Positions 1-64,000 of a stretch of 64,000 nucleotides of DNA are shown in pieces. Source of the DNA: Sphingomonas sp. LY54 (lineage in GTDB: Bacteria; Pseudomonadota; Alphaproteobacteria; Sphingomonadales; Sphingomonadaceae); NCBI RefSeq assembly GCF_035594035.1, contig NZ_CP141588.1:682001-746000 (forward strand). Reading direction: 5' to 3'. A program made the position numbers and the translations under genes. Under the pieces are notes generated by a model. The model was not told where the DNA came from, made no database searches, and saw only the letters and a list, made by a program, of their open reading frames with translations. The stretch's first letter is position 1. Each line of letters opens with the position of its first letter.

Positions 1-570
1 GTGCTGATCGCCGCCACGATCGGCTTCGGCCTGTTCGTCGCGCCGATCGGCTGGACCGGCCTGTTCGTCGTGGCGATGCTCACCATGTGCGTGATGGTGT
101 TCTTCTCGTCCTGGCCGTCCGAGCCCAAGCGCGTCGCCTATAGCGAGCAGATGCCGACCAAGCAGGTCGTGCAGCAGCTCGATTCCTATTTGGTGCGGCA
201 GCGCGCCGCCCTGCCCGCCCCGGCGGCGCGGCGGGTGGACGCGATCGGTTCGCAGCTTCCGTTGCTCGAGGCGAAACTGGCGAGCGTCGATCCGCTTGAT
301 CCGCTCGCCCAGGATGCGCGGCGGCTGATGGGCAAGCATCTGCCCGACCTGATCGAGCGCTACGAGCGGGTGCCCGCCGCCTATCGCCACGAGCGCGACG
401 GCGAGGGCCTCACGGTCGACGAGCGGTTGGTCACCAGCCTCGATGCCGCGCAGAATGCGCTGGGCGAGATCGGCGCGCGCCTCGCCAAGCAGGATCTGGA
501 TGCGTTCGAAACGCAGGGCCGCTTCATCGAAAGCCGCTACAAGAGCGACGGCGAGATCAAGGGCGAATAG
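1..570 (+). CDS. Hypothetical membrane-anchored protein (probably 5'-truncated by window edge)
   Basis: The frame is open from the first base (GTG), so the true start may lie before the window. As read it is 189 residues. A strongly hydrophobic stretch at about residues 2-38 could form one or two membrane segments. A soluble, helix-prone, charged C-terminal part follows (about 45-189), consistent with a membrane-anchored cytoplasmic or periplasmic coiled domain. I recognise no catalytic motif and assign no function. It converges with the PAS gene, with only 2 nt between the stop codons. Confidence 0.6.
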   Translation: MLIAATIGFGLFVAPIGWTGLFVVAMLTMCVMVFFSSWPSEPKRVAYSEQMPTKQVVQQLDSYLVRQRAALPAPAARRVDAIGSQLPLLEAKLASVDPLDPLAQDARRLMGKHLPDLIERYERVPAAYRHERDGEGLTVDERLVTSLDAAQNALGEIGARLAKQDLDAFETQGRFIESRYKSDGEIKGE

Positions 571-572
571 GC

Positions 573-1145
573 TCAGTCGGCCTTGCGGAGCGCGGCAGCC
601 TGCGCTTCGAGATCGGCCGCCATCAGGTTCAATGTCCGCACCGTCTTGGGGTCGTTGACCGAGGCGGCGAGGCGCCGGCACCGCTGCGCCTGGACCTGCA
701 GCCGCCGCGCTTTCTCGACGTCCGAGACCGGCACGAGGATGTTGACCGCTCCGACCACCTCGCCGTCATCGTCGAGCAAGGGCGTCGGGAAAGGCAGGAA
801 GGTCACGCGGCTCCCGTCCGGCCGTTCGGCGATGGCGGCGATGCCGCGGATCGGCCGCTTCTGCTGGATCGCGACTGCCATCGGGCATTTCTCGCGCGGC
901 AGGAAGTCGCCCTCCTCCGTGTACAGCTTCCACGACACGCACCAGCTGTCCTGGCCAAGCGTCGGCTTACGGCCGGAAAAATCGACGCATGCGGGATTAT
1001 AGTAGGAAATGACGCCGGCACCGTCGGTGGCATAGACCGGCATCTGCATGGCATCGAGAGCGCTCAGCGAGTCCGGATCGCCATTCCGCACCGCGGATAC
1101 AGCAATGTTGAGGACTTCCAAAGGCGCAACGTTGGCCGAATTCAT
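573..1145 (-). CDS. PAS domain protein
   Basis: This 190-residue protein has a single PAS fold at about residues 30-140, visible as 'MPVYATDGAGVISYYNPA' and the 'GEVVGAVNILVPVSD' end strand. A helical C-terminal tail (about 143-190) follows. There is no histidine-kinase, GGDEF or methyl-accepting part, so it is a stand-alone sensor or adaptor module. It resembles stand-alone sphingomonad PAS proteins that sit on or near the general stress response. ATG is at 1145. An EcfG-like promoter lies about 50 nt upstream, which supports stress regulation. The ligand and partner are unknown. Confidence 0.8.
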   Translation of the reverse strand: MNSANVAPLEVLNIAVSAVRNGDPDSLSALDAMQMPVYATDGAGVISYYNPACVDFSGRKPTLGQDSWCVSWKLYTEEGDFLPREKCPMAVAIQQKRPIRGIAAIAERPDGSRVTFLPFPTPLLDDDGEVVGAVNILVPVSDVEKARRLQVQAQRCRRLAASVNDPKTVRTLNLMAADLEAQAAALRKAD

Positions 1146-1196
1146 TTACTTAGCCCGGTTTCCGGGGGTGCCCCCACCCTCTTCTGAACGGACTTT

Positions 1197-1221
1197 AACG
1201 CAGATCAAGAAAAGCAGTTCC
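1197..1221 (-). promoter_or_regulatory. EcfG-type general stress promoter for the PAS gene
   Basis: On the minus strand GGAAC (1221-1217) is followed by a 16-nt spacer and CGTT (1200-1197). This matches the alphaproteobacterial EcfG consensus GGAAC-N16/17-CGTT. It points at the PAS gene, with a predicted start site near 1190 and a 5' leader of about 45 nt. Motif match and position are seen; regulation is inferred. Confidence 0.6.
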
Positions 1222-1277
1222 AGCCTTTTCGGCAAAAATGGCTGCGAAATGGAATATCGTATACTCTACCAGATTGG

Positions 1278-1306
1278 TTGACAATTAAGGCCCCTCTCCC
1301 TATGTT
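1278..1306 (+). promoter_or_regulatory. Sigma-70-type promoter of the 26-residue peptide gene
   Basis: TTGACA (1278-1283) is a perfect -35 box. It is followed by a 17-nt spacer and TATGTT (1301-1306) as -10. A transcript would start near 1313 and the start codon of the small ORF follows at 1331, after a Shine-Dalgarno sequence AAAGGAG (1317-1323). Confidence 0.75.
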
Positions 1307-1330
1307 GCATTGCAGCAAAGGAGAAAACTC

Positions 1331-1411
1331 ATGCTTACGCGTTTCATGAACGCCGTACCCGGCGTCACGGTCGGCCTCTTCTACGTCACCGGCATCATCG
1401 TCGGAATGTAA
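1331..1411 (+). CDS. Small single-pass membrane peptide, 26 residues
   Basis: ATG-to-TAA encodes 26 residues: a short positively charged start (MLTRFMN) and then a hydrophobic helix-forming stretch (about residues 8-26) rich in G, V, I and F. A strong ribosome binding site (AAAGGAG, spacing 7) precedes it. A consensus promoter lies 25 nt further upstream and an intrinsic terminator begins 7 nt after the stop. This makes a complete monocistronic unit of about 130 nt. The sequence suggests an inner-membrane micropeptide. The same transcript could instead act as a small RNA, or the peptide could be a toxin of type I kind. Family and function are not recognised. Confidence 0.7.
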   Translation: MLTRFMNAVPGVTVGLFYVTGIIVGM

Positions 1412-1417
1412 GGCCAG

Positions 1418-1445
1418 AAAGCCCGCCACCCGGCGGGCTTTTTCG
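1418..1445 (+). terminator. Intrinsic terminator after the micropeptide gene
   Basis: The stem AAAGCCCGCC / GGCGGGCTTT (1418-1427 and 1432-1441) closes an ACCC loop and runs into TTTTT. It terminates the micropeptide transcript. Because the stem is symmetric it may also end the oncoming gspE transcript, although the T-run on that side is short. Confidence 0.85.
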
Positions 1446-1463
1446 CGTCCGGCGCCAGCGCCG

Positions 1464-2968
<1,505 letters not shown>

Positions 2969-2972
<4 letters not shown>

Positions 2973-5089
2973 CGCGCGCCCTCTGCGGCCGGCGTTACGG
3001 CCGGCGCGTAGAGCGCGGGATCGAGCGGCGCCGGCACGGCCGGCGGCTGCCCGGGCGGGGTGACGCCCATATATTCGCGCAAAAGCTCGTCGAGGCTCGG
3101 CTCGGCATCCGGGTTCTGCAGATATTGGCGGCCGCGTATGTAGCCGTAGCGGCGGTCGGTCATCGCCCGCGCGTCGGCCGCCGAGCGCAGGATGGTCGGC
3201 CGGATGAACACCATCAGGTTCGTCTTGGCGCGCGCCTTGCCCTTGGATTTGAACAAATTGCCGAGCACCGGCAGGTCGCCGAGGAACGGGATCTTCTCGA
3301 TCGTGCGCCGCTCATTGTCGTCGAGCAGCCCGCCAATGCCGACGATCTCGCCATCATCGACCGTGATCGTCGTCTCGATCTCGCGCTTGTTGAGGATCAG
3401 ATCGGAAAAATCGCGCGACACCGGCCCGGCGATCGAGCTCACCTCTTGCCTCAGGTCGAGCTTGATCGTGCCGCCGGCATTGATCTGCGGTTTGACCTCC
3501 AGCGAGATGCCGACATTCTGGCGCTGGACGGTGCGGAAGGCGTTGTCGAAATTGTCCGACAAGGCCTCGCCGGTCGTGATCGGGATCTCCTGGCCGACCA
3601 GGATCCGCGCCTCCTGATTGTCGAGCGTCATGATCGAGGGCGTCGAGAGGATGTTCGACTGGTTGTCGGACTGGACCGCGTTGATGATCGCCCCGAATAT
3701 CTCGCGGCCGCTGCGCAAGGCGAAGCCGCCGAGGCCGCCGGTCGCGCCGAGCAGCTCGGCCGCCGCCGCCTGCTGCAGCGTGTCGGCGAGCCCGCTATTC
3801 TGGGTGGTGGTGACGACCTGGCCGTTGACCGTGGTCGTCGTCCGCCGCAGCCGCTCGGCCGCCACCGCGCCCGCGATCGGCAGGATGTTGGGCGAGGCGT
3901 TGGAATAATTGGTGACCGCGAACGGGATGTTGCTCCCCTCCAGCCCCGCCATCAGCAATTGCACGCCAAGCTGCTTGGCGGCCGTGTCGGAAATCTCGAC
4001 GATGATCGCCTCGACCAGCACCTGCGCGCGGCGCGTGTCCAGCTGGCGGATGACCGCGCCCAATTGCCGCTGGACGTCGGCCGGGGCGGCGATGACGATC
4101 GCATTGGCGCCCTCGAACCGCGTCACCACCGTAGTCTTGTTGCCGAACACGCTCGCCCCGCTCGCCGCGGCGGCAGCCGCCGCGGGCGGAGGCGGCGGCG
4201 GCGACGTGCCGCCGCTGCGGGAATTGTTGGCATTGCCGCTGGTCCGCGCCAGCCCCTGCGAGCGCGCCGGGGTCGGCGCCTGGCCGAGCAATTGCTGGAT
4301 CACCGGCAGCAATTGCTCGGCGTCGGCATGTTCGAGGAACACCACGCGCAATTCGGTGCCGCTGGCCGCGCGCGCGTCGAGGTCGCGCGCCATCTCGACG
4401 AGCCGCGCCACGGTGGCCGCATCGCCCCTGAGCGCGATCGCATTGGCGCTGTCGACCGCCACCACCGACACCTTGGCATCGGGCCCGACCAGCGCGCCCA
4501 GCGCCTCGGCGATCTCGCGCGCGCCGGCATTGTCCAGCGCCAGCGTTCGCGTTGACGCAGTGTCGCGGTCGATCCCGGCCAATATGCCGCGGATGCGCGC
4601 GATATTGTCGGCAAAGTCGGCCACCACCAGCGAATTGCGGTTGGCCGTCACCGAGCCGTCCTTGCTGACCAGAGGCCGCACCGTCTCGGCGGCCGAGGCG
4701 GCATCGATATGGCGCAGCCGGAAAATCTCGGTGACGAAGCTGCTCGGGCTCGCCGCCCGCCGCCCGGCCGAGCCCGACGAGGCAGCGCCGGCCGCCGGCT
4801 GGACGCGCAAGCCCCCGCCCGCAATCGGCACCGCCACCAGCCCATTGGCGCGCAGCGTCGACAGGAAAAGCTCGAAATATTCCGAGCGCGACAAGGGCCG
4901 CTGCGTCACCACCGACACCTTGCCCTGCACCCCGCCGTCGATCACGATCGCCCGACCCGTCACCCGCGCCGCATCCTCGATAAACGCCCGAATGTCCGCA
5001 TCGCGCAGGTTCAAAACATATTGCGACCACGCCGGAGAAACCGGCGCAGACGCCAAGGCAAGGGCGAGAGCGATGCGGATCTTCTTCAC
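2969..5089 (-). CDS. gspD: Type II secretion system secretin GspD
   Basis: This is the outer-membrane channel of the type II secretion system, 706 residues from the GTG at 5089, which overlaps the gspC stop (GTGA). A signal peptide covers about 1-22 (KKIRIALALALASAPVSPAWSQ). An N0 domain follows (about 24-95), then N1-N3 modules, one of which holds a Ser/Gly/Pro/Ala-rich loop (about 285-315). The C-terminal secretin domain has 'VGQEIPITTGEAL', 'IVGIGGLL' and 'KIPFLGDLPVLGNLF', which are family hallmarks. The open frame continues upstream of 5089, but that part is the shadow of gspC. Confidence 0.95.
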
Positions 5090-5937
5090 TGATCCACCCT
5101 CATGCGCAGCGGGATCACCCGCCCGTCCCGCTCGACCTGGACATTGACCTCGCGCGCGCCGCTGATCTGGCTCGCGATCGAACGGATCTGGTCGGCCGAG
5201 CGGATGCGTCGGCCATCGACCGACAGGATGACGTCGCCCGGCGCGAGCCCGGCAGCGCGGAACGCGTTGCCGCTGCCCTGCGGCTGGACGGTGACGCCGG
5301 TGATCTCGGCGCCGTTGAGGCGTGGCCGGAAGGCGATGTCGGCCGCGGCCGATCCGCCAGCAGCGGCGGGCACAAGAGCCGCCGTCGGCTGCGGCGCCAC
5401 GATGCCGGGCATCGGCGCGACCGGCGGCGGCGCCGTTGGCGGGCCGCCCGGCACGATGGCGGCGGGCCCGGACTGGTCGAGGAACAATTGTTCGGGCGTC
5501 CCGCCGCGCGACAAAGTGACGTTGTCGAACCCGACCGCGGCCAGCGTCACCCCCGGCACGATTTCCTCGCCGATGCCGAAGCTGCGCTGGGAGCCGTCCG
5601 GAAGCGCGATGATCGCCGAGCCGCGGCCGCTCGCGCGGTCCTCGCGCACGCCGGTGAGTCTGAGGCTGAGCGCCGTGACCGTCACCGGCCCCGTCGTCCC
5701 CTGCAGCCGGAAAAAGGGATCGAACTCGCCCGCCGCCAGGGCGACCGGCGCGGCGGCGAGCGTGTTCGGCGCCTGCCACTCGCCGACCGGCCCGACCGGG
5801 CTGACGAGAATCCAGACCAGCCGCGCGCCCTGCACCGCGAGCAGCGACAGCAGGCCAAGCTCGAGCAAGGAATAAACGGTGGTGTGCGGCACCCGGCGCA
5901 CCAGCCGGCGCGCCCGCGCGTTCAATGCCATACGCAT
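5086..5937 (-). CDS. gspC: Type II secretion system protein GspC (PDZ type)
   Basis: GspC links the inner-membrane platform to the secretin. One transmembrane helix near residues 20-42 follows a basic N-terminus. A periplasmic homology region (about 55-140) and a Pro/Ala-rich linker come next. A PDZ-like domain at the C-terminus contains 'AAGLAPGDVILSVDGRRIRSADQIRSI'. I chose the ATG at 5937 because GGTGGGG lies at good spacing upstream; ATGs at 5931 and 5976 are possible. It is 283 residues from 5937. It is the first gene of a gspC-D-E unit with 4-nt overlaps. Confidence 0.88.
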   Translation of the reverse strand: MRMALNARARRLVRRVPHTTVYSLLELGLLSLLAVQGARLVWILVSPVGPVGEWQAPNTLAAAPVALAAGEFDPFFRLQGTTGPVTVTALSLRLTGVREDRASGRGSAIIALPDGSQRSFGIGEEIVPGVTLAAVGFDNVTLSRGGTPEQLFLDQSGPAAIVPGGPPTAPPPVAPMPGIVAPQPTAALVPAAAGGSAAADIAFRPRLNGAEITGVTVQPQGSGNAFRAAGLAPGDVILSVDGRRIRSADQIRSIASQISGAREVNVQVERDGRVIPLRMRVDQ

Positions 5938-6176
5938 GCACGAATCCCCACCCGCCTGAACCTCTGCGCGCAGCATGACATAGAGGCGGGCCGGTTGGCA
6001 CTGGATTCTGAAAGGAGAAGGCGCGCGCCAACGCCGAACCGGCGGAGTGGGCCCGGCGTGGCGGGCAGTCGCGTTTCAGACGAGCTTAAGAAAAGGTTGG
6101 GCGACGCCTCTAGGGAAGAACGCCGCCCGGACCACCTCGTTACAGCCCCGTTGCTGCACGCAGGCTGAACACAAGG

Positions 6177-6902
6177 TCAGGTTGCGATCAGCAGCCAGAT
6201 CGGCCACGCTGCCAGTGCCATCAGGGTCCCGAGCGGCAATTTGTCGGTCGCGACGATCGTGCGGCCGCGCAGCCGCATCATGACGATCGCGGCCAGCCCG
6301 AGCAGGCCGGCGCCGACCAGGACGAACGGCAATTGCCGCCAGCCGAGCCAGGCCCCGATCGCCGCCAGCAGCTTGGGGTCGCCGCCGCCGAGCCCCTGGC
6401 GCCCGCGCCACAGGGCATAGGTCATGGCGACGATCTCCAGCACCAGAAAGCCGGCCGCGGCGCCGGCCAGCCGGTCGGTGAAGGTGGGGCCGAACCCGAT
6501 CCACCCAACCCCCAGCCCGGCCGCGATCAACGGCAGAGTCAGCCGGTCGGGCAGCCAGTGCGATTCCAGATCGAGCGCCGCCACGAGGAACAGCCACCAG
6601 CCGAACGCCGCGCTGAACAAAGCGAGCGGCATCGGATGGGCGACGATCGCGGTCAGCCCGATCAATCCCCCGCCGATCTCGATCGCGAGATGGCGCCGGT
6701 CGATCGGCGCGCCGCACCGGCGGCAGCGGCCGCGCGCGAGCAGATAGGACAGGATCGGCACAAGGTCGCGGGCGCGCAGCGGAACGCCGCAGCGATCGCA
6801 TTGCGAGCGGCCGCGCAGCGCCGACCGGCCGCTCGGCCAGCGCAGCAGGACGGCGGCGAGGAAGCTGCCGATGACGAGCCCGATCAGGAAGCCCGCCGCC
6901 AC
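6177..6902 (-). CDS. gspO: Type IV prepilin peptidase / N-methyltransferase (GspO/PilD type)
   Basis: This polytopic inner-membrane aspartic protease cleaves and methylates prepilins and pseudopilins. The N-terminal zinc site is complete (C35xxC38 ... C60xxC63). The two catalytic aspartates are visible at D111 ('ALDLESHWLPD') and in the GGGD motif at D175. The 241-residue protein has about seven hydrophobic segments, normal for the family. The GTG at 6902 is the only standard start in range; a CTG at 6929 would add a few hydrophobic residues. It lies 239 bp upstream of gspC in the same direction, so it probably serves this secretion system. Confidence 0.9.
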   Translation of the reverse strand: MAAGFLIGLVIGSFLAAVLLRWPSGRSALRGRSQCDRCGVPLRARDLVPILSYLLARGRCRRCGAPIDRRHLAIEIGGGLIGLTAIVAHPMPLALFSAAFGWWLFLVAALDLESHWLPDRLTLPLIAAGLGVGWIGFGPTFTDRLAGAAAGFLVLEIVAMTYALWRGRQGLGGGDPKLLAAIGAWLGWRQLPFVLVGAGLLGLAAIVMMRLRGRTIVATDKLPLGTLMALAAWPIWLLIAT

Positions 6903-6933
6903 CCAGGCCCAGCCCGGCAGCGCGAGCAGGCCC

Positions 6934-7401
6934 TCAGCGGCAGCGGATGAGGTCGACGTCGATCATCTCCGTGCCGGTGGCGCGCGACACCTTCATGCCG
7001 TCCGCGCCGTTGCGGGTCAGCGTCCAACGCTCCTGGCTGTCCATGCCCTCCGCGGTGCAGGCCAATGTCAGCACGACCTCGTCGCCCTCGCCGGCCACCC
7101 CTTTGACCGAGCAACTTGTCTCGCCGGCGGTATCGATCTCGTCTTTCCGGATGTCCCACACGCCGCCATGACAGAGTTGGGGCGTCGCGGCGAAGCGGCC
7201 GGTCCACACGAACGGCGTCGCCGCATTCTCCTGGCCCTCGGCCAAAGCCTCGCCTTCCGCCGCCGAAGTCGCCGCGCCGACCGCGGCCGGCTGCGCGGGC
7301 GCGACCGCCGCGGTTTCGTTGCCGCTCTCGCGATCGACTTCGGTCCCGCCCCCGCATCCGGCGAGCGCGATCATGGCGAAACAGGGCAGCAAGCGACGCA
7401 T
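6934..7401 (-). CDS. Hypothetical lipoprotein
   Basis: A lipoprotein signal (MRRLLPCFAMIALAGC, lipobox LAGC) ends at Cys16. An acidic Ala/Glu-rich spacer follows, then a globular domain (about 70-155) with four further cysteines (LCHGG, SCSVKG, LACTAEG, IRCR) that could form two disulfides in the periplasm. ATG 7401 is chosen over the in-frame ATG at 7425 because it gives a standard lipoprotein signal. It is 155 residues. Its 3' end lies close behind the start of the prepilin peptidase gene (same strand), so they may be cotranscribed. Function is not recognised. Confidence 0.75.
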   Translation of the reverse strand: MRRLLPCFAMIALAGCGGGTEVDRESGNETAAVAPAQPAAVGAATSAAEGEALAEGQENAATPFVWTGRFAATPQLCHGGVWDIRKDEIDTAGETSCSVKGVAGEGDEVVLTLACTAEGMDSQERWTLTRNGADGMKVSRATGTEMIDVDLIRCR

Positions 7402-7462
7402 CGAACATCCTCTACGAAATGACATCTCCGGCGTCCAACGGCCGCCGGCGCGGGCGGTTGCC

Positions 7463-8302
7463 TCAGCCGAGCGCCGCCAGAATGCGCTGCGCCTGGACGA
7501 GGTGCGGCCGGTCGATCATCCTGCCGTCGAGCGACAACGCCCCCGCTCCGGGATGGGCTGCGAAGGCCGCGACCACGGCGCGGGCATGCGCCACCTCCGC
7601 CTCGGACGGCGTGAAGGCGGCGTTGATCACCGGCACCTGGTCGGGATGGATCGCCATCATGCCGGTAAAGCCGTCGCGCCGCGCGCGCGCGGCATAAGCG
7701 GCGAGCCCGTCGAGGTCGCGAAAGGCGGGGAAAACGGTCTCGATCGGCGCCACCCCGGCCGCCGCCGCGCCGAACAGGCAGAGCGAACGCGCCAGCTCGT
7801 ACGGGGCCGTGTAGCGCCCATCCTCTTCGCGCGACGTCGCCGCGCCGATCGCCGCCGGCAGATCCTCGGCACCCCAGGTGAGCCCGGCGAGCCGCTTCGT
7901 GCCGCCATAGGTGCCGAGCTGGAACATTGCTGCCGGAGTCTCTGTGGCGATGGCGAGGATCTGCGCGGTCGCGTTGCCCGCCCGCGTCAGCCGCTGCGCC
8001 AGATCGGTCACCGATGCGCCGCCCTCGGCCTTGGGCAGCACGATCCCGTCCGGCCGCGCGCCGAGGATCGCCTGCAGGTCCTTTTCCGCCTCGGGGCCGT
8101 CGAGCGGGTTGATCCGCACCCACAGGCTGGCGGTCGGATGCGCCGCGACGAAGGCGGCGACCGCGCGCCGCGCCTCGGGCTTGGCCGCCGGCGCGACCGC
8201 GTCCTCGAGATCGAGGATCAGCGCGTCGGCGCCGCAGCCGAGCGCCTTTTCCATCCGGTCCGGCCGGTCGCCCGGCACGAACAAAAGCGAACGCAGCCTC
8301 AT
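7463..8302 (-). CDS. CitE-type beta-hydroxyacyl-CoA lyase (HpcH/HpaI family)
   Basis: This 279-residue TIM-barrel protein is of the citrate-lyase-beta/malyl-CoA-lyase family. It has '[16 protein letters not shown]', the metal-binding 'LILDLEDAV', 'WVRINPLDG' and '[12 protein letters not shown]'. No citrate lyase alpha or ACP subunit is nearby. Context argues for cleavage of 3-hydroxy-3-methylglutaryl-CoA, or a related beta-hydroxyacyl-CoA, at the end of leucine breakdown. The same neighbour set (CitE-like, MaoC, acyl-CoA dehydrogenase, two carboxylase subunits) is known from Mycobacterium tuberculosis Rv2498c-Rv2502c. No classical HMG-CoA lyase is present in the window. ATG 8302 overlaps the MaoC stop (ATGA). 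Confidence 0.85.
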
Positions 8303-8751
8303 GCCGGCCGCCGCTGCATCAGGGCGGTGCGCTCGCACACGCACACCGTCTCGCCGTTTTGGTTGAGCATGCGATGCTCGAAGGTGACGATGCCGGCGTC
8401 GGGCCGCGAGCCCGAATCCTTGAGGGCGATCACCTCGGTCTCGGCGCGAAGCGTGTCGCCGATGAAGACCGGCTTGGGCATGCGAACCTTGTCGTAGCCC
8501 AGATTGGCGACGAGCGTGCCGAGCGTCGTGTCGCCGACCGACAGGCCGACCATCAAGGCGAAGGTGAAGGTGCCGTTGACGACGATTCGGCCGAACTCGG
8601 TCGCGGCCGCATATTCGGCGTCGAGATGGAGCGGCTGCGGATTGTGGGTCAGCGCCGAGATGAGGAGATTGTCGGTCTCGGTGACGGTCCGGTGCGGCTG
8701 GTGCGCCAGCCGGTCGCCGATCGTCCACTCGTCGAAATAGCGGCCGGGCAC
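8299..8751 (-). CDS. MaoC-family hydratase (likely 3-methylglutaconyl-CoA hydratase)
   Basis: This 150-residue single hot-dog-fold protein carries the hydratase-2 type motif '[14 protein letters not shown]' and '[13 protein letters not shown]'. Members hydrate enoyl-CoA esters. In this operon the missing step between methylcrotonyl-CoA carboxylase and the lyase is hydration of 3-methylglutaconyl-CoA, and no crotonase-family gene is present, so this protein is the natural candidate. It is coupled to the CitE-like gene by an ATGA overlap. It is separated from mccA by about 100 bp holding a palindromic repeat. Confidence 0.85.
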
Positions 8752-8760
8752 GGCGCTACC

Positions 8761-8844
8761 GCGTCACCCCGGCGCAGGCCGGGGTCTCGGCGGGCAGGGC
8801 CGCGCCCTCTTGTTCTGGGATCCCGGCCTTCGCCGGGATGACGG
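8761..8844. repeat. Intergenic palindromic repeat (CCCCGGC..GCCGGG type)
   Basis: The outer arms CGTCACCCCGGC (8762-8773) and GCCGGGATGACG (8832-8843) are imperfect inverted copies. Each contains its own small hairpin: CCCCGGCGCAGGCCGGGG, and ATCCCGGCCTTCGCCGGGAT (8820-8839). This is the layout of bacterial interspersed palindromic elements common in sphingomonads. It fills the only non-coding gap between maoC and mccA in an otherwise tight operon. Confidence 0.7.
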
Positions 8845-8853
8845 CGTCCTGCA

Positions 8854-10746
8854 TCATTCCCCCTTCCTCTCGATCCGCACCAGCAAGGTGCCTTCGCTCA
8901 CTTGCGCGCCCTCGGCGGCGTGGAGCTCGGCGACGATACCGTCGAACGGGGCGAGAAGGCTATGCTCCATCTTCATCGCCTCCAGCGTGACGAGCTTCGC
9001 GCCCTTGGCGACGAGGTCGCCCTGGCGCGCGTCGACCGCGATCACGCGCCCCGGCATCGGCGACACCAACGCCCCGTCGGACGCGGCGTCGCCGCCCGCG
9101 GCCCCGCTCGCCCCGGGCAAAGTAAAGGCGAAGGCCTGGCCGTCGGCGAAGACCAGCATCGCGTCGCCATGGGCGGTGGCGGCGCCCTCGAGTTCCTGCT
9201 CCTCGCCGAGCGCGACCGCGCGTGTCTCGCCGCCATGGCTCAAGGCCACGCGCAGGTCCGGCGCGGCATTGGCGCGGAAGCCCTGCAGCGCGCGCCACGG
9301 ATCGGCCCCATCCGAAGCCCCGCCGAAATCGGACGCGAGCATCGCCTCGGCCGCCAGGTTCCAGATGCCCTCGCCCGGCCTGGAATCGGGCACGAGACGG
9401 TCGATCCGCGCCGGGATGAAGGCGGTATCGACGTCGCCGGCGCGGAAATCGGGATCGTCCGCGGCGCAGGCGAGGAAAGCTGCGTTAGTCTTGACCGGCC
9501 ACACCTCGACCTGTTGCAGCGTATCCACCAGCCGGTCGATCGCCTCGCCGCGGGTGGCGCCGGTGGCGATCAGCTTGGCGACCATCGGGTCGTAATAAGG
9601 GCTGATCCGGTCGCCTTCCTCGACGCCGGTATCGATGCGGATGCGCCCGCCCAGCACGAAATGATCGAGCCGTCCGGTCGAAGGCAGGAATTCGTGGGCC
9701 GGATCCTCGGCATAGAGCCGCGCCTCCATCGCCCAGCCGGCGATCGATAGCTCGTCCTGCCGCTTCGGCAGCGTCTCGCCTGAGGCCACGCGCAATTGCC
9801 ACTCGACCAAGTCCTGGCCGGTAATCTCCTCGGTCACCGGATGCTCGACCTGGAGCCGCGTGTTCATTTCCATGAACCAGATGCGGTCGGCGCGCAGGCC
9901 TTCGGACGCGTCGGCGATGAACTCGATCGTGCCCGCGCCGACATAATCCACCGCCTGCGCCGCCTTGACCGCGGCGCCGCAGACCGCCGCGCGCGTCGCT
10001 GCGTCCATGCCCGGCGCGGGTGCTTCCTCGATCACTTTCTGGTGGCGGCGCTGCAGCGAGCAGTCGCGCTCGAACAGATGGACGACATTGCCGTGCGTAT
10101 CTCCGAACACCTGCACCTCGATATGGCGCGGCCGCTCGATATATTTCTCGATGAGGACGCGGTCGTCGCCGAACGACGAGGCCGCTTCGCGCTTGCAGCT
10201 TTGCAGCATGTCGGCGAACTCGCCTGCCGCATTGACCTTGCGCATCCCCTTGCCGCCGCCGCCCGCGACCGCCTTGATCAGCACCGGATAGCCGATCGCG
10301 TCGGCCTCGGTCTTGAGGCGATCGGGGCTCTGGTCGTCGCCGAGATAGCCAGGCGTGGTCGGCACTCCGGCTGCGTCCATCAGCCGCTTGGCCGCGTCCT
10401 TGAGGCCCATGGCGGTGATGCTGGCCGGATTGGGGCCGACCCAGACCAAGCCGGCGTCGATCACTGCCTGCGCGAAGGCAGCGTTTTCAGACAGGAAGCC
10501 GTAGCCCGGATGGATCGCCTCGGCGCCCGAGGCTCTGGCGGCGGCGATGACCCGCTCCCCGACCAGATAGCTCTCCCGCGCCGGGCTCGGCCCGATATGC
10601 ACCGCCTCGTCCGCCTCGCGCACATGCAGCGCGTGCCGGTCCGCGTCGGAGAAGACGGCGACGGTGCGGATGCCGAGCCGCCGCGCGGTCCGGATGATCC
10701 GGCAGGCGATCTCGCCCCGGTTGGCGATGAGAAGGGAGCGGATCAT
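8854..10746 (-). CDS. mccA: Methylcrotonyl-CoA carboxylase alpha (biotin) subunit
   Basis: This 630-residue biotin-dependent carboxylase subunit has the biotin carboxylase domain at about 1-445 ('LIANRGEIACRI', ATP loop 'GGGGKGMRKV', 'MEMNTRLQVEHPVTE'). A linker domain follows and then a C-terminal biotinyl domain with EAMKMEH, biotinyl lysine K592. It carboxylates biotin with ATP and bicarbonate for transfer by the beta subunit. Substrate is inferred from the partner beta subunit and the isovaleryl-CoA dehydrogenase upstream. Biotin carboxylase subunits of this shape also serve propionyl- or geranyl-CoA. ATG 10746 begins the conserved MIRSLLIANRGE. Confidence 0.9.
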   Translation of the reverse strand: MIRSLLIANRGEIACRIIRTARRLGIRTVAVFSDADRHALHVREADEAVHIGPSPARESYLVGERVIAAARASGAEAIHPGYGFLSENAAFAQAVIDAGLVWVGPNPASITAMGLKDAAKRLMDAAGVPTTPGYLGDDQSPDRLKTEADAIGYPVLIKAVAGGGGKGMRKVNAAGEFADMLQSCKREAASSFGDDRVLIEKYIERPRHIEVQVFGDTHGNVVHLFERDCSLQRRHQKVIEEAPAPGMDAATRAAVCGAAVKAAQAVDYVGAGTIEFIADASEGLRADRIWFMEMNTRLQVEHPVTEEITGQDLVEWQLRVASGETLPKRQDELSIAGWAMEARLYAEDPAHEFLPSTGRLDHFVLGGRIRIDTGVEEGDRISPYYDPMVAKLIATGATRGEAIDRLVDTLQQVEVWPVKTNAAFLACAADDPDFRAGDVDTAFIPARIDRLVPDSRPGEGIWNLAAEAMLASDFGGASDGADPWRALQGFRANAAPDLRVALSHGGETRAVALGEEQELEGAATAHGDAMLVFADGQAFAFTLPGASGAAGGDAASDGALVSPMPGRVIAVDARQGDLVAKGAKLVTLEAMKMEHSLLAPFDGIVAELHAAEGAQVSEGTLLVRIERKGE

Positions 10747-10753
10747 AATGCGA

Positions 10754-10807
10754 TCCTCCCCGGCACGGGGAGGGGGACCATGCGCAGCATGGTGGAGGGG
10801 CTGGCAC
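10754..10807. repeat. Palindromic repeat copy A flanking DUF559 gene
   Basis: The element begins TCCTCCCCGGCACGGGGAGG and continues through a hairpin ACCATGCGCAGCATGGT to GGAGGGGCTGGCACG. It is the inverted counterpart of copy B (11148-11200) and has the same orientation as copy C (11211-11267). The DUF559 start codon follows at 10809, directly at its edge. Confidence 0.85.
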
Positions 10808-10808
10808 G

Positions 10809-11204
10809 ATGCTGACAGGTCCAGGCGCGACGATCGGCAAGGCCCGCAGGCTGCGGCGGCAGATGACCCTGCCCGAGGTTTTGCTGTGGCGCGCGCTCCG
10901 GGAGCGCCCCGGCGGTTTCAAGTTCAGAAGACAGCATCCGGCAGGTCCGTTCGTCTTGGATTTCGTGTGCCTCGAAGCGCGGCTGGCCATTGAGGTGGAT
11001 GGAGCGGCGCACGATCGGGGTGCCATTCCGGCGGGCGACGAAGCGCGCGACGAATGGCTGATGGCGCAGGGTTTCAGGACCCTTCGCATCCCTGCGCGGG
11101 AAGTCCTGTCCAACCTGGACGGAGCGCTCGCCCACATCGTTGCTCAATGCCAGCCCCTCCACCGTCCTGCGGACGGTCCCCCTCCCCGTACCGGGGAGGA
11201 TTGA
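10809..11204 (+). CDS. DUF559 (Vsr-like endonuclease fold) protein
   Basis: This 131-residue protein of the DUF559 family is distantly related to very-short-patch-repair and other PD-(D/E)XK nucleases. It shows 'RRLRRQMTLPEVLLWRALRE', the core 'FVLDFVCLEARLAIEVDGAAHD' (D..E.D nuclease-like residues) and 'RDEWLMAQGFRTLRIPAREVLSNLDG'. It is the only plus-strand gene inside the minus-strand leucine operon. Inverted palindromic repeats flank it, and its last residues (PLHRPADGPPPRTGED) are encoded by repeat copy B. Context suggests a small mobile or repeat-borne cassette. Activity is unproven. Confidence 0.85.
   Translation: MLTGPGATIGKARRLRRQMTLPEVLLWRALRERPGGFKFRRQHPAGPFVLDFVCLEARLAIEVDGAAHDRGAIPAGDEARDEWLMAQGFRTLRIPAREVLSNLDGALAHIVAQCQPLHRPADGPPPRTGED
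11148..11200. repeat. Palindromic repeat copy B (inverted relative to A and C)
   Basis: TGCCAGCCCCTCCACCGTCC leads through GGACGGT to CCCCCTCCCCGTACCGGGGAGGA. It is the reverse complement of copy A with a few substitutions. The end of the DUF559 reading frame lies inside it. Confidence 0.85.
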
Positions 11205-11210
11205 ACTGCA

Positions 11211-11267
11211 CATCCTTCCCAGTACGGGGAGGTGGCAGCGCGGAGCGCTGACGGAGGGGTTGGCACG
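11211..11267. repeat. Palindromic repeat copy C (degenerate)
   Basis: This copy runs CATCCTTCCCAGTACGGGGA, then a hairpin GCAGCGCGGAGCGCTG, then ACGGAGGGGTTGGCACG. It has the order and orientation of copy A but several mismatches. It ends 14 bp from the mccB stop codon. Confidence 0.75.
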
Positions 11268-11281
11268 CTGTCCACTCACCA

Positions 11282-12877
11282 TCACATCCTGAACAGCCCG
11301 AATTGGGCTCGCTCCGGGATCGGCGCGTTGAGCGAGGCGCTGAAGGCCAGGCCCAGCACGTCGCGCGTCTGGGCCGGGTCGATGATGCCGTCGTCCCAAA
11401 GGCGCGCGGTGGCGTGATAGGGATTGCCTTCGTCCTCGTAGCGCTGGCGGATCGGCGCCTTGAAGGCCTCGGCGTCCTCCGGACTCCAGCTGTCGGCGTC
11501 CTTGTGCACGGTCGCCAGCACGCTGGCCGCCTGCTCGCCGCCCATCACGCTGATCCGCGCATTGGGCCAGGTGAACAGGAAGCGGGGCGAGTAGGCGCGG
11601 CCGCACATGCCGTAATTGCCGGCGCCGAAGCTGCCGCCGATCAGCACCGTCACCTTGGGCACTTGCGCGGTCGCCACCGCGGTCACGAGCTTGGCGCCAT
11701 TCTTGGCGATCCCTTCGGCCTCATATTTGCCGCCGACCATGAAGCCCGAGATGTTCTGCAGGAACAGCAGGGGCGTGCGCCGCTGGCAGGCGAGTTCGAT
11801 GAAATGCGCGCCCTTCAAGGCGCTCTCGCTGAACAGGATGCCGTTATTGGCGACGATCGCGACAGGCATGCCCCAGATGCGCGCGAAGCCGCAGACCAGG
11901 GTGGTGCCGTAGAGCGGCTTGAATTCGTGGAAGTCCGATCCGTCGACGATCCGGCCGATCACCTCGCGCACGTCATAGGGCGTGCGCACGTCGTCCGGGA
12001 TGATCCCGTAGAGATCTTCCGCGTCGAGCTTCGGCTCGACCGGCTCGGCGATGTCGAGACCGGCGCCCTTTACCGTGTTGAGACGCGAGACGATGTCGCG
12101 GACGATGCTCAGCGCATGCTCGTCATTCTCGGCAAGATGGTCGACGACGCCGGATTTGCGCGCATGGAGGTCGCCGCCGCCCAAATCCTCGGCGCTGATC
12201 ACCTCCCCGGTCGCGGCCTTCACCAAAGGCGGGCCGGCGAGGAAGATCGTGCCCTGGTTGCGGACGATCACGCTCTCGTCGCTCATCGCCGGCACATAGG
12301 CGCCGCCGGCGGTGCAGCTTCCCATCACGCAGGCGATCTGGGCGATGCCCATGCTGCTCATCTGCGCCTGATTGTAGAAGATGCGGCCGAAATGGTCGCG
12401 GTCGGGGAAGACCTCGGCCTGGTGCGGCAAATTGGCGCCGCCGCTGTCGACCAGATAGACGCAGGGCAGCCGGTTCTGCATCGCGATCTCCTGCGCGCGC
12501 AGATGCTTCTTCACCGTCATCGGGAAATAGGCGCCGCCCTTCACGGTCGGATCGTTGGCCACCACCATCGCCTCGCGGCCCGAAACGCGGCCGATGCCGG
12601 CGATCACGCCCGCGCCGGGCGCCTCGCCCTTGTACATGTCGCAGGCGGCGAGCTGGCCGACCTCGAGGAAGGGCGAGCCAGGATCGAGCAGCCCCGCCAC
12701 CCGGTCGCGCGGCAGCAATTTGCCGCGGCTCACATGACGCTCGCGATGCTTGTCGGGCCCGCCGAGCGCCGCCTGCGCCACACGCTCTTGCAGCTCCTGC
12801 ACCAGCGCGCGATTGTGCGCGGCGTAGCGGCGGAAGGTGTCGGAGCCCTCGTCGATCTTGGAAGTGATGGTGGTCAT
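11282..12877 (-). CDS. mccB: Methylcrotonyl-CoA carboxylase beta (carboxyltransferase) subunit
   Basis: This 531-residue carboxyltransferase moves CO2 from biotin to 3-methylcrotonyl-CoA. Both crotonase-like halves are present. Diagnostic stretches are '[19 protein letters not shown]', '[27 protein letters not shown]' and '[39 protein letters not shown]', as in MCC beta rather than propionyl-CoA carboxylase. Its ATG overlaps the stop of the small membrane protein gene (ATGA). A 535-bp stretch with the DUF559 cassette separates it from mccA, its obligate partner. Confidence 0.93.
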
Positions 12878-13152
12878 GCCTTGGCCCCCTCGGGCGCGCC
12901 GGCCGGGCGCTTCCGGATCAGATAGCGGTACACGCCGACCGCGTTGATGCCGAGCAGGATGATGTTCTGCGTCGCCAGCGCGCCCTCCTCGTCGAGCAGC
13001 CCGTAGACGATGAAGCTGATCGACGACGTGACGAACAGCACCATCGCCCAGCCGGTGGCGCGCCGGCCGAGATCAAGCGCGACGACTAAAGCGGCGATCA
13101 CCGCGCTGCCGGCGGCGTACCATTCGATGATCTCAAGCAGGGTCTTGCTCAT
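12874..13152 (-). CDS. Small three-helix membrane protein in the leucine operon
   Basis: This 92-residue protein has three likely transmembrane helices (about 12-28, 34-53 and 62-80) and a basic C-terminal tail ([13 protein letters not shown]). ATG 13152 overlaps the isovaleryl-CoA dehydrogenase stop (ATGA), and its stop overlaps the mccB ATG (ATGA). It is therefore translationally locked between two enzymes of the pathway. The layout resembles small CBU_0592-like or PQ-loop-like membrane proteins, but I cannot assign a family firmly. A role in leucine or isovalerate handling is context only. Confidence 0.75.
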
Positions 13153-14303
13153 GCGCCGATCAATTCGCGGCCGATCAGCATGCGGCGGATCTCGTTCGTG
13201 CCGGCGCCGATATCGAGCAATTTGGCGTCGCGCATGAAGCGCTCGACCGGCCAGTCCTTGGTATAGCCGGCGCCGCCCAGCGCCTGGATGGCCTCGAGCG
13301 AGGTCTTCACCGCATTCTCCGAGGCGAGCAGGATCGCGCCGGCGGCGTCGAACCGCGTCGTCCGGCCGGCGTCGCAGGCGCGGGCGACGGCATAGACGTA
13401 GGCGCGGGCGGAATTCAGCGCGACATACATGTCCGCCACCTTGGCCTGCATCAGCTGGAAGGTGCCGATCGCCTGGCCGAATTGCTTGCGCTCGCGGACA
13501 TAGGGCAGCACCACGTCGAGGCACGCCTGCATGATGCCGAGCTGGATGCCGGCGAGCACGGTACGCTCGTAGTCGAGGCCGGACATCAGCACGCCGACGC
13601 CGCCGTTGACGGGGCCCATCACATTCTCTTCGGGCACGAAGCAGTCGTTGAACACCAATTCTCCGGTGGGCGAGCCGCGCATGCCCATCTTGTCGAGCTT
13701 CTGGCCGAGGCTGAAGCCCTCGAAATCCTTCTCGATGATGAAGGTGGTGATGCCGCGCGAGCCGTCGCCGGTCTTGGCATAGACCACCAGCACGTCGGCA
13801 TCATGGGCGTTGGTGATCCAGAATTTGGTGCCGTTGAGCCGATAGCCGCCGTCGACCTTGTCGGCCTTGAGCTTCATCGAGACGACGTCCGACCCCGCGC
13901 CCGCTTCCGACATGGCGAGGCTGCCGACATGCTCGCCGGAAATGAGCCTGGGCAGATATTTCGTCTTCTGCTCGGGATTGGCCCAGCGCCGGATCTGGTT
14001 GACGCACAGGTTGGAATGCGCGCCGTAGCTGAGGCCGATCGAGGCCGAGGCGCGCGCCACTTCCTCCTGCGCCACGACATGTTCGAGATAGCCGAGGCCG
14101 AGGCCGCCAAACTCCTCCTCGACCGTGATGCCGTGCAGGCCGAGCGCGCCCATCTCCGGCCAAAGCTCGCGCGGGAACCAGTCCTCCTCGTCGATCTTCG
14201 CGGCCAGCGGCGCGATCCGGTCGGAGGCGAAGCGGCTGGTCGTCTCGCGGATGGCGTCGGCCATCTCGCCGAGCGCGAAGTCGAAAGCGGGTGCGGCGGC
14301 CAT
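13149..14303 (-). CDS. ivd: Isovaleryl-CoA dehydrogenase
   Basis: This FAD acyl-CoA dehydrogenase converts isovaleryl-CoA to 3-methylcrotonyl-CoA, the first committed oxidation of leucine breakdown. It contains '[18 protein letters not shown]', '[21 protein letters not shown]', the catalytic-glutamate segment '[15 protein letters not shown]' (glutamate placed as in isovaleryl-CoA dehydrogenases) and '[33 protein letters not shown]'. ATG 14303 is chosen because GGAGAG lies just upstream; an in-frame ATG at 14333 would add ten residues. It is 384 residues and heads the operon. The LysR gene is divergent from it. Confidence 0.92.
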
Positions 14304-14378
14304 GTCTCTCTCCGAATTGTTTGGCGCGCTCATAGCGCAGGCACGATCATCAGAAAAATTGAAAGAGCGCGAGACTTG

Positions 14379-14397
14379 TCATAGGATTGCCCTATGA
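14379..14397. promoter_or_regulatory. LysR-type operator (T-N11-A) at the lysR start
   Basis: TCATAGG-N5-CCTATGA forms an interrupted palindrome. Its core ATAG-N7-CTAT (14381-14395) fits the LysR box T-N11-A. It overlaps the lysR ATG (14394) and lies about 80 bp upstream of the ivd start, a classic position for autorepression and control of the divergent operon. Confidence 0.65.
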
Positions 14398-15335
14398 TCA
14401 GCCGCACCCATCTGCGTCAGTTCCTGGCCGTCGTCGACACCGGCAATTTCACGCGCGCAGCCCTCCACATCAATGTCGCCCAACCGACGCTCTCGGCCGG
14501 CATCGCCGAACTCGAAAAGCGGCTCGGCGCCAAATTGTTCGCGCGCACCAACCGCCGCGTCCAGCTGACCGAGGCCGGCAACCGCCTCCTCGCCCATGCC
14601 CGCGCGGTCGAACGCGAATTCCACCTCGCCGAGCAGAGTGTCACCGGCCTCGCGCCGCCGGTCCGCGCCATCCGTCTCGGCGTGCTGGCGACGATCGCCA
14701 CCCGCTTCCTGGAAGAGACGCTGGGCGCCTATTCCAGTTCCGAGCCTGTCGAGGTGACCGAAGGCAGCGAGCGGGAATTGAGCAGCGCGCTCGCCGCCGG
14801 CCGGCTGGATCTTGCCCTCACCATGCTGCGCCCCGGCGAGATGCGGACGACCGAGTCGCTGTGGCGCGAGGAGTACCGGCTCGCTTTGCCCGTCAGCCAC
14901 CGCCTCGCCGGCGCGGCCGAGGTCGCAGCGGAGGAGGTGGCCGGCGACACGATGATCGCCCGCCGCGCATGCGAGGCGCTCGCCGACACCAGCCGCCATT
15001 TCACCGAGCGCGGCGTCCGACCGCCGTTCAGCTTCCGCTCGCCCAACGACGACCGCGCGCTCGCCATGGTCCGCGCCGGGCTCGGCATCACCGTCGCGCC
15101 CGAAAGCCTGCGCGCCGACGGCATCGCCATGCCACGCCTCGCGGGATTCGGCCTGAAACGCGAGATTGGCCTCCTCTTCGCGCCGCACTGGGCGGACCAT
15201 TATGGATGGGATCACCCTCTCCTCCGCGCACTGCGAATGCCCGGGCCAGACCAGCGCAGCACTCCCACCGTTCGCCCTAAGCTTGTCGAAGGGCCACCCT
15301 TGGCTCTAGGAGCAGGCGCAAAGCAACGGGACTAG
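14394..15335 (+). CDS. LysR-family transcriptional regulator
   Basis: This 313-residue regulator has an N-terminal winged helix-turn-helix (about 3-62, 'HLRQFLAVVDTGNFTRAALHINVAQPTLSAGIAELEKRLGAKLFARTNRR'). A type 2 periplasmic-binding-like effector domain follows (about 85-290). It is divergent from the leucine-degradation operon and its start codon sits in a T-N11-A palindrome, so it probably controls both itself and that operon. The effector may be a pathway CoA ester, which is inference. The last residues (about 289-313, TVRPKLVEGPPL...) are encoded by an inserted repeat, so the native C-terminus has been replaced or extended. Confidence 0.9.
   Translation: MISRTHLRQFLAVVDTGNFTRAALHINVAQPTLSAGIAELEKRLGAKLFARTNRRVQLTEAGNRLLAHARAVEREFHLAEQSVTGLAPPVRAIRLGVLATIATRFLEETLGAYSSSEPVEVTEGSERELSSALAAGRLDLALTMLRPGEMRTTESLWREEYRLALPVSHRLAGAAEVAAEEVAGDTMIARRACEALADTSRHFTERGVRPPFSFRSPNDDRALAMVRAGLGITVAPESLRADGIAMPRLAGFGLKREIGLLFAPHWADHYGWDHPLLRALRMPGPDQRSTPTVRPKLVEGPPLALGAGAKQRD
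15265..15300. repeat. 'RPxLVEG' type dispersed repeat in lysR 3' end
   Basis: CCGTTCGCCCTAAGCTTGTC followed by GAAGGGCCA is the short dispersed element common in sphingomonads. When translated in this frame it gives VRPKLVEG. Here it is inside the coding frame of the LysR regulator, just before the stop codon. Confidence 0.6.
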
Positions 15336-15377
15336 AGACTGAGTCCTCACGACATCCAGTTTAGCCGGAGACTCTCC

Positions 15378-16565
15378 ATGACCGCCGACCCGATCGTCAT
15401 CCTCTCCTATGCCCGCACGCCGATGGGCAGCTTCCAGGGCGCGCTCGCCGGCGCCACCGCCACCGATCTCGGCGCCACCGCGGTCAAGGCCGCGGTCGAG
15501 CGCGCCGGCGTCGATCCGCAAGCGATCGACCGCATCTACATGGGCTGCGTGCTCCCCGCCGGCCTCGGCCAGGCACCCGCGCGCCAGGCGGCGCTCTATG
15601 CCGGCCTGCCCCATGCGGTCGAGGCGGTGACGATCAACAAGATGTGCGGCTCGGGCATGAAGGCCGCGATGATGGCCGCGGACACGATCGCCGCGGGCTC
15701 GGCCGACATCATCATCGCCGGCGGCATGGAATCGATGTCGAACGCGCCTTATCTGATGAAGAAGCACCGCGCCGGCGCGCGCATCGGCCACGACACGGCC
15801 TACGATCATATGATGCTGGACGGCCTCGAGGACGCCTATGAGCCCGGCCGCGCCATGGGCACCTTCGCCGAGGTTACCGCCGGCGAATATCAGCTCACCC
15901 GCAGCGCCCAGGACGATTATGCGATCGAGTCGCTGACCCGCGCCCAAAAGGCGCAGAACGAAGGCTGGTTCGAGCGCGAGATCGTCGCGGTCGAGGTCAA
16001 GACCCGCAAGGGCACCGAGACCGTCGCCAGGGACGAGCAGCCGGCCAAGGGCGACGCCTCCAAGATCCCGAACCTCAAGCCAGCCTTCGCCAAGGACGGC
16101 ACGATCACCGCCGCCAACGCCTCGTCGATCAGCGACGGCGCCGCCGCTCTGGTCTTGACCCGCGCCTCCACCGCCGAGGCCAAGGGCCTGAAGCCGGTCG
16201 CGCGCATCGTCGCCCAGAGCGCCCACGCCCGCGCGCCCGCCGCCTTCACCACCGCCCCGATCGGCGCAATCGAGCGGCTGCTGGAGAAGACCGGCTGGAG
16301 TGTCGGCGACGTCGACCTGTTCGAGATCAACGAAGCCTTCGCCTGCGTGACGATGTTCGCGATGCGCGACCTCGGCATCCCGCACGACAAGGTCAACATC
16401 CACGGCGGCGCGACCGCTCTGGGCCACCCGATCGGCGCCAGCGGCGCCCGCATCCTCGCCACCCTCATCTCCGCGCTCGAACGCACCGGCGGCAAGCGCG
16501 GCATCGCCTCGCTCTGCATCGGCGGCGGCGAAGCGACCGCGATGGCGGTGGAACTGGTCGACTGA
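15378..16565 (+). CDS. Acetyl-CoA C-acetyltransferase (thiolase)
   Basis: This 395-residue thiolase interconverts acetoacetyl-CoA and two acetyl-CoA, or cleaves a longer 3-ketoacyl-CoA. The catalytic residues are all visible: Cys90 in 'NKMCGSGMKA', His350 in 'GHPIGASGAR' and Cys380 in 'SLCIGGGEATAM'. Length is typical. It lies 42 bp downstream of lysR on the same strand. It fits disposal of acetoacetate-derived acetoacetyl-CoA from leucine, and also general beta-oxidation; no CoA-transferase is seen nearby. Confidence 0.92.
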   Translation: MTADPIVILSYARTPMGSFQGALAGATATDLGATAVKAAVERAGVDPQAIDRIYMGCVLPAGLGQAPARQAALYAGLPHAVEAVTINKMCGSGMKAAMMAADTIAAGSADIIIAGGMESMSNAPYLMKKHRAGARIGHDTAYDHMMLDGLEDAYEPGRAMGTFAEVTAGEYQLTRSAQDDYAIESLTRAQKAQNEGWFEREIVAVEVKTRKGTETVARDEQPAKGDASKIPNLKPAFAKDGTITAANASSISDGAAALVLTRASTAEAKGLKPVARIVAQSAHARAPAAFTTAPIGAIERLLEKTGWSVGDVDLFEINEAFACVTMFAMRDLGIPHDKVNIHGGATALGHPIGASGARILATLISALERTGGKRGIASLCIGGGEATAMAVELVD

Positions 16566-16659
16566 GCAACGACGGACGCTCGCGGAGACGTCGGCGGCGC
16601 CCTTCCCTTCGGCCCCTGTGCCGGTTATGGGTGACGCTTCCTTATGGGAGTGATCGACG

Positions 16660-16812
16660 ATGGGACCAGACGACATCGCACCGAACCAGAACCCCGCCGA
16701 AGCCCCGAAGCCCGATCTGCAGCCGTGGGATGCGCCCAAATTGCGTATCCTCGCTGCAAGCGCGGCGGAGTTCGGCGGCGCCGGGTCGATCGACGCCGAA
16801 GGTCTGTCCTGA
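16660..16812 (+). CDS. 50-residue peptide, candidate RiPP-like precursor
   Basis: ATG-to-TGA gives a 50-residue peptide with a good ribosome binding site (GGGAG, 9 nt before the ATG). The N-terminal half is acidic and Pro/Asn/Ala-rich (MGPDDIAPNQNPAEAPKPD). A leader-like motif 'WDAPKLRILAASAAEFGG' at about 23-40 recalls the W-x-(A/P)-P-x-L-x-x-L signature of lasso and related precursor leaders. The tail is short, polar and Gly/Ser/Asp-containing (AGSIDAEGLS). The gene ends 10 nt before the start of a TPR/2OG-Fe(II) oxygenase, so the two form a unit. No lasso cyclase or protease is adjacent. Precursor status is inference. Confidence 0.6.
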   Translation: MGPDDIAPNQNPAEAPKPDLQPWDAPKLRILAASAAEFGGAGSIDAEGLS

Positions 16813-16822
16813 CGTAGGGTCG

Positions 16823-18007
16823 ATGATCCGCTGGCGCCCGCCCGTCGGGGACAATGTCGCCGCGCCCGCGGTGGCCAGGTCCCTGCTCGAGCGGGCGATA
16901 GCGGCCAGCCCAGCCAATCCAATCCTGCGAATGAAGCGCGCCGACCTCAATCTCGACCGCTTCGATTTCGCTGCGGCAGCCTCAGACCTTGAGGCCGCGC
17001 TCCACGCCGACCCCGTCTTGCCGGGACTGCGGTCGCGGCTGGCCCGCTGCCGCAACGCGCTCGGCCAGCATCATGAAGCGCTGGCGGTCGGCGCCGAACC
17101 CGGCGACGCGCACGCGCTCTACCAACACGGCCTCGCCCTCGACGCTCTAGGCCGCGAGCAGGAGGCCGAGCGCGCCTATCGCGCCGTCCTCGATCAAGAC
17201 CCCCACCACCGCCACGCCTGCCGCAAGCTCTGCCGATTGCTGCGCCGGGCAGACCGTAGCGCTGAAATGCTCGCCGTTTGCGAAGACCTCGCCGCCCGCG
17301 GCGCGGCCCATGCACAACTCTTTTATGATTGGGGCATTGCGTCAGCGCTGACCGGCGATATCGGCCGCGCCCGCGCCTTGCTGTTCGACCGCGCCCGCGT
17401 CGCCGAGATCGCCCTGCCGGTTCCGGACGGTTTCGCCGACATCGCCGCCTTCCATGCCGCTCTGGCCGAGGAAATCCTCGGCAACCCGCACCGGCTGAGC
17501 GAGTTCGATCCGGGGGAGGAGGCCAATCGCGGCAGCAGCCGGGTCGAAGCCCTGTTCGCCGGTCGCCGGCCCGACATGATGCGCGCTCTGCTGCAAAGCC
17601 TGCAGCGGCTGGTCGACGATTATACCCCCTCTCCCGCCGGCCCGTTCGATCCCTGGCGCGCCGCCCGTCCTAACGCTGCGCGTCTCCGGGCTTGGGGCCT
17701 GATCCAGCGCCGCTCCGAGCATGAGGAATGGCACATCCACCGCGGCGGCTGGCTGAGCGGCGTCTATTATGTGCGCGTGCCGCGCGGCATCTCGGCGAAA
17801 GGCGAAGGGCGCGGCTGCATCGAGTTTGGGCCGCCGCGGCCGGTCGCCCGCTCGCAGCCCAACCTAATCTCGCCCTGGCGCTACGCCCCGCGCGAGGGGA
17901 TGCTGCTGCTCGCGCCTTCCCATTATTCGCACCGGACGATTCCGAGCGGAATCGATGAACATCGGATCAGCTTCGCCTTCGACGTGGTGCCGGACGAGCA
18001 GCCTTAA
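16823..18007 (+). CDS. TPR-containing putative 2OG-Fe(II) oxygenase
   Basis: This is 394 residues from the ATG at 16823; the same frame runs upstream to 16631, but that part is the shadow of the peptide gene. Tetratricopeptide-like repeats fill about residues 10-200 ('SLLERAIAASPANPILRMKRADLNLD', 'ALYQHGLALDALGREQEAERAYRAVLDQDP'). The C-terminal domain is a double-stranded beta-helix oxygenase of the 2OG-FeII_Oxy_5 type. H304 and H306 are in 'EEWHIHRGGWLSGVYYV', the distal H370 is in 'SHRTIP', and R381, which should bind 2-oxoglutarate, is in 'HRISFAF'. It is likely to hydroxylate a peptide or protein side chain. The small peptide just upstream is the natural candidate substrate. Confidence 0.85.
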   Translation: MIRWRPPVGDNVAAPAVARSLLERAIAASPANPILRMKRADLNLDRFDFAAAASDLEAALHADPVLPGLRSRLARCRNALGQHHEALAVGAEPGDAHALYQHGLALDALGREQEAERAYRAVLDQDPHHRHACRKLCRLLRRADRSAEMLAVCEDLAARGAAHAQLFYDWGIASALTGDIGRARALLFDRARVAEIALPVPDGFADIAAFHAALAEEILGNPHRLSEFDPGEEANRGSSRVEALFAGRRPDMMRALLQSLQRLVDDYTPSPAGPFDPWRAARPNAARLRAWGLIQRRSEHEEWHIHRGGWLSGVYYVRVPRGISAKGEGRGCIEFGPPRPVARSQPNLISPWRYAPREGMLLLAPSHYSHRTIPSGIDEHRISFAFDVVPDEQP

Positions 18008-18011
18008 CGCC

Positions 18012-19430
18012 TTAGCTAGCCGCCTTCTTTCTCGTCGATCGGGCGCCTTCCAGCGCGCTGACGAAGGCGTGTCGCCACGCCACCACGTCCTCGTCGCGGA
18101 CGCTCTGGATCAGGCTCTGCCAGCGGCGGACGCGCTCCTCGCGCGGCATGTTGAGCGCGCGGTGGATGGCGTCGCTCAATTCCTCCTTGCTGTAGGGATT
18201 GACCAGCATGGCGTCCTTGAGCTGGAGCGCCGCGCCGGCGAAGCGCGAGAGGATGAGCACGCCCGGATCCTCCGGATCCTGCGCCGCGACATATTCCTTG
18301 GCGACGAGGTTCATGCCGTCGCGCAGCGGGGTGATGAGCGCCACCTGCGCCGCGCGGTAATAGCCGGCCAGTTCCTCCCGCGCATAACCCTGGTTGACGT
18401 AGCGGATCGGCACCCAGTCGACGTCGGCGAACTCGCCGTTGATCCGTCCCGACAATTCGTCGAGCCCCTCGCGTATCTCCTGGTAGGTCGCGACCTCGCC
18501 GCGCGAGGGCGGCGCGATCTGCAGCAAAGTGACCCGGCCGCGCCAGTCGCCATGCTCCTCCAAAAAGCGGCGATAGCCGAGGAAGCGCTCCTCCAGCCCC
18601 TTCGAATAATCGAGCCGGTCGACTCCGATGATCGTCTTCTTGTCCTCGACCGAGGTGCGCAGCCGCTCGAACTGGCTGCGCGCCGTATCGCTCGCCGCCG
18701 CGGCCATGAACTCCTTATAGTCGATGCCGATCGGGTAGGCGGCGGCGTGGACCGACCGATCGCCAACGTGGATCATGCCGTCGTCGTCGCAATGGCCGCC
18801 AAGCTCGCGCTCGATATAATGGCGAAAGCTCTCCAGCCATTCCTCGGTCTGGAAGCCGATCACGTCATAGGCGAGCATCGAGAGCACGAGCCCCTCGTGG
18901 AAGGGCAGCGACACCAACAGCCGCGACGGCGGCCAGGGGACGTGGAGGAAGAAGCCCATCCGGTTCTTGAGGCCGCGGTCGCGTAGCTGCGCGCCCAAGG
19001 GTATCAGATGGTAATCGTGGACCCAGACGAGATCGTCGGGCTCGATCAGCGGCGCCACCGTCTCGGCGAAGCGCTCGTTGACCCGCTCGTAGCCGCTGCC
19101 GAAGCTGCGGTCATACTCGGCTAGGTCGATCCGGTAGTGGAGGAGCGGCCACAAGGTGCGGTTGGCGTAGCCGTTATAATATTCGTCGACGTCCTGCTCC
19201 TCGAGGTCGATCGTCGCGGTGGTGACGCCCTCGTGCCGCTGCAGGTCGATATGGCCGGTAAACTCCTCGGTCTTCTGCCCGGACCAGCCGAACCACAGGC
19301 CGCGATATTCCCTGAGCGCCGCCGCCAGCGCAACCGACAGCCCGCCCTGCGCTCCCGCCCCGCCATTGGGGGTGGGCGCCGAAACGCGGTTGGAGATGAC
19401 GATCAGGCGACTCAACGGACGGAACTCCAC
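18012..19430 (-). CDS. otsA: Trehalose-6-phosphate synthase OtsA
   Basis: This GT20 glycosyltransferase makes trehalose-6-phosphate from UDP-glucose (or another NDP-glucose) and glucose-6-phosphate. It has the 'NRVSAP..GGAGAQGGLSVAL' substrate loop, 'WVHDYHLIPLG', 'FFLHVPWPPS', 'GVDRLDYSKGLEERFLGY' and 'TPLRDGMNLVAKEYVAAQ'. The GTG at 19430 gives 472 residues. A TTG at 19415 overlapping the GH15 stop (TTGA), with GGAG upstream at good spacing, is an equally good start. It is the last gene of the otsB-GH15-otsA unit. Product role: compatible solute and stress protection. Confidence 0.94.
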   Translation of the reverse strand: MEFRPLSRLIVISNRVSAPTPNGGAGAQGGLSVALAAALREYRGLWFGWSGQKTEEFTGHIDLQRHEGVTTATIDLEEQDVDEYYNGYANRTLWPLLHYRIDLAEYDRSFGSGYERVNERFAETVAPLIEPDDLVWVHDYHLIPLGAQLRDRGLKNRMGFFLHVPWPPSRLLVSLPFHEGLVLSMLAYDVIGFQTEEWLESFRHYIERELGGHCDDDGMIHVGDRSVHAAAYPIGIDYKEFMAAAASDTARSQFERLRTSVEDKKTIIGVDRLDYSKGLEERFLGYRRFLEEHGDWRGRVTLLQIAPPSRGEVATYQEIREGLDELSGRINGEFADVDWVPIRYVNQGYAREELAGYYRAAQVALITPLRDGMNLVAKEYVAAQDPEDPGVLILSRFAGAALQLKDAMLVNPYSKEELSDAIHRALNMPREERVRRWQSLIQSVRDEDVVAWRHAFVSALEGARSTRKKAAS

Positions 19431-21241
19431 GGTTTGGACAGGAGGACGGCACAGTTGATCAGACCAACCAATGAATAGGTTTGCGGATAGTTGCCCCAGA
19501 GCTCGCCGGTGACGAAGTCGGTATCTTCGGAGAGCAGCCCGGCGGGGGTGAGACGTTCGAGCATCGACTCGTAGAGATCGCGCGCCTCCTCGGTACGGCC
19601 GACGAGGTGAAGCGCCTCGATCAGCCAGAAAGTGCAGAAATTGAACGCGGTCTCGGGCAGGCCGAAATCGTCCTCGTCGGCATAGCGCAGCATGTGCTCG
19701 CCCTTGCGCAGCGCGCGTTCGACGGCGGTGAACGTGGCGAGGAATCGCGGGTCTTCCGGATCAAGGAAGCGCATGTCGACGAGCTGGAGCAGGCTGGCGT
19801 CGAGCTCGTGGCCGCCGAAGGTCGCGGCGAAGCGCTCCTCGGGCTGGTACCAGGCTTCCTTCTCGATCCGCGCCCGCACCTTCTCGGCACGCTCGCGCCA
19901 GAGCGCGGCGCGGTCCTCGAGCCCGACCGCGAGTGCGGCGTGGGCGAGACGGTCGCAGCCCGCCCAGCTCATCACCGACGAATAGGTGTGGACCGAAGTG
20001 CGCGTGCGGAACTCCCAGAGACCCGCGTCGGGCTGGTCGTGCATCGCCCAGGCGCGCTCGCCGACCTTCTCGAGCGCCGCGAAATCGTCCGCGGTCGCCT
20101 GGCGGAACAGGCGCTGGTCGAAGAATGCCTGCGCATTGGAGAGGATGATCTGGCCATAGGCGTCGTGCTGGACCTGATGATAGGCGGCATTGCCGACGCG
20201 GACCGGGCCCATCCCGCGGTACCCGGCCAGCGCTTCGGCCTCGGTTTCCTCCAGCTTGGCTTCGCCCGAGACGCCGTAGAGCGGCTGGATGTGCCCGCCT
20301 TTGGCCTCGTCGACGATGTTGCGGAGATAGCCGAGATAGCCTTCGAGCACGTCGAGCGCGCCCAAGCGGTTCAGGGCCTGGACGGTGTAATAAGCGTCGC
20401 GGATCCAGCAGTAGCGATAGTCCCAGTTGCGGCCCGAGTCCGCCGCTTCCGGGATCGAGGTGGTGAGCGCGGCGACGATCGCCCCGGTCTCCTCATGCTG
20501 GCAAAGCTTGAGCGTGATCGCGGCGCGGATCACCACCTTCTGCCATTCCAGCGGGATGGCCAGCCCGCGCACCCATTCGCGCCAATGGTCGGAGGTCTGG
20601 TGGAGCATCGTCGCCAGCGTGTGGCCGACATTGCCGACGAACGGCTCGTCGGGGCCGAGGAAGAAATGCAGCGGCTTCTCCAGCCGGAAGCTTCGCCCCT
20701 CGACGATATGGCCGACCGGCGCGTCGGTCGTGAGCCGCAGCGGCTGGGGCTTCAGCAGGAAGCGAATGTGGTTGGTGCCGCTGGTTCGCTCGGCATCCCT
20801 GGCGCCCCAGCCGACGGCGGGGTTGAGCCCGATCCGGATGCGCGGCGCGCCGGCGACCGGGCGGACGATGCGCGCGAACGCTACCGGTCGGTACATCCGC
20901 CCCGATCGCTCGAAGCGCGGGCAGAAATCGAAGATCTCGACCGACCCGCCCTCGCTGTCGGTCAGGCGGCTGACGAGGATCGGGGTGTTGCGCAGGTAGC
21001 GCTGTTCGCAGCTCACTTGGTCGTCGAGCGTGATCCGCCACTCGCCGCGCGGCAGTGTTGCAGGTGCGGACAGCCCCCGGCTGTCCGCACCTGCAACACT
21101 CTCGTCCTTGGGGTCGAGCAGCGAGCAGAATAAGGGATCGCCGTCGACGCGGGGCGCGCAGCCCCACACGAAACCGGCCGTTTCATCGATGAATGCGCTG
21201 ACCTGGCAATTGCCGATGGGCCACAGGGACAATGTCTTCAC
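19412..21241 (-). CDS. Glycoside hydrolase family 15 protein (glucoamylase/trehalase-like)
   Basis: This protein is 609 residues from the GTG at 21241, which overlaps the otsB stop (TAGTG); an upstream in-frame start at 21265 is possible. It has an N-terminal beta-sandwich and a C-terminal (alpha/alpha)6 barrel with 'RNWDYRYCWIRDAYYTVQALNRLG' and 'EDTDFVTGELWGNYPQTYSLVGLINCAVLL', as in bacterial GH15 glucan hydrolases and trehalases. Wedged between otsB and otsA, it probably tunes trehalose or glucan turnover. At about residues 48-63 it carries SVAGADSRGLSAPATL, encoded by a perfect 22-bp inverted repeat, which looks like an insertion into the fold. Confidence 0.9.
   Translation of the reverse strand: MKTLSLWPIGNCQVSAFIDETAGFVWGCAPRVDGDPLFCSLLDPKDESVAGADSRGLSAPATLPRGEWRITLDDQVSCEQRYLRNTPILVSRLTDSEGGSVEIFDFCPRFERSGRMYRPVAFARIVRPVAGAPRIRIGLNPAVGWGARDAERTSGTNHIRFLLKPQPLRLTTDAPVGHIVEGRSFRLEKPLHFFLGPDEPFVGNVGHTLATMLHQTSDHWREWVRGLAIPLEWQKVVIRAAITLKLCQHEETGAIVAALTTSIPEAADSGRNWDYRYCWIRDAYYTVQALNRLGALDVLEGYLGYLRNIVDEAKGGHIQPLYGVSGEAKLEETEAEALAGYRGMGPVRVGNAAYHQVQHDAYGQIILSNAQAFFDQRLFRQATADDFAALEKVGERAWAMHDQPDAGLWEFRTRTSVHTYSSVMSWAGCDRLAHAALAVGLEDRAALWRERAEKVRARIEKEAWYQPEERFAATFGGHELDASLLQLVDMRFLDPEDPRFLATFTAVERALRKGEHMLRYADEDDFGLPETAFNFCTFWLIEALHLVGRTEEARDLYESMLERLTPAGLLSEDTDFVTGELWGNYPQTYSLVGLINCAVLLSKPWSSVR
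21054..21100. repeat. Perfect 47-bp palindrome inside the GH15 coding frame
   Basis: A 22-nt arm starting AGTGTTGCAGGTGCGGACAG (21054-21075), a 3-nt CCC loop, and an exact reverse-complement arm (21079-21100). It is read through in frame as part of the GH15 protein near residues 48-63. Confidence 0.9.
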
Positions 21242-21978
21242 TACAGGGACGCCTCGCTCAACCACTCGGCGACGGCCCCGACTCCGGGCAGCTGCCAGCG
21301 CGCCGCGGTTTCCCGCTGCGGCCCCACCAGCACCCCGCCGCCGCCGAGCTCAGCGGCCGCGGCGAAGGCATGTTCGTCAGTCAGATCGTCGCCCACGAAC
21401 ACAGGACGCGCACCGGCGAACTCCGGTTCCCGCATGAAGGCCTTTAATGCATCGCCTTTGTCCGACCCGTGCGGCCTGAGCTCGGCAACCATCTTGCCCA
21501 GTTGCAGCGTCAGACCGGTGCTCGCCGCCACGTCGCGCATGAGCGCCTCGGCCGCGTCCGCCGCGTCCGGGGCCTGTCGGTAATGGAGCGCGACCCCGAA
21601 CGGCTTTTCCTCGACCAGCAGGCCGGGCACGCCGGCAGCGAAGGCGCGGGTTGCCGCCTTGGCCTCCGCCAGCCCGGGCGGGACCGAAAGCGGCAGGCTC
21701 GTGCCGTCGCCGAGGCGCAGCTCGAGCCCGTGCGATCCGGACACGGCCAGCGCCGCGCAGTCGAGATGTTTCTCGAGGTCGGCGATGGCGCGGCCGCTTA
21801 CGATCGCCAGCCGCCCTTCCAGCCGCGCGTGCAGCCGGTGCAGGAGCGGCTCGAGATGCGCGCCGACGCGGATCGCGGCGGGCGTCTCGGCCAGCTCCAC
21901 CAGAGTGCCGTCGAAATCGAGGAACAGGGCCGCGCCGTCGAGCAATCCCAAGGGCGGTCGGCAATCATTATCGGCCAT
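21241..21978 (-). CDS. otsB: Trehalose-6-phosphate phosphatase OtsB
   Basis: This HAD-superfamily phosphatase removes phosphate from trehalose-6-phosphate. Motif I DFDGT holds the nucleophile D21 and D23. 'IVSGRAIADLEKHL' follows, then a cap domain, and motif IV 'VFVGDDLTDEHAFAAA'. It is 245 residues from ATG 21978, typical for the family; the longer open frame to 22074 is not needed. It is the first gene of the minus-strand trehalose operon and is coupled to GH15 by a TAGTG overlap. The divergent neighbour starts 119 bp away. Confidence 0.94.
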   Translation of the reverse strand: MADNDCRPPLGLLDGAALFLDFDGTLVELAETPAAIRVGAHLEPLLHRLHARLEGRLAIVSGRAIADLEKHLDCAALAVSGSHGLELRLGDGTSLPLSVPPGLAEAKAATRAFAAGVPGLLVEEKPFGVALHYRQAPDAADAAEALMRDVAASTGLTLQLGKMVAELRPHGSDKGDALKAFMREPEFAGARPVFVGDDLTDEHAFAAAAELGGGGVLVGPQRETAARWQLPGVGAVAEWLSEASL

Positions 21979-22097
21979 GGCGGAAGACTTGGCGACCGCC
22001 GCCGCGAAACTCAAGCAGCGCGATCCACCAGACCCGCATTGGCGGCACCGTGCTTTTACGGTATGTGGGTCCACTCTGGAGACAAAAGGGGGAAGCC

Positions 22098-22598
22098 ATG
22101 AGCGACGTCGCCACGAGCCGGCCGGGCAGCAGCATTCGGAATTCCGCCCCCCCGCAGGAAACGCTCTCGCGCCGTTCGGTGGTCGCGGGCGCCGCCGGCC
22201 TCACCGTGCTGGTCGGCGCTGCGGGCGCGAGCGCGCTCACGGTCGCAACCTCCAAGCCCGCGGGCTCGGCCCCCAATCTCTGGGATCGCCAATATTGGAC
22301 GCTGGAAAGCGCCGGCGTGCAGGAATGGCTGCGCAACGTCGGCTCCAACTTCACCATCGTCGCCGACAACGGCCGCAACGTTACGATGAAGCTTAGCGCG
22401 GTGCTGCCGTTTCCCAACCGCGGATCGCGGCCGGCGCAGCTCGGCCGCGCCAGCGCGTTCGACACTTTGTTCGATCCGGCCGACCGCAATGCGGTCAAGG
22501 GCAACCGCATCTACAGGGTGCGCCATGCCCGCTACGGCGACATGCACATCTTCCTGACGCGCACACCCAAAGGGCGGCTGGAAGCGGTGTTCAACTAG
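22098..22598 (+). CDS. DUF6916-like protein with Tat-type leader
   Basis: This is 166 residues. An N-terminal extension holds a twin-arginine style signal (LSRRSVVAGAAGLTVLVGAAGASA, about residues 23-47). A small beta-rich domain follows (about 58-166) and ends in 'MHIFLTRTPKGRLEAVFN', the same C-terminal pattern as the protein at 23093-23374. Start ATG 22098 has GGGGGAAG upstream. A possible promoter is TTGGCG-N17-TATGTG near 22039-22067. Such domains often accompany microcystin-dependent or phage-tail-fibre-like proteins in related bacteria, but none is in this window. Function unknown. Confidence 0.75.
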   Translation: MSDVATSRPGSSIRNSAPPQETLSRRSVVAGAAGLTVLVGAAGASALTVATSKPAGSAPNLWDRQYWTLESAGVQEWLRNVGSNFTIVADNGRNVTMKLSAVLPFPNRGSRPAQLGRASAFDTLFDPADRNAVKGNRIYRVRHARYGDMHIFLTRTPKGRLEAVFN

Positions 22599-22601
22599 GG
22601 A

Positions 22602-23096
22602 ATGCCGCCGCCGCTGCGTGCCGCCGCTGCCCTCGGCCTGTCCTACCGCACGATGTCCGACGGCGACCTTCCCTTCGCAGCTTCGCTCTACGCGTCCACG
22701 CGCAGCGAGGAGCTGGCCCAGACCGGCTGGCCGGACGAGATCCAGCACGCGTTTCTGGCGCAACAATTCGAGGCCCAGCACCGCCACTATCGCCAGCATT
22801 ATCCGGCCGCCGAATGGCTGATCGTCGAGCGCGCGGGGGAGCGGATCGGGCGACTCTACATCGAGGAATGGGAGCATGAGTTCCGCATCATTGACATCGC
22901 CCTGATCCCGGCCAGTCGCGGCCAGGGCATTGGCGGAGCCATCCTGGCCGATGTCCTCGCTCAGGCCGGCGTGGCCGGAAAAGCGGTCTCGATCCACGTC
23001 GAGAAGCAGAATGCGGCAATGCGGCTCTACCACCGGCTCGGCTTTGCCAGGATCGACGAGCACGGCGTCTACGATTTGATGGAACGCCGGCCCTAG
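22602..23096 (+). CDS. GNAT-family N-acetyltransferase
   Basis: This 164-residue acetyl-CoA-dependent acyltransferase has the acetyl-CoA binding loop 'RGQGIGGAIL' and the C-terminal 'HVEKQNAAMRLYHRLGFARI', both family signatures. The substrate is unknown. It begins 3 nt after the DUF6916-like gene on the same strand, so they are cotranscribed, and its stop overlaps that of the convergent second DUF6916-like gene by 4 bp. An internal ATG at 22653 is an alternative start. Confidence 0.88.
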   Translation: MPPPLRAAAALGLSYRTMSDGDLPFAASLYASTRSEELAQTGWPDEIQHAFLAQQFEAQHRHYRQHYPAAEWLIVERAGERIGRLYIEEWEHEFRIIDIALIPASRGQGIGGAILADVLAQAGVAGKAVSIHVEKQNAAMRLYHRLGFARIDEHGVYDLMERRP

Positions 23097-23374
23097 TTGA
23101 AGATCGCCTCGTAGAGAATGCCGTCCGGGTCGCGGGCGATCGGGACGACGAAGATGTCGAACGCGTCGCCGCCATAGGCAAAGGAGTAGATGGCCTGCGG
23201 CAAAGCGGATTCGGAGGGTCCCCGGAAAACCAGGCGGAACGAACCGGCCTCGCGAACCCCGGCCGGCAGCGGCTGGGCCGTCTCCAGCGTCATCTCGAGC
23301 GCGCCTGCGCCGCTTTCGACCGTGAAGCTCTCTCCGACCCTGCCGGCGAAATCCTCGATGCCCGGATCCCCCAC
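23093..23374 (-). CDS. DUF6916-like protein
   Basis: This 93-residue small beta-rich protein has no signal peptide. Characteristic segments are 'FRLVFRGPSESALPQAIYSFAYGG' and the end 'FDIFVVPIARDPDGILYEAIFN', matching the domain in the Tat-leader protein two genes away. It is convergent with the GNAT gene and lies 10 bp downstream of the SH3 protein gene on the same strand. The role is unknown; in other genomes such proteins lie near tail-collar-like proteins. Confidence 0.75.
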   Translation of the reverse strand: MGDPGIEDFAGRVGESFTVESGAGALEMTLETAQPLPAGVREAGSFRLVFRGPSESALPQAIYSFAYGGDAFDIFVVPIARDPDGILYEAIFN

Positions 23375-23384
23375 CTTGGTCTCC

Positions 23385-23867
23385 TCAGTCCAGCTCTTCG
23401 CCGGGATCGGTGCCCCAGATATGCTCGGTCCGGATGTAGCCGGCGCGCCCGCGCACGTCGAGGCGGCACCAGCCGCTGCTGCAGTCGGTCAGACGGCCGA
23501 CCACGCCCGGTTCGACACGATAGGTGACCTTGGCCGCGCCATTAGGCGTCTGGTGCATCGGCCGCGCCTCGTCGCCGACGACCAGTGCCGTCCGCGTGTC
23601 GCTGAGCAGGTTGACCAGCATCCAGCCGGTCGTGCCGTCCGGATCCTGGATCTTGCGCCAGCTCGGATAGACTTCGAGCACCTTGATCGGCAGATCGGCG
23701 CGCTTGTAGAGCCAGACGGCGGGATAATTCTTGCCCGGCCCCGTGCGCATCATCGCCTCGCCGGCCGAGATCGACGCCCAATAAGGCGTGGCGCGCTCCT
23801 TCTGCGCCTGGGACGCCGACGGCAAGGCCGCCAACATTATCAACGCCGCCGCAATCGCCCGCCGCAT
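23385..23867 (-). CDS. Periplasmic SH3-domain protein
   Basis: This is 160 residues with a cleavable signal peptide (MRRAIAAALIMLAALPSASQAQ). Two bacterial SH3-like units follow: 'MMRTGPGKNYPAVWLYKRADLPIKVLEVYPSWRKIQDPDGTTGWMLVNLL' at about 39-88 and 'GVVGRLTDCSSGWCRLDVRGRAGYIRTEHIWG' at about 121-152. Proteins of this SH3_4 type are exported and may bind cell-wall peptides. The Cys pair in CSSGWC could form a disulfide. It is probably cotranscribed with the DUF6916-like gene. Confidence 0.85.
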   Translation of the reverse strand: MRRAIAAALIMLAALPSASQAQKERATPYWASISAGEAMMRTGPGKNYPAVWLYKRADLPIKVLEVYPSWRKIQDPDGTTGWMLVNLLSDTRTALVVGDEARPMHQTPNGAAKVTYRVEPGVVGRLTDCSSGWCRLDVRGRAGYIRTEHIWGTDPGEELD

Positions 23868-23962
23868 CTCACATCTTCTCCGTTGAGGTCGTGACCCTCT
23901 CCCTTAGTCCCCCCGGTGCGCCGGCTTCAACCGCCTGCCGCCGGGCGCACCAGATCGGGACG

Positions 23963-25369
23963 TTAGTCGCCGGTCTGGATGCGCTCGACCAATTGCTTCA
24001 CCGTCGGCACGAAGCCGTTGGAATAGAAAGGATCGTTCTTGAAGCGGAAGGCCGCGTGGCCGGCGAACATGAGGTTGTTGTCGACGGGCCCGCCATGGGC
24101 GATGTCCTGCAGCGTCTTCTGGATGCAGAAGCTGCGCGGATCGGCGAGGCGGCCGGTCGAGTTCTTCTCATTGTCCGCCCAGGACGAGAAGGCGCACTGG
24201 CTGAGGCAGCCCATGCAATCGGCCTGGTCCTTGCGGATCACGACCTTGTCCTCGGGGGTCACGAACACCAGGGTCTCGTCCGGCGTCTTCAGCGCCTCGG
24301 TATAGCCCTGCGCATACCATTCGCGTGCGTGCAGCAGGTCGCCGCGCGTCACCCAGTAATTCTTCTTGCCGCCGACGCCGACGTCGAGCTGGAACGCATG
24401 GTCGCCCAGTTCTTCCTTGGTGAAGGCGATCTGCCGCTTCGAGCGCGCCTCGAGCTCGCGCAGGAACGGCGTGCGCACCGCCGAGGAGTAGAAGCCGGTC
24501 GGCGAGAATTGGTGGAGCAGGACATCGCCCTCCTCCAGCGTCATCAGCCGCTGCTTCCACTCCTCCGGGATCGGGCTTTCCTTGGTGAGCAGCGGCCGGG
24601 TGCCGAACTGGAAGGCGATCTGGCCGAGCTCGGGATTGTCGATCCAATGCTCCCATTCCTTCAGGTTCCAGACGCCGCCGGCCATGACGATCGGCACGTC
24701 GTCCGAAATGCCGCCCTGGCGCATCGTATCGCGTAGCGCCTTGACGCGCGGATAGGGATCCTGCGGCTTCAGCGGGTCCTCGGCGTTGGAGAGGCCGTTA
24801 TGGCCGCCGGCCAGCCACGGATCCTCGTAGACGACCGCGCCGAGCTCGTCGGCGAACTTGGAATAAGCCCGCTTCCACAGCGCGCTGAACGCGCGGGCCG
24901 AGCTGATGATCGGCAGGTAGGAAACACCGTAGGAGGCGGCGATTTCGGACAATTTGTAGGGCATTCCCGCGCCGCAGGTGACGCCCGCGACGAGACCCTT
25001 GGTCTGCTCCAGCACGCCGTGCAGGATGCGCTGGGCGCCGCCCATCTCCCACAGGACGTTGATATTGATCGCGCCGTTGCCGCCGGCCATGTCATAGGCC
25101 TTGCGGACCTGCGCGACCGCGCCGGCGATCGCATATTGGATCAGCTCCTCGTGACGGTCGCGGCGCGTGAGGGCGTGATAGACCTGGGGGATGATCTTGC
25201 CTTCGGGATCGTAGCTGTCGGCATTGACCGCCGAAACGGTGCCGATCCCGCCGGCCGCGGCCCAGGCGCCCGAACTCGCATGGTTCGTGGCGGAGACGCC
25301 CTTGCCGCCCTCGATGAGCGGAAGCACTTCGCGCCCGGCATAGCGGATCGGGCGGATACCTTTGAACAT
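23963..25369 (-). CDS. Nitronate monooxygenase-type flavin oxidoreductase
   Basis: This 468-residue FMN-binding TIM-barrel protein is of the 2-nitropropane dioxygenase/FabK superfamily ('VMAGGVWNLKEW', 'QIAFQFGTRPLLTKES'). It is longer than ordinary members (about 320-360), with an extended C-terminal part. That part contains a cysteine cluster 'CMGCLSQC' and a further 'SFCIQK', which could hold an iron-sulfur cluster. ATG 25369 is preferred over 25372 because the GGAGG sits too close to the first ATG. The substrate is not predictable; the neighbours are unrelated. Confidence 0.8.
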   Translation of the reverse strand: MFKGIRPIRYAGREVLPLIEGGKGVSATNHASSGAWAAAGGIGTVSAVNADSYDPEGKIIPQVYHALTRRDRHEELIQYAIAGAVAQVRKAYDMAGGNGAININVLWEMGGAQRILHGVLEQTKGLVAGVTCGAGMPYKLSEIAASYGVSYLPIISSARAFSALWKRAYSKFADELGAVVYEDPWLAGGHNGLSNAEDPLKPQDPYPRVKALRDTMRQGGISDDVPIVMAGGVWNLKEWEHWIDNPELGQIAFQFGTRPLLTKESPIPEEWKQRLMTLEEGDVLLHQFSPTGFYSSAVRTPFLRELEARSKRQIAFTKEELGDHAFQLDVGVGGKKNYWVTRGDLLHAREWYAQGYTEALKTPDETLVFVTPEDKVVIRKDQADCMGCLSQCAFSSWADNEKNSTGRLADPRSFCIQKTLQDIAHGGPVDNNLMFAGHAAFRFKNDPFYSNGFVPTVKQLVERIQTGD

Positions 25370-25450
25370 CATTCCTCCAAAAAACTCCGGCCGTCCCGGA
25401 GGGCGGCAGCGGGCCCTATAGGGGCAATATACGCCGCATGCGCAACATTT

Positions 25451-26602
25451 TCACGCGCCCATCCCGGTGAACGCATGAGGATCGCCGAGCGCTTCACCAT
25501 AAAGCCGCGCGTAACGGCGGATCATTTCGGACTCGTCATAATCGGCCAGCGCCTTTTCGCGATTGGCGCGGCCGATCGAACGACGCAGGTCCGGGCGTTC
25601 GGCCAGCGTGTCCAGCGCCAGCGCGAAAGCAGGCTCGTCGTCCGCGTCGACGATCAGCGGCAGATTGTCGCGCGAGACGATCGCTGCAACGTCGCCGACC
25701 GCGGTCGCGACCGCCGGCAGGCCGGCCGCCATCGCCTCGACTAGGGCGATCGGGAATTGCTCGCTGTCCGACGACAGAGCGAAGATGTCGAAGCCGCCGA
25801 GAAAGGCCGCGGGATCGGACAGAAATCCTGGAAGATGGACGCGGTCGGCGACGCCGCAGGCGCGTGCCTGGCTGACGATCCGCTCGCTCTCCGGCCCCTC
25901 CCCGACGATCACCAGCCGGGCGCGCGGGTAGCGCATCGCCGCAAAGGCGCGGACCAGCCGCGGCAGATTCTTGACCGCGCGCAACCCGGCGACCGTGCCG
26001 ATCACCAGTTCGCCCTCGGCCGGGTGCAGCCCCGGTATCGCGTCCGCGAGCGGGGCAAGGCCGTAGCGCCGCGTCGCGATGCCGTTGGGAATGCGCACGA
26101 TCCGCTCGGGCGGCTGCGCCCAGGCCTTGGCCGCGATCTTCTCCAGCGTGACCGACGGCACCACCAGCCGGTGCGCCGCCGACAGGCCGAGGCGGCGGTA
26201 GAGATTGCGCCGGGCCTTGAGCCCGTCGGCCTCGTCCTGGTTGAAGCCGTCCTCGTGATGGACGAGCGGCGGCAGGCCCATCCCCTTGCCGAACAGATAG
26301 CGCGCCATGACCGCGTCGAACGCGCCCCAATTATAGGTGAGGACGAGGTCGAAGCGGCGCATATACCGTGCCAGCGCGAACAGGCGCCCGAGCCCCGGCC
26401 GCCCCGCCAGCGCCGGCGCGTCGGCGGGAAAGCTGACGCGAACGTGCCGGCCGATCGCGTCGCGCGCCGAGAGGCGGCCGGGCATCGAACTCAGCACGAC
26501 ATGCTCGGCCGCGTCGCCGAACGCGTTCATCAGGCGCACCGCGCGCGCCTCCTTGCCGCCGAGCGAGAAGGTCGAATGGGCGTGGAGGATGCGAACCGGC
26601 AT
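25451..26602 (-). CDS. Family 4 glycosyltransferase (GT-B fold)
   Basis: This 383-residue GT-B protein has an N-terminal acceptor-binding half ('LHAHSTFSLGGKEARAVRLMNAFG'). The C-terminal donor-binding half has 'IGTVAGLRAVKNLPRLVRAFA', 'LVIVGEGPESERI' and the E-x7-E region 'SEQFPIALVEAMAAGLPAVAT'. It probably adds a sugar to a polysaccharide or lipid at the inner membrane. It stands alone with no other glycan genes beside it, so donor and acceptor are unknown. Confidence 0.87.
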   Translation of the reverse strand: MPVRILHAHSTFSLGGKEARAVRLMNAFGDAAEHVVLSSMPGRLSARDAIGRHVRVSFPADAPALAGRPGLGRLFALARYMRRFDLVLTYNWGAFDAVMARYLFGKGMGLPPLVHHEDGFNQDEADGLKARRNLYRRLGLSAAHRLVVPSVTLEKIAAKAWAQPPERIVRIPNGIATRRYGLAPLADAIPGLHPAEGELVIGTVAGLRAVKNLPRLVRAFAAMRYPRARLVIVGEGPESERIVSQARACGVADRVHLPGFLSDPAAFLGGFDIFALSSDSEQFPIALVEAMAAGLPAVATAVGDVAAIVSRDNLPLIVDADDEPAFALALDTLAERPDLRRSIGRANREKALADYDESEMIRRYARLYGEALGDPHAFTGMGA

Positions 26603-26795
26603 GGCCGCCCTTATGACTCGGCCTTGCCCGGTGGGGAAGCGGAGGCGCAGTGGCTAGTTTCAGGTCATCCGTCGCCAGCGCCTTCGGACGCGTCCTTGGC
26701 AACCTTCACGTTCTTGTGAGCGAAACAGAACAACCCAATCTCACCACACTGATGCGGCTCGCCTTCACGTTGGAGACCAATCATGGATGGCGATG

Positions 26796-26864
26796 CTAGC
26801 TCCCCGCCTCGGCCAGCTGCTTCGACACGGTGTGGATCGACACGTCAGCAGCCCTGCTAATCGA
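26796..26864 (-). pseudogene. Possible transposase helix-turn-helix remnant
   Basis: Directly behind the P63C gene stop, the minus strand reads ISRAADVSIHTVSKQLAEAGS and then TAG. This resembles the helix-turn-helix of IS1-type and related transposases (...SINTVSKLLVDAG). No start and no further transposase sequence is seen, so it is a fragment of about 21 codons. The match is by eye only. Confidence 0.35.
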
Positions 26865-27902
26865 TTACTTTTCAGCGTCGGCCGGTGGGTCTTCGAAAAG
26901 TCGACCCTGCCGAGGCGGGAAGGCCTGATAAAAAAGCTTTTTAAAGAAGTCGCGTTTTCCGGACGGAGTCGCTCGCAATAGCGTAGTCGTCGCGCTGATC
27001 TGGCTTTGCAGGCTGGGATGGCCCACGTCCTCCGTAAGACCTTGGTGAAGCGTCGTCCTGCGACGGCCCGTCTGAGCGTTCTTCGGAGACTTCTTTTTTA
27101 GCTCATCCAGCACGCCGGGAGGCAATTGTTCATAGATCAACTCATTTGTGAGCTTGCCAATGTAAGCGTTCCGGCTGTTGTTGCCCGGCTGGTACGGCCA
27201 GCCCCACACTCGGTGCAGCTGCTCGTAAAATGCATCGGGGAATCTCTTCGTCCACGGCAGCAATTTAGGAGAAATATATGCAGCAAGGATTCTCTGCAGC
27301 TCGTCTCGCGCGCGATATGCCTGGTAACCCGTTGCCTCATCGACCAGGGCGATGATGCCCACCTTAGCGAAGGCACGGATCAACTGCTCCGCTCGTTCGA
27401 CAATTACCTTCTGACGCTCGGTAGTGTCACCGGCGGCCCTAGCTGAAAGTATGGCGTCGCAGATTTCCGGAAGGATCGTAGCCGGATAACCGAGTACGCG
27501 ATGAAAGCCCGGAGCACTGAAAAGGATCGGGTTTCTCAGCGCCATTTCTAGGTCACTGGAAAGATGAGGGGAAAGCCACTTTTGCGTGGCAAACCGGGGG
27601 AGCTCGGCGCCACCATCATCCGGCCTTGTGTCATCGCGAGGACCGCCGCGCGTGACCGCCAAACCTCTGAACATGCCACGCTGCGAGATAACGCGTTGCG
27701 AGTTGTTCAGGACAAAACAGTCCAGTTCGATCTCACCGATTTTCAGGGGGCGGTTGGCCGAGCCAAACTCTGCTTTGGGGATTGCGGAAGAGTTGGCCGC
27801 CCGCGCAAGGCCCCCTAGCCGCGCGATCTCTTTCCTCCGCTCTGGACTAAGGGCGATTGCGCGAGCCTCGCCGCCCTTCTTTTGGGGGTCCGTATCCGAC
27901 AT
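26865..27902 (-). CDS. P63C-domain protein
   Basis: This is 345 residues. The N-terminus carries the motif 'KKGGEARAIALSPERRKEIARLGGLARAA', common in proteins of phages, plasmids and genomic islands. A P63C-like domain lies at about 200-310 ('RVWGWPYQPGNNSRNAYIGKLTNELIYEQLPPGVLDELKKKSPKN'). Start ATG 27902 has GGAG upstream. The gene is visibly lower in G+C than its neighbours. It sits beside a possible transposase remnant and behind nested palindromes, which suggests horizontal origin. Molecular function is unknown. Confidence 0.75.
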   Translation of the reverse strand: MSDTDPQKKGGEARAIALSPERRKEIARLGGLARAANSSAIPKAEFGSANRPLKIGEIELDCFVLNNSQRVISQRGMFRGLAVTRGGPRDDTRPDDGGAELPRFATQKWLSPHLSSDLEMALRNPILFSAPGFHRVLGYPATILPEICDAILSARAAGDTTERQKVIVERAEQLIRAFAKVGIIALVDEATGYQAYRARDELQRILAAYISPKLLPWTKRFPDAFYEQLHRVWGWPYQPGNNSRNAYIGKLTNELIYEQLPPGVLDELKKKSPKNAQTGRRRTTLHQGLTEDVGHPSLQSQISATTTLLRATPSGKRDFFKKLFYQAFPPRQGRLFEDPPADAEK

Positions 27903-27959
27903 GAAACGACTCCGCTCCTGCTTGCTGATCCCGCAAAGTAGCAGCTTGCTCAGTTTTAC

Positions 27960-27995
27960 GCAAGCAGATTAGCGCAAGTCCACTTGCCTGCTTGC
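27960..27995. repeat. Nested palindrome of GCAAG units upstream of P63C gene
   Basis: GCAAGCAG (27960-27967) pairs with CTGCTTGC (27988-27995). It encloses a second palindrome, GCAAGT-CC-ACTTGC (27974-27987). Further GCTTGCT copies occur nearer the gene at about 27920 and 27943. The set lies 58-94 bp upstream of the P63C start and looks like a regulator binding array. Confidence 0.6.
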
Positions 27996-28209
27996 TATCT
28001 TCCCCTTCCGTCCAGCGCCGGTCGCAGTCTCCTACCGCCGCTCCCGTCGTCATATTTTCGGCGTGTTTCCAGTCGCCTTCTACTAAGTTGGGCAGCGCGC
28101 TAGTGAGCAGTTCGCGCTCGTCCTCGATCCCATATCGCCTCCTTGCCTTGCGCCAGCGCAAGACGCGGTTGCAGCGTACGACAGGTTCAAGCTCCCAAGC
28201 CGCAGTGGC
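27996..28209. other. Gene-free stretch with no recognisable content
   Basis: Together with the palindrome and leader, 27903-28497 has no convincing gene. In this part both strands have open frames (for example minus strand about 28200-27850, with 'RRRYGIEDERELLTSALPNLVEGDW'), but none has a good start or a family I recognise. It may be decayed island sequence. Confidence 0.4.
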
Positions 28210-28237
28210 TTGATCGCCGCCGGAAATCCTGTATAGG
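28210..28237 (+). promoter_or_regulatory. Promoter of the rplJ-rplL operon
   Basis: TTGATC (28210-28215), a 16-nt spacer and TATAGG (28232-28237) give a plausible sigma-70 promoter. The transcript would start near 28244, leaving a leader of about 250 nt before rplJ. Confidence 0.55.
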
Positions 28238-28295
28238 CGCGCACTTGGCCGGCGGCTTCGCGTCGTCGCGCCTAGGAAACGGCAACGTTTCCGTA

Positions 28296-28348
28296 CCGTC
28301 CGAGACAGCGGGTGGAGGGTTTCCCTCCTTAATCTCCCGCCAAGACGG
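28296..28348 (+). ncRNA. L10-type ribosomal protein leader (rplJ autoregulatory structure)
   Basis: The RNA can form CCGTC/GACGG, GCGGG/CCCGC and GGAGGG/CCCTCC stems stacked around the asymmetric loops CGAGACA and TTAATCT. This layout matches the L10 leader, which L10(L12) binds to repress its own translation. It is about 150 nt upstream of the rplJ start codon. Pairing is seen in the sequence; function follows from the known family. Confidence 0.7.
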
Positions 28349-28497
28349 GGAAGAGTTTTTACCGGCCCGTTCCGCGGTCCGGGTCTGCCTGGTAATCGGG
28401 CACGGCAACCCATCCCCCTTGGACAACCGCGGTGCGAAGTTCGCGCCACGGTTTCACCCGCCCGGTGCACGTCGTGCCGGGCTTATGGAGTAGAGGC

Positions 28498-29013
28498 ATG
28501 GATCGAGCTCAAAAGGCCGAAGCCGTCGCCACGTTGAAGCAGACTTTCGGCGAGGTCGGTGTGGTGGTCGTCACCCGCAACCTCGGCATGACGGTGGCCC
28601 AGTCCACCGCCCTGCGCGGAAAGATGCGTGACGCTGGCGCCAGCTATAAGGTGGCCAAGAACACGCTCACCCTGATTGCACTCGAGGGCACCGCCTACGC
28701 TCCGATCAGCGACATGCTGACCGGGCCGACGGCACTCGCCACCTCCGCCGACCCCGTCGCGGCCGCCAAGGTGGCCGTCGACTTCGCGAAGACGAACGAC
28801 AAGTTCGAAATCGTGGGCGGCGCGATGGGCGACACGCTCCTCGACGTCAACGGTGTGAAGGCGCTCGCCGAGCTTCCGTCTCTTGATGAACTGCGTGCAA
28901 CGATCATCGGCCTCGTCCAGGCGCCGGCGACCAAGATTGCGCGGACCATCAACGAGCCGGGCGCCCAGCTGGCGCGTGTCTTTGGCGCATTCGCCGCCAA
29001 AGAAAACGCCTGA
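28498..29013 (+). CDS. rplJ: 50S ribosomal protein L10
   Basis: This is 171 residues from ATG 28498, with GGAG/AGAGG upstream. It is a large-subunit stalk base protein binding 23S rRNA through its N-terminal domain (about 1-130, 'LRGKMRDAGASYKVAKNTLTLIAL'). The C-terminal helix ('IARTINEPGAQLARVFGAFAAKENA') carries L7/L12 dimers. It is followed after 53 bp by rplL. A leader structure upstream suggests autoregulation. rplK and rplA, usual upstream neighbours, are not here; a lower-GC P63C gene is. Confidence 0.97.
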   Translation: MDRAQKAEAVATLKQTFGEVGVVVVTRNLGMTVAQSTALRGKMRDAGASYKVAKNTLTLIALEGTAYAPISDMLTGPTALATSADPVAAAKVAVDFAKTNDKFEIVGGAMGDTLLDVNGVKALAELPSLDELRATIIGLVQAPATKIARTINEPGAQLARVFGAFAAKENA

Positions 29014-29066
29014 TTACCGCATAACGAACCGACAATTCGGGGCATTTGCCCCAGTGGAGATTTAAC

Positions 29067-29438
29067 ATGGCAGACATCAATTCCCTCGTTGACCAGCTCT
29101 CCGAGCTGACCGTTCTCGAAGCCGCGGACCTCGCCAAGGCGCTCGAAGAGAAGTGGGGCGTTTCCGCCGCCGCTGCCGTCGCCGTTGCCGGCCCGGCCGC
29201 CGCTGCCGGCCCGGCCGCTGAAGAGCAGACCGAGTTCGACGTGATCCTCACCGGCGACGGTGGCAAGAAGATCAACGTCATCAAGGAAGTCCGCGCCATC
29301 ACCGGCCTGGGTCTCGGCGAAGCCAAGGCGCTCGTCGAAGGCGCTCCGAAGGCGGTCAAGGAAGGCGTCAACAAGGACGAGGCCGAGAAGATCAAGAAGC
29401 AGATCGAGGAAGCCGGCGGCACCGTCGAGCTCAAGTAA
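29067..29438 (+). CDS. rplL: 50S ribosomal protein L7/L12
   Basis: This 123-residue protein has an N-terminal dimerisation helix region ([32 protein letters not shown]) and an Ala/Pro-rich hinge (about 37-53). The C-terminal factor-binding domain contains '[13 protein letters not shown]'-like and '[33 protein letters not shown]' segments. It recruits translation GTPases. An in-frame ATG earlier (29046) is not needed. A hairpin with a TTCG loop (29466-29485) and an intrinsic terminator follow, so the transcript ends here instead of running into rpoB. Confidence 0.97.
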
Positions 29439-29465
29439 TCGGCCGCGCCGCGAGGCGCGACGATT

Positions 29466-29485
29466 ATCCCGGCTTCGGCCGGGAT
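29466..29485. repeat. Short palindrome ATCCCGGC-TTCG-GCCGGGAT
   Basis: An 8-bp perfect stem with a TTCG tetraloop and no T-run. It has the same core as the repeat at 8820-8839, so it belongs to the dispersed palindrome family, although it could stabilise the rplL 3' end. Confidence 0.6.
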
Positions 29486-29498
29486 CTCGTGACGAAAG

Positions 29499-29529
29499 AA
29501 GGGCGGCTCCATCGGGGCCGCCCTTTTTT
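29499..29529 (+). terminator. Intrinsic terminator of rplJ-rplL
   Basis: GGGCGGC (29501-29507) pairs with GCCGCCC (29517-29523) and is followed by six T. The flanking AA/TT extends the stem. Confidence 0.88.
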
Positions 29530-29601
29530 CTTGGCCGCCATGCGTTCGGCGCTTGAACGGCCGGCCGCGATGCGGCCTATTGGCCTGCGAAGGAGCGCTT
29601 C

Positions 29602-31053
29602 TTGACTGCAATCGACGACGTCCCGGCCATCGTCGACAGCCTGTGCGACGGTTACGACCGCGCCGTCGCGGCGCTGCGCGGCGCCCTCGCCGCCTATCTC
29701 TCCGACGACGAACGGCCCGATCCCGCCGCGCGCGCCCAGGGCCTGTTCGCTTATCCCGAGCTGCGCGTCGATTATCGCCACGACCGCCCCATCGAATTTC
29801 CAGCCCGCGCCTTCGGCCGGCTGAACCGCTCCGGGCGCTACGCCGCCAGCATCGCCCGGCCGCGCCTCTTCCGCGACTATCTGTCCGAACAGATCGGCCT
29901 CCTGGTGCGCGATTACGGTGTCACCGTCTCGGTCGGCCGATCGACGAGCGAAATACCCTATCCCTATGTGCTCGACGGCAGCGACGACCTCCGGCTCGAC
30001 AATGTCGAGGCGGCCGAGCTGGCGCGCTGGTTCCCGACCACCGAACTTGCCCATATCGGCGACGAGATCGCCGACGGGGCGTGGATCCAGGCCCCCGGCG
30101 CGGCCCGCCCGCTGTCCCTGTTCGACGGCCCGCGCGTCGATTTCAGCCTCGCTCGCCTCCGCCATTATACCGGCACGCCGCCCGAGCATGTGCAGCGCTA
30201 TCTGCTGTTCACCAATTATGTCCGCTACGTCGACGAGTTTACCCGCTTCGCCTTGGCCGAGCTGGAACGCGAGGACGGCCGCTTCACCGCTCTATCGGCG
30301 CCGGGCGTGCTGATCCCGCGCGGCGACCCGGACGGCGCGGCCCGGCTCGCCGAGAGCGCGTGGCGCAAGCACCAGATGCCGGCCTATCACCTGATCGACG
30401 AGGATGGCGACGGCATCACCCTGGTCAATATCGGCGTCGGCCCGGCCAACGCGAAGACGATCTGCGACCACCTCGCCGTGCTCCGGCCCGAAGCGTGGCT
30501 GATGATCGGCCATTGCGGCGGCCTCAGGCCCAGCCAGACCATCGGCGACTATGTCCTCGCCCACGCTTATCTGCGCGACGATCATGTGCTGGACGACGTG
30601 CTGCCGGTCGAAATTCCGATCCCGGCCATCGCCGAGGTCCAGCAGGCCTTGTTCAACGCCGCCGTGGCGGTCACCGGCGAGGAGCCGCAGTCGCTGAAGC
30701 GGCGGCTGCGCACCGGCACCGTCGTCACCACCGACGACCGCAATTGGGAGCTGCGCTACACGGCCTCGGCGATGCGCTTCAACCAGAGCCGCGCGGTCGC
30801 GATCGACATGGAATCGGCGACCGTCGCCGCCCAGGGCTACCGCTTCCGCGTCCCCTACGGCACCCTGCTCTGCGTCTCCGACAAGCCGCTCCACGGCGAG
30901 ATCAAGCTCGCCGGCCAGGCCAACGCCTTTTACGAGCGCGCGATCAGCCAGCATCTGCGCATCGGCATCGAGACGCTGGACCGGCTGAAGCGCGAAGGCG
31001 CCGCCCTCCATTCGCGCAAGCTCAGAAGCTTCGACGAGCCGCCCTTCCGCTAA
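29602..31053 (+). CDS. amn: AMP nucleosidase
   Basis: This 483-residue enzyme cleaves AMP to adenine and ribose-5-phosphate. The N-terminal AMP nucleosidase domain (about 1-170) is followed by a nucleoside-phosphorylase-like domain ('MIGHCGGLRPSQTIGDYVLAHAYLRDDHVLDDVLP', 'AIDMESATVAAQGYRFRVPYGTLLCVSDKPLHGEIKL'). The start is TTG at 29602 with GGAG at 29592-29595; no ATG or GTG fits better. It is the first of four genes lying between rplL and rpoB. Confidence 0.93.
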   Translation: MTAIDDVPAIVDSLCDGYDRAVAALRGALAAYLSDDERPDPAARAQGLFAYPELRVDYRHDRPIEFPARAFGRLNRSGRYAASIARPRLFRDYLSEQIGLLVRDYGVTVSVGRSTSEIPYPYVLDGSDDLRLDNVEAAELARWFPTTELAHIGDEIADGAWIQAPGAARPLSLFDGPRVDFSLARLRHYTGTPPEHVQRYLLFTNYVRYVDEFTRFALAELEREDGRFTALSAPGVLIPRGDPDGAARLAESAWRKHQMPAYHLIDEDGDGITLVNIGVGPANAKTICDHLAVLRPEAWLMIGHCGGLRPSQTIGDYVLAHAYLRDDHVLDDVLPVEIPIPAIAEVQQALFNAAVAVTGEEPQSLKRRLRTGTVVTTDDRNWELRYTASAMRFNQSRAVAIDMESATVAAQGYRFRVPYGTLLCVSDKPLHGEIKLAGQANAFYERAISQHLRIGIETLDRLKREGAALHSRKLRSFDEPPFR

Positions 31054-31168
31054 GCGACGGCCACCGCCTGCACCATTTCTGCACCGGGACCGCGCCGCTT
31101 TCGCGCCGGCACCGCCACCGCGCCTTCACCGCCTTCCCCGATCAGGCTCCCGTCCAAGGGAGATTTTC

Positions 31169-32740
31169 ATGATCCGGCCTGCTCTGTCCCGTGCACGCTT
31201 CTCGTTCCTTTTGAAGGCCGGGGCAGCCGCCTTGCTCGTCGCCCTCGCCGATTTGCTGTTCTTCGATCGCGGCGGCGCGGCGACGGTCGGCGGCTTCGCC
31301 TTCGCCTGGACCTTGCTGCTCGCCGCCGTCGTCCCGGCCATCCTGCGCCACCGGGCCGCGCTCGCGGCCGGCGGCGCGGCGTTGCTGTTCGCTCTGGCGC
31401 TGGTCGACAATCCCAGCCTGCTCGCGCTCGCCTTGTTCTGGACCTCGCTGACGCTCGCCGCCTTGCTCTGGCGCTTCGCGTCCTTCGACACCGCCAGCCG
31501 CTGGTTTGCCCGCCTGTTCCTCCAGGGCGTCACCGCTTTGGGTACGCCGCTGGCCGATCTGGGCCGGCTGCGGCGGCTGCGCACGGCGGGAATCAGGCGG
31601 CCAACCCGCGCGCTCCTGCCGATCGTGGTCGTCCCTTTGATCGGCAGCGGCCTGTTCGTCGGGCTATTCGCGATCGCCAACCCGCTCATCGCCAACAGCC
31701 TGTCGGCGATCACCCTGCCCCCGCCGACCGCGCGGACCCTGCTCCGTGTCGGCTTCTGGATGCTGGTGCTGATGGCGGTGTGGCCGACCTTCCGCCCCGC
31801 CTGGACCGTCACCGCCTGGACCTTCTCGGACCGGCAGCGCGAGATCGCCCTGCCCGGGGTCTCGGTCGCGTCGGTCACTTTGTCGCTGATCCTGTTCAAC
31901 GCCATCTTCGGCGTCCAGAACGGGCTCGACATCGCCTTCCTCTGGAGCGGGGCGACGCTCCCCGCGGGCGTCACTTTGGCCGAATATGCCCATCGCGGCG
32001 CCTACGCCCTGATCGCGACGGCGCTGCTGGCCGGCCTGTTCGTGCTCGTCACGTTGCGACCCGGATCGGACACGGCCGCCGACCCCCTCATCCGCGGGCT
32101 CGTCACCTTGTGGATCGGGCAGAATCTGCTGCTGGTCGCGTCGAGCATCCTGCGCACGCTCGATTATGTGGACGTCTACTCGCTGACGGAGCTGCGGATC
32201 GCCGCCCTGGCCTGGATGGTGCTGGTCGCGATCGGGCTGCTGCTGATCTGCTGGCGGATGCTGAAGGGCAAGAGCGCCGCCTGGCTGATCAACCGCAACG
32301 CCGCCGCCGCGCTCGCCTTCCTCGCTATGGCTTCGGTCGTCGATCTCGGCGCGGTCGCGGCCGGCTGGAACGTGCGCCATGCGCGCGAGGTCGGCGGCCG
32401 CGGCGCCGCGCTCGACCTTTGCTACCTGCGCCATGTCGGGCCGCCGGCCTTGCTGCCGCTGATCGCGCTGGAACGCCGGACGCTCGATCCGCTGTTCCGC
32501 GATCGGGTCGCCTTCGTGCGCGCCGAGGTGCTGGCCCGGCTCGAGGATCGACAGGCGCAGTGGCCCCGCTGGACCTGGCGCAACGCCCGCCGCCTCGCCG
32601 CCGCGCACGCAGCGCTGGCCGCGCATCCGCCGGTCGCGGCACGGCCGGGACATGTCCGGGTCTGCGACGGCCGGATCGTTCCTCCGCCGCCGAGCGCGAT
32701 TGTCGCGCCGCCGCGGTTGACAGCGGAGCCGCGGCGATGA
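31169..32740 (+). CDS. DUF4173-family polytopic membrane protein
   Basis: This 523-residue protein has about eleven hydrophobic segments between residues 15 and 400. It has the conserved 'LDYVDVYSLTELRIAALAWMVLVAIGLLLICWRML' region and 'INRNAAAALAF' found in DUF4173/DUF4153 proteins. The C-terminal 110 residues are soluble and basic. AGGGAG precedes the ATG. Its stop overlaps the response regulator start (ATGA), so it is cotranscribed with the two-component pair and may be a sensor accessory or target. Molecular function is unknown. Confidence 0.85.
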   Translation: MIRPALSRARFSFLLKAGAAALLVALADLLFFDRGGAATVGGFAFAWTLLLAAVVPAILRHRAALAAGGAALLFALALVDNPSLLALALFWTSLTLAALLWRFASFDTASRWFARLFLQGVTALGTPLADLGRLRRLRTAGIRRPTRALLPIVVVPLIGSGLFVGLFAIANPLIANSLSAITLPPPTARTLLRVGFWMLVLMAVWPTFRPAWTVTAWTFSDRQREIALPGVSVASVTLSLILFNAIFGVQNGLDIAFLWSGATLPAGVTLAEYAHRGAYALIATALLAGLFVLVTLRPGSDTAADPLIRGLVTLWIGQNLLLVASSILRTLDYVDVYSLTELRIAALAWMVLVAIGLLLICWRMLKGKSAAWLINRNAAAALAFLAMASVVDLGAVAAGWNVRHAREVGGRGAALDLCYLRHVGPPALLPLIALERRTLDPLFRDRVAFVRAEVLARLEDRQAQWPRWTWRNARRLAAAHAALAAHPPVAARPGHVRVCDGRIVPPPPSAIVAPPRLTAEPRR

Positions 32741-33453
32741 TTCTGTGCCCGATGCCCCGCACGATCCTGGTCGTCGACGACGATCCCCACATCCGGCAGC
32801 TGATCGTCTTCGCCCTCGGCAAGGCGGGCCTCGACGCAATCGAGGCCGAGGACGGCGAGCAGGCGCTGGCGGCGACGCGGGAGCACAAGGTCGATCTGGT
32901 CGTGCTCGACATCAACATGCCGCGGATGGACGGGCTTGAAGTGTGCCGCCGCCTGCGCGCCGAGGGCGACCTGCCGATCCTGTTCCTCTCCTCGCGCGAC
33001 GACGAGATCGACCGGGTGATCGGCATCGAGCTCGGCGGCGACGATTATGTGGTGAAGCCGTTCAGCCCGCGCGAGCTCACCGCCCGCGTGATGGCGATCC
33101 TGCGCCGCACGGCCGCGCACCCCCCGACCGTCGATCACCTCCCGACCACGATCCGCCACGGCAAGCTCGCGCTCGACCTCGACGGCTGGCGCGCGACTTG
33201 GGACGGGACCGAGGTGCCGCTCACTGTCACCGAGTTCACCTTGCTGCGCACGCTGGCGGCGATGCCGTCCAAGGTGTTCAGCCGCGATGCGATCATCGAC
33301 AGGATGCACGGCCCCGGCTTCGCGCTCACCGACCGCACCGTCGACAGCCACGTCCGCAACATGCGCGCCAAGTTCGGCGACGTCGGCGGCTCGGACATCG
33401 TCGAGACGCGGCCGGGCATCGGCTACCGTCTCGGCGCCTGCAGCGGCGAATGA
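32737..33453 (+). CDS. OmpR-family response regulator
   Basis: This 238-residue regulator has a receiver domain at about 6-120 with phosphoacceptor Asp58 ('VVLDINMPRMDG'), an acidic pair near the N-terminus ('VVDDDPHIRQL') and the conserved Lys in 'VVKPFSPREL'. The winged-helix DNA-binding domain is at about 140-235 ('LTVTEFTLLRTLAAMPSKVFSRDAIID', 'RTVDSHVRNMRAKFG'). ATG 32737 overlaps the upstream stop; ATG 32752 (MPRTILVVDDD) is an alternative. It is coupled to the kinase gene by an ATGA overlap. Confidence 0.93.
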   Translation: MILCPMPRTILVVDDDPHIRQLIVFALGKAGLDAIEAEDGEQALAATREHKVDLVVLDINMPRMDGLEVCRRLRAEGDLPILFLSSRDDEIDRVIGIELGGDDYVVKPFSPRELTARVMAILRRTAAHPPTVDHLPTTIRHGKLALDLDGWRATWDGTEVPLTVTEFTLLRTLAAMPSKVFSRDAIIDRMHGPGFALTDRTVDSHVRNMRAKFGDVGGSDIVETRPGIGYRLGACSGE

Positions 33454-35021
33454 TCGGCCGCCTCAAGGCTTTCGCCAAGCGGCACTGGCCACGCCTCCGG
33501 CTCCGCACGATCCTGCTGATGACCTTCCTGTTCGTTGCCGCTTTGCCCGGCTTCGGCGCGGTGTTCCTGCGCGTCTACGAGAATACGCTCGTCCGCCAGA
33601 CCGAGGCCGAGCTGGTTGCGCAGGGCGCGGCGTTGGCAGCGACCGCACAGGCGACGTGGTCCGGCGCGCCCGCGGCTCTGCCGGCGCGCTTGCGTCCAGA
33701 GGATTTTCGGCCCGAACGCACGAAGATCGACCTCAATTCGGATCCGATCCTCCCGGAACGGCCGCCGCCAACGCGCGGCCAAGGCCGCGCCAGCCCCGCC
33801 GCACGCGACGTCGCCGAGCGGCTGCAGCCTGTGATCGTCGAGACCGCGCGGACCACGCTCGCCTCGATCCAGCTGCTCGACGCCGACGGCCGCATCCTCA
33901 CCGGCGGTTTGGCCGGCGGCAGCTACGCCAATGTCGCCGAAGTGCGGACCGCCCTCGGGGGTCGCCCGGCCACGGTGCTGCGCCACAATGGCGCCTATCG
34001 CCCGCGCTACGCGCTCGAATGGCTGAGCCGCGCGTCGGACATCCGCATCCACCATGCCCGCCCGGTGACTCGCGACGGCGCCGTCGTCGGCGCACTGCTT
34101 CTGTCGCGTTCGCCCCGTTCGCTGTTTCGCGGCATCTACGAGGACCTCGGCAAGATCCTGATCGGGGTGGGCGGCATCTTCGCCATCCTGGTCGGGCTGA
34201 GCGGACTGCTGTCGCGCGGCATCGCCCGGCCCATCGAGCAGCTCAGCGCAGCAACCCGCGACCTCGCCAGCGGCAAGGGCGGCGTGCCGGAGCCTCCAAC
34301 GACGGCGGCGGTCGAGATCCAGGCGCTCTACCGCGACTTCGGCCAGATGGCGGCGACGATCGAGAGTAGGTCCCGCTACCTGCGCGACTTCGCCCATGCG
34401 GTCAGCCACGAATTCAAGACGCCGCTGGCCGGAATCCGCGGCGGCATCGAATTGCTCCAGGACCATCATGCCGGGATGTCGGACGACGAGCGGCGCCGGT
34501 TCCTCGCCAATATCGAAGGCGATGCCGACCGGCTCGCCCAGCTCGTCTCGCGCCTGCTCGATCTCGCCCGCGCCGACATGGCCCGGCCCGCGGCCGAGTC
34601 CGTCGCCACCGAGCCCGTCATCCGCCGCGCCGCCGACGCGCTCGCCCGCCCCGGGCTCGCGATCCGGCTCGATCTGCCGTCGACGCTGCCCGAGGTCGCC
34701 GTCCCGGCCCGGACGATCGAAGCGAGCCTGGTCACCCTCGTCGACAACAGCGCCCAGGCCGGCGCGACGGAGGTGCGGATCGCAGCCCATGCGGGTGGCG
34801 ATGCCCTTATCATCGACATCGCCGACGACGGCCCGGGCGTGCCGGCGGCGGACCGCGACCGGATCTTCGAGCCCTTCTTCACCAGCCGGCGGCGCGAGGG
34901 CGGCAGCGGGCTCGGCCTGCCGATCGTCCGTTCGCTGCTGCAGGCGAGCCGCGGCGCGATCGAGCTCCTGCCGTCCGAGCGCGGCGCCTGCTTCCGGCTG
35001 CGCCTGCCGATCGCTCGATAA
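33450..35021 (+). CDS. Sensor histidine kinase
   Basis: This 523-residue inner-membrane kinase has TM1 at about 20-40, a periplasmic sensor region (about 41-228) and TM2 at about 232-255. A HAMP domain (about 256-308) follows. The dimerisation/phosphoacceptor helix carries His320 in 'FAHAVSHEFKTPLAGIRGG', and the ATPase domain has 'LVDNSAQAGA', 'IADDGPGVPAADRDRIFEPFFTSRR' and 'GSGLGLPIVRSLL'. It pairs with the response regulator just upstream. The layout resembles ChvG/CreC-like kinases; the signal is unknown. Confidence 0.93.
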   Translation: MIGRLKAFAKRHWPRLRLRTILLMTFLFVAALPGFGAVFLRVYENTLVRQTEAELVAQGAALAATAQATWSGAPAALPARLRPEDFRPERTKIDLNSDPILPERPPPTRGQGRASPAARDVAERLQPVIVETARTTLASIQLLDADGRILTGGLAGGSYANVAEVRTALGGRPATVLRHNGAYRPRYALEWLSRASDIRIHHARPVTRDGAVVGALLLSRSPRSLFRGIYEDLGKILIGVGGIFAILVGLSGLLSRGIARPIEQLSAATRDLASGKGGVPEPPTTAAVEIQALYRDFGQMAATIESRSRYLRDFAHAVSHEFKTPLAGIRGGIELLQDHHAGMSDDERRRFLANIEGDADRLAQLVSRLLDLARADMARPAAESVATEPVIRRAADALARPGLAIRLDLPSTLPEVAVPARTIEASLVTLVDNSAQAGATEVRIAAHAGGDALIIDIADDGPGVPAADRDRIFEPFFTSRRREGGSGLGLPIVRSLLQASRGAIELLPSERGACFRLRLPIAR

Positions 35022-35035
35022 TCGGGCCGGCGGGT

Positions 35036-35064
35036 TTGACATCGCCGCTGGCCTTCCCTAGATA
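35036..35064 (+). promoter_or_regulatory. Strong promoter of rpoB-rpoC
   Basis: TTGACA (35036-35041), a 17-nt spacer and TAGATA (35059-35064). It begins 15 bp after the kinase stop and gives a leader of about 160 nt before rpoB. Confidence 0.75.
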
Positions 35065-35232
35065 CGCACCCTCACCCCAGCCTTTCGGAACAGGTCGCGC
35101 CGTCGCGCAGCGCGCTCAACGCATTGAAAGACTGAGGTTTCACAGGACGCCAAAGCTGCAGTTTCCGGGTTGGAGACTCGCGGCTTTTTGCGTTTCTGCG
35201 CGCCTGAATTTGAACGACGAGGCGAAATTTCC

Positions 35233-38200
35233 ATGGCGACCAAGGCAGCTCCGGGCACCGAAACGCGGTCCACGGCATCCAAGCGCATCCGCAAGATCTT
35301 CGGCAACATCCACGAAGTTTCCGAAATGCCGAACCTGATCGAGGTTCAGCGCGACAGCTACGAGCAGTTCCTCCGCTCGCGGCCGCAGGACGGCTATGTG
35401 TCGGGCCTGGAAAAGACTCTGCGCTCGGTCTTCCCGATCCGCGATTTCGCCGGCACCGCCGAGCTGGATTTCGTCCATTACGAGTTGGAAGAGCCCAAGT
35501 ACGACACCGACGAGTGCCGCCAGCGGGGCATGACCTATGCCGCGCCGATGCGCGTGACGCTTCGCCTGATCGTGTTCGAGGTCGATCCCGATACCGAGAC
35601 CCGTTCGGTGCTCGATATCAAGGAGCAGGATGTCTACATGGGCGACATGCCGCTGATGACGAAGAACGGCACGTTCATCGTCAACGGCACGGAGCGCGTC
35701 ATCGTCTCGCAGATGCACCGTTCGCCGGGTGTGCTGTTCGACCATGACCGCGGCAAGACCCACGCCTCGGGCAAATACCTCTTCGCCGCCCGCGTCATCC
35801 CCTATCGCGGCTCGTGGCTCGACTTCGAGTTCGACGCCAAGGACATCGTCAACGTCCGCATCGACCGCAAGCGCAAGCTGCCGGTGACGGCGCTGCTGCA
35901 CGCGCTCGACATGAACTCGGAAGAGATCCTGACGACCTTCTACAACACCGCGACCTGGACCCGCGGCAAGGACGGCTGGCAGATCCCCTACGTGGCCGAG
36001 CAATGGCGCGGCCAGAAGCCGACCTTCGACATCATCAACGCCGAGACCGGCGAAGTGGTGTTCCCGGCCAGCCAGAAGATCAGCCCGCGCGCGGCCAACA
36101 AGGCCGGCAAGGACGGCCTTGCGACGCTCGTCATCCCGACCGAGGAAATCTTCGGCCGCTTCTCGGCCTATGACCTGGTCAACGACGCGACCGGCGAGAT
36201 CTATGTCGAAGCCGGCGACGAAGTGACCGCCGAGAACCTCGAGAAGCTCGACAAGGCCGGCATCGACCGCCTCGAGCTGCTCGACATCGACCACGTCAAC
36301 ACCGGCGCCTGGATCCGCAACACGCTGAAGGCCGACAAGGCCGAGGACCGCGACCAGGCCCTGTCCGACATCTACCGCGTCATGCGCCCCGGCGAGCCGC
36401 CGACGCGCGAGACCGCCGACGCCCTGTTCGCCGGCCTGTTCTTCGATCCCGAGCGCTACGACCTCTCGGCCGTTGGCCGCGTGAAGCTCAACATGCGCCT
36501 CGACCTCGACGCCGAGGACACGGTGACGACGCTCCGCAAGGAGGACATCATCGCTGTCGTGAAGACGCTGGTCGGCCTCAAGGACGGCAAGGGCGAGATC
36601 GACGACATCGACAATCTCGGCAACCGTCGCGTCCGTTCGGTCGGCGAGCTGCTCGAGAACCAGTATCGCGTCGGCCTGCTTCGCATGGAGCGCGCCGTGA
36701 AGGAGCGTATGAGCTCGGTCGACGTCTCGACCGTGATGCCGAACGACCTGATCAACGCGAAGCCCGCGGTTGCCGCGGTCCGCGAATTCTTCGGCTCCTC
36801 GCAGCTCTCGCAGTTCATGGACCAGACCAACCCGCTCTCCGAAGTGACGCACAAGCGTCGCGTCTCGGCGCTCGGGCCCGGCGGTCTCACCCGCGAGCGC
36901 GCGGGTTTCGAGGTCCGCGACGTTCACCCGACCCATTATGGCCGCATCTGCCCGATCGAGACTCCGGAAGGCCCGAACATCGGCCTGATCAACTCGCTCG
37001 CCAGCTTCAGCCGCGTGAACAAATACGGCTTCATCGAGACGCCGTACCGCAAGGTCATCGACGGCAAGGTGACCGACGAGGTCATCTATCTCTCCGCCAT
37101 GGAAGAGGCCAAGCACACGATCGCGCAGGCAAATGCCGAATTGAGCGAAGCCGGTGGGTTCGTCGAGGAAATCGTCTCCAGCCGTCAGGCCGGCGAATTC
37201 CTGATGGCGCCGCGCGACATCATCACTTTGATGGACGTCAGCCCCAAGCAGCTCGTCTCGGTCGCCGCATCGCTCATTCCGTTCCTGGAAAACGATGACG
37301 CCAACCGCGCGCTGATGGGCTCGAACATGCAGCGCCAGGCGGTTCCGCTGGTCCGCGCCGAGGCGCCGTTCGTCGGCACCGGCATGGAAGAAACGGTTGC
37401 GCGCGATTCTGGCGCGGCCATCGCGGCCCGCCGCTCGGGCATCGTCGATCAGGTCGACGCGACCCGCATCGTCGTCCGCGCCACCGGCGACGTCGAGGCC
37501 GGCAAGTCGGGCGTCGACATCTACACCCTGATGAAGTTCCAGCGTTCGAACCAGAACACCTGCATCAACCAGCGTCCGCTGGTCAAAGTGGGCGATGTGG
37601 TCAATGCCGGCGACGTCATCGCCGACGGCCCGTCGACCGAGTTCGGCGAACTGGCCCTGGGCCGCAACGTGCTCGTCGCGTTCATGCCCTGGAACGGCTA
37701 CAATTATGAGGATTCCATCCTCATCTCCGAACGCATCGTGAAGGACGACGTCTTCACCTCGATCCACATCGAGGAGTTCGAGGTGATGGCCCGCGACACC
37801 AAGCTCGGGCCGGAAGACATCACCCGCGACATCCCGAACGTCGGCGAGGAAGCGCTCCGCAACCTCGACGAGGCCGGCATCGTCTATATCGGCGCCGAAG
37901 TGGAGCCGGGCGACATCCTGGTCGGCAAGATCACGCCGAAGGGCGAAAGCCCGATGACTCCGGAGGAAAAGCTCCTCCGCGCCATCTTCGGCGAGAAGGC
38001 CTCCGACGTCCGCGACACCTCGCTGCGCCTGCCCCCGGGCGTGGCCGGCACGATCGTCGAGGTGCGCGTGTTCAACCGCCACGGCATCGACATCGACGAC
38101 CGTACCCGCGCCATCCAGACCGAGGAGAAGGATCGCCTCCGCAAGGACGCCGACGACGAGCGCACCATCCTGAAGCGCGCGACCTATTCGCGCCTTCGCG

Positions 38201-39393
38201 AGATGCTGGTCGGCCAGACCGCGACCGCGGCGCCAAAGGGCGTCAAGAAGGGCAGCGCCATCGACGAGGCCCTTCTGGAGGGCGTCGAGCGTCACGAATG
38301 GTGGAAGTTCGCCGTCCAGGACGACAAGGTCCAGGCCGATCTCGAAGCCGTGAAGACGCAGTATGACGATGCCGAGGCGGTGATCCGCCGCAAGCTCGAA
38401 GACCGCATCGAGAAGCTCGAGCGCGGCGACGAGCTGCCGCCGGGCGTGCTGAAGATGGTCAAGGTGTTCGTCGCGGTGAAGCGCAAGCTGCAGCCGGGCG
38501 ACAAGATGGCCGGCCGTCACGGCAACAAGGGCGTCATCTCGCGCATCCTGCCGATCGAGGACATGCCGTTCCTTGAGGACGGGACGCACGCGGATATCGT
38601 GCTCAACCCGCTCGGTGTGCCTTCGCGCATGAACGTCGGTCAGATCTTCGAGACCCATCTCGGCTGGGCCGCGCGCGGCCTCGGCAAGCAGATCGGCGCG
38701 ATGCTCGAGGAGATCCACCACAAGGGCAAGGACATCGCGTCCGACGACGTCGGCGCCGTCCGCGCCAAGCTCAAGGACATCTATGGCGAGCATTATTATG
38801 CCGACGTTGATGCCCGCGACGACGCCCAGGTGATGGAATTGGCCTCGAACCTCGTGAACGGCGTTCCGATGGGCACCCCGGTGTTCGACGGCGCCCGCGA
38901 AGCCGACGTGTCGGCGATGCTGGCCATGGCCGGGCTCGACGAGAGCGGCCAGGTTACGCTGTACGACGGCCGCACCGGCGAGGCGTTCGACCGCAAGGTC
39001 ACGGTGGGCTACATCTACATGCTGAAGCTCCACCACCTCGTGGACGACAAGATCCACGCGCGTTCGATCGGGCCGTACAGCCTCGTCACCCAGCAGCCGC
39101 TGGGCGGTAAGGCGCAGTTCGGCGGCCAGCGTTTCGGCGAGATGGAGGTCTGGGCGCTCCAGGCCTACGGCGCCGCCTACACGCTGCAGGAGATGCTGAC
39201 CGTGAAGTCGGACGACGTCATCGGCCGCACCAAGGTCTACGAGGCGATCGTCAAGGGCGACGACACGTTCGAGGCCGGCATCCCCGAGAGCTTCAACGTG
39301 CTCGTGAAGGAAATGCGCTCGCTGGGCCTCAACGTCGAACTGAACACGGTGGCCGACACCGACGACGACACCCAGGCGATCGCGGCGGAATGA
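35233..39393 (+). CDS. rpoB: DNA-directed RNA polymerase subunit beta
   Basis: This is 1386 residues from ATG 35233 ([28 protein letters not shown]); the frame is open upstream to 35170, but the conserved N-terminus starts here. The rifampicin region reads '[31 protein letters not shown]', with wild-type-looking Gln, Asp, His and Ser residues. The C-terminal '[32 protein letters not shown]' is intact. It has its own promoter after the two-component genes and is followed by rpoC after 78 bp. Confidence 0.98.
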
Positions 39394-39471
39394 TGAGCGC
39401 GGGCGCCGCTTCGCGCGGCGCCCCCTCCTCTTCGCCACGCACTAGAATTCTCCCCGGGAAGGGAAAAACTG

Positions 39472-43740
<4,269 letters not shown>

Positions 43741-43760
43741 GGCGCACAGCCTCTGACCAA

Positions 43761-43799
43761 CAAAACGCCCCGTCGGATCGGATCCGGCGGGGCGTTTTG
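43761..43799 (+). terminator. Intrinsic terminator of rpoBC
   Basis: CAAAACGCCCCG (43761-43772) pairs with CGGGGCGTTTTG (43788-43799), with an inner CGGATC/GATCCG stem. It lies 20 bp after the rpoC stop. The symmetric A and T flanks allow it to work in both directions. Confidence 0.9.
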
Positions 43800-43829
43800 C
43801 TTTGGGCGGCGGGGCGCTATGGCGAGCCC

Positions 43830-43946
43830 ATGAAGAATCTCATCGCGATGCTGGCCCTGGCTTTGCTGGTGCTGCCGATGCTGGCGGGCATCGCCCGGAT
43901 GCGGCGGATGCCGCGCAAGCGCGACGAGGACGCGCCGAACGACTGA
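43830..43946 (+). CDS. Small membrane peptide, 38 residues
   Basis: ATG-to-TGA encodes one hydrophobic helix (about residues 4-24, NLIAMLALALLVLPMLAGIA). A strongly basic then acidic tail follows (RMRRMPRKRDEDAPND). This arrangement is typical of single-pass inner-membrane micropeptides. The ribosome binding site is weak. It lies between the rpoC terminator and the glycosyltransferase gene. I cannot name a family; reality of the gene is moderate. Confidence 0.45.
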   Translation: MKNLIAMLALALLVLPMLAGIARMRRMPRKRDEDAPND

Positions 43947-44028
43947 AGGTCTCGCTCGCCGCACGCCGCACCCTGTCGGGAGAACCCGGAGTTGGACTTT
44001 GCGATTCCAGCCGCTATCGGGGCCGACG

Positions 44029-45210
44029 ATGGATGTTACCGATCTCCGCATCGCCCTCTTCAGCGGCAATTACAATTATGTCCGCGACGGCGCCAACCAG
44101 GCGCTCAACCGCCTCGTCGGTTATTTGCTGAAGCAGGGCGCGCAGGTCCGTATCTATTCGCCGACCGTGGACGAGCCGGCCCTGCCGCCGCTAGGCGACA
44201 TCGTCAGCATCCCGTCGGTCGCCTTTCCCGGGCGCGGCGAATATCGGCTCGCGACCCGCATCCCTGCGGCGGTGAAGCGCGACATCAAGGCGTTCGCGCC
44301 CAATATCCTCCACGTGGCGAGCCCCGACCTTCTCGGCCATCGCGCGATCACGCTGGCGCACCGGATGGACCGGCCGGTCATCGCCTCGGTCCACACCCGC
44401 TTCGAGACCTATCCGCGCTATTACGGCCTCGCCTTCCTAGAGCCGGTAGCGCTGGCGATCCTGCGCCGCTTCTACCGCCGCTGCGACGCCATCTTCGCAC
44501 CCTCGGAATCGATGGCGCAATTGCTGCGCGACCAGCGCATGAATTACGATGTCGGCATCTGGACGCGCGGCATCGACCGCACGATCTTCCACACCGACGC
44601 CCGCGACCTCGCCTGGCGACGCGGCCTCGGCATCGCCGACGACGTTCCGGTGATCGGCTTCGTCGGCCGGCTGGTGATGGAGAAGGGCCTCGACGTCTTT
44701 TCCGACACGATCGACCATCTCGAGAAGCGCCAGGTGCGGCACAAGGTGCTGATCGTCGGCGACGGCCCCGCCCGCGACTGGTTCGAGAAGAGGCTGCCCA
44801 ACGCCGTCTTCGCCGGCTTCCAGGCCGGGCCCGACCTCGGCCGCGCCGTCGCATCGATGGACATGCTGTTCAATCCGTCGGTGACCGAGACGTTCGGCAA
44901 TGTCACGCTCGAGGCGATGGCGTCCGGGCTGCCGGTGGTCGCGGCGATCGCGACCGGAAGCGAAAGCCTCGTCACCGACCGCGTCACCGGGCGGCTGATC
45001 CGCCCCGGCGCGATCGACGCCTTTGCCGAGGCGCTCACTTTCTATTGCCGCAACGAGGAAGCGCGCGCCGCCGCGGGCAAGGCCGGGCAGGAGTTCAGCG
45101 CCCATTATGGCTGGGACGAGGTCAACCAGGCCCTGGTCGATTCCTACCTGCGCATCGTCCGCCAGCGCGCCGCCGGCGGCCACCTGCCGCCGCGCAGCCC
45201 GGTCCCCTGA
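44029..45210 (+). CDS. Family 4 glycosyltransferase
   Basis: This is 393 residues from ATG 44029 (MDVTDLRIALFSGNYNYVRDGANQAL), with GGGG upstream; a TTG at 43999 would add ten residues. The GT-B fold shows 'HVASPDLLGHRAITLAHRMDRPVIASVHTRFETYPRYYG', 'VIGFVGRLVMEKGLDVF', 'VLIVGDGPARDWFEK' and 'FNPSVTETFGNVTLEAMASGLPVVA'. It resembles the MgtA/alpha-mannosyltransferase and SQDG-synthase-like branch that act on lipid acceptors. The exact donor is not predictable. Confidence 0.88.
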   Translation: MDVTDLRIALFSGNYNYVRDGANQALNRLVGYLLKQGAQVRIYSPTVDEPALPPLGDIVSIPSVAFPGRGEYRLATRIPAAVKRDIKAFAPNILHVASPDLLGHRAITLAHRMDRPVIASVHTRFETYPRYYGLAFLEPVALAILRRFYRRCDAIFAPSESMAQLLRDQRMNYDVGIWTRGIDRTIFHTDARDLAWRRGLGIADDVPVIGFVGRLVMEKGLDVFSDTIDHLEKRQVRHKVLIVGDGPARDWFEKRLPNAVFAGFQAGPDLGRAVASMDMLFNPSVTETFGNVTLEAMASGLPVVAAIATGSESLVTDRVTGRLIRPGAIDAFAEALTFYCRNEEARAAAGKAGQEFSAHYGWDEVNQALVDSYLRIVRQRAAGGHLPPRSPVP

Positions 45211-45216
45211 TCCGGC

Positions 45217-45534
45217 TCAGGCCGGCTGCCAGTCGAACGGCAACGGCGCCTCGCGAAAGGCGAAGCGGTCGAGATGGCGGGCGACGACCTCCTTCAGCCC
45301 GTCCATATGGTCCGGCGACGACGCGTCGATCCGCACCTCGAGGCTGTCCGCCGATGCGGTGAAGGTGGCGCGGCCGTCGCCCGGATGGTCGGCGCCGCGC
45401 AGATCGCGCGGGAAGACCACGGTGCCGCGCTCGGCCGTATAGTCGACCGCCAGGTTGTGCGACCAATGTTTGCACAATTGCTGAAGATATCGGCTGCCGT
45501 TCGGCGTCGGCACGCGGGCGACGGCGGACGTCAT
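45217..45534 (-). CDS. DUF2218 family protein
   Basis: This 105-residue protein has the DUF2218 pattern 'YLQQLCKHWSHNLAVDYTAERGTVVFP' and 'HMDGLKEVVARHLDRFAFRE'. Its ATG overlaps the padR stop (ATGA), so it is translated with the regulator. PadR-DUF2218 pairs recur in proteobacteria, often with a siderophore-interacting protein, which is absent here. A link to iron is therefore only suggestive. Confidence 0.88.
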   Translation of the reverse strand: MTSAVARVPTPNGSRYLQQLCKHWSHNLAVDYTAERGTVVFPRDLRGADHPGDGRATFTASADSLEVRIDASSPDHMDGLKEVVARHLDRFAFREAPLPFDWQPA

Positions 45535-46157
45535 TTCAGCCGCTCGATCTTCTGCGCGGCCTCGTCAAGGATCGCCGCGATCTCGTGGAGCTTGGATTCC
45601 TCCATCTCGTCCTGGGCGACCCGGTGCCACAAGGCTGAGAGCAAATTCGCGACGGCCCGCTTGATCGGCGGCGCGCCGTGGCGCTGCCGGTCCGGCGCCA
45701 TCTCGCCCAGCCGCTCGAACAGGGCCTCGACCTCGTCGGCCTTGGCTTCGAGCTCGGCTTTCCCCTCCGCGGTGGCGGCGAAGGCCTTGCGCGCGCCCTC
45801 CGCGCTCGCTTCCTCGATCAGCCCCATATCCTGGAGCATGGTGAGGGTCGGATAGACGACGCCGGGGCTCGGCGCATAGGCGCCGCCGGTCATTTCCTCG
45901 ATCGCGCGGATAAGGTCGTAGCCGTGGCGCGGCTGGTCGGCGATCAGCTTCAGAAGGACCAGCCGCAACTCGCCGGATTCGAACATCCGCCGCCGCTGCC
46001 CGCGCCGCCCGCCGCGGCCGCCGCCGAATTCGAAGTTGAAACCGCCCGGCCCCCACGAGCCGCCCCAGCCGCGGCCGGCGCCCGCAGCGAGGATCGCCTC
46101 CGGGATCTTGTCGAACCCGCGCGGACCGCAATCGCCCCAATTGAACCGGATGGACAT
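45531..46157 (-). CDS. PadR-family transcriptional regulator
   Basis: This 208-residue regulator has a Gly/Arg-rich N-terminal extension (about 25-58, GGSWGPGGFNFEFGGGRGGRRGQRR). The PadR winged-helix (about 60-130, 'LRLVLLKLIADQPRHGYDLIRAIEEMTGGAYAPSPGVVYPTLTMLQDMGLI') and a C-terminal helical dimerisation part follow. A perfect 20-bp palindrome 26 bp upstream of its start is the likely operator for autorepression. It is divergent from rarA. Confidence 0.92.
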   Translation of the reverse strand: MSIRFNWGDCGPRGFDKIPEAILAAGAGRGWGGSWGPGGFNFEFGGGRGGRRGQRRRMFESGELRLVLLKLIADQPRHGYDLIRAIEEMTGGAYAPSPGVVYPTLTMLQDMGLIEEASAEGARKAFAATAEGKAELEAKADEVEALFERLGEMAPDRQRHGAPPIKRAVANLLSALWHRVAQDEMEESKLHEIAAILDEAAQKIERLK

Positions 46158-46182
46158 AGACCGACTCCTTCTTCCAAGACTC

Positions 46183-46202
46183 GTCTAAGATATATCTTAG
46201 AC
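46183..46202. promoter_or_regulatory. PadR operator, perfect 20-bp palindrome
   Basis: GTCTAAGATATATCTTAGAC is a perfect inverted repeat with an AT-rich centre. It stands out in a GC-rich genome. It lies 26 bp upstream of the padR ATG and 72 bp upstream of the rarA start. Confidence 0.8.
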
Positions 46203-46273
46203 ACCTCGAAATCAATCGCACCCGATGCGAGACGATTGCTGGAAAACAAGGCGATTTTGGCTAGGGTGGCGCC

Positions 46274-47593
46274 GTGGCCGATCTATTTGCAGACCAGGAA
46301 CCGTCCCGCCCCGAAGCCCCGCCGTCGGACAATGCGCCGCTGGCCGACCGACTGCGCCCGCAGCGGCTGGACGAGGTCGTGGGCCAGGACCATCTGACCG
46401 GACCCGAGGGCGCGATCGGGCGGATGGTCGCCGCCGGCAAGCTCGCTTCGATCATCCTGTGGGGGCCGCCCGGCACCGGCAAGACCACGATCGCGCGGCT
46501 GCTCGCCGACGCGGTCGGCATGCGCTTCGTCGCCATTTCCGCGGTCTTCTCGGGCGTGGCGGATTTGAAGAAGGTGTTCGCCGAAGCCAAAGACCATGCC
46601 CGCCTCGGCCGGACGACCTTGCTGTTCGTGGACGAGATCCACCGATTCAACCGCGCCCAGCAGGACGGCTTCCTCCCCTTCGTCGAGGACGGCACTGTCG
46701 TGCTGGTCGGCGCGACCACCGAGAACCCGTCGTTCGAGCTCAACTCGGCCTTGCTGTCGCGCACCCAGGTGCTGATCCTCAACCGCCTCGACGCGACGGC
46801 GCTCGGCCAGCTGCTCGACCGCGCCGAGGCGCTGGTGGAGCGGCCGCTGCCGCTGACCGCCGAGGCGCGCGACGCGTTGGTCGCCACCGCCGACGGCGAC
46901 GGCCGCTTCCTGCTCAACCAGGTCGAGACCTTGTTCTCGATCGAGCTCGACGAGCCGCTCGATCCCTCCGCCTTGTCGGCATTGCTGCACCGGCGGATGG
47001 CGGTCTACGACAAGGACCGCGAGGGTCATTACAACCTGATCTCCGCGCTACACAAAGCGGTGCGCGGGTCTGATCCGCAGGCGGCGCTTTATTATCTGGC
47101 GCGCATGCTCGTCGCCGGCGAGGAACCGCTCTACCTGCTGCGGCGGCTGGTGCGGATGGCGGTCGAGGATATCGGCCTCGCCGACCCGCAGGCGCTGGTC
47201 CAGTGCCTCGCCGCCAAGGACGCCTATGATTTCCTAGGCTCGCCCGAAGGCGAACTGGCGATCGTTCAGGCGCTGCTCTACCTCGCCACCGCGCCCAAAT
47301 CGAACGCCGCCTATATCGCGCAGAAAGCCGCCTGGCGCTCGGCCAAGGATACCGGCTCGCTGATGCCGCCCAAGAACATCCTCAACGCGCCGACCAAGCT
47401 GATGAAGCAGGTCGGCTACGGCAAGGGCTATCAATATGACCATGACGCGCCCGAAGGCTTTTCCGGCGACAATTATTGGCCCGAGGAGATGGAGCCGCAG
47501 GCCTTCTACCAGCCCGTCGACCGCGGCTTCGAAAAGCGCATCGCCGAGCGCATCGCCTGGTGGGAAGAACGCCGCGCCGAGCTTCGCAAGTAG
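46274..47593 (+). CDS. rarA: Replication-associated recombination protein A (RarA/MgsA)
   Basis: This 439-residue AAA+ ATPase acts at stalled replication forks. Walker A (GPPGTGKT) is at 64-71 and Walker B is in 'TTLLFVDEIHRFNRAQQDGFLP'. Sensor 1 'GATTENPSFELNSALLSR' and the C-terminal tetramerisation region ('KNILNAPTKLMKQVGYGKGYQYDHDAPEGFSGDNYWPEEM') are clear. The start is GTG 46274. The serine hydrolase frame begins just 1 nt after its stop. Confidence 0.95.
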   Translation: MADLFADQEPSRPEAPPSDNAPLADRLRPQRLDEVVGQDHLTGPEGAIGRMVAAGKLASIILWGPPGTGKTTIARLLADAVGMRFVAISAVFSGVADLKKVFAEAKDHARLGRTTLLFVDEIHRFNRAQQDGFLPFVEDGTVVLVGATTENPSFELNSALLSRTQVLILNRLDATALGQLLDRAEALVERPLPLTAEARDALVATADGDGRFLLNQVETLFSIELDEPLDPSALSALLHRRMAVYDKDREGHYNLISALHKAVRGSDPQAALYYLARMLVAGEEPLYLLRRLVRMAVEDIGLADPQALVQCLAAKDAYDFLGSPEGELAIVQALLYLATAPKSNAAYIAQKAAWRSAKDTGSLMPPKNILNAPTKLMKQVGYGKGYQYDHDAPEGFSGDNYWPEEMEPQAFYQPVDRGFEKRIAERIAWWEERRAELRK

Positions 47594-47594
47594 G

Positions 47595-49001
47595 TTGTTC
47601 TCCGGCCCAAGCCGGAGCCTAGTCCGGTGGGCCCCGGCTTTCGGCGGGGCACTTATTCTCGCCAGCCCCGCCGCCGCGCAGGACCAGGGCCGCTACACGC
47701 GCGCGCTGGCAGCCGGGTACAAAGCGAGCTTCCTGTGCAGCGACATCTTCAACGCCCGGCAGAGCGAGACGGTGATCGCGAAGGACGATCTCAAGCGCGT
47801 CTATCCCGAGCTGGAGCCGATCATTCCCGGCCTTGCCACCACGATCGACCGCGAGGCCAAAACGGTCAGCGTCGCCTTCGACGAGGCCCTGCCGCCCCGC
47901 ATTGCTGCGTGGCGCCCGAACCTCGGCTGTGCGCAGCTGCCGATCGGGGCGGCGGCCGAGGCGGTCGCGCAACTGCCACGCTTCGATCAAGCGGCGCCCA
48001 GGCTCGACGCCCAGCCCTGGCCGATGGGCGACCGCAATGCCGCCGGCCGCGCGTCCGGCGACGCCAAGGCGCTGGCGCGGACGGTCGCCGCCGCCTTCGA
48101 TCGCCGCACCTATGCGCAGGGCAGCGAGACGACCGCCGTGCTGGTGGTCCAGAACGGCAGGATCGTCGCCGAACGCTATCGCGACGATTTCAATATGCAC
48201 ATGCCGCAGCGCACCTGGTCGGTCGGCAAGAGCATCGCCGGGACGATCCTTGGCGCGGCGCAGCAGCAAGGCCTGATCGACGTCCAGGCCCCTGCCCCCG
48301 TGCCCGAATGGCAGAGCCCGGGCGACCCGCGTCGCGCGATCACCACCGATCATCTGCTGCGCATGGCGAGCGGCCTCCACAGCGACCATGCTGGCAACCG
48401 CACCGACGCGATCTATTTCGGCGGCACCGCAGTGACCGAGCAGGCGACCGGATGGCCGCTCGAGGCCGCGCCCAACAGCCGCTTCCGCTACGCCAATAAC
48501 GACACTTTGCTGGCCGTGCGGGGGCTGCAGGCGAAGCTTGGCGACAAGGCGCTGAGCTTCCCGTTCACCGATCTCCTGTGGAAGATCGGCATGACCCGCA
48601 CCATGCCCGAGACCGACTGGAAGGGCGGCTTCATCCTTTCGAGCCAGGTCTGGACCACGGCGCGCGACCTCGCCCGGCTCGGCCTTCTCTACATGTACGA
48701 CGGCGTCTGGCAGGGCGAACGCCTGCTCCCGACGGGCTGGCGCGATTATGTCCGCAGCCATGGGCCCGCTCAGCCGCCGAGCGGCTACGGCTATGGCGCC
48801 ACCTTCTGGACTTTTCCCAGGAACAGCGGTCTTCCGCAGGACGCCTTGGTAATGCGCGGCAATCGCGGCCAATATGTCGCGGTCATCCCATCTCGCAGCC
48901 TCGTCATCGTCCGCCGTGGCTATGACGGCGCCGGCGCCAATTTCGATCTCGACGCGTTCACCCGCGACATTCTGGCGGCGCTTGGCGAGCGGGGGAACTA
49001 G
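47595..49001 (+). CDS. Serine hydrolase (class C beta-lactamase-like)
   Basis: This is 468 residues if started at TTG 47595, the only plausible in-frame start before the conserved part. Motifs are S209-V-G-K212 ('TWSVGKSIAG', nucleophile and base) and Y299 in 'RYANND' as the second motif. 'LLRMASGLHSDH' and 'VMRGNRGQYVAVIPSRSLVIVRRG' are typical of penicillin-binding-protein-like esterases. A secretion signal is likely (LVRWAPAFGGALILASPAAAQ). Two palindromic repeats lie within the first 20 codons, so the original 5' end may be disrupted. The open frame extends to 47436 inside rarA, but that part is not credible. Confidence 0.8.
   Translation: MFSGPSRSLVRWAPAFGGALILASPAAAQDQGRYTRALAAGYKASFLCSDIFNARQSETVIAKDDLKRVYPELEPIIPGLATTIDREAKTVSVAFDEALPPRIAAWRPNLGCAQLPIGAAAEAVAQLPRFDQAAPRLDAQPWPMGDRNAAGRASGDAKALARTVAAAFDRRTYAQGSETTAVLVVQNGRIVAERYRDDFNMHMPQRTWSVGKSIAGTILGAAQQQGLIDVQAPAPVPEWQSPGDPRRAITTDHLLRMASGLHSDHAGNRTDAIYFGGTAVTEQATGWPLEAAPNSRFRYANNDTLLAVRGLQAKLGDKALSFPFTDLLWKIGMTRTMPETDWKGGFILSSQVWTTARDLARLGLLYMYDGVWQGERLLPTGWRDYVRSHGPAQPPSGYGYGATFWTFPRNSGLPQDALVMRGNRGQYVAVIPSRSLVIVRRGYDGAGANFDLDAFTRDILAALGERGN
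47600..47650. repeat. Palindromic repeat pair at the serine hydrolase 5' end
   Basis: CTCCGGC-CCAA-GCCGGAG (47600-47617) and a second imperfect hairpin, GCCCCGGCTTTCGGCGGGGC (47631-47650). Both are of the same CCGGC/GCCGG family as the repeat at 8761-8844. Confidence 0.6.
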
Positions 49002-49062
49002 CCAAAAGCTGATACATTTCTTACGGCGGCGACACGAAACAGCGAAAATACGGGGAGCGACA

Positions 49063-50361
49063 ATGTACGGAGCCGATCCAGACACGGTTTACTGGCAGCA
49101 GCAGGCCTATGAATGGGTGCCTCGCATCCTCGGCGCGATCGCCATCCTGGTCATCGCCTACATTCTCGCCCGCGCCGCCAAATGGGCGGTCGCCAAGATG
49201 GTCGACCGCATTCCGGCCCTGCAGCGCCATAACGAAGCCGAGCCCGGCAAGACGCTCGGCAGCCTGATCGGCGACGTCGCCTTCTGGCTGATCCTGCTGG
49301 TCGGCATCCTGCTCGCCTTGCAGCCTCTGGGTCTCAGCCAGGTGCTGGAGCCGGTGCGCGAGCTCACCACCAACACCTTCGCCTTCATTCCGAACGTGGT
49401 CGCGGCTGGCCTCATCTTCTTTATCGGCCTCGTCATCGCCAAGATCGCGCGCCGCATCGTCGAGGGCTCTTTGCTAGCCGCCAATGCCGACGGCTGGCTG
49501 CGCCGCACCGGCTTGGTCGAGACGGCCGGCACCGCCCCCGCCGCCCCGGCGGGCGCGCCTACCGCGGTCACCACCGGCCGTGCGTCGATCAGCCGTTCGG
49601 TCGGCATGGTCGTCTTCTTCCTGATCATGATCCCGGTCACGATCGCCGCTCTCGAGGCGCTGAAGATCGCGGCCATCTCCGAGCCGGCGACCGAGATGCT
49701 GCGCACGATCCTCGACGCCATCCCCAACGTGCTCGGCGCCGCGATCCTGATCGCGATCGGCTTCTTCCTCGGCAAGCTGGCCAAGCAGGCGGTCGAGCAA
49801 TTGCTGCCCTCGCTGGGCTTCGACCGCGCGATCAGCGCGCTCGGCTTCTCGGCCGAAAGCACGACTCCGTCGCGCACGGTCGGCACCATCGTGCTGTTCG
49901 CAATCCTGATCTTCTTCGCGATCAAGGCGGCCGAACTGCTCGATTCCGCGATCATCGCAATGATGCTCGCCCAGGTGCTGGAGCTTGGCAGCCGCATCCT
50001 GTTCGGCACCGGCATCATCCTCGGCGGCGTGATCATCGCCCGCATCGTATCCAACCTCGTCAGCGGCGCGGGCACGGAAGGCTGGCTGCCGGCGATCCTC
50101 AAATGGTCGATCATCGCGCTCGCCGTCGCCATGGGCCTCCGCTTCATGGGCCTCGCCAACGAGATCGTGATCATCGCCTTCGGCTCGATCATCGGCTCGG
50201 CCGCGGTGGCCTGCGCCCTCGCCTTCGGCCTCGGCGGGCGCCCGACCGCGCACAAATTGCTCGAGCGCTGGACCGAGCAGAACCACGCCCCGGCCGCACC
50301 GCGGAGGCCGCGCACGCCCACGGCGCCTGCGCCGGACGACCTGCAGCCGCCTTTGGTCTGA
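49063..50361 (+). CDS. MscS-family-like membrane protein (conserved TM-helix repeats)
   Basis: This is 432 residues from ATG 49063, with GGGGAG upstream. There are about eight hydrophobic segments. It contains repeated 'IPNVVAAGLIFFIGLVIAKIARRIVEG' and 'IPNVLGAAILIAIGFFLGKLAKQAVEQLLPSLG' units, typical of the mechanosensitive-channel TM-helix family. 'IIAFGSIIGSAAVACALAFGLGGRPTAHKLLERW' is near the end. A C-terminal Pro/Ala-rich tail lacks the full MscS beta domain, so channel activity is uncertain. An intrinsic terminator follows. Confidence 0.82.
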   Translation: MYGADPDTVYWQQQAYEWVPRILGAIAILVIAYILARAAKWAVAKMVDRIPALQRHNEAEPGKTLGSLIGDVAFWLILLVGILLALQPLGLSQVLEPVRELTTNTFAFIPNVVAAGLIFFIGLVIAKIARRIVEGSLLAANADGWLRRTGLVETAGTAPAAPAGAPTAVTTGRASISRSVGMVVFFLIMIPVTIAALEALKIAAISEPATEMLRTILDAIPNVLGAAILIAIGFFLGKLAKQAVEQLLPSLGFDRAISALGFSAESTTPSRTVGTIVLFAILIFFAIKAAELLDSAIIAMMLAQVLELGSRILFGTGIILGGVIIARIVSNLVSGAGTEGWLPAILKWSIIALAVAMGLRFMGLANEIVIIAFGSIIGSAAVACALAFGLGGRPTAHKLLERWTEQNHAPAAPRRPRTPTAPAPDDLQPPLV

Positions 50362-50370
50362 GCAGCAGGA

Positions 50371-50407
50371 AAGAGGGCGTGCTCCACCCAGGGCACGCCC
50401 TTTTCTT
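50371..50407 (+). terminator. Intrinsic terminator after the MscS-like gene
   Basis: GGGCGTGC (50375-50382) pairs with GCACGCCC (50393-50400), followed by TTTTCTT. The next start codon (50408) directly abuts the T-run. Confidence 0.85.
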
Positions 50408-51256
50408 ATGAGCCGCTTCCAACGCTTCGCCGCGATCGACTGGTCGGGCGCCAAGGGCAAGAGGCACAAGGGCATCGCCGTGGCGATCTGCGAGGCCGGC
50501 GACGCCCCGCCGATCCTAGTGGTGCGCGACAAGCCCTGGTCGCGAACCGAAGTGCTCGAATGGCTGCTGGAGACGGCGGCCGAGGCCTCCACCCTCTTCG
50601 GCTTCGATTTCAGCTACGCCCCGCCGATCGTCGAGCGCGGCGCCTACCTCCCCGGCGCCGTCACAGCCGAGGACGCGAAGAGCTTCTGGGCTTACGTTGA
50701 CGCTTTGTGCGACGACGAGGATATCGGCGCCGCGAGCTTCCTCGAGCAGCACCACCGCCCCCATTTCTATTTCGGCGCGGCCGACGGCGTGAAGGCGGAC
50801 TTCCTCCATCACCGCGTCTGCGAACATGCGTTCAACGCGATGGGCGGCGGCAAGGCCTCGACCCTCTACGACGCGATCGGCGCGAGCCAGGTCGCCAAGG
50901 CGAGCTATGCCGGCATGCGGCTGCTCCACCGGCTGGAGGGCAAGGTCCCGGTCTGGCCGATGGACGAAAGACCTGAAACAGGGAGCCTGGTGGTCGAGAT
51001 CTACACGCGCGTCTTCATCCGCCTCGCCGGCCTCAGCGGCCGCAAGGTGCGCAGCAGCGCGCAGCTCGACGAGGCCCTGGCCGGGCTCGGCAGCCGCCCG
51101 GCGCGTCTCGCCCACGATCCCAACGACCACGAAACCGACGTCCTGATCGCCGCCGCCGGCCTGCGCGCGATTGCCGGCGACGAGCGCTACTGGAACCCGC
51201 CTGCCCTCACCCCCGCCATCGCCCGCTCGGAGGGCTGGACGTTCGGCGTCCCTTGA
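50408..51256 (+). CDS. DUF429-like (RNase H-fold) hypothetical protein
   Basis: This 282-residue protein has an RNase H-like fold suggested by the N-terminal 'FAAIDWSGAKGKRHKGIAVAI', the middle 'FGFDFSYAPP' and the C-terminal 'DPNDHETDVLIAAAGLRAIAG' acidic set. This is the arrangement of DUF429 proteins. ATG 50408 begins exactly where the upstream terminator's T-run ends, so no leader-borne ribosome binding site is visible. The message is either leaderless or starts within the terminator. tRNA-Thr follows 16 bp after its stop. Function unknown. Confidence 0.78.
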   Translation: MSRFQRFAAIDWSGAKGKRHKGIAVAICEAGDAPPILVVRDKPWSRTEVLEWLLETAAEASTLFGFDFSYAPPIVERGAYLPGAVTAEDAKSFWAYVDALCDDEDIGAASFLEQHHRPHFYFGAADGVKADFLHHRVCEHAFNAMGGGKASTLYDAIGASQVAKASYAGMRLLHRLEGKVPVWPMDERPETGSLVVEIYTRVFIRLAGLSGRKVRSSAQLDEALAGLGSRPARLAHDPNDHETDVLIAAAGLRAIAGDERYWNPPALTPAIARSEGWTFGVP

Positions 51257-51272
51257 AGCATGGAGGCGGCAA

Positions 51273-51348
51273 GCCGGGTTAGCTCAGCTGGTAGAGCAAC
51301 CGCCTTGTAAGCGGTAGGTCGTCGGTTCGAGTCCGACACCCGGCACCA
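51273..51348 (+). tRNA. tRNA-Thr (anticodon TGT)
   Basis: The 76-nt cloverleaf has acceptor GCCGGGT/ACCCGGC, D arm GCTC..GAGC and anticodon stem ACCGC/GCGGT with loop CTTGTAA (anticodon TGT, reads ACA). The T arm has GTTCGAGTC, and CCA is encoded. The last part overlaps leuD on the other strand by 65 bp. Confidence 0.96.
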
Positions 51349-51922
51349 TCCTGAAGCCGTCGCGGCCGGCCCGTTCCTCGAAGGCCTGGATCGCGGCTTC
51401 GCTCTGGAGCGTGAGCGCGATCTCGTCCTGGCCGTGCATCAGGCAGTCGCGCCGGAACGGGTCAAGCGCGAAGGGGAACGCATCGCCGAGCGGCGTGCTC
51501 ACGATCATGCTTTCCAGGTCAACGCGGATCGGATGGGCTCGCGCCACCTTCAGCAGGCGATCCACCTGTGCTTGGGCGAGGGCGACCGCGACGATGCCGT
51601 TCTTGAAGGCGTTGCCGGCGAAAATGTCCGAGAAGCTCGGCGCGATCACCGCCGCGATGCCGAGATCGGCCAGCGCCCAGGCGGCATGCTCGCGGCTCGA
51701 TCCGCAGCCGAAATTGTCGCCGGCGATCAGGATCGGCGCGCCGGCATAAGCGGGCGCGTCGAACACGTTGCCGGGCTCGCGACGGATCGTCTCGAACGCA
51801 TGGCGGCCGAGGCCGGCGCGGGTGATCGTCTTGAGATGTTCGGCGCCGATGATGACGTCGGTGTCGATATTGGCGCGGCCGAGCGGGTAGGCGCGGCCGT
51901 GGACGCAGCGGACCGCCTTCAT
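51284..51922 (-). CDS. leuD: 3-Isopropylmalate dehydratase small subunit
   Basis: This 212-residue swivelling subunit forms the LeuCD isomerase of leucine synthesis. '[21 protein letters not shown]', '[14 protein letters not shown]' and '[13 protein letters not shown]' are diagnostic. No stop codon occurs after the conserved end ('[13 protein letters not shown]'), so the frame runs on. It ends only inside the antisense of tRNA-Thr, adding a tail ([21 protein letters not shown]) that is tRNA-derived. Its ATG overlaps the leuC stop (ATGA). It is the last gene of the operon. Confidence 0.93.
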
Positions 51923-53352
51923 GCCATCAACTCCCTGACGTCGGCGAGGCGGCCGGTCACCGCCGCCGCTGCCGCCATGGCCGGCGAGAGCAGGTGGGTG
52001 CGTGCGCCCGGCCCCTGCCGGCCGACGAAATTACGGTTGGACGTCGAGGCGCAGCGGCCCTGCGGCGGCACCTTGTCCGGGTTCATTGCCAGGCACATCG
52101 AGCAGCCCGGCTCGCGCCATTCGAAGCCGGCTTCGGCGAAGATGCGGTCGAGCCCCTCCGCCTCGGCCTGGCGCTTGACCAGCCCCGAGCCCGGCACGAC
52201 CAGGGCCTGCCGGATCCCGCTGCTGACCTTCCGCCCCTGCACGACGGCGGCCGCCTGGCGCAGATCCTCGATGCGGCTGTTGGTGCAGCTGCCGATGAAG
52301 ACATGCTCGATCGCCACGTCCTGCAGCCGCGTGCCGGCGGCGAGGCCCATATAATCGAGCGCGCTGCGGGCGGCGGCGCGCTTGCCCGCATCGGCGAAGC
52401 TGTCGGGATCGGGCACCGAGCCGGTGATCGGCAGAACGTCCTCGGGGCTGGTGCCCCAGGTGACGCTCGGCGCGATGTCCTGCGCTTCCATGCGCACGCT
52501 TCGGTCGAAGCTCGCCCCCTCGTCGGTGGCAAGGTCCTTCGAGCGCGCAACGAGCTTTTCCCAATCCTCGCCGGCCGGCGCCATCGGCCGGCCCTTGAGA
52601 TAAGCGAGCGTCGCCGCGTCGGGCGCGAACAGGCCCGAGCGCGCACCCGCCTCGATCGACATGTTGGCGACGGTGAGGCGGCTCTCGACGCTCATGGCGC
52701 GGAAGGTGTCGCCGCGATATTCGATGATATGGCCGGTGCCGCCGGCGACGCCGATCCGGCCGATGATCGCCAGGATCACGTCCTTGGCCGACACCCCGAA
52801 GCCGAGGCTGCCCTCGACCCGCACTTCGAGCGTCCGCGACGGCTTCAGCAGCAAGGTCTGGGTCGCCAGCACATGCTCCACCTCGCTGGTGCCGATGCCG
52901 AAGGCGAGCGCGCCCAAAGCGCCATGGGCGGCGGTATGGCTGTCGCCGCAGACGACGGTGGTACCGGGAAGCGTGAAGCCCTGTTCGGGGCCGACGACGT
53001 GGACGATCCCCTGCGCCGCGTCGGTCGCCTCGATATAGGGAATGCCGAATTCGGCGACGTTGCGTTCGAGCGCCGCCAATTGTCCGGCGCTGGCCGCGTC
53101 TGCGATCGGCAGCCGCGCGCCATCCGCACCGACACGCGCGGTGGTGGGCAGATTATGGTCGGCGACGGCGAGCGTCAGGTCCGGCCGCCGCACTGCCCGT
53201 CCCGCCACGCGCAACCCCTCGAAGGCCTGCGGCGAGGTCACTTCGTGGACCAGATGGCGGTCGATATAGATCAGGCACGTTCCGTCTTCGCGCCGCTCGA
53301 CGACATGGGCGTCCCAAATCTTCTCGTACAAAGTCCGCGGTCGCTCGCTCAT
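51919..53352 (-). CDS. leuC: 3-Isopropylmalate dehydratase large subunit
   Basis: This 477-residue aconitase-family subunit binds a [4Fe-4S] cluster. '[35 protein letters not shown]' is present, and the cluster cysteines are in '[11 protein letters not shown]' and 'CSMCLAMN'. ATG 53352 ([18 protein letters not shown]) overlaps the leuB stop. The longer open frame upstream is the shadow of leuB. Confidence 0.96.
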
Positions 53353-54449
53353 GCGCAGCAGCCCCGGTTCATCTGGATGAGCTGCAGCAATGCGACATGC
53401 TTCATCAGCCGCTGCTGCAAGATCTCGCGCACGCGCTCCCCGAACGCCGCGCATCCGAGCGCGCCGTCGAGGTCGACCGTGCGGCAGCCCTCCAGAAGGG
53501 CCTGTTCGAGCGCGTTGCTCAGCATCTGCGCCTGGGCGGGAAGGCCGAGGCCCTGGTCGAGCAGCATGACGGCGCTGGCGATCGCGCCCGCCGGGTTGGC
53601 GATGTCGCGGCCGGCGATGTCGGGCGCGGAGCCGTGGATCGGCTCGAACATCGAGGGGCCGTCGGCGCCGGTGCTGGCCGAGGCCATCAGGCCGATCGAC
53701 CCGCCGATCACCGACAATTCGTCGGACAGGATGTCGCCGAATAGATTCTCGGTCAGGATGACGTCGAAGCGCGTCGGCGACGTGACCAGCGCCATCGCCG
53801 CGGCGTCGACATAGAGATGGTCGAGGCGGACGTCGGGATAGAAAGCCGAGACAGCCTCGACCGTGCTGCGCCACAGCTTGGAGGTCGCCAGCACATTGGC
53901 CTTGTCGACCGAGGTCACCTTGCCGCTGCGCTCGCGCGCGGCGCGGAAGGCGACATGGGCGATGCGCTCCACTTCCTCGCGCGAATAGCTGCAGAGGTCC
54001 GACGCTGCGTCCGCGCTGTGGGTCCGCTCGCCGAAATAGAGGCCGCCGGTGAGCTCGCGCACGACCAGCACGTCGGCGCCCGCGGCAACGTCGGCCTTGA
54101 GCGGCGAGAAGGCCTCGAGGCCCGCGATCACCCGCGCCGGACGCAGATTGGCGAACAGGCCGAGCGTCATGCGCAGCTTGAGCAGGCCGGCTTCGGGCCG
54201 CTCCGCGCTCGTGTCCCAGCGCGGCCCGCCGACCGCGCCGAGCAGGATCGCGTCGGCGCCCTGGCAGGCCGCCAGCGTTGCGTCGGGCAGTGGCACGCCG
54301 TGCGCGTCGATCGCGGCGCCGCCGAAATCATGCTCCTCGAAGGTGAAATCGAGGCCGCAATGATCGGACAGCATGGCGAGGCATTTCACCGCTTCCGAAG
54401 AGACTTCCGGGCCGATCCCGTCGCCGGGCAACACTACGATCTTGGTCAT
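53349..54449 (-). CDS. leuB: 3-Isopropylmalate dehydrogenase
   Basis: This 366-residue NAD-dependent enzyme performs oxidative decarboxylation of 3-isopropylmalate. It starts '[16 protein letters not shown]' at ATG 54449. '[15 protein letters not shown]', '[14 protein letters not shown]' and '[27 protein letters not shown]' form the active site, and '[23 protein letters not shown]' binds the cofactor. It is 17 nt downstream of leuA. The C-terminus has a Cys pair (RGCCA). Confidence 0.96.
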
Positions 54450-54466
54450 GGATTCGTCCTCGATTT

Positions 54467-56053
54467 TCAGGCAGCGCGGGCGGCGGCTTCGCGCGTCCCG
54501 CGCAGGCGGCGGACCGCCTCGGCGTTGCTGGCGGCGTCGATATAGGCGGAGACGCAGCAGGGCAGGATGTCGCGGGCGCGGGCGCGGCCGGCGAAGATTT
54601 CCCCTTCCACGTCGATCGCAATCTCTACGAGCACGTTGGCGCCCTGTCCGTCCTCGGCGGGCTCGTCCGGGTCGGCCGCGATATATTGCATCTCGAGCGT
54701 ATCGACCCGTCCCGGCACGCCCATGATCTGGCCGACGGCGGTGAAGGCGGCATCGAGCCCCCCTGACGCCGAAGCGATGTCGGTGACTCGGCCGCGCTCG
54801 CCATGCTGCAGCTCGACCCGCGCCACCGGCCAGGCATTGGCCGAGACGGGCGCGCGAATGTCGACCTTGCCCAGCGACCACAGCCGTTCGGCACGGCCGC
54901 TTTCCTGGCCCGACAGGAGCGCGACGAGGCGCGCCGTATCGACGATGCCGATCTCGTCGGCGACCTCCTTGAACGCGGCGAAGGCGCGATCGAGCTTCTC
55001 GCCTTCGAGGACGTAGCCGAGCGCCAGCGCACGCGCGACAAGCGCGTGCCGGCCCGAATGCTTGCCGAGGACGATGCCGTCGGTGGCAAGCCCGATATCT
55101 TCGGGTTTCATGATCTCGTACGTTTCCCGGTTCTGGAGAATGCCGTGCTGGTGGATGCCGGCCTCGTGGGCGAAGGCGTTGGCGCCGACGATCGCCTTGT
55201 TGCGCGGCGGCGGCGAGTTGGTGACCTGCGCCAGCGTGCGGCTCGCGGCCATGATGCGGGTCGTGTCGATCCCGGTCGCCACGCCGAACGCGTCGGCGCG
55301 GGTCTTCAATGCCATCACCACGTCCTCGAGCGCGCAATTGCCGGCGCGCTCGCCGATGCCGTTGACGGCGCACTCAACCTGCCGCGCACCGCCGCGCACA
55401 GCCGCCAGCGAATTGGCGACGGCCATGCCGAGATCGTCATGGCAATGGGCCGAAAAGATCGTGCCCTGCGGGCGGTCGACCTGCGCCGTCAGGAAGCGGA
55501 ACAGGTCGTAGATCTCGTCCGGCGTCGTATAGCCTACCGTGTCGGGTACGTTGAGCGTCGTCGCGCCTTCGGCGGCGGCGACCGACAGGCATTCGACGAG
55601 GAAATCGCGCTCGGTGCGGATCGCGTCCTCGGCCGAGAATTCGACGTCATCGAACAGGCTGCGCGCCTCGGCGACCGAAATGCGGATCGACTCCACCACC
55701 TGCTCCCGGCTCATGTGGAGCTTGGCATCGCGGTGGATCGGGCTGGTGCCGAGGAAGACGTGGATGCGGCGGCGCGGGGCCTCCCGGAGCGCGGCGGCCG
55801 CGGCTGCGATATCGCCGCGCGTCGCCCGCGCCAGCGAGCAGATGACCGGGCCCTCGATCCGCGCGGCGATGGCGGCAATGGCGCGCGCGTCACCGGGCGA
55901 GGCGGCGGCGAAGCCGGCCTCGATCACGTCGACCTTCAGCGCGGCGAGCGCCCGTGCCATGCGGAGCTTGCCGTCCTCGGTCATCGAGAAGCCGGGCGCC
56001 TGCTCACCGTCGCGCAGGGTGGTGTCGAAAATGCGGACTTGGTCGATACTCAT
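54467..56053 (-). CDS. leuA: 2-Isopropylmalate synthase
   Basis: This 528-residue enzyme condenses acetyl-CoA with 2-oxoisovalerate, the first committed step of leucine synthesis. The TIM barrel shows 'FDTTLRDGEQAPGFSM', 'HCHDDLGMAVANSLAAVRGGARQVECAVNGIGERAGN' and 'HEAGIHQHGIL'. The C-terminal regulatory (leucine feedback) domain covers about 390-515. ATG 56053 overlaps the stop of the ACT protein gene by 1 nt (TGATG). Feedback inhibition by leucine is expected from the family. Confidence 0.96.
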   Translation of the reverse strand: MSIDQVRIFDTTLRDGEQAPGFSMTEDGKLRMARALAALKVDVIEAGFAAASPGDARAIAAIAARIEGPVICSLARATRGDIAAAAAALREAPRRRIHVFLGTSPIHRDAKLHMSREQVVESIRISVAEARSLFDDVEFSAEDAIRTERDFLVECLSVAAAEGATTLNVPDTVGYTTPDEIYDLFRFLTAQVDRPQGTIFSAHCHDDLGMAVANSLAAVRGGARQVECAVNGIGERAGNCALEDVVMALKTRADAFGVATGIDTTRIMAASRTLAQVTNSPPPRNKAIVGANAFAHEAGIHQHGILQNRETYEIMKPEDIGLATDGIVLGKHSGRHALVARALALGYVLEGEKLDRAFAAFKEVADEIGIVDTARLVALLSGQESGRAERLWSLGKVDIRAPVSANAWPVARVELQHGERGRVTDIASASGGLDAAFTAVGQIMGVPGRVDTLEMQYIAADPDEPAEDGQGANVLVEIAIDVEGEIFAGRARARDILPCCVSAYIDAASNAEAVRRLRGTREAAARAA

Positions 56054-56304
56054 CACAAGGAACCCATCGAAGCAGGAAACAAAAAGACTTTGCGGACTTC
56101 GGCGAGCCGCCGGAGCTGGAGGTCGAGCACGTCGAGTCGGCGCGCGGGATCGCGCGCCTCGACATCGAGCGTGACGCAGCCGGATGCACCCTCCTGGCGC
56201 ATTTCGAGGCCGCACACGCGGAAGCCGCGGCGCTCGACCAGGCCGAGCATGCGGATCATGGCCCCCTCCACGATCGAGAAATCGACGATGACGCGGCCGT
56301 TCAT
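56053..56304 (-). CDS. ilvM: Acetolactate synthase small (regulatory) subunit, IlvM-type ACT protein
   Basis: This is 83 residues, one ACT-like domain (about 5-75, 'VIVDFSIVEGAMIRMLGLVERRGFRVCGLEMRQEG'). It is half the length of IlvH and matches the short IlvM type that modulates an IlvG-like large subunit. Its ATG overlaps the stop of the large subunit gene (ATGA) and its stop overlaps the leuA start. Whether it confers valine sensitivity cannot be told from sequence. Confidence 0.85.
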   Translation of the reverse strand: MNGRVIVDFSIVEGAMIRMLGLVERRGFRVCGLEMRQEGASGCVTLDVEARDPARRLDVLDLQLRRLAEVRKVFLFPASMGSL

Positions 56305-57998
56305 TCGGGTTTCTCCATCATTTGCACGTTCGAGCTGTTGGGCGGGACGAGCGGCCAGACATTGGCGCGCGGATCGATGCGGACGTGGCACAGGATCGGG
56401 CCGACGGTGCCGAGCAGCCGCTCGATCGCGCCCTCGACTTCGGACCGGTGGTCGATCGTGAAGGCCTCGATGCCGAAGGCGCGTGCGACCTCGGCGAAAT
56501 CGGGATTGTCGCTGAGGTCGATCTCCGAGAAGTTCTCGTCGAAGAACAATTCCTGCCACTGGCGAACCATGCCGAGCTGGCTGTTGTCGATCAGCACGAT
56601 CTTGAGCGGCAGTCGATAGCGCCGCACCGTCGCGAGCTCCTGGATGTTCATCATGATCGATCCGTCGCCGGAAACGGTGATGACGGTCGCGTCGGGCTCG
56701 GCCAGCAGCGCGCCGACCCCGGCCGGGACGCCGTAGCCCATCGTGCCCAGACCGGCGCTGGTGAGGTGCGCCTGCGGCCGGACGAAGCGGCAGTGCTGCG
56801 CCACCCACATCTGGTGCTGGCCGACGTCGCAGGTGAAGATGGCCTTGTCGCCCGCGGCCTCGGACAGGCGCTTGAGCAAAGCGGGCGCATAGATGCCGCT
56901 GCCCGGCGCGTCGTAGGACATCGCCCACAGCTCCTTCTGCGCCGCGCATTGCTCCCGCCACGGCGCGGCATTATCCGGCGCGGCCGTCAGCAGGCCGAGT
57001 ATCTCGTTGAGGTCGCCGGCGATCGCAACTTCGGCGCGCCGCAGCTTGCCGATCTCGGCCGGGTCGCCGTCGATATGGATCACCTTCGCGCGCGGCGCGA
57101 ACGTGTCGAGCTTGCCGGTCGCGCGGTCGTCGAAGCGTGCGCCGACGCAGATCAGCAGGTCGCAACTGTCGATCGCCACGTTCGCCGCGCGCATGCCGTG
57201 CATGCCGAGCATGCCGAGGAAGTTCGGAGCGTCGGTCGGGATCGCGCCCAGCCCCTTCAGCGTGGCGACCGACGGCATTGCGGTCCGCTCCGCGAAATCG
57301 CGCAGTGCCTGCTCCGCCCGGGCGATGGCAATGCCGCCGCCGAAATAGAGGATCGGCGCACGCGCCGCCGCGATCAGGGCGTTGGCGCGCGCGATCGCGT
57401 CGGCGTCGATCGCCACATTTTCGCTCGTCGGCTGTTCAAACGGCTCGGGCACCGCCGTCATCGTCGCCACGTCCTTGGGCAGGTCGATCAGCACCGGGCC
57501 GGGCCGGCCCGACCGCGCGATCGCGAAGGCTTCGGCGAAGATGCGCGGAATGTCGGCCGTCCGGCGAACGATATAGCTGTGCTTCACGATCGGCAGCGTG
57601 ATGCCGAAGATGTCGACTTCTTGGAACGCGTCGGTGCCGATCAGCGGCGAGCCGACTTGGCCGGTGATCGCGACCATCGGCACGCTGTCGAGGAAGGCGT
57701 TGGCGATCCCGGTGACGAGATTGGTCGCCCCCGGCCCGGAGGTGGCGATGCACACTCCGGGCTCGCCGGTGACGCGACCATAAGCGTCGGCGGCCAAAGC
57801 CGCCGCCTGCTCATGGCGGACCAGGATATGTTGAAGCTTCGATCCCGGCAGAGCGTCGTAGAGCGGCATGATCGCGCCGCCCGGATAGCCGAAGACATGG
57901 CGGACGCCCTCGCGCTCGAGCGCTTCGACGACCAGCCGTGCCCCGGTGGCGGGGGCTTGCCCCGGCTCCGGGGCGGCTTTCTGGGCGGCGCTGGCCAT
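56301..57998 (-). CDS. ilvB: Acetolactate synthase large subunit
   Basis: This 565-residue ThDP- and FAD-dependent enzyme makes acetolactate or acetohydroxybutyrate. It contains 'GYPGGAIMPLYDAL', the ThDP glutamate in 'ILVRHEQAAALAADAYGR', FAD-binding 'GMLGMHGMRAANVAI' and the ThDP motif 'GDGSIMMNIQELATV...NN/DNSQLGMVRQWQELFF'. Paired with the short IlvM-type subunit it is IlvG-like in arrangement. ATG 57998 lies 1 nt after the ilvC stop. Confidence 0.95.
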   Translation of the reverse strand: MASAAQKAAPEPGQAPATGARLVVEALEREGVRHVFGYPGGAIMPLYDALPGSKLQHILVRHEQAAALAADAYGRVTGEPGVCIATSGPGATNLVTGIANAFLDSVPMVAITGQVGSPLIGTDAFQEVDIFGITLPIVKHSYIVRRTADIPRIFAEAFAIARSGRPGPVLIDLPKDVATMTAVPEPFEQPTSENVAIDADAIARANALIAAARAPILYFGGGIAIARAEQALRDFAERTAMPSVATLKGLGAIPTDAPNFLGMLGMHGMRAANVAIDSCDLLICVGARFDDRATGKLDTFAPRAKVIHIDGDPAEIGKLRRAEVAIAGDLNEILGLLTAAPDNAAPWREQCAAQKELWAMSYDAPGSGIYAPALLKRLSEAAGDKAIFTCDVGQHQMWVAQHCRFVRPQAHLTSAGLGTMGYGVPAGVGALLAEPDATVITVSGDGSIMMNIQELATVRRYRLPLKIVLIDNSQLGMVRQWQELFFDENFSEIDLSDNPDFAEVARAFGIEAFTIDHRSEVEGAIERLLGTVGPILCHVRIDPRANVWPLVPPNSSNVQMMEKPE

Positions 57999-57999
57999 G

Positions 58000-59013
58000 T
58001 CAGGCCGCCTCGGTTTGGGGTTGGTCGTGCAGCCACGCCATGTGCCGGCGCAGGCGCTCGCCGACCTTCTCGATCGGCCGGTCGATATCGGCGGCGAACA
58101 TCGCGTCGTAATTCTGCTTGCCGTTTTCGTTCTCGCGGATCCAGTCGTTGGCGAACTTGCCGGTCTGGATGTCGCGCAGCACCTCGCGCATGCGGTCCTT
58201 GGTCTCGGCGTTGATGACGCGCGGACCGGAGACGAAGTCGCCATATTTGGCTGTTTCGGACACGAAGTGGAGCATCTTGGCGAGCCCGCCCTCGTAGAGC
58301 AGGTCGACGATCAGCTTGAGCTCGTGGAGACATTCGAAATAGGCGACCTCGGGCTTGTAGCCCGCCTCGACCAGCGTCTCGAAGCCTGCCGTGATCAGTT
58401 CGCTGACGCCGCCGCAGAGCACGGCCTGCTCGCCGAACAGGTCGGTTTCGGTCTCTTCGGGGAAGGTCGTCTCGATCGCGCCGGCGGCGGTGCCGCCGAT
58501 CCCCGAGGCGTAGGCCAGTGCCTTGTCGCGCGCGCCGCCGCTGGCGTCCTGCTGGACCGCGAACAGGCACGGCACGCCGCGGCCGATCTCATATTCGCGG
58601 CGGACGAGATCGCCCGGGCCCTTGGGCGCGACCAGGACGACGTCGATGTCCTTGCGCGGGATGATCTCGCCATAATGGACCGAGAAGCCGTGTGCGACGA
58701 GCAAAGCGTCGCCGGGCTTCAGGTTGGGGGCGATGTCGTGCGCATAGACCGAGCGGTGGCTCATGTCGGGCGTCAGCAAGGCGATCAGCGAAGCTTCACG
58801 CGCCGCCTCGGCCGGGGTGGCCGTGCGGAAGCCGTCGCCCTTGGCCTTGCGCTCCGCCGCGCCGCCGGGGCGGGCGCCGACGATCACGTCGAAGCCGCTG
58901 TCCCTGAGGTTGCGGGCATGCGAGCGGCCCTGGCTGCCATAGCCGACGATCGCGATCGTCTCCCGCTTCAGCTGGGCCGTGTTGACGTCCTGGTCGGTGT
59001 AGATTTTTTCCAT
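58000..59013 (-). CDS. ilvC: Ketol-acid reductoisomerase (class I)
   Basis: This 337-residue NADPH-dependent isomeroreductase acts in valine, leucine and isoleucine synthesis. The Rossmann motif is '[20 protein letters not shown]'. The knotted C-terminal domain has '[24 protein letters not shown]' and '[19 protein letters not shown]' with the metal-binding acidic residues. It is the first structural gene after the ilv attenuator. Confidence 0.96.
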
Positions 59014-59033
59014 TGGGATTCTCCTTCGTCGCG

Positions 59034-59069
59034 CAAAAGAAAACCCCCGCTCCAGGGGGAGCGGGGGTT
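59034..59069 (-). terminator. ilv attenuator terminator
   Basis: On the minus strand AACCCCCGCTCC and GGAGCGGGGGTT form a 12-bp stem with a CCCT loop, followed by TTCTTTT. It lies between the leader peptide stop and ilvC. A competing pairing of GGGGAGCG (leader codons near 59110-59118) with CGCTCCCC (59055-59063) would break the stem. Confidence 0.85.
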
Positions 59070-59094
59070 CTGAGTTCCAGTCCTTATCGGACCA

Positions 59095-59214
59095 TCATCC
59101 AGAGCCGGTCGCTCCCCGATGTGAGGTGATAAGTACGAGGCCAATAATAAGGGTCGCGGCGACGCCGAGCGCCCCCGTGTTCGTTTCGTCGATCAGCTTG
59201 ATGTGCAGCTGCAC
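59095..59214 (-). CDS. Leader peptide of the ilv/leu operon (attenuator)
   Basis: The minus-strand frame ends '...GVAATLIIGLVLITSHRGATGSG' just before the attenuator. The 10-residue run TLIIGLVLIT is made of Leu, Ile, Val and Thr codons. A GTG at 59214 with GGGAAG upstream gives 39 residues; an ATG at about 59268 would give a longer peptide. Ribosome stalling on the Ile/Leu/Val codons would free the downstream segment to form the antiterminator. This is the classical ilv attenuation arrangement. Confidence 0.7.
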   Translation of the reverse strand: MQLHIKLIDETNTGALGVAATLIIGLVLITSHRGATGSG

Positions 59215-59387
59215 GAAGTCTTCCCAACCCAAGGGATCCCGTGGTTGGGATCCTGTCGAACCAGACATATGCTGCATTGCAACGGGCACGCAAGCGGAAA
59301 AGCGACTTGTTCCCCCGAATTAGGCGATTATGCTGATATGAAGCCAGACCGGTCGGTCGGCTAATGTATCCCAAAACAGGAATTAAG

Positions 59388-61067
59388 ATGCCCGCTCCCC
59401 ATCTGCCGTCGCGCGATCTCGTCGAGGGGCCGGCGCGCGCCCCCGCCCGCGCCATGCTCCGCGCCGCGGGCTATGACGACGCGGCCATGGCCAAGCCGAT
59501 GATCGCGATCGTCAACAGCTGGTCGACGGTGACGCCGTGTAACATGCATCTGCGCGATCTCGCCGATCATGTCCGCCGCGGCATCGAGGAAGCGGGCGGC
59601 ACCGCCGTCGATTTCAACACGATCGTCGTCACCGACGGCATTTCGATGGGCACGCCCGGCATGCGCGCCTCGCTGATGAGCCGCGAGGTGATCGCCGATT
59701 CGGCCGAGCTCGCGGTGCGCGGCCATTCGCTCGACGGCGTGCTCTTCCTGGTCGGTTGCGACAAGACCATCCCCGCCGCCGCAATGGCCGCGGCGCGGCT
59801 CGATCTGCCCAGCGTCATCCTCTACGGCGGGTCCATCCTGCCCGGCCGGCTCGGCGACAAAGCGATCACCATCCAGGACGTGTTCGAGGCGGTCGGCGCC
59901 CACAGCGCCGGCACGATCGACGATGGCGAGCTGGCGCGCGTCGAGAAGGCCGCCTGCCCCGGCGCCGGCGCCTGCGGCGGCCAGTTTACCGCCAACACGA
60001 TGGCGCTGGCGCTGACCTTTCTCGGCCTGTCCCCGATCGGTCTCAACGACGTGCCGGCGGTTGATCCCGGCAAACCCGAGGCGGCACGCGCCGCCGGAGC
60101 CGCCGTGGTCGAGGCGGTGCGCGAGGGCCGCAACGCGCGCAGCCTGATCACGCCGCAGAGTCTGCGCAACGCCGCCGTCGCCGGCACCGCCACCGCCGGC
60201 TCGACCAACCTCGTCCTCCACTTGCTCGCCATCGCCCGCGAGGCGGGCATTCCGGAGAGCGCGTTCAACATCGACCTGTTCGACGAGGTCTCGCGCGCCA
60301 CGCCGGTGATCGCCGACCTGAAGCCCGGCGGCCGCTTCATGGCGCCGGACATGACCGCCGCCGGCGGCTCGGCCCTGCTCGGGCGGCGGCTGATGGAGGC
60401 CGGCCTGATCGCCGACACGCCGACCGTCACCGGCCGCAATCTCTTCTCCTATTTCGTCGACGCGGGCGAGGCCGCGGGCCAGCAAGTGATCGTCCCCGCC
60501 GACGCGCCGCTCAAGGCGCGCGGCGGCTTCGGCATCCTTTACGGCAACCTCGCGCCGGAAGGCTGCGTGGTGAAGCTCGCCGGCCATGACCGGCTCCGCT
60601 TCGAGGGCCCGGCCAAGGTCTTTGACGGCGAGGAAGCCTGCTTCGAGGCGCTCACCCATGGCGGCATCGTGGCTGGCGACATCGTCGTCATCCGCGGCGA
60701 AGGCCCGGCCGGCGGCCCGGGCATGCGCGAGATGCTGGCGATCACCGCGGCGATCCAGGGCCGCGGCCTCGGCAACGATGTCGCGCTCGTCACCGACGGC
60801 CGCTTCTCGGGCGCGACCTACGGCTTCATGGTCGGCCACGTCACGCCCGAGGCGGCGCGCGGCGGCCCGATCGCCCTGCTCCGCAGCGGCGACCGCGTCG
60901 TCATCGACGTCGAGGGACGCGTGATCGAGACCGACGCCGACCTCGCCGCGCGCGGCCCGGCGCCGGTGCTTCCCTTGAAGGCGGGCGTGACCGGGGCCTA
61001 TGCCAAATATGCGCGGCTGGTCGGCTCGGCCTCGCACGGCGCGGTGACCAGCGGCGCCGACCTCTAG
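59388..61067 (+). CDS. ilvD: Dihydroxy-acid dehydratase
   Basis: This 559-residue Fe-S enzyme carries out the third step of valine/isoleucine synthesis. Cluster and metal residues lie in '[13 protein letters not shown]', 'VGCDKT' and '[16 protein letters not shown]'. '[30 protein letters not shown]' is diagnostic. ATG 59388 has AGGA upstream and is preferred to the in-frame ATG at 59364. It is divergent from the ilvC operon. A weak promoter candidate is TTGTTC-N16-TATGCT at 59307-59334. Confidence 0.95.
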
Positions 61068-61070
61068 GGC

Positions 61071-62306
61071 TCAATCGGGGCGCAGCTGCCCGCGGCCGCG
61101 CACCTGATATTTGAAGCTGGTCAGCTGCTCGGGTCCGACCGGCCCGCGCGCGTGCAGCTTGCCGGTGGCGATGCCGATCTCGGCGCCGAAGCCGAACTCG
61201 CCGCCGTCGGCGAACTGGGTCGAGGCGTTCCAGATGACGATCGCCGAGTCGACGCGGGCGAGGAAATCCTCGGCCACTTTTTCGTCCTCGCAGACGATCG
61301 CCTCGGTGTGGCCAGTGCCGTAGCGCGCGATATGCGCGATCGCCGCGTCCGGCCCGTCGACCGTCCGCACCGACAGCACCGGCGCGAGATATTCGGTCGA
61401 CCAGTCCGCTTCGTCGGCCGCTAGCATCGGCACGTAGCACCTGCTCTCCGCGTCGCCGCGCAACTCGCAGCCGTCCAGCGCGGCGGCGATCGCCGGCAGC
61501 AAATCGGCGGCGGCGGCGCGGTCGATCAGCAGCGTCTCGGTGGCGCCGCAGATCGACACGCGGCGCATCTTGGCATTGCGCACGATCGCCACCGCTTTGT
61601 CGGGATCGGCCGAACGATGGACATAGGTATGGCAGATTCCCTCGAGATGGCCGAGCGTCGCCACCCGCGCCTCGGCCGAGACCCGCTCCACCAAAGCCTT
61701 GCCGCCGCGCGGAATGATGAGGTCGATCGTGCCTCCCAGTCCCTCCAGCATCAGGCCGACGGCCTCCCGATCGGCGGTGTCGACCATCTGCACGCAGGCG
61801 CGCGGCAGCCCCACATCTTCGAGCCCGGATGCCAGCGCCTCGTGGATCGCGACGGCGCTGCGCAACGCTTCGGAGCCCGAGCGCAGGATCACCGCATTGC
61901 CCGAGCGCAGGCAGATTGCGGCGGCGTCGGCGGTGACGTTGGGCCGGCTTTCGTAGATCATGCCGATCACGCCGATCGGAGTGCGCACGCGGGCGATGTC
62001 GAGGCCGTTGGGGCGGGTCCAGCGGGCGATCTCCGCGCCGACCGGATCGGGCAGGGAAGCGACCTCCTCGAGCGACCGGGCGATGGCCTCGACCCGCGCT
62101 TCGTCCAGCCGCAGCCGGTCGACCATCCCGCTCGCTTGCGCGACATCGGCGGCATTGGCGGCGAGCACGTGCGCTTTGTTTTCGCGCAGGCGCCTGGCCA
62201 TCGCCACGATCGCCGCGCTACGCGTGTCCGCCGCGCCGGTGCGCAGCTGCGCGGCCGCGTCGCGCGCTTCCCGGCCCATCGCCTCCATCCTTGCGCGCAG
62301 GCTCAC
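61071..62306 (-). CDS. proA: Gamma-glutamyl phosphate reductase
   Basis: This 411-residue NADPH-dependent enzyme is the second step of proline synthesis. Aldehyde-dehydrogenase-like fold markers are '[38 protein letters not shown]', '[14 protein letters not shown]' and the catalytic cysteine segment '[17 protein letters not shown]'. The start is GTG 62306, overlapping the proB stop (GTGA); ATG 62288 is possible. It is convergent with ilvD, with 3 bp between stops. Confidence 0.95.
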
Positions 62307-63451
62307 AGCATCACCATGTCGTCGCGGTGGATGAGTTCGTCGGGCCCACTATAGCCGAGCCGCTCGGCTATGCGGTCGCTGCCGCAGCCGGTAATGGCGC
62401 CCGCCTCGGCCGAGGAATAAGCGGTGATGCCGCGCGCCACCTCCCGCCCCGCTCCGTCCACCACGCGCAGGCAGACGCCGCGCTCGAACCGGCCGGTCAC
62501 CTCGGTCACCCCGGCCGGGAGCAGGCTCTTGCCGGCCGCCAGCGCTTTCGCGGCGCCATCGTCGATCGCCACCACCCCGGCCGGTGCGAGCGCGCCCGCA
62601 ATCCATTGCTTGTAGGCGCTGGCCGGCGACATGCCGGCGGCGATGACGGTCGCTTTGGCGCCTTCGAGCAGGCGCCGGATGGGGTGCGGATCGCGGCCGC
62701 AGGCGATCAGTGTCGAGCAGCCGGCGGCGCGCGCGATCCGCGCGGCGGCGAGTTTGGTACGCATGCCGCCCGTGCCCGGTCCGGCCGCGACGGGGCCGGA
62801 GGCCCATCCCTCGATCTCGGGAGTCAATTCGTCAACGAACGGGATGTGGCGGGCGGCCGGATTGCTCGCCGGATCGGCCGTGTAAAGCCCGTCGACGTCG
62901 GAGAGAAGGATCAGCATGTCGCTGCGGATCATCTGCGCCGCCCGCGCCGACAGCCGGTCGTTGTCACCGTAGCGCAGCTCGTCGGTCGCGACGCTGTCAT
63001 TCTCGTTGATCACCGGCAGCGCGCCTTGAGCGAGCAGCACCTCCATCGTCGCGCGCGCATTCAGCCAGCGCCGCCTTTGCTCGGTATCGTCGAGGGTCAG
63101 CAGCAATTGCGCGGTGGCAATCCCGTGCGGCGCCAGCGCCGTCTCCCAGGCCTGCATCAGCAGGGACTGGCCGGCGGCGGCGGCCGCCTGCTTGTTGGCA
63201 AGCCGCGGCGAGCGGCCGAGGCCGATCTTGCGTCGCCCGAGCGCGACAGCGCCCGACGACACCACGATCACCTGCCGCCCCTCGGCCCGAAGCGCAGCGA
63301 TATCCTCGCCCAAGCTGGCCAGCCAGTCGCGGCGCACGCCGCTGCCTTCGCCGTCGACGAGCAGCGACGATCCGATCTTGATCGTGACCCGCCGCGCAGC
63401 GCCGATCAGGCTCGCCGCCGACTGCGCATATTGTCCATGCTTCTGTGCCAT
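62303..63451 (-). CDS. proB: Glutamate 5-kinase
   Basis: This 382-residue enzyme phosphorylates glutamate as the first step of proline synthesis. The kinase domain (about 20-260) has '[15 protein letters not shown]', '[16 protein letters not shown]', '[24 protein letters not shown]' and '[15 protein letters not shown]'. A PUA domain is at about 295-370. Proline feedback through the kinase domain is expected from the family. It is translationally coupled to proA. Confidence 0.95.
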
Positions 63452-63607
63452 CGGCCGACGCTAGGACAGCCTGCTGCGCTGCACAATCGCGGATCGGAGC
63501 CTACCCTATGCCCAGATCGGTTATATTTGCCTGTGGTCGGGTCGGCCGTCGTAACGTAGGTTCGTGGACTGGCCGGGAGCGCCGGCCGCCTCCAGCTGGG
63601 GCCTGCC

Positions 63608-64000
63608 ATGGCGGACAAGATCGGGGACGGGGACGACACGGCCGGATCGCGCGGCGCCGCCCAGCAGGCCGCGATGGAGTCCGCTCCCGGCGGCGCGCCG
63701 ACGCTGCACCACGCCGTACTCGATCAGGATTTCCTCCACGGCGATGTGCTGTTCCGCGGCTCGCAATGCCGGCGCTACCGCCGCATGGACGGCGACCCGC
63801 TCTATCGACCCTTACGCATCTACAGCTCGGATCCGATGCGCTCGCGCTACGAGGGCGCGGAGATGGTCGTCTCGGTCCCCTATGAGGCGCTCGAAAAGCG
63901 CCCCGACGTACCCGACAAGGCGCTGCCGGCGGGTTCGATGGTCGAAGTGGTCGAAGATGTCGATCCGCTGGAGGGAACGCCGCTCTTCCCGCTCGTCGAC
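63608..64000 (+). CDS. Hypothetical protein, 3' end beyond window
   Basis: The frame is open from ATG 63608 (MADKIGDGDDTAGSRGAAQQ) to the window end, 131 codons without a stop. The visible part is hydrophilic. After a low-complexity N-terminus it reads '...LHGDVLFRGSQCRRYRRMDGDPLYRPLRIYSSDPMRSRYEGAEMVVSVPYE', which looks like a folded domain. There is no signal peptide or membrane segment. I do not recognise the family. It is divergent from proB. Confidence 0.6.
   Translation, partial: MADKIGDGDDTAGSRGAAQQAAMESAPGGAPTLHHAVLDQDFLHGDVLFRGSQCRRYRRMDGDPLYRPLRIYSSDPMRSRYEGAEMVVSVPYEALEKRPDVPDKALPAGSMVEVVEDVDPLEGTPLFPLVD

Follow-up and report, generated by a model that had tools for sequence, protein, structure and literature searches.

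The peptide gene and its oxygenase partner

The window analysed here is a 64,000-nucleotide stretch of DNA from Sphingomonas sp. LY54. It includes a gene for a 50 amino acid peptide located immediately upstream of a gene for an oxygenase, with only 10 nucleotides (16813-16822) separating the two. The relevant features are the following.

16646..16650, plus strand: GGGAG, a sequence resembling a ribosome-binding site, 9 nucleotides upstream of the ATG (read from the sequence)
16660..16812, plus strand: peptide gene, 50 amino acids, ATG at 16660 and TGA at 16810-16812, stop included (supported by relatives and a frame test)
16660..16773, plus strand: putative leader, residues 1-38 (from alignments, with predicted cleavage before Gly39)
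16774..16809, plus strand: putative core, G39-GAGSI-D45-A-E47-G-L-S50, numbered G1, D7, E9, G10 and S12 (from motif conservation)
16823..18007, plus strand: TPR/2OG-Fe(II) oxygenase gene, 394 amino acids, ATG at 16823, stop included (AlphaFold2 mean pLDDT 93.7)
16865..17380, plus strand: TPR helices, approximately residues 15-186 (Pfam TPR; AlphaFold2 helices H15-28 to H180-186; matches to the MamA and OGT TPR structures)
17363..17992, plus strand: catalytic part, residues 181-390, with codons for H304, H306, H370 and R381 at 17732, 17738, 17930 and 17963

A scan for promoters and terminators found none. The oxygenase matches 2OG-FeII_Oxy_5 (PF13759) with an E-value of 4.7e-18 and a score of 65.9 bits, compared with a curated cut-off of 27, and it matches TPR_19 at E 1.1e-8. 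The residues W303, H304, H306, H370 and R381 are invariant across 33 aligned oxygenase sequences, and we take H304, H306, H370 and R381 to be the residues that bind iron and 2OG. The structures 2RG4 and 3BVC, both titled as uncharacterized proteins and resembling 2OG-FeII_Oxy_5, have chains of 206 and 203 residues that align to the catalytic part of the window enzyme only, and their titles name no substrate. There are four partial matches in a plasmid collection.

The peptide matches no Pfam or NCBIfam model at E<=1. Its close relatives in protein-database searches are 49-51 amino acids long and exhibit 56-76% identity over their full length. The peptide frame is the top-scoring of 36 frame pairs in each of three comparisons, and the scores against the matching region of two genus orthologues are 63 and 59 (runners-up 49 and 51). 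Conservation, this frame test and the profile score described below rule out a chance or non-coding open reading frame, and the peptide ORF is a real gene.

The leader motif of the window peptide is W23-x-x-P26-x-L28-x-x-L31-x-A-S-A-A-E37-F38. Of 23 database proteins of this type, with the window peptide counted among them, 19 have the C-terminus G-x5-D-x-[ED]-G-x-S. The query alignment contained nine of these proteins, every one of which fits the motif, and 10 of the remaining 14 fit it too. Among the four that do not fit, three retain acids at core positions 7 and 9 and one (P0191) resembles the lasso-locus type discussed below. Gly1 and Asp7 both occur in 22 of the 23, and 22 likewise carry an acid at both position 7 and position 9. 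The core motif persists in relatives down to 38% identity. The oxygenase-linked peptide of genome G019, which was in the query alignment, ends GGSVHFDGVEILS and therefore has acids at 7 and 10 and no exact fit to the motif, and the peptides of genome G505 also depart from it. A variant core, GGGxxxDxDxxPS, in which acids are again located at 7 and 9, is found in the database relatives P0189, P0190 and P0192.

The preliminary description of this locus had reported a 50-residue ORF, a ribosome-binding site and a 10-nucleotide gap before an oxygenase with an intact HxH...H...R site. The sequence coordinates confirm the former, and the invariance of H304, H306, H370 and R381 in 33 sequences confirms the latter. 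It had also proposed that loss of the small frame where the oxygenase is kept would refute its reading. There is no such loss in the three full-length genus orthologues or in an orthologue of 52% identity, these being the genomes whose DNA was examined. The W-x-A-P-x-L-x-x-L motif was rightly called leader-like, and the alignments revise its typical form to W-x-x-P-x-[LMIV]-x-x-[LF]-x-[AT]-[SG]-x-A-E-x-G. What had been called a short polar tail is more than that, as the last 12 residues form a strongly conserved core.

Relationship to precursors of lasso-type loci

When the genus was searched for sequences similar to the aligned peptides, several relatives proved to adjoin lasso-type genes. 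An Asn_synthase gene (PF00733) is located no more than approximately 1.4 kb from the peptide in G021, G014, G023, G019 (contig 256), G012, G020 and G007. In the genome that contains the window, the local precursor lies some 10 kb from the lasso genes, and a giant repeat-protein gene and a short unassigned stretch intervene.

A profile built from these eight lasso-locus precursors of the genus, without any window-type sequence, scores the window peptide at 24.5 bits (E 1.2e-6 among 1322 sequences). By comparison, 1000 shuffles reach no more than 7.6 bits, and among 306 small ORFs of the window, a set that includes the peptide, the runner-up to the peptide reaches 6.2. The same profile gives 31.6-39.6 bits for P0160, P0164, P0166, P0167 and P0173, 25.7 and 33.8 bits for two peptides of G019, and 14.8 bits for that of G017. 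A profile of window-type sequences gives 73-91 bits for the three oxygenase-linked peptides of the genus, which are members of that profile, and at most 38 for the other genus peptides tested.

The leader motif in print for lasso precursors is YxxPxL, and Thr is usual at leader position -2, with Ile and Val as exceptions (PMC10368454, in the portions available). The window peptide and the eight lasso-locus precursors share a W-x-x-P-x-L leader wherein Trp replaces Tyr. A lasso core is expected to begin with Gly or another small residue and to have Asp or Glu at 7-9, and the window core agrees with this (G1 and D7). All eight lasso-locus precursors carry an acid at core position 7 or 8, which corresponds to a ring of 7 or 8, but a second acid two residues later is absent from every one of them. 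The Thr at -2 is lacking from the window peptide; if the core starts at Gly39 this position is Glu37, and all eight lasso-locus relatives also have Glu in the same register. The window peptide belongs to the precursor family of lasso-type loci.

Pairing of peptide and oxygenase across genomes

There are three full-length oxygenase orthologues in 26 genus genomes, namely the window enzyme itself (100%) and those of G019 (62%) and G017 (60%). A peptide of the same kind is found upstream on the same strand in all three. The gap is 10 nucleotides in G017, as in the window, and 139 nucleotides in G019 if its oxygenase starts at GTG. A second, divergent peptide is located near the pair in G019. There are 12 other TPR-oxygenase matches in the genus (28-35% identity), and none has the peptide in its 1.5-kb flanks at E<0.1, the best value being 0.18. 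This absence speaks against a generic TPR-oxygenase that happens to lie beside the peptide gene. One of the 12 may have been counted wrongly as lacking a peptide, because a diverged W-peptide and a kinase-like gene adjoin the oxygenase at the locus of that best match (L027, G006:C1).

The class sample comprises 385 genomes, among them the window's own and some of its family, and 36 of these match the oxygenase at E<=1e-25. Besides the window enzyme, only that of G505, which is from another family, exceeds 50% identity (52%). It is preceded by a W-x-x-P peptide 43 nucleotides upstream on the same strand, and a second such peptide lies on the opposite strand approximately 0.7 kb behind the oxygenase. 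These two peptides score E-values of 3.2e-4 and 2.6e-5 with the window-type profile and 0.11 and 0.011 with the lasso-locus profile (511 ORFs). No peptide was seen near the weaker class oxygenases (31-33% identity) in the three genomes examined of 34.

In the database, the best 120 of 322 oxygenase homologues were considered. The longest contigs for the oxygenases P0002, P0003, P0004 and P0032 are 1726, 23875, 2012 and 5569 bases, and the window-type peptides P0179, P0167 and P0182 together, P0166 and P0186 have, respectively, the same contig sizes and sources. From this match we infer that each oxygenase shares a contig with its peptide. For 115 of the 120 homologues (the window enzyme set apart) there is no window-type database peptide on a contig of the same size; small ORFs are often absent from the database, and the DNA encoding P0020, the G019 oxygenase, does hold the peptide. 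Overall, the pairing of peptide and oxygenase is conserved.

There are two arrangements worth recording separately. In G505 (L179, 4724-9556), the pair and the opposite-strand peptide occur with PRC-barrel-like and ABC-transporter-like genes, both named by eye. At L167 (G006:C1:136000-152000, approximately 7110-11133), the genes for a diverged W-peptide and a TPR-2OG oxygenase are arranged tail to tail. Next come an HPr-kinase-like gene, which scores under the Pfam cut-off, and a GT8 glycosyltransferase gene. This locus is perhaps another peptide-tailoring mini-locus.

Related oxygenases among lasso-type genes

Nine of 397 family genomes match the oxygenase at E<=1e-30, the window's own included. 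Five of the other eight (G250, G281, G227, G306 and G089) have lasso-type genes adjoining the oxygenase. The G250 oxygenase has a peptide 12 nucleotides upstream and PqqD, Transglut_core3 (B2) and nucleotidyltransferase genes beside it. That of G281 is accompanied by genes for PqqD, Asn_synthase and B2 and by one that resembles HPr kinase but scores slightly below the Pfam cut-off, and its sole peptide candidate by motif in the fetched stretch is approximately 6 kb away. The oxygenases of G227 and G306 adjoin PqqD and B2, and a search by motif in the fetched stretches of these two genomes found no peptide. The G089 oxygenase adjoins Asn_synthase.

In the remaining three genomes (G348, G376 and G192) there are isolated pairs, each consisting of an oxygenase with one to three W-x-x-P peptides. 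The diverged peptides of these genomes and of G250 were first seen by motif. With the lasso-locus profile, those of G348 score 14.7 and 7.8 bits, that of G376 13.2, that of G250 12.7 and that of G192 4.6; the scores of the G192 peptide and the weaker G348 peptide are no better than shuffles, and the assignment of these two is by motif and position. The peptides of the isolated pairs (L083, L084 and L085) are arranged in tandem where there are several, and peptides and TPR-oxygenase are found close to a typA/bipA-like gene, whose identity was checked with Pfam in L083 only. No lasso enzymes were recognised in these three fetched stretches.

The node of the oxygenase tree that joins the window clade with the lasso-linked oxygenases has a weak support of only 0.48 and also includes two general oxygenases. 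The G306 oxygenase groups with the general ones, despite lying among lasso-type genes.

Core enzymes elsewhere in the genome

No lasso enzymes, B and C included, were recognised near the window pair, and the preliminary description had likewise noted no known lasso enzymes beside it. Its reading of the locus as either an undescribed minimal RiPP-like pair or a micropeptide that stands alone is not supported as stated, since the peptide family is that of lasso-locus precursors and related TPR-oxygenases sit among lasso-type genes.

Core enzymes are present elsewhere in the genome. There is one Transglut_core3 match (B2, PF13471; 2,612,384-2,612,719) and one PqqD match (2,614,702-2,614,902), and Asn_synthase and NTP_transf_5 genes lie alongside them. 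Three precursors with the same leader motif are located at 0.611, 0.699 (the window) and 2.601 Mb. Thus, the window peptide and the only core set found, at approximately 2.61 Mb, are some 1.9 Mb apart; on a circular chromosome, the distance in the other direction would be 1.4 Mb. The precursor at 0.611 Mb (G000:C1:611094-611255, minus strand, in L061 and L093) is a second isolated one, with the core GTGGAGEGGFGTS and no pathway gene recognised beside it. A kinase-like homologue at 2.903 Mb is weakly identified: it has no Pfam match at E<=1e-3 and shares 43% identity with a G014 gene that was called kinase-like by eye.

Both B2 and PqqD are found in all 11 oxygenase-bearing genomes searched. 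The baseline for B2 in the family is 187 of 397 genomes, and 9 of 9 by chance would have a probability of 0.001; this co-occurrence is near trivial for several of the nine because their oxygenase lies among lasso-type genes. If only the isolated pairs are counted (the window's genome, G348, G376 and G192), B2 is present in four of four, with a chance of approximately 0.05 from the same baseline and with genomes that are related. There are three B2 genes in G505, all on contigs other than that of the pair. Among peptide-less class controls, which have a TPR-oxygenase at 31-33% identity, B2 is found in none of three.

One alternative is a stand-alone two-gene system wherein the oxygenase hydroxylates the peptide and a housekeeping protease trims it, without lasso chemistry. 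The lack of recognised lasso genes in the neighbourhood would fit this proposal, as would a core that is short for a lasso and the recurrence of the isolated pair in G017, G019 and G505, with diverged versions in G348, G376 and G192 (G017 and G019 being fragmented drafts with short contigs). However, the precursor family is that of lasso loci, and the occurrence of B2 in 11 of 11 oxygenase genomes and in G505, versus none of the three peptide-less class controls (three of 34 looked at), also argues against it. We consider this alternative rather unlikely.

The same empty neighbourhood might be expected from a decayed lasso gene set, in which a precursor and a tailoring gene were left behind after loss of the core genes. 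This is very improbable and we reject it on the conservation of the core, given that the motif is kept down to 38% identity. In addition, the key enzyme residues are invariant in 33 sequences, and the pair recurs beside unrelated genes in other genera.

A lasso pathway that looks dispersed too, judging by its gene positions, is that of the draft genome G006. There, a cyclase and a precursor are found on contig 17, and B2 and a nucleotidyltransferase on contig 35; contig 21 carries additional precursors, as does contig 26 close to one end.

A proposed satellite cassette

We favour, with a probability of roughly 0.55, a model wherein the two genes form a satellite cassette that belongs to a lasso-type RiPP pathway and carries its own tailoring hydroxylase, and whose precursor is cleaved and cyclised in trans. 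The involvement of lasso-type enzymes with this peptide is a conclusion that we hold with moderate confidence. Maturation in trans is suggested by the co-occurrence of the genes, and the hydroxylation, its site and any threading are predictions.

Once the precursor is made, its W-x-x-P-x-L leader would be read by the TPR part of the oxygenase, by the PqqD-type B1 protein, or by both. The oxygenase, with Fe(II), O2 and 2-oxoglutarate, would then add a hydroxyl group to the core while the peptide is still linear, most likely at Asp7 or at the acidic residue 9, which are conserved side chains of GxxxxxDx[ED]GxS. Acids are found at 7 and 9 in 22 of 23 proteins, versus none two residues on in the lasso-locus precursors, and therefore Asp7 and residue 9 are the first candidates. 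The peptide of G019 and the diverged peptides lack this 7/9 spacing. The enzymes encoded at 2.61 Mb (PqqD B1, Transglut_core3 B2 and an Asn-synthase-like C, with the nucleotidyltransferase) would cut off the leader ahead of Gly39 and link Asp7 to the amine of Gly1. Perhaps the conserved C-terminal Ser is phosphorylated by an HPr-kinase-like protein. In the available parts of the literature, lasso kinases are described as phosphorylating a C-terminal Ser.

With a 7-residue ring, five of the 12 core residues are left for the tail, which is very short for a threaded lasso. We do not claim a threaded product because of the Glu at -2 and because the 12-residue core has only five residues past the ring acid. 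One possibility is that the distant PqqD and Transglut_core3 proteins merely cut the leader, so that the product is a linear peptide or an unthreaded cycle, i.e. a hydroxylated dodecapeptide. The five residues after Asp7 are compatible with such a product, and the leader motif, which B1 and B2 would read, is the part common to lasso-locus precursors. However, 22 of 23 proteins retain Gly1 and Asp7, between which the cyclase would form its bond, and 19 of them show the complete motif. The eight lasso-locus precursors have the same spacing, with a ring of 7 or 8. This outcome thus seems unlikely, and a cassette whose precursor is also cyclised in trans is our preferred reading.

Comparison with known systems

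The closest resemblance is to split-B, kinase-type lasso sets such as those for paeninodin and pseudomycoidin, which comprise A, B1 (PqqD), B2 (Transglut_core3), C (Asn synthase), K and N. Shared with these sets are an aromatic-x-x-P-x-L leader, Gly at core position 1, an acid at 7 or 8 and a C-terminal Ser, and the window's genome has homologues of C, B1, B2 and N. Unlike in these sets, the window peptide has Trp in place of Tyr, Glu in place of Thr at -2 and a 12-residue core, and its gene is located far from the core genes and beside an oxygenase.

There are several precedents for parts of the model, each drawn from the available portions of the sources given. CanE, the 2OG hydroxylase for canucin A, hydroxylates Asp14 on the linear precursor with the help of B1 (PMC9266682). 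It is thus a 2OG enzyme that tailors a linear lasso precursor at Asp (PMC9266682, PMC8498205). By analogy, the window oxygenase should act on the linear precursor before cleavage. In contrast to the window oxygenase, CanE is encoded in its own lasso gene set (PMC9266682, PMC8498205). The citrulassin PAD is a lasso tailoring enzyme encoded away from the lasso set (PMC9266682, PMC8498205), although only the enzyme is distant in that case, whereas in the window precursor and enzyme are together, away from the core genes. Human AspH combines a TPR part with a 2OG domain that acts on Asp or Asn in a peptide motif (PMC6817910, PMC13168262). AspH is an analogy only. It gave no sequence match to the window oxygenase, and no AspH chain is among the 50 structure matches listed, although the catalytic domains may still share a fold family.

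In the literature searched, which covers few subscription papers and comprises titles, abstract openings and the available portions of PMC9266682, PMC10368454, PMC8498205, PMC5067487 and PMC12670498, there is no TPR-2OG lasso oxygenase and no precursor located far from its lasso genes. What is new here, on balance, would be an oxygenase-tailored satellite precursor within a known lasso-type pathway. If maturation in trans is true, several precursors at scattered sites depend on a single lasso core set, and the pair allows a new RiPP hydroxylase family, whose 12-residue substrate is strongly conserved, to be tested simply with two genes.

Mining of genomes for lasso peptides usually searches around the B and C genes. 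A precursor of the window type would be missed because there is no core enzyme nearby and no Pfam or NCBIfam match. A more general proposal, which we put forward tentatively and hold to be somewhat less probable than the satellite cassette itself, is that the lasso pathway of sphingomonads, and of some other Alphaproteobacteria, is dispersed. A single core set (B1, B2 and C) would serve several precursors scattered along the chromosome, and some of these would reside in satellite cassettes that bring a tailoring enzyme of their own. The TPR-2OG oxygenases encoded there might then constitute a new RiPP hydroxylase group, which would use the TPR part to read the W-x-x-P leader and would mark Asp7 or the acid at 9 of a dodecapeptide core, giving unusually small hydroxylated peptides of lasso-type or lariat form.

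There are two further observations on gene neighbourhoods. According to the available part of the metanodin paper, a tetratricopeptide-repeat gene is found in one cloned set (BGC 38). Within the genus, the lasso-type precursor genes at L118, L065, L120, L064, L158 and L126 adjoin genes for giant repeat proteins that end in DFIL, DFVL, DFLI or DFVF, and some of these are also located beside genes resembling those of type I secretion, mostly named by eye.
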